Assembly: GCA_035948415.1 (NCBI GenBank)
Contig: DASZJD010000068.1
Span: forward strand, 1 to 34,475
Source: Acidimicrobiia bacterium
Lineage (GTDB): Bacteria; Actinomycetota; Acidimicrobiia; IMCC26256; PALSA-555
Reading direction: 5' to 3'
DNA length: 34,475 bases
Shown here piece by piece: positions 1 to 34,475 of this stretch. The first letter of the stretch is position 1; each line of letters starts with the position of its first letter. The notes under the pieces are model-generated. The model saw only the letters and a list, made by a program, of their open reading frames with translations, ran no database searches and was not told the origin of the DNA. The translations under genes and the position numbers were made by a program.

Positions 1-2
1 AC

Positions 3-1487
3 GAGCTGCGAGCCCGGGAGGCGGTCCGGCCCGGGATCACCGGCCTCTGGCAGGTCGAGGCCCGCGACAACCCGTCGTTCCTCGCCTACCGGCGCTTCGA
101 CCTCTTCTACATCCAGAACTGGTCCGTCGCCCTCGACCTCATGATCCTCGCCAGCACCGCCGAGGCCCTGATCGCCCGCGTGCTGCGCATGGCTCGGCAC
201 GCCACCGAGGACATCCATCTCGGCAAGGGCCGGCACCAGCCGAGCCTGCCTCGCCTCGAGCCGGTCGGGCCCCCGTCTCGACGACCGGCGCCGCACGCCA
301 CGAGCCGGCCGCGGCGTCACGATCGCGCCGGCCGGGCCGGGCCGGGACTGCCCGACGACGACGGGACGCCCGACGACGGCCCGATCTCGGTCCTCCACGT
401 GGCCCAGAGCACGCGCTACGGGCTCCAGCGGTACCTCGAGGACCTCGTCGCGGCGCAGACCCGCGCCGGCTGGGACGTCACCGTCGCCACCGCCGCCGAC
501 GAGCCGCTGGCCGACACCTGCGCCGGACTCGGCGCCGCGTTCCGACCGTGGGACGCGCAGCGGTCGCCCGGCCCGAGCGTCGCGCGCGAGCTTGTCGCCT
601 TCGGTCGCCTCGTTGACGAGGTCGCGCCCGACGTTGTGCACCTCCACTCGTCCAAAGCCGGCCTCGTCGGTCGGCTGGCGCTGCGCGGGCGGCGACCCAC
701 GATCTTCTCGCCGCACGCCTGGTCGTTCCTGCACACCGGCCGCGCCCTCCACGGGGCGACGCTGGCCTGGGAACGGCGCGCGGCCAGCTGGGCCGACATG
801 GTCCTCTGCGTCAGCGCGGCGGAGCGGGCGCGCGGCGAGGAGGCCGGCGTCCACGCCCGGTTCCGGGTGGTCCCCAACGCCGTCGACCTCGAGCGGTTCC
901 GCGCCGCCGAGCCCGGCGAACGTGAACGCGTGCGCCAGGAGCTCGACCTGCCCGCAGGCCCGCTCGCGGTCTGCATCGGCCGGCTCGTCCCCCAGAAGGG
1001 CCAGGACGCGCTGGTGGCGGCGTGGGACGAGGTCCGCCGGCACGTCCCCGACGCCTCGCTCGTGCTCGTCGGCGAGGGCCAGCTGGGCTCCACCCTCGAC
1101 GGGTCCGGGGTCACGCTGGTCGGCGCGTCCGACGCGGTCCGATCCTGGATCGTCGCCGCCGACGTCGTGGTGCAGCCGTCGCGCTGGGAAGGAATGTCCC
1201 TGACCGTCCTCGAGGCGCTCGGGTGCGGCCGCAGCGTCGTCGCCACCGACGTCGAGGGGATGCGCGAGGCCCTCGGCGACGACTTTCCCGCCGGCGCCGT
1301 GGTGCCCGTAGGCGACACCGAGGGCCTCGTCGCCGCGGTCGTCGAGCGTCTCACCACGCCCGGGCTGCGGGCGTGTGAGGAGCGACTGGCGGGTGACCGG
1401 GCGGCACGGTTCTCCGTCGCCGCCTGGGGCCTCATGATGCGCGCGCTCACGCGCGACGTCGCCGCCGCTCGTCTGCCCACCCCATGA
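3..1487 (+). CDS. Polyprenyl-phosphate sugar transferase (C-terminal part) fused in frame to a GT4 glycosyltransferase; 5' end outside window
   Basis: The reading frame is open from the first full codon to the TGA at 1485-1487. The first ~65 codons carry the C-terminal signature of the WbaP/WcaJ/EpsL initiating sugar transferases: RPGITGLWQV, then RRFDLFYIQNWS and LDLMIL. That family moves a sugar-phosphate from a nucleotide sugar to undecaprenyl phosphate at the inner membrane and starts repeat-unit assembly. About 55 residues of Arg/Pro/Asp-rich linker follow. A GT4 domain then starts near codon 128 (position 384, ISVLHVAQ), with GRLVPQKGQD in the nucleotide-binding half and an E-x7-E motif (EGMSLTVLE). 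There is no stop between the domains and no in-frame ATG or GTG between position 192 and the first strand of the GT4 domain, so one bifunctional chain is the simplest reading. The alternative is two genes with an unusual start or a sequencing error. The stop overlaps the next ATG (ATGA). Confidence 0.8.
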   Translation, partial: ELRAREAVRPGITGLWQVEARDNPSFLAYRRFDLFYIQNWSVALDLMILASTAEALIARVLRMARHATEDIHLGKGRHQPSLPRLEPVGPPSRRPAPHATSRPRRHDRAGRAGPGLPDDDGTPDDGPISVLHVAQSTRYGLQRYLEDLVAAQTRAGWDVTVATAADEPLADTCAGLGAAFRPWDAQRSPGPSVARELVAFGRLVDEVAPDVVHLHSSKAGLVGRLALRGRRPTIFSPHAWSFLHTGRALHGATLAWERRAASWADMVLCVSAAERARGEEAGVHARFRVVPNAVDLERFRAAEPGERERVRQELDLPAGPLAVCIGRLVPQKGQDALVAAWDEVRRHVPDASLVLVGEGQLGSTLDGSGVTLVGASDAVRSWIVAADVVVQPSRWEGMSLTVLEALGCGRSVVATDVEGMREALGDDFPAGAVVPVGDTEGLVAAVVERLTTPGLRACEERLAGDRAARFSVAAWGLMMRALTRDVAAARLPTP

Positions 1488-2677
1488 GCCGGCGCGACCC
1501 CGCGCTGCGCGTCCTCATGGTCTCGAGCCTCTGGCCGCCCGAGGTCTTGGGCGGGGCCGAGCTCTACGCATCACGGCTCGCGGCCCGGTTGCGAGACGCC
1601 GGCCACGAGGTGCGAGCGGTGACGCTCGGCGTCGACGGGCCGGACGTCGTGACGCGGGTGCCGCCGACCCCCTACCGGCTCGACGAGTTCGCCGGTCAGC
1701 CCCGCGCCCGCCGGGCCCGCTTCCACCTCTTGGATCTCTACCGGCCGGCGACGCGCCGGGCGCTGCTGGCGACGCTCGAGGACTACCGGCCCGACGTCGT
1801 GCACAGCCACTCGGTCCAGGGACTCTCGAGCGCCGCCCTCGAGGTCCCGTCCGCCGCCGGCGTCGCGCACGTCCACACCCTCCACGACTACTGGTTGCTC
1901 TGTCAGCGGGCGTCGCTGGTCCGGCGCGACGGCACCGCGTGCGAGCCGCGGTGCACGGTGTGCCGCGAGTTCTCGGCCGTGCGAGCTCGGATCATCCGTC
2001 GCTCACCACCCGACGTCGTCCTCGCGGTCTCGGACGCGGTCCGTCGAGAGCACGCGAGCATCGACTGGGTGCGCGACCGCGTCCGCGTCCTCCGGAACCC
2101 GGTCGACGTCGCGCCCCGCGCCCCGCGGGCCCCGAGCCGGCCCCCGACGTTCGGGTACCTGGGCCAGCTCACGACGGCCAAGGGCGTGCCGACGCTGCTC
2201 GCTGCTTACGCCGGCGCGGACCTGCCCGGCACCCGGCTGCTCGTCGCCGGCGACGGCCCGTTGCGGGCCCAGGTCGAGGCGGCGACCGGCCCGGTGGAGT
2301 ACCGGGGGTGGGTGGACGACGAGGGGAAGGAGGCCTTCTTCGACGCCGTCGACTGCCTCGTGGTGCCGTCCGAGTGGAAGGACCCGGCGCCCCTCGTCGT
2401 GACCGAGGCTCGGGCGCGGGGCGTCCCTGTCATCGGCGCCGACATCGGCGGCATCCCCGAGCTCGTCGGCCCCGGCGACCGGACCCTGCTGTTCCCCTCC
2501 GGCGACGCGGGCGCGTTGGCCCGGTGCCTCGAGCGGTTCGCACGCGCACCCTCGTCCTTCGTCGACGCCAGCGGCACCGGGCTCGTGAGCTGGGCCGACC
2601 ACCTCGACGGGGTCCTCGACGCGTACCACGACGCGATGGCCGCCCATCCGCACCGCGCGCTGGCGGGTCAACGGTGA
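1484..2677 (+). CDS. GT4 family glycosyltransferase
   Basis: A 397-residue cytoplasmic or membrane-associated glycosyltransferase with the GT-B fold of family GT4. It probably adds one sugar to the lipid-linked polysaccharide repeat unit. The N-terminus reads VLMVSSLWPPEVLGGAELY, the usual acceptor-side start with the Gly-Gly loop. The C-terminal nucleotide-sugar half contains GYLGQLTTAKG and an element aligned with E-x7-E in which the first Glu is Asp (DPAPLVVTE). A Cys cluster (CEPRCTVC, around residues 148-155) resembles the small Cys insertion of some GT4 enzymes. The ATG overlaps the stop of the preceding fusion gene by 4 bp and its own stop overlaps the next GTG, so the three genes are translationally coupled. 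The donor and acceptor sugars cannot be read from sequence. Confidence 0.9.
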   Translation: MSRRDPALRVLMVSSLWPPEVLGGAELYASRLAARLRDAGHEVRAVTLGVDGPDVVTRVPPTPYRLDEFAGQPRARRARFHLLDLYRPATRRALLATLEDYRPDVVHSHSVQGLSSAALEVPSAAGVAHVHTLHDYWLLCQRASLVRRDGTACEPRCTVCREFSAVRARIIRRSPPDVVLAVSDAVRREHASIDWVRDRVRVLRNPVDVAPRAPRAPSRPPTFGYLGQLTTAKGVPTLLAAYAGADLPGTRLLVAGDGPLRAQVEAATGPVEYRGWVDDEGKEAFFDAVDCLVVPSEWKDPAPLVVTEARARGVPVIGADIGGIPELVGPGDRTLLFPSGDAGALARCLERFARAPSSFVDASGTGLVSWADHLDGVLDAYHDAMAAHPHRALAGQR

Positions 2678-3789
2678 CCGAGCCGACGCTGCGCGTCGCG
2701 GTCCTCGCCGACACCGTGACCGGGGGCGGCGGCATGGCCCGCTACACCCGCGAGATCGTCCGCGCCCTGGCCCGGCGGCACGACGTGGAGCTGGTCGTCG
2801 TCGCTCCGAGCGACGCCGGCCTGGTCCTCGACGGTCTGGGGCTCGGCGACCGGGTGGTCGCCACGGTCCCGATCCGCGGCGGCACCCGCGTCGGCCGGGG
2901 ACTGTGGGAGCGCTACTCGCTCGGACACCGGCTCGAGCGCGACGACGTCGACGTCGTGCACGGGACGAAGCACCTGCTGCCGAGGACCCGGCTCCCGACC
3001 GTCCTCACGGTCCACGACCTGTTCCCGCTCACCTGGCCCCAGCAGTTCGGCCCGGTGAAGCGGGCCCTGCTCCCGCGCCAGTACCTCGCCTCGCTGCGCG
3101 AGGCCGACGCGCTCGTGACCGTGAGCGAGGCGGTACGCGACCGGCTGGCCGCGCTCGAGCCCGAGCTGGCCGCGAAGGCGGTCGCGGCGCCGAACGGCCT
3201 GACCCGTCACCTCTTCCATGTCGACGCGGTGCCCGTGCCCGGACTCGTCGATCGGCCGTTCGCGCTCATCGTCGGCGATCTCTCGCCCCGCAAGAACGCC
3301 CAGTTCCTCTTCGACCTCTGGCCCGAGATCCACCGCGCCACCGGGCTCGTGCTGGCGGCGGTCGGACCCGACGGCTGGCGGAGCCGGACCAGCCGACGGC
3401 GCCTGGCTGCCCTCGTGGCGGAAGGGCTGGCGGCTCGGCCCGGACTGGTCAGCGACGGCGAGCTGCGCTGGTGCTACGAGCACGCGCGCGTGGTGCTGCT
3501 CCCGACCGTCGAAGAGGGCTTCGGCCTCCCGGTGCTCGAGGCCGCGGCCTTCAACGTGCCGGTGGTCGCGAACCCCGACCCGGCGCTCGTCGAGGCCGGG
3601 CGAGGCTGGCCGACCTTCGTCGAGCTCGCCGATCGGGCCGGCTGGGTCCGCGCCGTCGCGGCGGCCGCGGCCATGCGTCCGGAGCCGAACGACCTGGCGC
3701 GGTCCGCACCCACCTGGGACGACCACGCGAGCGCGCTCGTGGACGCGTACCAACGGGTGAGCACCGACCGGTCGTCCGTCGCCGCGTAG
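2674..3789 (+). CDS. GT4 family glycosyltransferase
   Basis: A 371-residue GT-B glycosyltransferase in the polysaccharide operon. The chosen GTG overlaps the previous stop (GTGA) and puts the Rossmann start LRVAVLADTVTGGGGMARY at the right distance from the N-terminus. Further motifs are LTVHDLFPL, VTVSEAVRDRL, an SPRKN loop in the donor half and a complete E-x7-E (EGFGLPVLE). This pattern resembles the mannosyl/rhamnosyl-transferase branch of GT4, but the sugar is not determinable. It is the last gene of the tight three-gene block; 66 bp separate it from the polymerase gene, which has its own -10-like element. Confidence 0.9.
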   Translation: MTEPTLRVAVLADTVTGGGGMARYTREIVRALARRHDVELVVVAPSDAGLVLDGLGLGDRVVATVPIRGGTRVGRGLWERYSLGHRLERDDVDVVHGTKHLLPRTRLPTVLTVHDLFPLTWPQQFGPVKRALLPRQYLASLREADALVTVSEAVRDRLAALEPELAAKAVAAPNGLTRHLFHVDAVPVPGLVDRPFALIVGDLSPRKNAQFLFDLWPEIHRATGLVLAAVGPDGWRSRTSRRRLAALVAEGLAARPGLVSDGELRWCYEHARVVLLPTVEEGFGLPVLEAAAFNVPVVANPDPALVEAGRGWPTFVELADRAGWVRAVAAAAAMRPEPNDLARSAPTWDDHASALVDAYQRVSTDRSSVAA

Positions 3790-3841
3790 TCAGCGGCACG
3801 CCCACTCGCGCATGGTGGCGGGAACCGCGTCCGTCGGCCAG

Positions 3842-3847
3842 TACGCT
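3842..3847 (+). promoter_or_regulatory. -10-like element for a leaderless wzy transcript
   Basis: TACGCT lies 8 nt before the GTG at 3856, where a transcript would begin at or next to the start codon. There is no Shine-Dalgarno sequence and no clear -35. The same arrangement recurs at several other genes here. Confidence 0.45.
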
Positions 3848-3855
3848 CGCCGAGC

Positions 3856-5283
3856 GTGGCCGCGGTGTTAGCGATCCGCAACGCCCCGGGACGTCTCGCC
3901 CTGTTCGCGGCCGCGCTGGCGGCCGCGTGCGCCGCGGCCGTGGCCGGCCAAGGCCTGTGGCTGCTCGCGGTGCTCGCGATCGTGCCGGTCGCGTTGGCGA
4001 TCTACTTCCGACCGCAACGCGGCATCCTCCTCGTCGCCGCGCTCGCGCCCTTCAACGGCTTGCTGCTGATCGTCCAGGTGCCCGGGTTCGCGAGGGGATG
4101 GAAGGAGGCGCTCGTCGGCGCCTCGCTGGCGGCCACGTTCGTGTGCCCGCGGTCGGCCCGCGGGGCGCGAGGTCGGAGCCTGCCCCGATGGCTGCCGGCG
4201 CTCGCCGGCCTCGTGGTCGTCGCCCTGCTGTCAGCGGTGTCCATCGGAGGGGACCAGGCGCTGCTCGGGCTGAAGGTCAACCTCTACTACGTGCTCGTCG
4301 CGGTCGCGGTGTGGCGCGCCCCGCTCGACCAGCGAGAGCGCGACCGGCTCGTCACGATCCTGATGGCGACCGGCTTCGTGTGCTCGGTGATCGGCCTGGC
4401 CCAGCAGGCCCTCGGCGACGTCCGCCTCAACGACCTCGGCTACCAGTACAACAGCACGATCCGGTTCTCCGGTGACTTCCTGCGCTCCTTCTCGACGTTC
4501 GACCAGCCGTTCCCCTTCGCCCTCTTCGTGATGGTCACGCTCCTCGTGGGCATCCCCGTCGCGCTCGAAGACCCGACCCGCGTCCGCAACCGTGTCTTCC
4601 TGCTCGCCACGCCGATCTACCTGCTCGGGATCCTCTCCGCCCTCGTGCGTGCCGCCTGGCTCGGGCTGGCGGTGGGCCTGCTGTACCTGGCCTTTCGGCG
4701 CTACCGGGCGCTGCTGTGGTTCATCCCCCTCGCCGTGGTCGCCTTCCTGCTCGTGGCCGGGCCCGTCTCCTCCACGCTGCTGTCCTCGACGAGCCTCCAA
4801 GCTCGGACCCAGGGCTGGCAGGGCGCGATCCAGCAGGTCGAGGCCCACCCGCTCGGCGTGGGGATCGGCTCGGCCGGCGCGGTCGCCGAGCGGCTGGCCG
4901 GGGCCGCCAGCAAGTCCGCCTACCAGCCGGACAACTACTACTTCAAGACCGTCTACGAGCTGGGCGTGCTCGGGCTCTGGATGCTCGTCCTGCTCCTGAT
5001 CGGGATCTTCCGGGCCGTGCACGTCGGCGCCGCCCGGGCCCGGGCGCCCGACCGGGCGCTGCTGGACGGGATCGCCGCGGTGGTGCTGGCGTCGATGGTG
5101 GCGAGCCTCGTCGACTCCTACTTCGAGATCTTCCCGCTCGACCTGACGTTCTGGCTGCTGATCGGTCTCGCCGCCGCGATGGTGGCCCGCACCCGCGGGT
5201 CCGGCACCGAGCTCGTCGCGGCCGCGTCGCCGACCTCGGCACCGGCCCCCGTCGACGCGGGGGCGCCGCTGTCCCCGACGTGA
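3856..5283 (+). CDS. wzy: O-antigen ligase/polymerase-like membrane protein (Wzy-type)
   Basis: A 475-residue polytopic membrane protein with about eleven or twelve hydrophobic segments, starting with FAAALAAACAAAVAGQGLWLLAVLAIVPVALA broken only by a short loop. The second half has the Wzy_C/O-antigen-ligase pattern: an outer loop with RTQGWQGAIQQVEAHPLGVGIGS, then the DNYYFKTVYELGVLGLW helix. Such proteins polymerise undecaprenyl-linked repeat units on the outer face of the membrane, or ligate glycans; between glycosyltransferases and the flippase, polymerase is the likelier role. The C-terminus is an Ala/Pro-rich cytoplasmic tail. The start is GTG 3856, preceded by a -10-like hexamer and no ribosome site. 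Wzy sequences are very divergent, so the call rests on topology, the loop motif and neighbours. Confidence 0.8.
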   Translation: MAAVLAIRNAPGRLALFAAALAAACAAAVAGQGLWLLAVLAIVPVALAIYFRPQRGILLVAALAPFNGLLLIVQVPGFARGWKEALVGASLAATFVCPRSARGARGRSLPRWLPALAGLVVVALLSAVSIGGDQALLGLKVNLYYVLVAVAVWRAPLDQRERDRLVTILMATGFVCSVIGLAQQALGDVRLNDLGYQYNSTIRFSGDFLRSFSTFDQPFPFALFVMVTLLVGIPVALEDPTRVRNRVFLLATPIYLLGILSALVRAAWLGLAVGLLYLAFRRYRALLWFIPLAVVAFLLVAGPVSSTLLSSTSLQARTQGWQGAIQQVEAHPLGVGIGSAGAVAERLAGAASKSAYQPDNYYFKTVYELGVLGLWMLVLLLIGIFRAVHVGAARARAPDRALLDGIAAVVLASMVASLVDSYFEIFPLDLTFWLLIGLAAAMVARTRGSGTELVAAASPTSAPAPVDAGAPLSPT

Positions 5284-5362
5284 CGGCGACCGGCCGGCAC
5301 CCCCTCGATCCCGCGTCGGCCCGCGGCGGGAGTCCCGTCGCCACGACCTGAGGAGCTCCACG

Positions 5363-6388
5363 ATGCTCGCGGCGCGCCGCCACGTCCTCTTCAACCCCGG
5401 CCCGGTCAACCTCGACGACTCGATCAAGGACAACCTGTTCAACGTCGAGCTGTGCCATCGGGAGCCGCGATTCGACCAGCTCGCGGCCAGCATCCGCGCT
5501 CGCCTGCTCGCCGCGGTCGGCTTCCCGGCCGCCGACTTCGCGCTCAGCCTCATGCACGGCTCGGGGACGCTCGCGGTCGACGCCGCGCTGGTGTCGCTGG
5601 TCCGGGGGCGGGTGCTCGTCGTGAACAACGGGCTCTACTGCGATCGCATCCTCGAGACCCTGTCCCGCGTCGGCGCGGCGGAGCCCGTGGACCACCCCGT
5701 CGGCCTCGGGGCTCCCGTCGACCTCGACCGTCTCGACGCCGCGCTCGACGAGACCGAGCCCGCATGGGTGGCGGTGGTCCACCACGAGACCACGACCGGG
5801 CTGCTGAACCCGCTCACGGACATCGCCGCCCGGTGCCGGCGTGCCGGCGCCCGGCTCTTCGTCGACGCCGTCAGCTCGCTCGGCGCCCACGCCATCGACC
5901 CGCGCGCGGACGTCGTGTGCTTCAACAGCAGCAAGTGCCTCGAGTCGCTCCCCGGCATCGCTGGGGTCCTCTGGCGGTCCGGGCTCGAGCTCCATCGGAC
6001 CGTCCCGGTCCTGGACGTCGGGTCCTACGCGCACGGGATGGCGAGCACCCCCAACGTGCAGGCGTACGTGGCCCTCGACGTCGCCCTCGACCTCCTCGGT
6101 TCCGAGGACCGCCCGGCCCGGTACGAGCGGCTCGCCCGGCACGTCTGGCGACGGGGGAGCGAGCGGTTCGAGCCGCTCCTCGACGAGCGGCACCGGTCGC
6201 ACGTGCTCACGTCGTTCCGACTCGGTGGCCGCACGATCGATGAGCTCTTCACCCGGGCCTACGAGCACGACATGGTGATCTACCCCGGCCAGGCCCAGCT
6301 GCGCGACGAGATCTTCCGCGTCGCCAACATGGGTGCCCTGATGAGCGAGGCGACGATCGACGAGCTGTTCGAGGTGCTCGCGCCGTAG
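5363..6388 (+). CDS. Class V aminotransferase, 2-aminoethylphosphonate:pyruvate transaminase-like
   Basis: A 341-residue PLP enzyme of fold type I. The start FNPGPVN, the CHRE element (residues 32-35), HETTTGLLNPL, VDAVSSLGAHAID and SSKCLESLPGIAGV follow the order of PhnW/AepX-like 2-aminoethylphosphonate transaminases; Lys191 in SSKC is the probable Schiff-base lysine. In phosphonate biosynthesis this type of enzyme converts phosphonoacetaldehyde to 2-aminoethylphosphonate. Inside a polysaccharide locus it could supply an aminoalkyl phosphonate substituent, but no PEP mutase or phosphonopyruvate decarboxylase is in the window. A general alanine-glyoxylate-type aminotransferase is the alternative. 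A good ribosome site (GAGGAG) precedes the ATG by about 10 nt. It converges with the minus-strand GT4 33 bp downstream. Confidence 0.75.
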   Translation: MLAARRHVLFNPGPVNLDDSIKDNLFNVELCHREPRFDQLAASIRARLLAAVGFPAADFALSLMHGSGTLAVDAALVSLVRGRVLVVNNGLYCDRILETLSRVGAAEPVDHPVGLGAPVDLDRLDAALDETEPAWVAVVHHETTTGLLNPLTDIAARCRRAGARLFVDAVSSLGAHAIDPRADVVCFNSSKCLESLPGIAGVLWRSGLELHRTVPVLDVGSYAHGMASTPNVQAYVALDVALDLLGSEDRPARYERLARHVWRRGSERFEPLLDERHRSHVLTSFRLGGRTIDELFTRAYEHDMVIYPGQAQLRDEIFRVANMGALMSEATIDELFEVLAP

Positions 6389-6421
6389 CCGGGCGCCCTC
6401 ACGGCGACGGCGGCGCTCGCC

Positions 6422-7564
6422 TCACGGCCGCGAGCGGCCGCCCCGACTGCTGGCGGCCTCACCGAGGACCTGGACCAGCGCCGCGGTGGTCCGGTCGATG
6501 TCGTACCGAGCCTGGGCCCGCTCCCGCCCGCGTGCGCCCATCGCCGCCGCGGCGGGCCCGTCGTCGAGGAGGCGCCCGATCGCGGCGAGGAGGGCCTCGT
6601 CGTCGTCGTCGTCGACGAGCAGCCCGGTCACCCCGTCCTCGACCATCTCCGGCACCGCCCCGACGCGCAGCGCCACGACCGGCGTCGCCGCCGCCATCGC
6701 CTCGAGCACCGCGTTCGGGGCCTGGTCGATGGGGCTCGGGAACACGAAGGCGCGGGTGCCTCGCAGCAACGTCGTCAGCCGGGCGTCCCCCGGCGTGAAG
6801 TCTCGGAACACCCGGACGCCCGGCAGTCGGGGCACCGGGTCGGTGGTGACCAGGTTCAGGAGACACCGCGCTGAGAGGTGGCGCTGGTGCAGCTCGACGA
6901 GGCGCCAGCCGCCCTTCCGCTCGAGCTGGTGGCCGACGAACGTGATCGCGGGCAGCGCCTCGGGCGGCGGCGCCGGTGGGAGCGGGTCCGGCACCGGGAC
7001 GCCGAAGGGGAGCAGGCGGAGCTTGTCGTCGGGCACGGCGTACGTGCCGCGCAGCGACCGGCCCACCCACGCGCTGTTGGCGACGATGAGCGTCGCGGCC
7101 TCGTACACGCGGCGCTCGAACCACTGGGTCAGCGGCAGCACCCGTGGCGTCCACCGGGTCGGGCTCCGATGGGCCAGCCGGTACGCGTTCAAGGCGTTCG
7201 TCGAATCGAGCGACACGACGGTCGCCGTGCCTCGCAGCTGGTCGGCGCTGAGCAGCGCGGCGTTCTGGGTGTAGACGTGCACGACGTCGAAGGCGCCGGC
7301 CCGGCTCGCCAGGCGCCGACGGACCGTGGCGCTCAGCGCCAGCTGGGCCCGCAGCGGCTGCAGGTCGAGGTCGCGCCGCGCCAAGCCGGGCACGCTGGCC
7401 CCGAGGAATCGACGCGCCAGACCCGGCGGCGGCACGTGCAGGAACGAGGGCTCGACCTCGGGATGGCGACGAAGCGACCGCTCGAGGTTCAGATGGACCG
7501 TCGCGTGCCCGCCGATGTTCTCGTTCACGAACAGCACCCGCAACACGCCGTCGGCCGCCACCAT
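6422..7564 (-). CDS. GT4 family glycosyltransferase
   Basis: A 380-residue GT-B glycosyltransferase on the strand opposite to the rest of the locus. The ATG at 7564 is chosen because it lies just before the first Rossmann strand (VLRVLFVNENIGGHATVH) and 7 nt after a TACCGT -10-like element; the reading frame extends about 30 codons further upstream but that part is low-complexity. Other motifs are FDVVHVYTQNAAL, ITFVGHQLERKGG in the donor domain, and a D-x7-E element (DQAPNAVLE) where most GT4 enzymes have E-x7-E. A run of five acidic residues (LVDDDDDEALL) is present near the C-terminus. It probably acts on the same glycan but under a separate promoter, so it may add a side branch or be regulated separately. 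Confidence 0.87.
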   Translation of the reverse strand: MVAADGVLRVLFVNENIGGHATVHLNLERSLRRHPEVEPSFLHVPPPGLARRFLGASVPGLARRDLDLQPLRAQLALSATVRRRLASRAGAFDVVHVYTQNAALLSADQLRGTATVVSLDSTNALNAYRLAHRSPTRWTPRVLPLTQWFERRVYEAATLIVANSAWVGRSLRGTYAVPDDKLRLLPFGVPVPDPLPPAPPPEALPAITFVGHQLERKGGWRLVELHQRHLSARCLLNLVTTDPVPRLPGVRVFRDFTPGDARLTTLLRGTRAFVFPSPIDQAPNAVLEAMAAATPVVALRVGAVPEMVEDGVTGLLVDDDDDEALLAAIGRLLDDGPAAAAMGARGRERAQARYDIDRTTAALVQVLGEAASSRGGRSRP

Positions 7565-8052
7565 CGCGCCAACGGTAGAGGCTGCGCGGTCGGGTCGAGC
7601 CGAACGTGGAGCTGGCGTCGCCGTCGCCGAACCCGAATCGCGATCACCACCCACGCCGACGAGCAGCGGCAGCGGTGGGCCTGGTCACGGCCGGTTGGGC
7701 CGCTGCCGCCCCGCGCTGTGTCGCGGCGAGCACCGGCCGCGCCGCCCGACGGCCGCTCGGCCCTCGGGCCGCCGGGGCGGGACCGCATGCGGCCTCGAGC
7801 CGGGCCCCCAAAACCGGCTCCGGCGGGGCGGTCTGAGGCCGTTGCGGAACGGACCTCAAGCAGGGCGTCGACCACGCCGAACTCACAGCGAGATATGGAG
7901 ACTGGCGGGTCCGGGAGCCGGATCGTCGCGCCCCGATCACCTCGGGGCGGGCCGTCCCCGGGGGCAGCCGGGGTCGAGCCCGCGGTCGGGTGGCGAGGGA
8001 ACGCCCGCGGTGGCCCGGTGTCACCGCGGCCGACTGGCGCGCGCGCGTGGCG
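7565..8052. other. 488-bp divergent intergenic region with clustered hairpins
   Basis: This is the only gap over 300 bp in the window. I see no convincing gene in it. It holds the minus-strand -10-like element at 7572-7577. Four potential stem-loops lie within about 115 nt: 7834-7858 (10 pairs, one bulged A, GCGG loop), 7864-7878 (5 pairs), 7908-7924 (7 pairs including one G-T) and 7929-7949 (8 perfect pairs, 5-nt loop). A comparatively AT-rich spot (GAGATATGGA, about 7890-7899) sits between the second and third. It could be a structured leader of the flippase gene or an RNA. I could not match it to a known riboswitch class, and high GC favours chance hairpins. Confidence 0.4.
7572..7577 (-). 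promoter_or_regulatory. -10-like element for leaderless minus-strand GT4
   Basis: Read on the minus strand, TACCGT ends 7 nt before the ATG at 7564. The same hexamer at the same distance precedes the acyl-CoA mutase gene at 27068. Confidence 0.45.
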
Positions 8053-10527
8053 ATGGCGATGACGGCGTCGCTGACCCAGACCGACCGGGGGCAGGTCGAG
8101 CCGCGGCCCGTCCACGGTCACGGCCTCATGGCGAACACCGGCGCGCTGTTCCTGAGCCGCATCATCATCGCCGCGCTCGGGTGGGCCGGGACGATCATCA
8201 TCATCCGGAGCCTCTCCCACACCGCGTGGGGTGAGTACGCCTTCGTCTTCAGCTTCCTGTCGATGCTCGCCATCGTGTCGAACATCGTCAACAGCCGCGT
8301 GGCCCTGCACGGCATCCTCGGCGAGGACAGCGAGCGATTTGCCGGCACGTACGTGTTGCTGCGCGGCGCGCTGGGTCTGCTCGCGTACGTCCTGGCGTTG
8401 GGGTTCGCGGTCGTGGCCGGCTACTCCTCGACGGTCGTCGCGGCGACGGCGGTCGGAGGCATCACCGTGCTCGTGGCGACGCCTTCGGTCGGGCTCGACG
8501 CCATCTTCACGGTGTACATGCGCATGGACCGCGTGGCCGTGGCGGCAGTCCTCGGCCAGGTCGTCCAGTTCCTCCTCACGGGCGCGCTGGCGCTCCTCGG
8601 CGGCACGGTCGTGCTGTTCACGATCCCGGCCGTCGTCTTCGAGGTGGTCGCGATCCTCTGGAAGCTGCGCGGTCTCCGTGGGCTCCAGCGGGTGCGGTAC
8701 GTGCCGGACGTGCGGCGATGGGGCAAGCTGCTCAAGGCCTCGATCCCGATCGCGATCGGCGCCGGCGCCGCGACCTTCTACTACAGCCTCGACTCGGTCA
8801 TGCTGTCGAAGCTCGACACCTTCCGCGCCGTCGGCACGTACGGCATCGCCTACAAGTTCGCCGGCATCGTCGGGTTCCTCCCCTGGGTCCTCTGCGGGGT
8901 CCTCCTCGGCCTCCTGGTGCGCGCCTGGCCGAACCATCCGGACGAGTTCTTCCACGCGCTGCGCCGCGCCACCGCGGCGCTGTTCGTCATCTCCCTGCTG
9001 ATCGTGATCGAGTTCGTGCTGTTCGCTGGACCCGCGATCCGCCTGCTCTACGGCGCCAACTACGCCGCCGCGGCTGGGGCCACGCGACTCGTGATCGGCG
9101 GCGAGTGCCTCGGCTTCTTCACGACCCTCGGCGTCACCGTCTTCGCCGCGGTCGAGCGGAACCGCTTCTACCCCGTCGCGGCCGTCGCCGGGCTGCTGGT
9201 GAACTTCGCGCTGAACCTCGTCGTGATCCCTCGGTACTCGTACCACGGCGCGGCGTGGGTCACGCTCGGCACCGAGCTGCTCGTCGCCACCATCATCTGG
9301 GTGCCGCTGCTGCGGCTCCTCGGTCGCAGCCCGCTCGCGGGCTCGGTGCTCCGAAAGGCCGCCGCGATCGTCGCGGTCACGCTGGCGGTCGGCTACGAAG
9401 CGAACCGCGTCGTCTGGTGGCCGGCCACCGCGGTCCTCATCGCGGTGGTCTTCGTCGTCGGCCTCCACCTGGCGCGGGTCCCGGGCGAGGGTGGGCTCAT
9501 CGCCCTGTTCCGGGACGACGAACCGGGGCCCGTGGGTCCCGCCGGCGATCCGGAGGTCGGCGCCCCGGCCCCGTCCGACCGGGCCGGCGACCGGCGGCCG
9601 GAGGCAGCGAGCACCGGGGCGGCGCGCCCGCGCTCCCGGGGCCTCGCCACGGTCCGCCGGGACGTCGGGCGCGGGACCGGCGCGCTCGCGGCCGCCCGCC
9701 TGCTCGTCGGGGGCTGCGTCCGGGCTCGGGGCGCGGTGGTGCTCGGCTACCACGACGTGCACGACGACCCCGAGCACGTCACCGACCTCCTCGCCGCCCC
9801 GGCCCGCTTTCGCGCTGACCTGCTTCACGCCGAGGCCTGGGGCCTTCGGATCGTCGGCCTCGGCGAGCTGTGCGATCGGGCCGAGGCCGGCGCGCCGCTC
9901 GACGGCCTCGCGGCGGTGTCGTTCGACGACGGCCTGCGGGGCGTCACCGACCACGCGGTGCCGATCCTGCTCGAGCTCGACCTCGCGGCCACGGTCTTCG
10001 CCGTGTCCGGGGCCTCCGGCACCGCGCCGGGGTGGTGGCAGGGGGCCGGGCCGGTCATGACCGACCGGGAGCTCGTCGAGCTGGCGGCCAGCGGCGTCAC
10101 GATCGGCTCGCACAGCGTGACGCACGTCGACCTGCCGAGCCTCGACGACGCCACGCTGGCGCACGAGCTCGCCGACTCTCGGGCCCGGCTCGAGGACCTC
10201 GTCCAAGCGCCCGTCGACCTGCTCGCCTACCCGTACGGCCATCACGACGCCCGGGTGCGCCGCGCCGCCCGCGACGCCGGCTACCGCGCCGCGTTCACGT
10301 TCCTGAACGGACGGTGGACCGGCGACGTCGACCGGTTCCAGATCCCGCGGCTGACCATGAGCGGCCAGTCGACGCGCCGCCTCGCGTACCAGCTGGCCCG
10401 ACCGGCCTCGTCGTGGCCCGACCACCAGCTCGACGCCGTGACCCGCGACGCGCCCGCGCCCGTGACCACCTCCGGACCGTCGAGCGAGCCCGCCGCAGTC
10501 CACGGTCCGCCACCAGCCGAGCCCTAG
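8053..10527 (+). CDS. Wzx-like flippase fused to a CE4 (NodB-type) polysaccharide deacetylase
   Basis: An 824-residue two-domain protein. Residues ~25-475 form a MOP/Wzx polysaccharide flippase with about 14 hydrophobic segments (for example SRIIIAALGWAGTIIIIRSL, FYPVAAVAGLLVNFALNLVV). It would move undecaprenyl-linked repeat units across the membrane. After an ~80-residue Pro/Gly/Asp/Ala-rich linker, residues ~560-790 form a CE4 deacetylase: SFDDG (Asp625, Asp626), HSVTH (His687, His691) and YPYGHHD, the metal-binding and catalytic set. The frame has no stop between domains. With 14 segments both ends would face the cytoplasm, odd for a CE4 enzyme. ATG 8053 is chosen; ATG 8059 and GTG 7990 are alternatives, none with a clear ribosome site. 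The TAG stop overlaps the next gene's -10-like element. Confidence 0.85.
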   Translation: MAMTASLTQTDRGQVEPRPVHGHGLMANTGALFLSRIIIAALGWAGTIIIIRSLSHTAWGEYAFVFSFLSMLAIVSNIVNSRVALHGILGEDSERFAGTYVLLRGALGLLAYVLALGFAVVAGYSSTVVAATAVGGITVLVATPSVGLDAIFTVYMRMDRVAVAAVLGQVVQFLLTGALALLGGTVVLFTIPAVVFEVVAILWKLRGLRGLQRVRYVPDVRRWGKLLKASIPIAIGAGAATFYYSLDSVMLSKLDTFRAVGTYGIAYKFAGIVGFLPWVLCGVLLGLLVRAWPNHPDEFFHALRRATAALFVISLLIVIEFVLFAGPAIRLLYGANYAAAAGATRLVIGGECLGFFTTLGVTVFAAVERNRFYPVAAVAGLLVNFALNLVVIPRYSYHGAAWVTLGTELLVATIIWVPLLRLLGRSPLAGSVLRKAAAIVAVTLAVGYEANRVVWWPATAVLIAVVFVVGLHLARVPGEGGLIALFRDDEPGPVGPAGDPEVGAPAPSDRAGDRRPEAASTGAARPRSRGLATVRRDVGRGTGALAAARLLVGGCVRARGAVVLGYHDVHDDPEHVTDLLAAPARFRADLLHAEAWGLRIVGLGELCDRAEAGAPLDGLAAVSFDDGLRGVTDHAVPILLELDLAATVFAVSGASGTAPGWWQGAGPVMTDRELVELAASGVTIGSHSVTHVDLPSLDDATLAHELADSRARLEDLVQAPVDLLAYPYGHHDARVRRAARDAGYRAAFTFLNGRWTGDVDRFQIPRLTMSGQSTRRLAYQLARPASSWPDHQLDAVTRDAPAPVTTSGPSSEPAAVHGPPPAEP

Positions 10528-10530
10528 GAT
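10525..10530 (+). promoter_or_regulatory. -10-like element overlapping a stop codon, for wzz/BY-kinase gene
   Basis: TAGGAT begins with the TAG stop of the upstream flippase-deacetylase gene and ends 10 nt before the ATG at 10541. There is no ribosome site, so a leaderless or near-leaderless transcript is possible. Confidence 0.4.
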
Positions 10531-10540
10531 TCGCCGCCAC

Positions 10541-11980
10541 ATGGACCTCATCGAGCACTTCCGCGTCATTGGCCACAACTGGTGGCGGATCTTGCTCGTG
10601 TCGGCCGTCGTGGCCGGAGCCGCCTACGCCTGGAGCTCGCAGAAGGCGAGCGTGTACCAGGCGAACGCGTTCCTGAACGTCACCGCCGGTGGTTCGCAGA
10701 ACGGCACCGTCTCGGCGAAGGACCAGACCCCGTTCCTCGCCTCGACGTACGCGCAGCTCGCCACGACGAAGCCGGTGCTGGCGCGAGCGGCGCAGCGGAG
10801 CGGCCTCGCGATCAGCGAGAAGACGGCCGAATCGCGGGTCAGCGCGTCGGCGTCGAACGGGCTCGGGTTCGTGACGATCACCGCGAAGGGACCGCATCCG
10901 GAGGACGCCAGCCGCCTCGCCAACGCGGTCGCGCAGTCGCTGATCGTCGCCGTGAACGCCCAGCAGGACCAGGCGATCCGGGAGGACCTGGCGCCGGTCA
11001 ACCAGCAGATCCAGGGCCTGCAGTCCCAGCTCAACGTGCTCGCTGCCGACGCGTCCCAGCGCAGCGACCTCCAGGCCCGCTACACCGCGCTGCTGCAAGC
11101 CGCGGTGGCTCGGCAGACGGCACCCCGGGACCGCGTCGACGTGGTGTCTCCGGCGGCGGCGCCGAGCGGCCGGATCTCGCCGAAGCCGATCACGAACTCG
11201 GTGCTGGCGTTCGTGATCGCGATCATCATCACGGCCGAGCTCAGCGTGGCCCTGCGGGCGTGGGGGGACCGGTTCTCGGCCGCCGAAGACCCGGAGGAGG
11301 TGGCCCGCTTCGTCGGGCTCCCGCTGCTGGCGGCGGTGCCGGCCGGGTCCGAGCACGAGTTCATCGAGGCCTTCCGGACCCTCCGCACCAACCTCTTGGT
11401 GCTGCCGCGCGCCGACCGGCCGCGCTCGGTGGCCATCGTCAGCGAGAACGCCAACGCCGGCAAGTCGCTTGTCTGCATCAACCTGGCGCGCTCGGCGGTG
11501 GGGCTCGAGAACCAGGTCGTGCTCATCGACGCCGACATGCGCCGCCCCTCGCTGCATCACCAGCTGCACGTGCCGCTCCAGCCGGGTCTCAGCGAGGTCC
11601 TGAACGGGCGCGACGTCGACGCCGCGCTGCACGAGGTCGGCGCCACCCCGGACCTGCGCGTCCTGCCGAGCGGTTCACCGTCGAAGGACCCGGCCGGCGT
11701 GCTGAGCGGCCGCAGCTTCGGCCGGCTGGTCCAAGCCTTCGCCGGTCCCCGACAGCTCGTCGTGGTCGACACGCCCCCGGCCCGGCTCTTCGCCGACGCC
11801 CTCAACGTCTCGGCGCAATGCGACGCCACCGTGTTCGTGGTCGACGTGAAGACGAGTCGGCGTCGCAGCGTCCGCCGCTCGATCGACTCCTTCCAACGGT
11901 CGGGCGCCACGGTGGTCGGCGTGGTGGTGAACCGGGTCGCGGCCCGCCCGGCCGACCACTACTACGAGTACGCCCGCTGA
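10541..11980 (+). CDS. Polysaccharide co-polymerase with BY-kinase-like domain (Wzz/CpsD fusion)
   Basis: A 479-residue membrane protein. The N-terminus has the Wzz pattern: a short cytoplasmic part, TM1 (WWRILLVSAVVAGAAYAW), an extracytoplasmic coiled region, and TM2 (SVLAFVIAIIITAELSVAL) around residues 219-237. The C-terminal cytoplasmic part is a BY-kinase-type ATPase: EAFRTLRTNLL, P-loop at residues 301-309, Walker A' IDADMRR (Asp330, Asp332) and Walker B VVVDTPP (Asp410). Such proteins set chain length and phosphorylate their own Tyr cluster. Two features are unusual. The P-loop reads SENANAGKS, whereas most family members have a PGEGKS-like core, and the C-terminal Tyr cluster has only three tyrosines (YYEY). 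Kinase activity is therefore likely but not certain. The nearby tyrosine phosphatase fits as its partner. Confidence 0.88.
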   Translation: MDLIEHFRVIGHNWWRILLVSAVVAGAAYAWSSQKASVYQANAFLNVTAGGSQNGTVSAKDQTPFLASTYAQLATTKPVLARAAQRSGLAISEKTAESRVSASASNGLGFVTITAKGPHPEDASRLANAVAQSLIVAVNAQQDQAIREDLAPVNQQIQGLQSQLNVLAADASQRSDLQARYTALLQAAVARQTAPRDRVDVVSPAAAPSGRISPKPITNSVLAFVIAIIITAELSVALRAWGDRFSAAEDPEEVARFVGLPLLAAVPAGSEHEFIEAFRTLRTNLLVLPRADRPRSVAIVSENANAGKSLVCINLARSAVGLENQVVLIDADMRRPSLHHQLHVPLQPGLSEVLNGRDVDAALHEVGATPDLRVLPSGSPSKDPAGVLSGRSFGRLVQAFAGPRQLVVVDTPPARLFADALNVSAQCDATVFVVDVKTSRRRSVRRSIDSFQRSGATVVGVVVNRVAARPADHYYEYAR

Positions 11981-12003
11981 TCCACCGCCCGCTACGGGTG
12001 GAT
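11980..12003. terminator. Hairpin between convergent genes
   Basis: ATCCACC and GGTGGAT form a 7-bp stem around a 10-nt loop. It starts at the last base of the plus-strand stop (11978-11980), and the minus-strand stop (11992-11994) lies in the loop. There is no T-tract, so it may be a bidirectional terminator or an RNA-stabilising end. Confidence 0.35.
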
Positions 12004-13119
12004 GTCGCTGGTGAAGGTCGCCATCGCCGGCTTCGGGCTGCCGTCGTTGTGGAGGAGCCCGAAGTTGTCCTCGCGGTTGGTGAGGTCGGTGCCCTGGTCG
12101 CGGAGCCCGTAGTAGAAGAACGGCCCGGTGAACGAGGCCCAGTTGCTCCACCCCTGGAGGTACTCGGTCACGAACTGCGCCTGCGTCGCCTCGCTGACCG
12201 CGTTGGCGGAGGTGCCGGTCCAGGCGCCGGCCTCGGTCCCCCACACGAGCTTGCCGGCGTCACCGTTGTTGACCATGACGTTGTGGACATCGACGGTCTG
12301 CTGGAAGGCGTTCCAGGACGCGACGGTGGACGGCCCGTACGGCATGCCGGTGTAGGGGTGGTGCGCGACGGCGTCGAAGGCGCCGCCGCCGCCGTCGGCG
12401 TAGATCGCCTGCAGCCAGGCCGCCGGCGCGTCGGCGCCGTCCATCGGGCTCGTCCCGCCGGTCATCACGGTGGCGCCGGGATCCACGGCCTTGATCGCCG
12501 CGTCGGCGCGGCGCAGGAGCACGGTGTAGGCGGCGGGGTCCGGGCTCGGCTGCCAGAACGCCGGGTTGTTCGGCTCGTTCCAGATCTCGTAGGCCTGGAC
12601 GCCCTGCGCCCCGTAGCGCTGGGCGGCGGCCCGGGCGTACGCGGCGAAGTCATCGGGGTTGGTCGGCGGGTTCTTGTCGGTCGTGCCGCCCGGGCGGGCC
12701 CACGCCGGCGTGTAGGCCAGCGTGGCCAGCACCTTCAGGCCCCGGGCCCGGGCCGCCGCCACGCCGCGGTCCAGCACGGCCCAGTTCCAGGCGTTGGGGC
12801 CGTTGCCCTGCACGGCGCTCCAGTCGAAGTCGAACCGAACCCAGGTCGCCCCGGTGGCGCGGATGGCGTCGAAGTCGGCCGCCAGCTGGGCGTCGCTCTC
12901 CCAGAGCGGGTTGTAGGCCTCGGCCAGCCCGACCCGACTCCCGGCGATCACGCCGCCCGACGCGCTCGTCGGCGGCGGGGGAGCGGGGGCGGGCGGCGGG
13001 CCCGGGGCGGGCCCGAACGGCCCGCAGGCGCCGAGCAGGAGGGCGCCGGCCACGGGAGCGACCGCGAGCCAGACCCGTCGACGTCGGCCCGACCGTGCCC
13101 GCCTCCGCCAAACCGCCAC
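11992..13119 (-). CDS. Lipoprotein glycoside hydrolase, GH39/GH5-like (PslG-like)
   Basis: A 375-residue predicted lipoprotein. A basic n-region and hydrophobic core run into the lipobox LLGAC with Cys32, followed by a Pro-rich tether (residues 34-50). The rest is a clan-A-type TIM barrel: WVRFDFDWSAVQ, LKVLATLAYTPAWA, YEIWNEPN with Glu182 as the likely acid/base, HHPYTG, and VWGTEAG with Glu296 as the likely nucleophile. In Pseudomonas the GH39 enzyme PslG trims or releases exopolysaccharide made by a similar machine, and this enzyme probably cleaves or edits the local polymer on the outer face. It is encoded opposite to the biosynthetic genes and converges on the wzz/BY-kinase gene with 11 bp between stops. 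The GTG at 13119 is the only start that keeps the signal peptide. Confidence 0.82.
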   Translation of the reverse strand: MAVWRRRARSGRRRRVWLAVAPVAGALLLGACGPFGPAPGPPPAPAPPPPTSASGGVIAGSRVGLAEAYNPLWESDAQLAADFDAIRATGATWVRFDFDWSAVQGNGPNAWNWAVLDRGVAAARARGLKVLATLAYTPAWARPGGTTDKNPPTNPDDFAAYARAAAQRYGAQGVQAYEIWNEPNNPAFWQPSPDPAAYTVLLRRADAAIKAVDPGATVMTGGTSPMDGADAPAAWLQAIYADGGGGAFDAVAHHPYTGMPYGPSTVASWNAFQQTVDVHNVMVNNGDAGKLVWGTEAGAWTGTSANAVSEATQAQFVTEYLQGWSNWASFTGPFFYYGLRDQGTDLTNREDNFGLLHNDGSPKPAMATFTSDIHP

Positions 13120-13196
13120 AAATAGTGATGTCGGGCCCCCCGGCAGCCACCTTGAGTGACATTCGGGGCCGGCGCCGCCGGAGCCGGCCTCGGCCG

Positions 13197-13856
13197 GTGG
13201 CGGGCCGGGGCGCGGAGCGGGCTCCGTACACTCCGCCCATCCGCGTCCTCGTCCTCTGCACCGCCAACGTCTGTCGGTCCCCGATGGCCGCCGGCCTCCT
13301 CGCCCAGCGGCTCGAGGAGCGCGGCGTCGACGTCGAGGTGGCGTCGGCCGGCCGCCTCCCCGGGGGGCGCCCGTCGACCCCCGAGAACGTGGCGGTCATG
13401 CGCCGGCGCGGCGTCGACCTCGCCGGCCACCGCAGCCGGGCCGCCACGCCCGCCGACGTTCGGGACGCGGACCTTGTCCTCGGGATGGCCCGCGAGCACG
13501 TGCGGGACGCCGTCACCCTGGCCCCGGAGTCGCTGCCCCGGGCGTTCACGCTCAAAGAGCTGGTCCGCCGGGGCGAGGCGATCGGGCCGCGCCGGGCCAC
13601 CGAGCCCCTCGACGGCTGGCTGGCCCGGGCCGCGGCCGGTCGCCGCGCTGCGGACCTGCTCGGGTCGTCGGCCGACGACGACGTGCCCGACCCGATCGGC
13701 GCGCCGATCGCCCGCTACGAGAGCGTGGCGGCCGAGGTGACGGCGCTCGTGACGCGCGCCGTCGAGCTGGCGTGGCCCGAGTCCCCGCGGGGGCCGGGCG
13801 GCCGCGACGACGCGATGGGTCCGAGCGACCGGGCCGGCCGCCCCGACGGCCGTTGA
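13197..13856 (+). CDS. Low-molecular-weight protein-tyrosine phosphatase
   Basis: The phosphate-binding loop CTANVCRSP (C-x5-R-S) follows the first strand IRVLVL, and the late DPIG element supplies the general-acid Asp, as in LMW-PTP/Wzb/YwlE enzymes. These dephosphorylate protein tyrosine (or arginine). Next to a polysaccharide locus with a BY-kinase, the natural substrate is the kinase Tyr cluster. Family members start only a few residues before the first strand, which here falls on ATC 13239. I give the nearest upstream canonical codon, GTG 13197, as a conservative start (219 residues); ATG 13128 and the in-frame start at 13095 are further out. The C-terminal ~35 residues are Gly/Arg/Asp-rich and look disordered. 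The gene also sits upstream of glyA, a common actinobacterial neighbourhood. Confidence 0.8.
13227..13232 (+). promoter_or_regulatory. -10-like element inside the annotated start region of the phosphatase gene
   Basis: TACACT, the best -10 match among the leaderless candidates, lies 6 nt before an in-frame ATC at 13239. That ATC is where low-molecular-weight phosphatases normally begin. If this is the promoter, upstream GTG and ATG codons are not transcribed from it. Confidence 0.45.
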
Positions 13857-13908
13857 CGCGCCGGGGTCGTGCCCGGTCCGGCACCCGGGCGCAGCGAGGG
13901 CCCGCCAG

Positions 13909-13914
13909 TACGCT
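13909..13914 (+). promoter_or_regulatory. -10-like element for leaderless glyA
   Basis: TACGCT lies 7 nt before GTG 13922 and is identical to the element before the wzy gene. No Shine-Dalgarno sequence is present and I see no -35. Confidence 0.45.
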
Positions 13915-13921
13915 GGACGCC

Positions 13922-15178
13922 GTGCCCAGCCGGTCCCGAGCCCTCGAGGCAACCGATCCGGCAATCGCCGACGTCATCGCCCGGGAGCTCGAGCGTCAGA
14001 ACACGACGATCCAGCTCATCGCGTCCGAGAACTTCGCGTCCCCCGCGGTGCTCGCCGCCCAAGGCTCGGTGCTGACCAACAAGTACTCGGAGGGGTACCC
14101 GGGCAAGCGCTACTACGGCGGCAACGCCGTCGTCGACGAGGCCGAGCAGCTGGCGCGGACCCGGGCGTGCGACCTCTTCGGCGCCGAGCACGCCAACGTC
14201 CAGCCCCACGCGGGCGCGAACGCCAACCTCGCCGCCTACCTCGCCCTGCTCGACCCCGGCGACGTCGTGATGGGGATGCGCCTCGACCAGGGCGGCCATC
14301 TCACCCACGGCTCCCCGGTCAACTTCAGCGGTCGCCTCTACCGCTTCGTCGCCTACGGGGTGGACGACACCACCGAGACGATCGACTACGAGGCCGTGGC
14401 GGCGCTCGCTCGGGCCGAGCGCCCGAAGCTGCTGGTGGCGGGGGCCACCGCGTACCCGAGGCTCATCGACTTCGACGCCTTCCGGGCCATCGCCGACGAC
14501 GTCGGGGCGTTGCTGCTCGTCGACGCCGCCCACATCGCGGGGCTCATCGCCGGCGGCGTCCACCCGTCGCCCGTCCCGGTCGCCGACGTGGTGACCTTCA
14601 CCACCCACAAGACCCTCCGGGGACCGCGCGCCGGCGGGATCCTCTGCAAGGAGCGGTACGCCGCCGCGATCGACAAGGCCGTGTTTCCCGGGCTCCAGGG
14701 CGGGCCGCTCATGCACGTCATCGCGGCGAAGGCGGTCGCCTTCCACGAGGCCGCCCAGCCCGCGTTCCGCGACTACGCGGCCCAGATCGTCCGCAACGCC
14801 CAGGCCCTGGCCGACGCGCTCGCCGACGAGGGCTTCCGGATCGTGTCGGGCGGGACCGAGAACCACCTGCTGCTCGTCGACCTCCGGCCCTTCGGCGTCA
14901 CCGGGAAGGTGGCCCAGGAGGCGCTCGACGCCGCGGGGATCACGTGCAACAAGAACGCCATCCCCAACGACCCCGAGAAGCCGTTCGTGACGAGCGGGCT
15001 CCGGCTCGGGACCGCCGCGAGCACGACGGCGGGGATGGGGGAGCCGGAGATGGGCGAGGTCGCCACGCTGATCGCCCGCGTGCTGCGGTCCGTCGGCGAC
15101 GAGCAGGTGTCGGCCGAGGTGCGCGAGGCCAGCAACCGGCTCTGCTCGAAGTTCACGCCGTACCCCGATCTGGGCTGA
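13922..15178 (+). CDS. glyA: Serine hydroxymethyltransferase
   Basis: A 418-residue cytoplasmic PLP enzyme that interconverts serine and glycine, loading one-carbon units on tetrahydrofolate. Family hallmarks are all present: [52 protein letters not shown], and [11 protein letters not shown] with Lys230 as the PLP lysine. The ending [10 protein letters not shown]...CSKFTPYP is also typical. The length matches the family. GTG 13922 is chosen because it directly follows the -10-like TACGCT and gives the usual short N-terminal extension before [12 protein letters not shown]. The wecA-like gene starts 6 bp after the stop, so the two are probably co-transcribed. Confidence 0.97.
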
Positions 15179-15184
15179 GCCCTC

Positions 15185-16345
15185 GTGCTCGGCTACTCGA
15201 TCGTCGGGGCGGTTGGGGCCAGCACCACCTTCATCCTGGCCTTCCTGATGCGGTGGCTGGCACCACGGATCGGGGCCATGGCGACGCCGGGCACCCGCAG
15301 CGTGCACGCCGAACCGATCCCGTCGCTGGGCGGCGCCGCGATGTTCGGCGGGTTCCTCGCCGCGATGGCGGTCGCCTCGCAGCTCAACCAGTTCCAAGGG
15401 ATGTTCGCCGACTCGTCCGAGCCCCTCGGCATCCTGCTCGGTGCCGGGGTGATGTTCCTCGTCGGCGCGGTCGACGACCTGCGGGAGGTCTCCCCACCGG
15501 CGAAGGTCGCCGGCCAGATCCTGAGCGCCAGCCTCCTGTCGCTCTTCGGCGTGACGATGCTGTACTTCCGCGTCCCCTTCGCCAGTTACCAGTACATCGT
15601 CCTGTCCCCGGACCTGGCGCCGCTCGTCACCGTCGTCGCGGTCGTGCTGCTCGCCAACGCGCTGAACCTCATCGACGGCCTCGACGGGCTCGCGGCCGGG
15701 ATCGTGCTGATCGCCGGGACGGCGATGTTCCTGTACGCCGACCGCCTCTTCAAGGCGGGGCTGCTCGAGGGCTCGAACATCGGCCCGCTCATCGCCGTCA
15801 TCGCGGTGGCCGTCTGCGCCGGGTTCCTGCCCCACAACTTCAACCCCGCCCGCATCTTCATGGGCGACGCGGGCGCCATGTTCCTCGGGCTGCTGATGGC
15901 GGTGACCACGATCACGATCGGGGGCCGCACCGCCGACGAGTTCAGCGGTCAGACCTACTTCTTCTTCGCGCCCCTCCTCATCCCGATCGTGATCCTGGCC
16001 GTCCCGGTGGTGGACACGGCGTTCTCGTTCGTCCGGCGGGCGGCCGCTCGCCGTCGGGTCTTCGTCGCCGACCGGGAGCACCTCCACCACCGGCTCATGC
16101 GCCTCGGCCACGGGCCCCGTCGCTCGGTGGTCATCCTGTGGCTCTGGACCGCGCTGCTCTCGGCGGTGGCCCTGATCCCCACCTACACGAACCGCGGCAA
16201 CGCCCTCGTGCCCCTCGCCCTGGCCGGTCTGGCGCTCCTCCTCTTCACCTACTTCCATCCCGGTCTCCGCAGCGCCCGACCGGAGCCCCCCGAGGACGTC
16301 ATCGACCTGGAGGAGCGGCGGCGGGCCGCCGGCCAGGCCCAGTAG
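15185..16345 (+). CDS. wecA: WecA/TagO-type UDP-sugar:undecaprenyl-phosphate phospho-sugar transferase
   Basis: A 386-residue polytopic membrane enzyme of the MraY/WecA superfamily that transfers GlcNAc-1-phosphate (or a similar sugar phosphate) to a polyprenyl phosphate. Motifs in order are HAEPIPSLGGAAMF near residue 40, the Asp-Asp pair in VDDLREVSPPAK, NALNLIDGLDGLAAG, FNPARIFMGDAGAMFLG and the HLHHRL loop, with about ten or eleven membrane segments. This matches the rfe/wecA gene next to the atp operon in mycobacteria, where it starts cell-wall linker synthesis. It is a different initiation enzyme from the WbaP-like one at the window start, so two lipid-linked glycan pathways coexist. 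The GTG at 15185 lies 6 bp after the glyA stop. Confidence 0.92.
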   Translation: MLGYSIVGAVGASTTFILAFLMRWLAPRIGAMATPGTRSVHAEPIPSLGGAAMFGGFLAAMAVASQLNQFQGMFADSSEPLGILLGAGVMFLVGAVDDLREVSPPAKVAGQILSASLLSLFGVTMLYFRVPFASYQYIVLSPDLAPLVTVVAVVLLANALNLIDGLDGLAAGIVLIAGTAMFLYADRLFKAGLLEGSNIGPLIAVIAVAVCAGFLPHNFNPARIFMGDAGAMFLGLLMAVTTITIGGRTADEFSGQTYFFFAPLLIPIVILAVPVVDTAFSFVRRAAARRRVFVADREHLHHRLMRLGHGPRRSVVILWLWTALLSAVALIPTYTNRGNALVPLALAGLALLLFTYFHPGLRSARPEPPEDVIDLEERRRAAGQAQ

Positions 16346-16355
16346 GGCCACGGAG

Positions 16356-16384
16356 TTGACCGGCCCGGGGCCGTCCGGTACTTT
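16356..16384 (+). promoter_or_regulatory. Sigma70-type promoter of the atp operon
   Basis: TTGACC (16356-16361) and TACTTT (16379-16384) are separated by 17 bp, the best two-box promoter in the window. Initiation would be near 16391, giving a ~58-nt leader before atpZ. It starts 11 bp after the wecA stop. Confidence 0.7.
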
Positions 16385-16402
16385 GAGAAAGAATTCACAA
16401 GC

Positions 16403-16422
16403 GCCCGGTTCTCGAGCCGGGC
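16403..16422 (+). other. Leader stem-loop upstream of atpZ
   Basis: GCCCGGTT and AGCCGGGC pair over 8 bp (one G-T) around the tetraloop CTCG. It lies between the predicted start site and the ribosome site (GAGGGAG, about 16434-16440). It could stabilise or regulate the ATP synthase mRNA. Confidence 0.4.
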
Positions 16423-16449
16423 CCGGGTCCGTAGAGGGAGCCACCCGAG

Positions 16450-16710
16450 GTGGACCGACGGCACCGGCCGCCGCCGTGGCAGAGCGGGTTCGGCGACGGC
16501 TTGGCCCAGGCGATCGAGATGATCGGACCACCGGTGCTGCTGGGCGCCCTCGGCTGGTTCCTCGACGGGCGGCTCGGAACTGGGCCAGGCTTCCTGGTCG
16601 GCCTGGCCGCCTTCGGGGTGATCGGGGTGTTCGTGAAGAACTACTACGAGTTCCAGGCGCGGGCGGCGCGCCACGACGAAGGAAAGCCGTGGGCGCGACG
16701 CCAGCCGTAG
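16450..16710 (+). CDS. atpZ: AtpZ-like F1Fo ATP synthase accessory subunit
   Basis: An 86-residue protein with two predicted membrane helices (IEMIGPPVLLGALGWFLDG and PGFLVGLAAFGVIGVFVKNYY) and charged ends, the AtpZ/'ATPase gene 1' pattern. These small proteins are encoded at the start of atp operons and pair with AtpI; roles in c-ring assembly or ion uptake have been proposed for the family. The GTG start follows a purine-rich GAGGGAG by about 9 nt. Its end overlaps the GTG of the next gene by 22 bp in a different frame. It is the first gene of the operon after the promoter and leader hairpin. Confidence 0.8.
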   Translation: MDRRHRPPPWQSGFGDGLAQAIEMIGPPVLLGALGWFLDGRLGTGPGFLVGLAAFGVIGVFVKNYYEFQARAARHDEGKPWARRQP

Positions 16711-17114
16711 AGGTGGCCTACGAGGCCGGGATCGCCCGGGACCTGGCCCGGCGGGCGGCCCTCGTCACGCCGATCGTCCTCGTCGGGACCGGCCTGGCCT
16801 GGGGGCTCGGCGGGGCGGTCAGCGCCGCCGTCGGCCTGGCGCTGGTGGCGGCCAACTTCCTCGCCTCGGCCCGGGTCATCGCCGGCGCGGCCCGGCGCTC
16901 GCAGTCGGCGGTGCTCGGCACGGTGCTCGGGGGCTACGTCCTCCGCCTGGGCCTGATCCTCGGGGTCGTCCTCGCCCTCCAGCAGGTGTCCTGGGTGAAC
17001 ATCCCGGTCCTCGTGGTGACGATCGCCGTCTCCCACCTGGTGCTCGTCACATGGGAGCTGCGGTTCGTGAGCTTCTCCCTGGCGACGCCCGGCCTCAAGC
17101 CGGCTCGGAAGTAG
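16689..17114 (+). CDS. atpI: AtpI-like ATP synthase subunit I
   Basis: A 141-residue membrane protein with four hydrophobic segments (ALVTPIVLVGTGLAWGLGG, AVGLALVAANFLASARVI, VLGGYVLRLGLILGVVLAL, VNIPVLVVTIAVSHLVLVTW). It matches the AtpI family, which assists assembly of the c-ring. It is adjacent to atpZ and directly before atpB, the standard place. GTG 16689 is chosen because it leaves only a short N-terminal tail before the first helix and is preceded by GGAAAG. Sequence conservation in AtpI is low, so the name rests on topology, length and position. Confidence 0.75.
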   Translation: MGATPAVEVAYEAGIARDLARRAALVTPIVLVGTGLAWGLGGAVSAAVGLALVAANFLASARVIAGAARRSQSAVLGTVLGGYVLRLGLILGVVLALQQVSWVNIPVLVVTIAVSHLVLVTWELRFVSFSLATPGLKPARK

Positions 17115-17125
17115 GGAGGCGACTC

Positions 17126-17908
17126 GTGTCCGTCCCCGTCCTCGGCGGCTTCAACTTCCCCCCCATCGACGAGCTGTTCCGCTGGAAGTTCTTCCTGTTC
17201 AGCAACACGCCGTTCGGGATCAACAAGACGGTCTTGCTCATGCTCGTGTCGAGCATTTCGTTGACCGGCCTGTTCATCGCCGGCACCCGCAAGATGCGCC
17301 TCGTGCCGGGAGGCCTGCAGAACCTGTGCGAGATGGGGTGGGACTTCGTCGACCGGGGCATCGTCCGCGACGTCATCGGGCCCGACGCGGCGAGGTGGTC
17401 GCCGTTCATGGCCTCGCTCTTCTTCTTCATCCTCTTCTTGAACATCTGGGAGATCATCCCGATCATCCAGTTCCCGCCGACCTCCCGGATGGCGGTCCCC
17501 TTCTACCTCGCCCTCCAGTCGTACATCATCATGATCGTCGTCGGCGTGGCGGTGCAGGGCCCGTGGCGCTACTTCAAGGGCTCGATCGTCCCGCCCGGCG
17601 TCCCGAAGGCGATGCTCGTCCTGGTCGTGCCGATCGAGTTCATCTCCAAGTTCATGGTTCGGCCGTTCTCGCTGAGCGTCCGACTCCTTGCCAACATGAT
17701 GGCGGGTCACATCCTGTTGACGGCGGTGGCGCTGCTGGCGGCGGCGACGTGGACCACGAGCATCCCTGAGGCGCCGCTGCTCCCGTTCCTCGTCGCCCTC
17801 GACATCGCCGTCATCCTCTTCGAGATCCTGGTGGTCGTCCTCCAGGCGTACATCTTCACGATCCTCACGGCCGTCTACGTGGGCGAGTCCCTTCACCCCG
17901 AGCACTAG
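17126..17908 (+). CDS. atpB: F1Fo ATP synthase subunit a
   Basis: A 260-residue integral membrane subunit that forms the half-channels next to the c-ring. It has FPPIDELFRWKFFLF near the N-terminus, SLFFFILFLNIWEIIP, and the essential Arg in SVRLLANMMAGH (Arg186), followed by the last helices with FEILVVVLQAYIFTILTAVYVGESL. A strong ribosome site (GGGAGG) lies 5 nt before the GTG. The frame continues further upstream, but this start matches the family and does not overlap atpI. The atpE start follows 12 bp after the stop. Confidence 0.96.
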   Translation: MSVPVLGGFNFPPIDELFRWKFFLFSNTPFGINKTVLLMLVSSISLTGLFIAGTRKMRLVPGGLQNLCEMGWDFVDRGIVRDVIGPDAARWSPFMASLFFFILFLNIWEIIPIIQFPPTSRMAVPFYLALQSYIIMIVVGVAVQGPWRYFKGSIVPPGVPKAMLVLVVPIEFISKFMVRPFSLSVRLLANMMAGHILLTAVALLAAATWTTSIPEAPLLPFLVALDIAVILFEILVVVLQAYIFTILTAVYVGESLHPEH

Positions 17909-18184
<276 letters not shown>

Positions 18185-18193
18185 GAGGCGATC

Positions 18194-18742
18194 GTGCACC
18201 CGCTCGTACTCGCTGCGAATGTCACGGCCAAGAATCCGATCATCCCCGACGCCAAGGAGATCATCTGGACGGTCATCGCGTTCGCTTTCGTCCTCGTCAT
18301 CCTGTCCAAGTTCGCATTCCCGGCGGTGCGGAAGGGCCTGCAGGCCCGGGAGGACCGCATCCGGTCCGACCTCGAGCGAGCGGAGCGGGCCCGGACCGAG
18401 GCCGAGCAGACGCTCGAGCAGTACCACCGGCAGCTGGCCGACGCCCGCTCGGAGGCGACCCGCATCATCGAGCAGGGCCGCCAGGCCGCGGAGGAGGTCC
18501 GCCGGGACCTGATCGCGCGCGCGGAGCGGGACGCCGCCGAGCTGCGGGGCCGGGCCCAGGAGGATTCCCGACTGGCCGGCGAGCGGGCCCTCACCGAGCT
18601 GCGGTCGGAGGTCGCATCGCTCTCCGTGGACCTGGCGGAGAAGATCGTGGAGCGCAACCTCGACCACGACACGCAGCTGCAGCTCATCGAGCAGTACATC
18701 AACTCGGTCGGCAACGGCAACGGATCTCGGCGTCGCCGATGA
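18194..18742 (+). CDS. atpF: F1Fo ATP synthase subunit b
   Basis: A 182-residue peripheral-stalk subunit. A single membrane helix near residues 21-38 (EIIWTVIAFAFVLVILSKF) precedes a long charged coiled coil rich in Glu, Arg and Ala (EDRIRSDLERAERARTEAEQ) up to about residue 160. The GTG start lies 9 bp after the atpE stop with GGAGG upstream. The stop overlaps the atpH start (ATGA), so b and delta are translationally coupled, as expected for partners in the stator stalk. Confidence 0.95.
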   Translation: MHPLVLAANVTAKNPIIPDAKEIIWTVIAFAFVLVILSKFAFPAVRKGLQAREDRIRSDLERAERARTEAEQTLEQYHRQLADARSEATRIIEQGRQAAEEVRRDLIARAERDAAELRGRAQEDSRLAGERALTELRSEVASLSVDLAEKIVERNLDHDTQLQLIEQYINSVGNGNGSRRRR

Positions 18743-19272
18743 CTCGCGACCGGGACCGGATCGAGGCGTACGCGCACGCCATGCTCGACGTCGCCCGCGG
18801 CGAGGGCCCATTGGCGGACATCGAGGACGACCTGTTCCGGTTCGCCCGCACCTTCGAGAGCTCCGACGATCTGCGCGTCGCCCTCACGGACCCGGGGCTC
18901 CCGGTCGAGCGTCGCTTCTCGGTCGTCGACGACCTCATGGAGGGCAAAGCGCTCGCGGCCAGCGTGGCCCTGACCGCGCTCGTGATCACCGGTGGTCACG
19001 CCGCCGACCTGCCCGCGATCGTCGACCGGTTCGTCGAGCTCGCCGCCGCCGAGCGCGAGCGCGAGGTCGCGGAGGTGCGCACGGTGGTCCCCCTCAACGC
19101 TGAGCAGCAGCGCCGGCTGGCCGTCGCGCTCGGTCGAGCCACCGGCAAGCAGGTCGACGTGAAGGTCGTCATCGACCCGAGCGTGCTCGGGGGGATCGTC
19201 GCTCGGGTCGGTGACGTCGTGATCGACGGCAGCGTCCGTCACCGGCTGGAACAGCTGAAGGAGCAGCTCTGA
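18739..19272 (+). CDS. atpH: F1Fo ATP synthase subunit delta
   Basis: A 177-residue subunit that ties the b-subunit stalk to the top of F1. It begins [17 protein letters not shown], has [17 protein letters not shown], and ends with the conserved OSCP/delta element [25 protein letters not shown] split around residues 150-175. The ATG overlaps the atpF stop by 4 bp and its TGA overlaps the atpA ATG by one base. This is a separate atpH, unlike the fused b-delta gene of mycobacteria, which argues against a Mycobacterium-like host. Confidence 0.95.
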
Positions 19273-20882
19273 TGGCGGAGTTGACCATCAACGCCGAGGA
19301 GATCGCCGCCGCGCTGCGCGAGCACGTCGCGTCGTTCTCGCCTGGGGTCACGAAGGCCCAGGTCGGTCGCGTGCTCGAGGTCGGGGACGGAATCGCACGG
19401 GTCGCCGGCCTCCCCGAGACGGCCGTCAACGAGCTGCTCGAGTTCGGCGGCGGCACCCTCGGGCTCGCCCTGAACCTCGACGAGGACTCGATCGGCGCCG
19501 TCGTGCTCGGGGAAGGCGACGAGGTCGAAGAGGGCCACACGGTGCAGGCGACGGGCCGGATCCTCTCGGTCCCGGTGGGGGACGCGCTGCTCGGGCGGGT
19601 CGTGAACCCGCTCGGCCAGCCCGTCGACGGGAAGGGGCCGGTGACGACGGAGACCTTCCGGCGCCTGGAGGTCCAGGCGCCCGGGATCGTCCACCGGCGC
19701 CCGGTGCACGAGCCGCTGCAGACCGGCATCAAGGCCATCGACGCCATGACGCCGATCGGGCGCGGTCAGCGCGAGCTCATCATCGGCGACCGCAAGACCG
19801 GGAAGACCACGGTCGCCGTCGACACCATCCTCAACCAGCGCGGCACCGGCGTGAAGTGCATCTACGTCGCGGTGGGCCAGAAGGGCTCCTCGGTGGCCCA
19901 GACCGTCGCCACCCTCGAATCGCACGGCGCGATGGAGTACACGGTCGTGGTCAACGCCCCCGCGGCGGAGCAGGCGGTGTTCAAGTACCTGGCGCCGTAC
20001 TCCGGCTGCGCCATGGGCATGCACTGGATGGAGCACGGCGAGGCGGCACTCATCGTCTACGACGACCTCTCGAAGCAGGCCGAGTCGTACCGGCAGGTGT
20101 CACTGCTGCTCCGGCGGCCACCCGGCCGCGAGGCGTACCCGGGCGACGTCTTCTACCTGCACAGCCGGCTCCTCGAGCGAGCGGCGAAGCTGAACGACCA
20201 GGAAGGTGGCGGGTCGCTCACGGCGCTGCCGATCATCGAGACGAAGGCCGGTGACGTCTCCGCGTACATCCCGACCAACGTGATCTCGATCACCGACGGG
20301 CAGATCTACCTGGTCGACGACCTGTTCAAGTCCGGCGTCCGGCCGGCCATCGACGTCGGCATCTCGGTGTCGCGGGTCGGCGGCGCCGCCCAGATCAAGG
20401 CCATGAAGAGCGTCTCTGGCACCCTGAAGATCGACCTGGCCCAGTTCCGTGACCTCGAGGCCTTCGCGACCTTCGGCTCGGAGCTCGATGCGGTGTCGCG
20501 GGCGCAGCTCGACCGGGGCGAGCGCCTCGTCGAGCTGCTCAAGCAGCCGCTGAACTCCCCGATGCCGGTCGAGGAGCAGGTCATCGTCATCTACGCGGGC
20601 ACGAACGGCCTCGTCGACGACCTCCCCGTCGAGGACATCCGGCGCTTCGAGCGAGACCTGCTCGACTGGTTCCGGGCCCGTCACGGCGGCGTGCTCACGG
20701 AGATCCGCAGCACCGGCGCGCTCCCGGACGACGGCGCCATCCGCGCTGCCATCGAGGACTTCCGGGCCGACTTCCTCGCCACCACCCCCGCTGGGCGGCC
20801 CGGGTCGGACGCCGAGCCGGCGGCGTCGGACGCCGAGGCTCCTGGCGAGCCCGAATCGGACAAGACCCTCCAGACCGAGTAG
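19272..20882 (+). CDS. atpA: F1Fo ATP synthase subunit alpha
   Basis: A 536-residue F1 subunit with the regulatory nucleotide site. Clear features are the N-terminal beta-barrel ([16 protein letters not shown]), the P-loop GDRKTGKTT at residues 172-180, [27 protein letters not shown], and [13 protein letters not shown]. The C-terminal ~30 residues ([20 protein letters not shown]) are an acidic Ala/Glu-rich tail, like extended actinobacterial alpha subunits. The start overlaps the atpH stop. A 64-bp gap with a possible short ORF separates it from atpG. Confidence 0.98.
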
Positions 20883-20889
20883 CAGGACC

Positions 20890-20946
20890 GTGACGGACAG
20901 AGCACCGCGAGGCCAGCGGCCGCGACCGCCCGGGTGGCAGGCGTAG
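20890..20946 (+). CDS. Possible 18-codon ORF immediately upstream of atpG
   Basis: GTG 20890 opens an 18-codon frame (VTDRAPRGQRPRPPGWQA) whose TAG directly abuts the atpG ATG. AGGA lies a few bases before the GTG, whereas atpG itself has a weak ribosome site. If translated, it would couple atpA-side ribosomes to atpG. The peptide is basic and Pro/Arg-rich with no recognised motif, and it may be only a chance frame in GC-rich DNA. Confidence 0.25.
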   Translation: MTDRAPRGQRPRPPGWQA

Positions 20947-21891
20947 ATGGCGGGTGGCCAGGAGCGCATCCTTCGCCGGCGGATCCGCAGCATCCAGTCC
21001 ACGAAGAAGATCACTCGAGCCTTCGAGCTGATCGCCGCCAGCCGCATCGTCCGCGCCCAGGCGCGGGTGCACGCCGCCGTCCCCTACTCGGACACGATCA
21101 CCCAGGTGGTGCACGACCTGGCCTCGGCCGGCGCCGCCGTCGAGAGCCCCCTCCTCACCCCACGACCCGAGCTCCGCAAGGTCGCCCACGTGGTGATCAC
21201 CGCCGACCGGGGCCTTTGCGGCGCCTACAACTCGAACATCACCCGTGCCGCCGAGGGCACGCTGCGCGAGCACGCCACCGCCGGACATGACTACGGACTC
21301 ATCCTCGTCGGACGCAAGGCGGAGAGCTACTTCCGGTTCCGGAACTTCCGCATCGACGCCACCTTCACCGGCTTCTCCGACCAGCCCAGCTACGAGGACG
21401 CTCGCACCGTCGCGCGCGCCGTCGAGGGACCGTTCCTCGCCGGCGAGTACGACCTGGTCGAGGTCATCTACACGAGGTTCGTGTCGGTGGGCAGCCAGGA
21501 GGTGCTGGTCCGGCCGCTGATGCCCCTCGAAGAGGAGGTCCTCGCCGGCGGCGTCGAGCCCCCGACGCCCGAGCACGTGAGCCCGGCGTACGAGTTCGAG
21601 CCGTCCCCCGAGACCATCCTCGAGCGGCTGCTGCCTCGCTACGTCGAGGCGCGCATCTACGCCGCGCTGCTGAACTCGGCCGCGTCCGAGCACGCGGCTC
21701 GGCAGCGGGCCATGAAGGCCGCGACGGACAACGCCGACGACCTCATGGTGAGCCTCACCCGGGTCATGAACCGGGCCCGACAGGACGCCATCACGACCGA
21801 GATCATGGACGTCGTCGGCGGCGCCGAGGCCCTGCGCCAACCCCAGGTCGAGCCCGAGCCGGAGCCCGACCGCATGCTCGTCCACGACTGA
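20947..21891 (+). CDS. atpG: F1Fo ATP synthase subunit gamma
   Basis: A 314-residue central-shaft subunit. The N-terminal helix RRIRSIQSTKKITRAFELIAASRI, given here only as a landmark near residues 10-35, and VITADRGLCGAYNSNI are diagnostic. The C-terminal helix has YAALLNSAASEHAARQRAMK and the conserved RQDAITTEIMDVVGGAEAL. It is slightly longer than the ~290-residue bacterial norm, with an extra stretch around residues 200-220 (GGVEPPTPEHVSPAYEFEP), comparable to other actinobacterial gamma subunits. It is spaced 64 bp from atpA and 15 bp from atpD. Confidence 0.96.
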   Translation: MAGGQERILRRRIRSIQSTKKITRAFELIAASRIVRAQARVHAAVPYSDTITQVVHDLASAGAAVESPLLTPRPELRKVAHVVITADRGLCGAYNSNITRAAEGTLREHATAGHDYGLILVGRKAESYFRFRNFRIDATFTGFSDQPSYEDARTVARAVEGPFLAGEYDLVEVIYTRFVSVGSQEVLVRPLMPLEEEVLAGGVEPPTPEHVSPAYEFEPSPETILERLLPRYVEARIYAALLNSAASEHAARQRAMKAATDNADDLMVSLTRVMNRARQDAITTEIMDVVGGAEALRQPQVEPEPEPDRMLVHD

Positions 21892-23349
<1,458 letters not shown>

Positions 23350-23352
23350 CCG

Positions 23353-23766
23353 GTGGCGGACGCCAACCCGACCCTGGACGTGCAGGTCGTCTCGCCCGAG
23401 CGGGTGCTGTACGAGGGCCAGGCCGAGATGCTGGTGTGCCGCACCTCCGACGGCGAGATCGCGTTCCTGCCCGGGCACGTCCCGTTCCTCGGGGCGCTCG
23501 GGGTGGCGAAGGTCCGCGCCCTGCTCCCGGGCGGCGGTGAGCAGGCCGTGGCCGTGCACGGCGGGTTCGTGGAGGTGAGCCACGACCGCGTGATCGTGCT
23601 GTCGGACGTCGCCGAGCTTCCCGAGCAGATCGACGTCGGCCGGGCCCAGGCGGCCCGGACCCGCGCCGAGGCCGAGCTCACCGCGAACGAGGAGGACGAG
23701 GAGGCCGCGGCCGCGCTCGCCCGCGCCGAGCTCCGCCTCGACGTCGCGGGCGCCGCCACGCCGTAG
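23353..23766 (+). CDS. atpC: F1Fo ATP synthase subunit epsilon
   Basis: A 137-residue rotor subunit that caps gamma and can inhibit ATP hydrolysis. The N-terminal beta-sandwich is clear: LDVQVVSPERVLYEGQAEML, GEIAFLPGHVPFLGAL and VAVHGGFVEVSHDRVIVLSD. A helical C-terminus (AARTRAEAELTANEEDEEAAA) follows that is very acidic and Ala-rich. It starts at GTG 23353, directly after atpD, and is the last gene of the operon. No hairpin with a T-tract is visible in the 16 bp to the next gene. Confidence 0.95.
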   Translation: MADANPTLDVQVVSPERVLYEGQAEMLVCRTSDGEIAFLPGHVPFLGALGVAKVRALLPGGGEQAVAVHGGFVEVSHDRVIVLSDVAELPEQIDVGRAQAARTRAEAELTANEEDEEAAAALARAELRLDVAGAATP

Positions 23767-23782
23767 GGCGACACCCGCGTCC

Positions 23783-24712
23783 GTGGCCAGCCGACGTCGC
23801 CGCCGGGACGCGGCCCGAGCGCGGCTGGCGCTGGTCGCCGCGCTCGTCTCGATGGTCGCCACGGCCGTTCCCGCGATCGGCGCCGCGGCGGCCTCGGCCG
23901 ATCCGGGACCGTACGCCCGGCTCGGGGCCTGGGTCTCGGTCTTCGACTACGTCCCGTCCTTCCTCCACCAGCCGGGGCCCCCACCAGTCGTGCCCGCGAC
24001 CGTCGACGACCTCGCCGCCCTCGGCGCCCGGACGCTGTACCTGCAGGCCGCGATCGACGACCCCCGCGCGCCCGACCTCGTCGTCGACCCCGGGCTCGTC
24101 TCGGCGATGCTGCGGCGGGCCCACGCCCGGGGCCTCCGCGTCGTCGCGTGGTACTACCCGCAGCTGGTCGACCCGGCGCGCGACCAGGCCCGCCTTGAGG
24201 CGCTGCTCCGGTTCCGCGCCGCCGGGCAGCGGTTCGACGGCCTGGCCCTCGACATCGAATCGCAGCAGGTCCCCGACGTCACCGACCGCAACGGCCGGCT
24301 CGTCGCGCTCGTCCGCCACCTCCGGTCGGTCGCCGGCTCGCTCCCGATCGGCGCCATCGTCTACCCGGCGGCGCTGCTCGAGGTGGTGAACCCGAGGTTG
24401 TGGCCCGCGTTCCCGTACCGGGCGCTCGCGTCCTCGGTCGACGTGTGGCTCCCGATGACGTACTGGAGCTTCCGGGCCGGCTCGTACCGCGACGCCTTCG
24501 TGTACACCGACGACAGCATCCGGCGGCTGCGCCGCGACCTCCACGACGAGCGGGCGCTCGTGGCGCCGATCGGCGGCCTCGCCGACAGCTCGACGACGGC
24601 CGACTACGAGGGCTTCGCGCGGGCGGCGCGCGCCGACCGGGCCGTCGGCCGCTCGGTCTTCGACGTCACCGCGACCTCGACGGCGGCCTGGGAGTACCTC
24701 CGCCGCCCCTGA
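23783..24712 (+). CDS. Secreted TIM-barrel-like protein of unknown function (possible glycoside hydrolase)
   Basis: A 309-residue exported protein. An Arg-rich start and a hydrophobic, Ala-rich stretch ending near AAAASADP (about residue 38) look like a Sec signal with an Ala-x-Ala site. The mature part alternates strands and helices like a beta/alpha barrel: RLGAWVSVFDY, ARTLYLQAAID, LRVVAWYYPQL, FDGLALDIES, LPIGAIVYP, VDVWLPMTYW and ALVAPIGG. The strand-end acids in LALDIES and the MTYW strand resemble uncharacterised glycoside-hydrolase-like families, but I cannot assign a family or substrate. It starts 16 bp after atpC, so it may be read through from the atp operon; a role in cell-wall or exopolysaccharide turnover is only a guess. 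Confidence 0.7.
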   Translation: MASRRRRRDAARARLALVAALVSMVATAVPAIGAAAASADPGPYARLGAWVSVFDYVPSFLHQPGPPPVVPATVDDLAALGARTLYLQAAIDDPRAPDLVVDPGLVSAMLRRAHARGLRVVAWYYPQLVDPARDQARLEALLRFRAAGQRFDGLALDIESQQVPDVTDRNGRLVALVRHLRSVAGSLPIGAIVYPAALLEVVNPRLWPAFPYRALASSVDVWLPMTYWSFRAGSYRDAFVYTDDSIRRLRRDLHDERALVAPIGGLADSSTTADYEGFARAARADRAVGRSVFDVTATSTAAWEYLRRP

Positions 24713-24731
24713 CCGCCACCGGCGCGGTCAG
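24709..24731. terminator. Symmetric hairpin shared by convergent genes
   Basis: CTGACCGC and GCGGTCAG form a perfect 8-bp stem with a 7-nt loop. The TGA stop of the plus-strand gene (24710-24712) and that of glpX (24728-24730) sit at mirrored positions in the two arms. No T-tract follows on either side. Confidence 0.45.
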
Positions 24732-25714
24732 TACTGCAGGGACGAGTACCGCAGCAGCTTGTGCCAGGTGTGGTTGGCCTGGATCCGGCGGATCGTGCCG
24801 CTCTTGGCCCGCATCACGAGCGACTCGGTGGTCGCCCCGTCGCCGCGGTAGCGCACCCCCCGGAGCAGGTCGCCGTCGGTGAGGCCGGTGGCGGCGAAGA
24901 ACACGTCGTCGCCGCCGACGAGGTCGTCGGTGCTGAGCACGCGCTCGAGGTCGTAGCCCTGGTCGAGCGCGGCCCGGCGCTCGTCGTCGTTGCGGGGGTA
25001 GAGGCGGCCGTGGATGGCGCCGCCGAGCGCCTTGAGCGCGCAGGCCGCGATCACGCCCTCGGGGGTGCCGCCGATCCCAAAGAGGATGTCGTAGCCGCTG
25101 TCGGGCCAGCCCGTGGCGAGGGCGCCCATCACGTCCCCGTCGGGGATGAGCCGGATCCGGGCGCCGGCCTCCCGGCACTGGCGGATCAGGTCGGCGTGCC
25201 GGTCACGGTCCAGGATGACCGCGGTCACGTCCTTCACCTGCTCGCCGCGGGCCTTCGCGACCGCCTCGAGGTTCGCGACCACCGGGGCGTCCAAGTCGAT
25301 GAGGTCGACCGCCTCGGGCCCGACGGCGATCTTCTCCATGTACACGCACGGGCCGGGGTTGAACATCGTGCCCCGCTGGGCCAGCGCGATGACGGAGATG
25401 GCGTGGTTCCGGCCGAGCGAGGTGAGCGTGGTCCCGTCGATCGGGTCGACGGCGATGTCGGTGGCGGGGCCGCCGGCGCCGATCGCCTCCCCGTTGAAGA
25501 GCATCGGCGCCTCGTCCTTCTCGCCCTCGCCGATGACCACGATCCCGTCCATCGGGACGCTGTTGAGCACCAGGCGCATGGCGTCGACCGCGGCCCGGTC
25601 GGCGGCCTCCTTGTCGCCCCGCCCGACCCACCGGCCGGCGGCCAGCGCCGCCGCCTCGGTCACCCGGGCCAGGTCCATGGCCAGGTTGCGGTCGGGGGCC
25701 TCGCGCTGTTCCAT
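24728..25714 (-). CDS. glpX: Class II fructose-1,6-bisphosphatase
   Basis: A 328-residue cytoplasmic, metal-dependent enzyme that hydrolyses fructose-1,6-bisphosphate in gluconeogenesis; in many actinobacteria GlpX is the main such enzyme. Signature segments are [26 protein letters not shown], here split across residues 24-50, [13 protein letters not shown], the metal-binding [13 protein letters not shown] and [23 protein letters not shown] 25714 gives the usual N-terminus ([20 protein letters not shown]) and is preceded by GAGGA about 8 nt upstream. The frame extends much further upstream, but that part is not conserved-looking. It diverges from the SDR gene across 97 bp. Confidence 0.96.
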
Positions 25715-25800
25715 CGGCCGTCCTCGGGCTCGGGGTCGCGGGCCCCGAGGGTAACCCGGCCGCCGCCGCCCGACCCCGGCCGGGCGCCGTGGGCCCGGGC

Positions 25801-25806
25801 TACGTT
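25801..25806 (+). promoter_or_regulatory. -10-like element for leaderless SDR gene
   Basis: TACGTT ends 5 nt before GTG 25812, with no ribosome site. It belongs to the same series of start-proximal hexamers. Confidence 0.4.
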
Positions 25807-25811
25807 CGGGC

Positions 25812-26588
25812 GTGGCGAGCGAGCCCCGGGTGGCGGCGGTGACCGGGGCGGCGTCGGGGATCGGACGAGCCACCACGTCGCGGCTGCGCGCCGACGGCTG
25901 GTCGGTCGTGGCCGCCGACGCCGACGCCGAGGGCCTCGCGACGCTCGCCGACGAGGGCGTCGTCGCGGTGCCGGCCGACGTGGCCACCGAGGCCGGCAAC
26001 GCCGAGATCGTGGACACGGCCCGCGGCCGCTTCGGTCGCCTCGACGGGCTGGTCCTGAACGCCGGCGTGGCGAGCACGGGGTCGATCGACACCCAGTCGG
26101 TCGAGGAGTTCGACCGCATCCTCGCGGTGAACCTCCGCGGCGTCATGCTCGGCCTGCGCGCCGCGGTGCCGGCGCTGCGGGCGGCCGGCGGGGGCGGCGT
26201 CGTGGTGACCGCGTCGGTCTCGGGCCTGTTCGGCGACGCGGGGCTGTGCGCCTACAACGCCTCGAAGGGCGGGGTCGTGAACCTCGTGCGCGGCGCCGCG
26301 ATCGACCTCGGCCCCGACCGCATCCGCGTGAACGCGGTGTGTCCGGGCGGGATCCGCGGCACGGGCATGACGACCCCGCTGGAGCGGCACGCCCCCGCCC
26401 TCTACGAGGAGATGCGCAGCCACGTGCCGCTCGGCCGCTTCGGCGAGCCGGGCGAGGTGGCGACGGTGATCGCGTTCCTGCTGAGCGAGGCCGCCGCGTT
26501 CGTGACCGGCGTGGCCCTGCCCGTCGACGGCGGGGTGACGGCCGGCACCGGCCAGTTTCGGGCGACGTTCCCCGGCGCCCCGACCTGA
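25812..26588 (+). CDS. Short-chain dehydrogenase/reductase (classical SDR)
   Basis: A 258-residue NAD(P)-dependent oxidoreductase. The cofactor motif TGAASGIG is at residues 11-18, LVLNAGVAS follows the fourth strand, and the catalytic set is Ser in TASVSG plus YNASK (Tyr148, Lys152). The ending [15 protein letters not shown] is typical of FabG-like SDRs. The acidic residues after strand 2 (ADADAEG) favour NAD over NADP. The substrate is unknown; next to a limonene-epoxide-hydrolase-type enzyme and an acyl-CoA mutase, an alcohol or 3-hydroxyacyl substrate in a catabolic route is possible. It converges with the next gene. Confidence 0.92.
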
Positions 26589-26597
26589 TCGCGTCGC

Positions 26598-26621
26598 CCG
26601 GGCCCGGGTCGAGCGGCCCGG
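26598..26621. terminator. GC hairpin between convergent genes
   Basis: CCGGGCC and GGCCCGG form a 7-bp stem around a 10-nt loop, between the SDR stop (26586-26588) and the minus-strand stop (26622-26624). There is no T-tract, as with the other convergent hairpins here. Confidence 0.4.
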
Positions 26622-26993
26622 TCAGCCCTGGAGGTCTCGCAGCAGGGCGGCGGTGTCGAAGTAGTCCCGCCAGCGCCGCACCTTGCCGTCCTGCACCTCG
26701 AAGTACCCGGCGACCCGCGCCTCGACCTGCTTGCCGCCCGGCAGGAAGAACCGGTCCACGCGCTCGTTCATGACCGTGTCGCCGCGCTCGAGCTGCGCGA
26801 GCACCTCCCAGGCGACGCGCTCGGCGCCGGACAGGAACGGGCCGAGGAGGGCGCGCACCTCGTCGTGGCCGGTGCAGACGCCCATGCCGACGTTCTCGTA
26901 CTCGATGTCGTCGGTCATGACCGCGAGCACGGCCTCGATATCCCGAGCCTCGTTGGCCTGGATCAGCTCGGTGACGACGGCTCCGGCGCTCAT
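26622..26993 (-). CDS. Limonene-1,2-epoxide hydrolase-like protein (SnoaL/NTF2-like fold)
   Basis: A 123-residue cone-fold protein. The catalytic pattern of limonene-1,2-epoxide hydrolase can be laid on it: Tyr32 and Asn34 (EYENVGMG), Arg78 and Asp80 (NERVDRF), and a second Asp at 110 (WRDYFD). The Tyr/Asn to Arg/Asp spacing equals that of the known enzyme (Y53, N55, R99, D101, D132). An active epoxide hydrolase is therefore likely, although many relatives in this fold have other jobs. The ATG at 26993 has a strong ribosome site (GGGAGGAA). It diverges from the acyl-CoA mutase gene over 74 bp. Confidence 0.8.
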   Translation of the reverse strand: MSAGAVVTELIQANEARDIEAVLAVMTDDIEYENVGMGVCTGHDEVRALLGPFLSGAERVAWEVLAQLERGDTVMNERVDRFFLPGGKQVEARVAGYFEVQDGKVRRWRDYFDTAALLRDLQG

Positions 26994-27030
26994 GGCGTTC
27001 CTCCCGCGGCGCGCGTTCGGGTCGCGGCGG

Positions 27031-27036
27031 ACCGTA
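27031..27036 (-). promoter_or_regulatory. -10-like element for the epoxide-hydrolase-like gene
   Basis: Read on the minus strand, TACGGT would give a leader of about 30 nt that includes the GGGAGGAA ribosome site before ATG 26993. Unlike most promoters here it would not be leaderless. Confidence 0.35.
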
Positions 27037-27054
27037 GCAGCCGGGGCGAGCCGA

Positions 27055-27060
27055 TACCGT
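27055..27060 (+). promoter_or_regulatory. -10-like element for leaderless acyl-CoA mutase gene
   Basis: TACCGT ends 7 nt before ATG 27068. Hexamer and distance are the same as for the minus-strand GT4 gene starting at 7564. Confidence 0.45.
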
Positions 27061-27067
27061 GGGGGCG

Positions 27068-28699
27068 ATGAGCACCGCGCGCGAGCGCTGGCAGGCGGCG
27101 TTCGACGCGGCCCCGTCACGCGACGCCGACTTCGAGACGCTCTCGGGCGTCCCCGTCGAGCCGGTGTACGGGCCCGACGAGGATCGACCGGGCCTCTACC
27201 CGTACACGCGCGGCCCCTACGCGTCCATGTACCGCTCGAAGCTGTGGACGATGCGGATGTTCGCGGGCTTCGGCATCGCCCCCGACACGAACCGTCGATT
27301 CCACGAGCTGCTCGCCGCCGGCGGGGACGGCCTGTCCACCGCGTTCGACCTCCCGACCCTCATGGGGCGCGACTCCGACGACCCGCTCGCGGTCGGCGAG
27401 GTCGGCAAGTGCGGCGTGGCCGTCGACTCGCTCGCCGACGCGCGCGACCTCTACGCCGGGATCGACCTGCGCCGGGTCACGACGTCGATGACGATCAACG
27501 CGCCCGCTCCGGTGCTGCTCGCCATGTACGTGGCGACCGCCGAGGCCTCGGGCGCCCGGCGCGCCGAGCTCGGCGGCACCCTGCAGAACGACATCCTGAA
27601 GGAGTACCAGGCCCAGAAGGAGTTCGTGTTCCCGCCACGGCCGTCGATGCGGCTGGTCAGCGACACCATCCGGTTCTGCGCGGCTGAGATGCCGCGGTTC
27701 CACCCGGTGTCGATCTCCGGGTATCACATCCGCGAGGCCGGATCGACGGCCGCCGAGGAGCTGGCGTTCACGCTCGCCAACGGCTTCGCGTACGTCGAGC
27801 TGGTTGCCGCCGCCGGGCTCCCGGTCGACGAGTTCGCGCCGCGGCTGTCCTTCTTCTTCAACGCCCACGTGGACTTCTTCGAGGAGATCGCCAAGTACCG
27901 AGCCGCCCGCCGCCTCTGGGCGCGCTGGATGCGAGACCGCTACCACGCCGAGCTCGAGCGCTCGACCCAGCTCCGGTTCCACGCCCAGACCGCCGGGGTG
28001 TCCCTCACGGCCCAGCAGCCCGAGGTGAACCTGGTCCGCACCGCACTGGAGGCCCTCGCCGCGGTGCTCGGCGGGACCCAGAGCCTCCACACCAACGCCA
28101 TGGACGAGACCCTGGCCCTCCCGACCGAGCGGGCGGCCCGGCTGGCCCTCCGCACCCAGCAGGTCCTCGCCTTCGAGAGCCGGGTGCCGAACGTCGCCGA
28201 CCCGCTCGGGGGGTCGTGGTACGTGGAGGCGCTCACCGACGAGCTCGAGCGGCGGGCCGAGGCGACGTTCGCGACCCTCGTTTCCCTCGGCGACGGGTCG
28301 ATGCTCGACGGGGTGCTCCGGGCGGTCGAGACGGGATGGTTCCAGCGCGCCATCGCCGACTCGGCCTACGAGCTCGAGCGCAAGCGCAACGACGGCCGGC
28401 ACGCCGTCGTCGGGGTCACCGACTTCCTCGAGGGCAGCGACGAGCCGCCGCCAGAGCTGCTCCGCATCGGGCCCGAGGTCGAGGAGCAGCAGCTGAAGCG
28501 GCTGGCGGCGATGAAGGCCGAGCGGGTCGACGAGCGGGTCGAGGCGGCGCTGACGCGCGTGCGAGGCGACGCGGCCGAGCCGTCGACGAACCTCCTCCCG
28601 GCGCTGCTCGACGCCGTGCGCGCCGACGCGACGGTCGGCGAGATCATGGGTGCCCTCGCCGACGTGTTCGGTCGGTACACCGAAACCCCCGTAATCTGA
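27068..28699 (+). CDS. icmA: Acyl-CoA mutase large subunit, isobutyryl-CoA mutase type
   Basis: A 543-residue TIM-barrel substrate subunit of the adenosylcobalamin-dependent acyl-CoA mutases. Segments such as PYTRGPYASMY, STAFDLPTLMGRDSDDP, GTLQNDILKEY, ISGYHIREAG, DFFEEIAKYRAARRLWARW, TAGVSLTAQQP and TQSLHTNAMDETLALP match the family throughout. Two substrate-selecting positions point to isobutyryl-CoA rather than methylmalonyl-CoA. Phe65 (MRMFAGFG) stands where methylmalonyl-CoA mutase has Tyr89, and Gln183 (EYQAQKEF) where it has Arg207. It ends where the barrel subunit normally ends, without the cobalamin-binding domain, so it needs a separate small subunit, which is not in this window. 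It may serve valine or branched-acid catabolism. Confidence 0.88.
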   Translation: MSTARERWQAAFDAAPSRDADFETLSGVPVEPVYGPDEDRPGLYPYTRGPYASMYRSKLWTMRMFAGFGIAPDTNRRFHELLAAGGDGLSTAFDLPTLMGRDSDDPLAVGEVGKCGVAVDSLADARDLYAGIDLRRVTTSMTINAPAPVLLAMYVATAEASGARRAELGGTLQNDILKEYQAQKEFVFPPRPSMRLVSDTIRFCAAEMPRFHPVSISGYHIREAGSTAAEELAFTLANGFAYVELVAAAGLPVDEFAPRLSFFFNAHVDFFEEIAKYRAARRLWARWMRDRYHAELERSTQLRFHAQTAGVSLTAQQPEVNLVRTALEALAAVLGGTQSLHTNAMDETLALPTERAARLALRTQQVLAFESRVPNVADPLGGSWYVEALTDELERRAEATFATLVSLGDGSMLDGVLRAVETGWFQRAIADSAYELERKRNDGRHAVVGVTDFLEGSDEPPPELLRIGPEVEEQQLKRLAAMKAERVDERVEAALTRVRGDAAEPSTNLLPALLDAVRADATVGEIMGALADVFGRYTETPVI

Positions 28700-28711
28700 C
28701 GCCAGGAGGAG

Positions 28712-28743
28712 CGCCCGGCCGCCGGCGGAGCCGCCCGGCCGCC
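28712..28743 (+). repeat. 12-bp direct repeat in intergenic region
   Basis: CGCCCGGCCGCC occurs at 28712-28723 and again at 28732-28743, a period of 20 bp. The role is unknown; chance is plausible at this GC content. Confidence 0.35.
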
Positions 28744-28794
28744 ACCCGACGATGCCCACGATCCGTCGACCCGAGCCCGAGCGGCGCCGCCCGG

Positions 28795-28810
28795 CCCGCG
28801 TCGACGCGGG
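28795..28810. promoter_or_regulatory. Perfect 16-bp palindrome upstream of a methyltransferase gene
   Basis: CCCGCGTCGACGCGGG ends 7 bp before GTG 28818. Its position suits an operator for a dimeric repressor or an mRNA hairpin hiding the start. Confidence 0.35.
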
Positions 28811-28817
28811 CTGACCG

Positions 28818-29492
28818 GTGGACCCCCGCCTGCTCGCGCACGCGCGTGCCGCCGTCGGGTTCATGCCCGAGGCGGAGGGGCTGGCGCTGCACGAGGCGGC
28901 GCTCACCGCGGCGGCGGTCGGCCCGCTGCTCGAGATCGGGACGTACTGCGGGAAGTCGGCGATCTACCTCGGCGCGGCGGCGCGCCAGCGGGGGACCGTG
29001 GTCTTCACCGTCGACCACCACCGCGGCTCCGAGGAGCACCAGCCCGGGTGGGTGTGGCACGACGAGCGCCTGGTCGACCCCGAGACCGGCCGGCTCGACA
29101 CCCTGCCGTGGTTCCGCCGCACCATCGCCGCCGCCGAGCTCGAGGACGTCGTCGTCGCGGTCGTCGGCGACTCGCCGACCGTCGCCCGGCACTGGGCGAC
29201 GCCGCTGGGCCTCGTCTTCATCGACGGCGGCCACGCCTTCGACGTCGCGCTCGGCGACTACGAGGGCTGGGCCCGACACGTCCGCCCGGGCGGCCTCCTC
29301 GTGTTCCACGACGTGTTCGAGGACCCGGCCGACGGCGGTCAGGCCCCGTTCGAGGTGTGGCGGCGGGCGGTGGCCGGCGGGTTCGAGCCCGTGTCGACCA
29401 CCGGGTCGCTGCGGGTGCTGCGCGCCGGCGTCAGTCCCGCCCCTGGGGGCGGGTCGCGAGCTCGCGCTCGATCTCGGCGCCGGCCTCGATGA
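28818..29492 (+). CDS. Class I SAM-dependent methyltransferase (O-methyltransferase-like)
   Basis: A 224-residue Rossmann-fold methyltransferase. Motif I is LLEIGTYCGKSAIYLG, followed by VVFTVDHHRGSEEHQPGW (acidic residue after strand 2), then VFIDGGHAFDVALGDYEGWARHV and GGLLVFHDVFEDP. The pattern resembles small metal-dependent O-methyltransferases; the acceptor is unknown. GTG 28818 is used; no good ribosome site precedes it, but a palindrome does. The last ~20 residues (PAPGGGSRARARSRRRPR) are low-complexity and encoded by a stretch that overlaps the 3' end of the convergent gene by 62 bp. The functional domain therefore probably ends near RVLRAGV. Confidence 0.85.
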   Translation: MDPRLLAHARAAVGFMPEAEGLALHEAALTAAAVGPLLEIGTYCGKSAIYLGAAARQRGTVVFTVDHHRGSEEHQPGWVWHDERLVDPETGRLDTLPWFRRTIAAAELEDVVVAVVGDSPTVARHWATPLGLVFIDGGHAFDVALGDYEGWARHVRPGGLLVFHDVFEDPADGGQAPFEVWRRAVAGGFEPVSTTGSLRVLRAGVSPAPGGGSRARARSRRRPR

Positions 29493-30549
29493 GCTCCTCG
29501 GGGGTCAGGCCGACCGGGAGCCCCTCGCCGCGGAACAGCCCCGCGGTGGCACCGGTGCCCCCGAGCGCGTTGGCGGCGAGCACGACCGCGGCCGAGTTCC
29601 AGGTCGGCTGCTCGACCGGGAACAGCTCGCCCGGCCCGGCGAACCGCTCCCCGTCGAAGTTGGCGCCGGTCCAGTAGCCGCCGCCGTCGGCGCGCAGGAA
29701 CTGCACCCAGGCGAACAGCTCGCGGGCCTGGTCGTCGAGGCCGACGGCGTCGAGCGCCATGACGAGCTCGCAGGTCTCGGCGGCGGTGACCCAGGGGCGG
29801 TCGGACACGCACCGCACCCCGCGGCCCTCCACGACGAAGCGCTCCCAGAACGCGGCGACACGCGCGTGGGCGGCGTGGCCGCGGAGCACCCCCCCGAGGA
29901 TCGGGTAGTACCAGTCCATCGCCCAGCGGGCCTTGTCGAGGAACGCGTCGGGCCGGTGGGCGACGGCGATGGCGAGGGAGCCCAGCGACAGCTCCCAGTC
30001 CGGGCGCTCGTGGCCGAGCCGCTCGGCGATGGCGATCGCGCTGCGCAGGCTGGCGTGGATGCTCGACGACCCGGTGAGGAGCGCACCGTCGCCGGGGTCG
30101 TCGCCGCGCCAGGCGATCTCGCCGGTCTCGGCCTGGAGCGAGAGCGCGAAGTCGACGGCCCGCTCCACGACGGCCCAGAACTCCTCGAGGAAGGCGGTGT
30201 CCCCGGTCGACAGGTAGTGGTGCCACACGCCGTTGGCGGCGTAGCAGGTGACGTTGGTGTCGAGCGCCGGGTCCTTGACCGCGCGCCCGACGTAGTAGGC
30301 GTGCCAGCAGCCGTCCGGGCGCTGCATCGAGCGGAGCCAGTCGTAGGCCCGCTCGGCGTCGGCGTGGCGGCCGCCCACGTCGAGGGCCATGGCCGCCTCG
30401 ACGAGGTTCCACGGGTCGGTGTGGTCGCCGGCGCTCCACGGGATGTTGCCGTCCGGCAGCTGCGTGGCGGCGATGGCGTCGACCGTGGCCCGGAGGTCCT
30501 CGGCGCTGACGATGCCGTCGACCGCGGGGAGGGGCGTGCGGCGGCTCAC
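29431..30549 (-). CDS. Alpha/alpha-toroid protein (prenyltransferase/squalene-oxidase-repeat or six-hairpin type), function unknown
   Basis: A 372-residue, mostly helical protein with at least four QW-like repeats: QLPDGNIPW (30-38), QRPDGCW (76-82), QAETGEIAW (139-147) and a later QFLRADGGGYW. This repeat pattern builds alpha/alpha toroids, as in terpene cyclases, prenyltransferase beta subunits and some glycan-processing enzymes. The DxDD cyclase motif is absent and I see no Zn-binding prenyltransferase set, so the usual 'prenyltransferase' label would be misleading; a glycan or glycolipid role fits the neighbours better. The GTG at 30549 overlaps the upstream methyltransferase stop by 4 bp, and two further genes complete a coupled three-gene unit. 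Its 3' end overlaps the convergent methyltransferase gene. Confidence 0.8.
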   Translation of the reverse strand: MSRRTPLPAVDGIVSAEDLRATVDAIAATQLPDGNIPWSAGDHTDPWNLVEAAMALDVGGRHADAERAYDWLRSMQRPDGCWHAYYVGRAVKDPALDTNVTCYAANGVWHHYLSTGDTAFLEEFWAVVERAVDFALSLQAETGEIAWRGDDPGDGALLTGSSSIHASLRSAIAIAERLGHERPDWELSLGSLAIAVAHRPDAFLDKARWAMDWYYPILGGVLRGHAAHARVAAFWERFVVEGRGVRCVSDRPWVTAAETCELVMALDAVGLDDQARELFAWVQFLRADGGGYWTGANFDGERFAGPGELFPVEQPTWNSAAVVLAANALGGTGATAGLFRGEGLPVGLTPEELIEAGAEIERELATRPQGRD

Positions 30550-31268
30550 GCGCGCACCCGCTGCGCGTAGACGACGAGGCTCTTGCCGAGCACCGGGTTC
30601 AAGGCCCGCTCGAGCGCGGCGAGGCCGGGGGCGCGGCCCTCGATCTGGCGGACCAGCAGCCGGTGGTACTGCCGGACGGCCCAGGGGCGGTCGACGCGGT
30701 CGAAGGCGCCCAGCGCGCACTGCAGCCACCAGTACGGCGAGTGGAGGGCGTGGGCGTGATGCGAGCCGCGTAGCCAGCAGCCGGCGGCCTCGAGCTTGGC
30801 CTCGAGGTCGCGCTGCCGGTAGATACGGACGTGGCCGCCGGGGGTGTCGTGGTAGCGGTGGTCGAGGGCCCAGCACACGCGCTCCGGCCACCGGGTCGGG
30901 ACCGTGACCGCGATCCGCCCGCCCGGGCGGAGCACCCGGACCAGCTCGGCGATGGCACCGGCGTCGTCCCAGACGTGCTCGAGGACCTCGGAGGCGATGA
31001 CGGTGTCGAAGGCCGCGTCCGGCGCCGCCAGCGCCAGCGCGTCGGCGTTCACGGCCCCACCCGGCGCGCCGTCGGGCAGCTCGCCGGCGGCGAGCATCCC
31101 CCCGACGACGGCGAGGACGTCCTTGAGCTCGCCGTCGGACCGGTCGAGGGCGACGACGGTCGCGCCTCGACGCCAGGCCTCGAAGGCGTGGCGCCCTCCG
31201 CCGCACCCGAGGTCCAGGACCCGGGCCCCGGGCCCGACCCCGAGCCGCTCGAAGTCGACGGTCAGCAC
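30546..31268 (-). CDS. Class I SAM-dependent methyltransferase (UbiE/type-11-like)
   Basis: A 240-residue methyltransferase. Motif I is ARVLDLGCGGGRHAFEA near residue 15, followed by VVALDRSDGEL, the acidic loop after strand 2, then FDTVIASEVLEHVWDD and LVRVLRPGGRIAVTVPTRWPE. This is the classic type-11 order. A C-terminal helical part (residues ~145-240) with HYHDTPGGHVRIYR and PYWWLQCALGAFDR is shared with methyltransferases found next to glycosyltransferases. The GTG at 31268 overlaps the stop of the GT4 gene, and its own stop overlaps the toroid gene. The substrate is unknown; methylation of a glycosylated lipid or sugar made by the adjacent GT4 is a reasonable inference. Confidence 0.88.
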   Translation of the reverse strand: MLTVDFERLGVGPGARVLDLGCGGGRHAFEAWRRGATVVALDRSDGELKDVLAVVGGMLAAGELPDGAPGGAVNADALALAAPDAAFDTVIASEVLEHVWDDAGAIAELVRVLRPGGRIAVTVPTRWPERVCWALDHRYHDTPGGHVRIYRQRDLEAKLEAAGCWLRGSHHAHALHSPYWWLQCALGAFDRVDRPWAVRQYHRLLVRQIEGRAPGLAALERALNPVLGKSLVVYAQRVRA

Positions 31269-32536
31269 CCCGCGCCGCCGGCGGGCCCGTCGAGGAGGGC
31301 CCGGTAGTGGTCGGCGGTCGCCTCGGCGGTGCGTCGCCACGTGAACCGCTCGAGCACGCGGGCTCGCCCGGCGGCCCCGATCCGGTCCCGGAGGGCGGCG
31401 TCGTCGAGGGCGCGGACGAGCGCCGCCGCGAGGGCCGACGGGTCGCGGGGCCGGACGAGCAGCCCCGTCTCCCCGTGCTGTCCGATCACCTCCCGCACCG
31501 CGCCGCCGGTGGTGCCCACCACCGGCACGCCGCAAGCCATGGCCTCGACCGCCGGCAGCGAGAAGCCCTCGTAGAGCGAGGGCACGCACGCCACCTCGGC
31601 CTCGGCGTACCGGTCCACGATGGCCTGGGTCGTCACGCCGCTCACGAACTCGACCACCCCGGTGAGGCCGAGCTGCTCGACGCGACGCGGGATCGAGCTC
31701 TTCGGCTTCGGGCGGCCGATGACCACCAGGTGCGCGTCCTCGCGCTCGGTGCGCACCTTGGCCAGGGCCTCGAGCAGGTACACGAGGCCCTTCATGGGGA
31801 CGTCGGCGCTGGCCGTGGTCATGATGCGACCGCGGACCCGGCGGGGGGCCGGGGCGGGCCGGAACACGCTCGGGTCGACGCCGACCGGCACGACGTGGAG
31901 CCGGTCCGCGGCCACGTGCATCTGCTCCACGATGTCGCGCCGGGACGACTCCGAGACCGTGAGCAGGCGGGGGATGCGCCGGGCGACGGCCATCTGCATG
32001 TCGAGGAACCCGTACCAGCGGCGCAGCGTGAGGCGCCGCCACGGGCCGGGGGCGTGCGCAAGGTCCAGGTCGCGGTCGACGGTGATCGGGTGGTGGAGCG
32101 TGGCGAGCACGGGCCAGCCGTCCCGCTCCATCATCGTGACGAGGCCCGAGCCCAGGCACTGGTTGTCGTGCACGAGGTCGAAGTCGCGTCGGCGGCGGGC
32201 GAGCAGGCGGCGGGCGCGCAAGCTGAACGTGTACGGCTCGGGGAACCCGGCCCCGCACATGATGGCGAACTCCCGCAGGTCGACCGACGTGCGCAGCTCG
32301 AACGGCCAGGGGACCCGGAACGGGTTCTCGGGTCGGTAGAGGTCGAGGCTCGGGACCCGGACCAGGCGGCCTGGGTCGGCCAGCTCCGGGTACGGCGGGC
32401 CCGAGAAGACCGTGACGTCGTGGCCGAGGTCGGTGAGCTCGCGCACCAGCTCCCGGGTGTAGACACCCTGGCCGCCGCAGTGGGGGTTGCCGCGGTACAC
32501 GAGGTACGCGACGCGCAGACGCTCGGGGGCCGACAT
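31262..32536 (-). CDS. GT4 family glycosyltransferase
   Basis: A 424-residue GT-B enzyme leading the minus-strand cassette. It starts LRVAYLVYRGNPHCGGQGVYTREL, with the Gly-Gly loop, then FDLVHDNQCLGSGL, LATLHHPITVDRDLD, LLTVSESSRRDIVEQM, MTTASADVPMKGL in the donor half and the E-x7-E motif EGFSLPAVE. The insert before the donor half and the HHPI motif resemble a branch of GT4 common in actinobacteria with unassigned donors. The ATG at 32536 is preceded by TAGGCT on the same strand. It is the first gene of a tightly coupled GT4-methyltransferase-toroid unit that is physically separate from the main polysaccharide locus. Confidence 0.9.
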   Translation of the reverse strand: MSAPERLRVAYLVYRGNPHCGGQGVYTRELVRELTDLGHDVTVFSGPPYPELADPGRLVRVPSLDLYRPENPFRVPWPFELRTSVDLREFAIMCGAGFPEPYTFSLRARRLLARRRRDFDLVHDNQCLGSGLVTMMERDGWPVLATLHHPITVDRDLDLAHAPGPWRRLTLRRWYGFLDMQMAVARRIPRLLTVSESSRRDIVEQMHVAADRLHVVPVGVDPSVFRPAPAPRRVRGRIMTTASADVPMKGLVYLLEALAKVRTEREDAHLVVIGRPKPKSSIPRRVEQLGLTGVVEFVSGVTTQAIVDRYAEAEVACVPSLYEGFSLPAVEAMACGVPVVGTTGGAVREVIGQHGETGLLVRPRDPSALAAALVRALDDAALRDRIGAAGRARVLERFTWRRTAEATADHYRALLDGPAGGAGC

Positions 32537-32545
32537 GAGGCCGAG

Positions 32546-32551
32546 AGCCTA
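32546..32551 (-). promoter_or_regulatory. -10-like element for the GT4-methyltransferase-toroid unit
   Basis: Read on the minus strand, TAGGCT ends 9 nt before ATG 32536 with no ribosome site between, like the other leaderless candidates. Confidence 0.4.
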
Positions 32552-32646
32552 GTGGGCCCGCCCCGAGGCGCTGATTGTGCTGCGGCGTGGACCCGCGGCA
32601 TCGTGACACCGGTGCAGGAGCCGCACGTGACCCGCGCCCGCGGGCG

Positions 32647-33330
32647 ATGAGCCCGACCGGCGAGCCGGCCCGGGCGTTCCAAGGGCCCCGGCGGGGCGCG
32701 GACCGGGCCGTGCTCCTGGCGCACGGCGCCGGATCGGACCACCGCGCCGCCGCCCTCGTCGCCGTCGCCGACGCGCTCGCGGCGGCGGGGATCCCGTCGC
32801 TGCGGTTCGACTACCCGTACAAGGCCGCGGGGCGACGGGCGCCCGACCGGCTGCCGGTCCTCGCCGCCGCCACCCGCGACGCGGCCCGGGCCCTCGCCCG
32901 CCGGCTCGACCTGCCGCCCGAGCGCGTCGTCCTCGGCGGACGCTCGATGGGCGGCCGGGTCGGGTCCCTCGTCGCCGCCGACCCCGACGACCCCGTGCCC
33001 GCCCTCGGCCTGCTGCTCCTCGGGTACCCGCTGCACCCCGCCGGCCGGCCCGATCGCCGCCGGGACGGCCACTTCGGCGCGTTGCGGATGCCGGTCTGCT
33101 TCGTGAGCGGAACCCGCGACGCCCTCGCGCCCCGGCCCGAGCTGACCCGAGCCGCCCGCCGGATCGCCGGGCCCGTCACGATCCACTGGCTCGAGTCCGC
33201 CGATCACGGCTACCGGCCCCTGAAGGCCAGCGGCCGCTCCGTCGACGACGTGCTCACCGAGGTCGCCGAGACTTCCGTCACATGGGTGCGTTCGCTCCCG
33301 GGCCCTCCCGGGGCAGGGAACAAGTCGTGA
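32647..33330 (+). CDS. Alpha/beta hydrolase, KANL3/TEX30-like
   Basis: A 227-residue small alpha/beta hydrolase. LLAHGAGSDH gives the oxyanion loop, LRFDYPY follows, the nucleophile elbow is GGRSMGGR with Ser100, Asp158 lies in SGTRDAL and His187 in ADHGY, a full triad. The arrangement matches the KANL3/TEX30-type hydrolase family, whose bacterial members are uncharacterised esterase-like proteins. ATG 32647 is chosen as the last start before the conserved part; the frame extends upstream to about 32575 and GTG 32587 is an alternative. The 110-bp divergent gap to the GT4 gene shows a CAGGAG at about 32615-32620, too far from the ATG to act as its ribosome site. Confidence 0.85.
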   Translation: MSPTGEPARAFQGPRRGADRAVLLAHGAGSDHRAAALVAVADALAAAGIPSLRFDYPYKAAGRRAPDRLPVLAAATRDAARALARRLDLPPERVVLGGRSMGGRVGSLVAADPDDPVPALGLLLLGYPLHPAGRPDRRRDGHFGALRMPVCFVSGTRDALAPRPELTRAARRIAGPVTIHWLESADHGYRPLKASGRSVDDVLTEVAETSVTWVRSLPGPPGAGNKS

Positions 33331-33331
33331 A

Positions 33332-33346
33332 CGCCTTGTAAAGGCG
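33332..33346. promoter_or_regulatory. 15-bp palindrome after hydrolase stop, before cyclase
   Basis: CGCCTT-GTA-AAGGCG begins 2 bp after the hydrolase stop. It may be a short terminator hairpin or an operator for the cyclase gene 47 bp downstream. Confidence 0.35.
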
Positions 33347-33380
33347 GGAGAATTGTTCGAGATCGCGCGCGCTCGGCTGC

Positions 33381-33386
33381 GACACT
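33381..33386 (+). promoter_or_regulatory. Weak -10-like element before cyclase gene
   Basis: GACACT lies 6 nt before ATG 33393. The first base departs from TANNNT, but position and absence of a ribosome site match the leaderless series. Confidence 0.3.
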
Positions 33387-33392
33387 GGCTCC

Positions 33393-33914
33393 ATGCGGGT
33401 CGACCGAACCTTCGCCTTCGTGGACCTGTGCGGCTTCACGCACTTCACGAGCACGCACGGCGACGAGCGCGCCGTGGACGTCCTCACGCGCTTTCGCGCC
33501 GCGGTGCGGTCGATCGGGTCCAGCCACGGGGTGCGGGTGGCCAAGTGGCTCGGTGACGGGGCGATGTTCGTCAGCACGAGCCGCGAGCCCCTCATCGAGT
33601 CCATCCTCGACCTCGCCGGCCGCGCGCCCGAGACCGGCGTCCGGCTGCCGCTCCGAGCCGGGCTGGCCGGCGGCGCCGTCATCCTCTTCGAGGGGGACGA
33701 CTACATCGGCGGGCCCGTGAACCTGGCCGCGAGGCTCTGCGACGTCGCGCGGCCCCGGGAGCTGCTCGCCGCCGCCGACCTCGCCGACGCCGTCCCCGCC
33801 TGGGCCGACGTCGAGTCCGTCGGGCCCCGCGACATCTCCGGGTTCCCGGTCGCGGTCCACGTCGTGCGCATCGAGCCGGGTGTGGCGGTCCCGGTCGCCG
33901 GAGGCCGCGGATAG
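33393..33914 (+). CDS. Small class III adenylate/guanylate cyclase
   Basis: A 173-residue protein that is almost only a class III cyclase catalytic domain. Metal-binding Asp11 (FVDLCGFT) and Asp55 (KWLGDG), the purine-contacting Lys51, Asp103 before the GPVN segment, and the transition-state Asn110 and Arg114 (VNLAAR) are all present, so an active homodimer making cAMP is predicted. The Lys/Asp pair favours ATP over GTP. There is no receptor, HAMP or membrane segment, so it should be soluble with no visible input domain. Its TAG stop forms the first half of the -10-like hexamer of the next gene. Confidence 0.9.
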   Translation: MRVDRTFAFVDLCGFTHFTSTHGDERAVDVLTRFRAAVRSIGSSHGVRVAKWLGDGAMFVSTSREPLIESILDLAGRAPETGVRLPLRAGLAGGAVILFEGDDYIGGPVNLAARLCDVARPRELLAAADLADAVPAWADVESVGPRDISGFPVAVHVVRIEPGVAVPVAGGRG

Positions 33915-33917
33915 CCT
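33912..33917 (+). promoter_or_regulatory. -10-like element overlapping a stop codon, for enoyl-CoA hydratase gene
   Basis: TAGCCT starts with the TAG stop of the cyclase gene and ends 8 nt before GTG 33926. Confidence 0.4.
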
Positions 33918-33925
33918 CACCGGCT

Positions 33926-34475
33926 GTGCCCGAGCCGAGCTACGAGACGCTCCGGTTCGAGCGTCGAGGCCCGGTCGGGTGGCTGCGGCTCCACCGCCCC
34001 GAGAAGCTGAACGCGTTCACGGTGTCGATGTGGCGCGAGCTCGGTGACCTCGGCCGCCGCGTCGGGGCCGACGCCACCCTGCGGGTCGTCGTCGTCGTCG
34101 GCGACGGCCGAGCCTTCTCGAGCGGCATCGACACGTCGGTGTTCACCGAGGGGACGGGTCAGTCGGTGCTCGAGGTCGGCGAGGGTGGGCATCCCGACCC
34201 GACCGTGGCGGGGATCCTCGCCGTCCAGGACACCTTCACGTGGCTGGCCGAGGCGCCGTACCCGACGATCGCCGCGATCCGCGGGTACGCCCTCGGCGCC
34301 GGGCTCCAGCTCGCGCTCGCGTGCGACCTCCGGGTCGTCGCGCACGGCGCCCAGCTTGGCTTGCTCGAGCACCGGTACGGGATCCTCCCGGACCTGGGTG
34401 GCACCCAGCGGCTGCCGCGGATCGTCGGCCCGTCGAAGGCGCTGCAGCTGATCGTCACCGCGGCGCGCATCGACA
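33926..34475 (+). CDS. Enoyl-CoA hydratase/isomerase family protein (3' end outside window)
   Basis: The first 183 codons of a crotonase-fold enzyme. It begins YETLRFERRGPVGWLRLHRPEKLNAF with the usual first strands given here as a landmark for residues 6-31. GRAFSSGIDTSVF supplies the CoA oxyanion-hole loop, AAIRGYALGAGLQLALACDLRVV the second oxyanion and Gly-rich helix, and LGLLEHRYGILPDLGGTQRLPRIVG the catalytic Glu region. In hydratases two Glu residues act in the HGAQ/PE and GLLE positions; only the second is evident here (LLEHRYG), so an isomerase or other crotonase is possible. GTG 33926 is the clear start: the frame directly upstream is the cyclase stop region. The gene runs off the end of the window. 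Confidence 0.9.
   Translation, partial: MPEPSYETLRFERRGPVGWLRLHRPEKLNAFTVSMWRELGDLGRRVGADATLRVVVVVGDGRAFSSGIDTSVFTEGTGQSVLEVGEGGHPDPTVAGILAVQDTFTWLAEAPYPTIAAIRGYALGAGLQLALACDLRVVAHGAQLGLLEHRYGILPDLGGTQRLPRIVGPSKALQLIVTAARID

Follow-up and report, generated by a model that had tools for sequence, protein, structure and literature searches.

The closest described systems to the locus considered here are found among the CE4 deacetylases and the MOP flippases. ArnD is a cytosolic CE4-type enzyme that deformylates undecaprenyl-P-Ara4FN, a lipid-linked substrate, before flipping, and PgaB and IcaB are described as extracytoplasmic. A Pseudomonas Wzx carrying a C-terminal GFP was functional and fluorescent, and its C-terminus is thus cytosolic (PMC3412221). 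In the mycobacterial MurJ, the 14th helix is followed by a cytosolic region (PMC6180346), and TacF, another MOP flippase, monitors phosphocholine on its cargo (PMC13385700). No fusion of an MOP/Wzx flippase with a CE4 deacetylase was found in the literature searched, and the sequence-only reading of this DNA likewise knew of none.

The window is the whole stretch of DNA analyzed, 34,475 nucleotides of contig DASZJD010000068.1 from an uncultured Acidimicrobiia bacterium (assembly GCA_035948415.1). It holds one gene in which the two functions are combined (Table 1). Both the flippase and the deacetylase are of known kinds; the novelty is the joint architecture. Their identities, proposed earlier from the letters alone, are supported computationally by the recognition of both folds with Foldseek and, for the deacetylase, by a match to PF01522.

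Table 1. Features of the fusion gene and of its surroundings in the window
Feature	Position	Strand	Basis
Wzy / O-antigen-ligase-type polymerase	3856..5283	+	PF04932
GT4 glycosyltransferase "GTd", divergent neighbor	6422..7654	-	Pfam; beside the stand-alone deacetylase gene in many relatives
Fusion gene (Wzx-type MOP flippase, linker, CE4 deacetylase), 824 aa	8053..10527	+	Open frame; GC3 continuity
Flippase domain, residues 23-474, 14 membrane helices, both ends predicted cytosolic	8119..9474	+	AlphaFold, Foldseek, hydropathy/charge, NF041871
Disordered Pro/Gly/Asp/Ala-rich linker, residues 488-538	9514..9666	+	pLDDT < 50; GC3 0.90-0.97
Helix, residues 529-551, former N-terminus of the stand-alone deacetylase	9637..9705	+	Models; aligns with stand-alone N-termini
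CE4 deacetylase domain, residues 561-790 (~529-790 with N-terminal helix)	9733..10422	+	PF01522, model, Foldseek
CE4 motif 1, F624-D625-D626	9922..9930	+	Invariant in 22 rows
CE4 motif 2, H687-SVT-H691, metal ligands	10111..10125	+	H687 and H691 invariant in 22 rows
CE4 motif 3, AYPYGHHD (725-732), PgaB/IcaB/BC0361 style	10225..10248	+	Y726, P727 and G729 invariant
Disordered C-terminal tail, residues 791-824, mostly absent in stand-alone relatives	10423..10524	+	pLDDT < 50; alignment
Wzz / tyrosine autokinase, start 13 nt past the fusion stop	10541..11980	+	Pfam, NCBIfam
Glycoside hydrolase (GH, cellulase-like), recurrent cluster member	11992..13119	-	Pfam; neighborhoods
WecA/MraY-type initiating sugar-phosphate transferase	15185..16345	+	PF00953, E 3.6e-34

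The AlphaFold model of the 824-residue chain, built from ten aligned sequences, places fourteen membrane helices within residues 23-474, followed by disorder (488-538), a helix and the CE4 barrel. Hydropathy also gives 14 segments, the approximate number first proposed, and the modeled count lies within the 12-14 helices of the MOP fold. Foldseek matched the flippase half to MurJ (E 4e-10, TMt 0.73), WzxE (E 2e-7, TMt 0.71) and MATE. The NCBIfam model Wzx_EPS (NF041871) scored E 6.7e-13 and 48 bits, far under its strict cut-off of 800, and Pfam Polysacc_synt reached 18.8 bits, under its gathering score. Genes for Wzy, Wzz and an initiating sugar transferase are co-encoded in the window. An identity as MurJ was rejected, as TIGR01695 has no match in the window and the MurJ of this genome is located on another contig (C94). 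No second close copy of either half was found elsewhere in the genome.

The C-terminal half matches PF01522 with E 1.5e-22 and 80 bits against a cut-off of 23, and a separate model of it has a pLDDT of 89. Its closest matches in Foldseek are BC0361 (1.9e-16) and IcaB (4.1e-16), with BA0330, PplD and PgaB also found (E 1e-16 to 1e-14). The NodB-type barrel and the PF01522 match place it in CE4. The catalytic and metal-binding set (FDD and HxxxH) is complete, and activity is predicted; Asp625, Asp626, His687 and His691, singled out earlier, are all present and are invariant in 21 stand-alone relatives. The third motif aligns with AYxFGHVD of BC0361, and its YPxG form is typical of the BC0361/IcaB/PgaB group. 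The NCBIfam models for PgaB, IcaB and HfsH gave 39, 38 and 32 bits against cut-offs of 322, 248 and 400, below the equivalog level for each. No curated family covers the signal-less CE4 deacetylase that is paired with GTd in relatives. The linker rich in Pro, Gly and Asp is present, but is shorter than the ~80 residues first estimated. Its disordered part (488-538, pLDDT < 50) is ~50 residues long, as residues ~529-560 form the deacetylase's own N-terminal helix, a region that the alignment also shows in most stand-alone relatives.

The frame of the gene is a single one, as had been noted, and runs without interruption to a TAG stop. GC at third codon positions (GC3) is 0.90-0.97 in every segment across the linker; only beyond the stop does it drop to ~0.5. 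The codon-usage score over residues 486-540 is 0.07 per codon in the fusion frame versus <=0.04 in the other five, a preference kept weak by the high Ala, Pro, Gly and Arg content of the linker. From residue 466 up to the first deacetylase strand, the GTG at 9532 is the only in-frame start candidate, and no clear ribosome site was seen upstream of it; separate translation of the deacetylase from this codon is a formal possibility. The ancestral start codon of the deacetylase has been lost, with none left near its site. Given the unbroken frame, the GC3, the codon score and the lack of a clear ribosome site before GTG 9532, the fusion is very probably real, with the caveat that it comes from one draft genome (98% complete).

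The Wzz-kinase gene is probably on the same transcript as the fusion gene. Elsewhere in the exopolysaccharide cluster, an aminotransferase (5363-6388) is close to PhnW/AepZ, the 2-aminoethylphosphonate aminotransferase (TIGR03301, E 4e-58, below cut-off). Phosphonate decoration through this enzyme was considered and is unsupported, as the genome yielded no PEP mutase. A tyrosine phosphatase of the LMW type (13239-13856) lies in the same cluster as the autokinase. A serine hydroxymethyltransferase gene is found between the phosphatase and the WecA-like transferase, and ATP synthase genes follow.

Of the genomes searched, a single one carries the fusion; all relatives examined, within its own class and in Nocardioides, encode the flippase and the deacetylase as separate genes. 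No further case turned up in 12 genomes from the family, 58 from the order, 395 drawn from the class, 198 from a different order of that class, or another draw made across the class; these sets overlap. It was also absent from 67 loci obtained from a scan of 84,980 species genomes, which relied on two peptide patterns of the deacetylase only, so that distant fusions would escape it. The query for the contig scan was an alignment of joined flippase and deacetylase rows; a single-protein query gave no match. Long open frames at the flippases of some relatives (up to 1171 aa) were rejected as fusions, as they extend N-terminally or contain stops and are normal for DNA of 73% GC.

The two separate genes often lie within one exopolysaccharide cluster. 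In two loci (L072, L077), flippase, glycosyltransferase and deacetylase are in tandem, and the flippase stop overlaps the glycosyltransferase start (ATGA). In three others, L074 and L084 (Nocardioides) and L085, the flippase is upstream, followed by GTd with the deacetylase directly after it. In L037 and L073, GTd, deacetylase and GH form a block in the vicinity of the flippase, and in L066 the flippase and deacetylase are 14 kb apart within one cluster. GTd and the signal-less CE4 deacetylase recur as an adjacent pair (L075, L078, L079, L081, L083, L084, L085, L088), which spans Acidimicrobiia to Nocardioides and Mycolicibacterium. At one further locus (L071, 6892-8261, G118:C44), two CE4 matches in tandem are divergent from a distant Wzx-type flippase ~80 nt away.

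In a tree of 28 flippases, that of the fusion groups with those of L072, L077, L073, L074, L084, L085 and G222 in a clade of ten members (100/99). This clade largely consists of flippases from deacetylase-bearing clusters. One genome holds two close flippases of the clade in separate clusters (L063 and L064; G410:C102 and C203), and a deacetylase is nearby in only one. The flippase of the fusion lies apart from those of its own order, which suggests horizontal acquisition of the exopolysaccharide cluster. In the window, GTd lies just ahead of the fusion on the opposite strand; the Wzz-kinase begins 13 nt after the fusion, and GH comes next. Judging from this order, GTd seems to have left a place between the flippase and deacetylase genes before these two merged.

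With regard to the side of the membrane, the hydropathy profile gives 20 Lys and Arg in the would-be inner loops versus 8 in the outer loops, with 9 in just the loop that joins the two MOP halves. Signal peptides and membrane segments are both absent from the closest stand-alone deacetylases. The fourteen helices, the positive-inside charge and these signal-less relatives indicate that the deacetylase domain is most likely exposed to the cytosol, the compartment in which lipid-linked repeat units are assembled. This is the outcome that the sequence-only reading had expected from an even number of segments; its other option, 13 segments with action after flipping, is unsupported, as hydropathy and model both give 14. 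Its premise that CE4 enzymes usually work outside the membrane is fair for CE4 overall, but not for this subfamily. HfsH, weighed as a possible cytosolic precedent, was dropped, since the paper found on it does not say where it is located.

The explanation that we consider rather probable is that neighbors in an operon were joined, and that a cytosolic CE4 deacetylase tethered to a Wzx-type flippase takes an acetyl group off the repeat unit on the inner side of the membrane, ahead of flipping. The two genes would have belonged to a single conserved exopolysaccharide cluster of actinobacteria, become adjacent and then merged. The product, as predicted from its sequence, would be a 14-helix flippase bearing an N-deacetylase on its cytosolic C-terminus through a flexible tether of ~50 residues. 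Cytosolic glycosyltransferases, including GTd, may assemble an undecaprenyl-PP-linked repeat unit that contains an N-acetylhexosamine. At the inner face of the membrane, the tethered deacetylase would strip off the acetyl group; its partner flippase would then export the unit, and Wzy would polymerize it under Wzz-kinase control. The tether may raise the local concentration of deacetylase and fix a 1:1 ratio. We infer the substrate class and the order of steps from CE4 chemistry, the membrane side and the gene cluster. Several observations count against this explanation. The fusion occurs in one genome and is kept by no relative, which leaves no evidence from conservation that joining the two proteins matters in itself. 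PgaB and IcaB, solved relatives of the fused deacetylase, are described as extracytoplasmic, some close flippases, such as the nearest one (G441), belong to genomes without a close deacetylase, and GTG 9532 makes separate translation a formal possibility.

Several alternatives can be weighed against it. The fusion could be an artefact, in which an error of base-calling or assembly removed the stop or frameshift that separated two genes; the source is a single draft assembly of 133 contigs, and no close relative has the fusion. This is very unlikely, as the high GC3 continues over the junction and a single erroneous stop should leave a normal second start, whereas none was seen at the ancestral site or, with a clear ribosome site, at GTG 9532. 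A neutral accident is possible, if the less likely account: adjacent cluster genes would have lost a stop, and the chain would act as two separate proteins, coupling bringing no advantage. In favor of this account, every relative gets by with separate genes, the disordered linker resembles two old gene ends with filler, and the fusion occurs in one genome. Against this, the conserved residues are intact in both halves and the codon bias is strong through the linker. The chain thus looks maintained as a protein, although coupling is still not required.

A deacetylase outside the membrane, trimming the unit or polymer after flipping, would accord with PgaB and IcaB, which are among its nearest solved relatives by fold and act extracytoplasmically. 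It is highly improbable in view of the fourteen helices, the positive-inside charge, the MurJ/WzxE fold and the stand-alone relatives devoid of signal peptides. Gated export, whereby the CE4 domain is a checkpoint and only deacetylated units pass into the fused flippase, is a stronger form of the preferred explanation and overlaps with it in probability. ArnD, which deformylates a lipid-linked sugar before flipping and whose structure is among the fold matches, lends it some plausibility, and TacF is a precedent for MOP flippases that can screen the decoration of their cargo (PMC13385700). However, no interface or allostery was seen here, the linker is flexible, and relatives operate this pathway with the two proteins apart, which means that physical coupling is not needed in general. 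Proximity and 1:1 dosage through a flexible tether, or a neutral fusion, fit the data as well as gating does. Gating is regarded as unlikely. A self-contained "trim-and-flip" machine, in which deacetylation licenses export, either as a requirement of the fused flippase or by passing the unit straight on to it, appears quite unlikely.

A natural fusion is a strong hint as to which deacetylase serves which flippase, and on which membrane side. It points to deacetylation before flipping for the signal-less CE4 subfamily of actinobacterial exopolysaccharide clusters, among them one of a Nocardioides type strain that could be grown. Although it is a single instance, it points to the side and the reaction order for a whole subfamily of separate proteins. 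It also offers a single-chain construct for testing whether the acetylation of the cargo is sensed by a Wzx flippase.

Among known systems, ArnD works in the way proposed for the fusion: it takes an acyl group off a lipid-linked sugar at the inner face, prior to flipping. It differs in being a separate protein that works with another type of flippase, and is a distant fold match only (8t0j, E 2.7e-5). The PgaB/IcaB/BC0361/HfsH group has the fold and motifs of the fused deacetylase and gives weak NCBIfam matches (PgaB, IcaB, HfsH), whereas the fused domain is under all curated cut-offs, has no signal peptide and is joined to a flippase. The stand-alone deacetylases beside GTd in exopolysaccharide clusters, such as those of Nocardioides rubriscoriae (L084) and L077, are 44-54% identical and have the same cluster partners, but are separate genes. 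The Wzx/MOP flippases (WzxE, MurJ, TacF; NF041871) are similar in fold, in the cytosolic C-terminus and in clustering with Wzy, Wzz-kinase and an initiating transferase; unlike them, the fusion bears an enzyme domain. Its 14 helices compare with 12 described for Wzx and 14 for MurJ and TacF (PMC13385700). In architecture, the mycobacterial MurJ comes closest; in it, a 14-helix MOP flippase is likewise followed by a linker and a cytosolic C-terminal domain, although that extra domain is a regulatory pseudokinase and not, as predicted for the fusion, an enzyme that acts on the cargo (PMC6180346).
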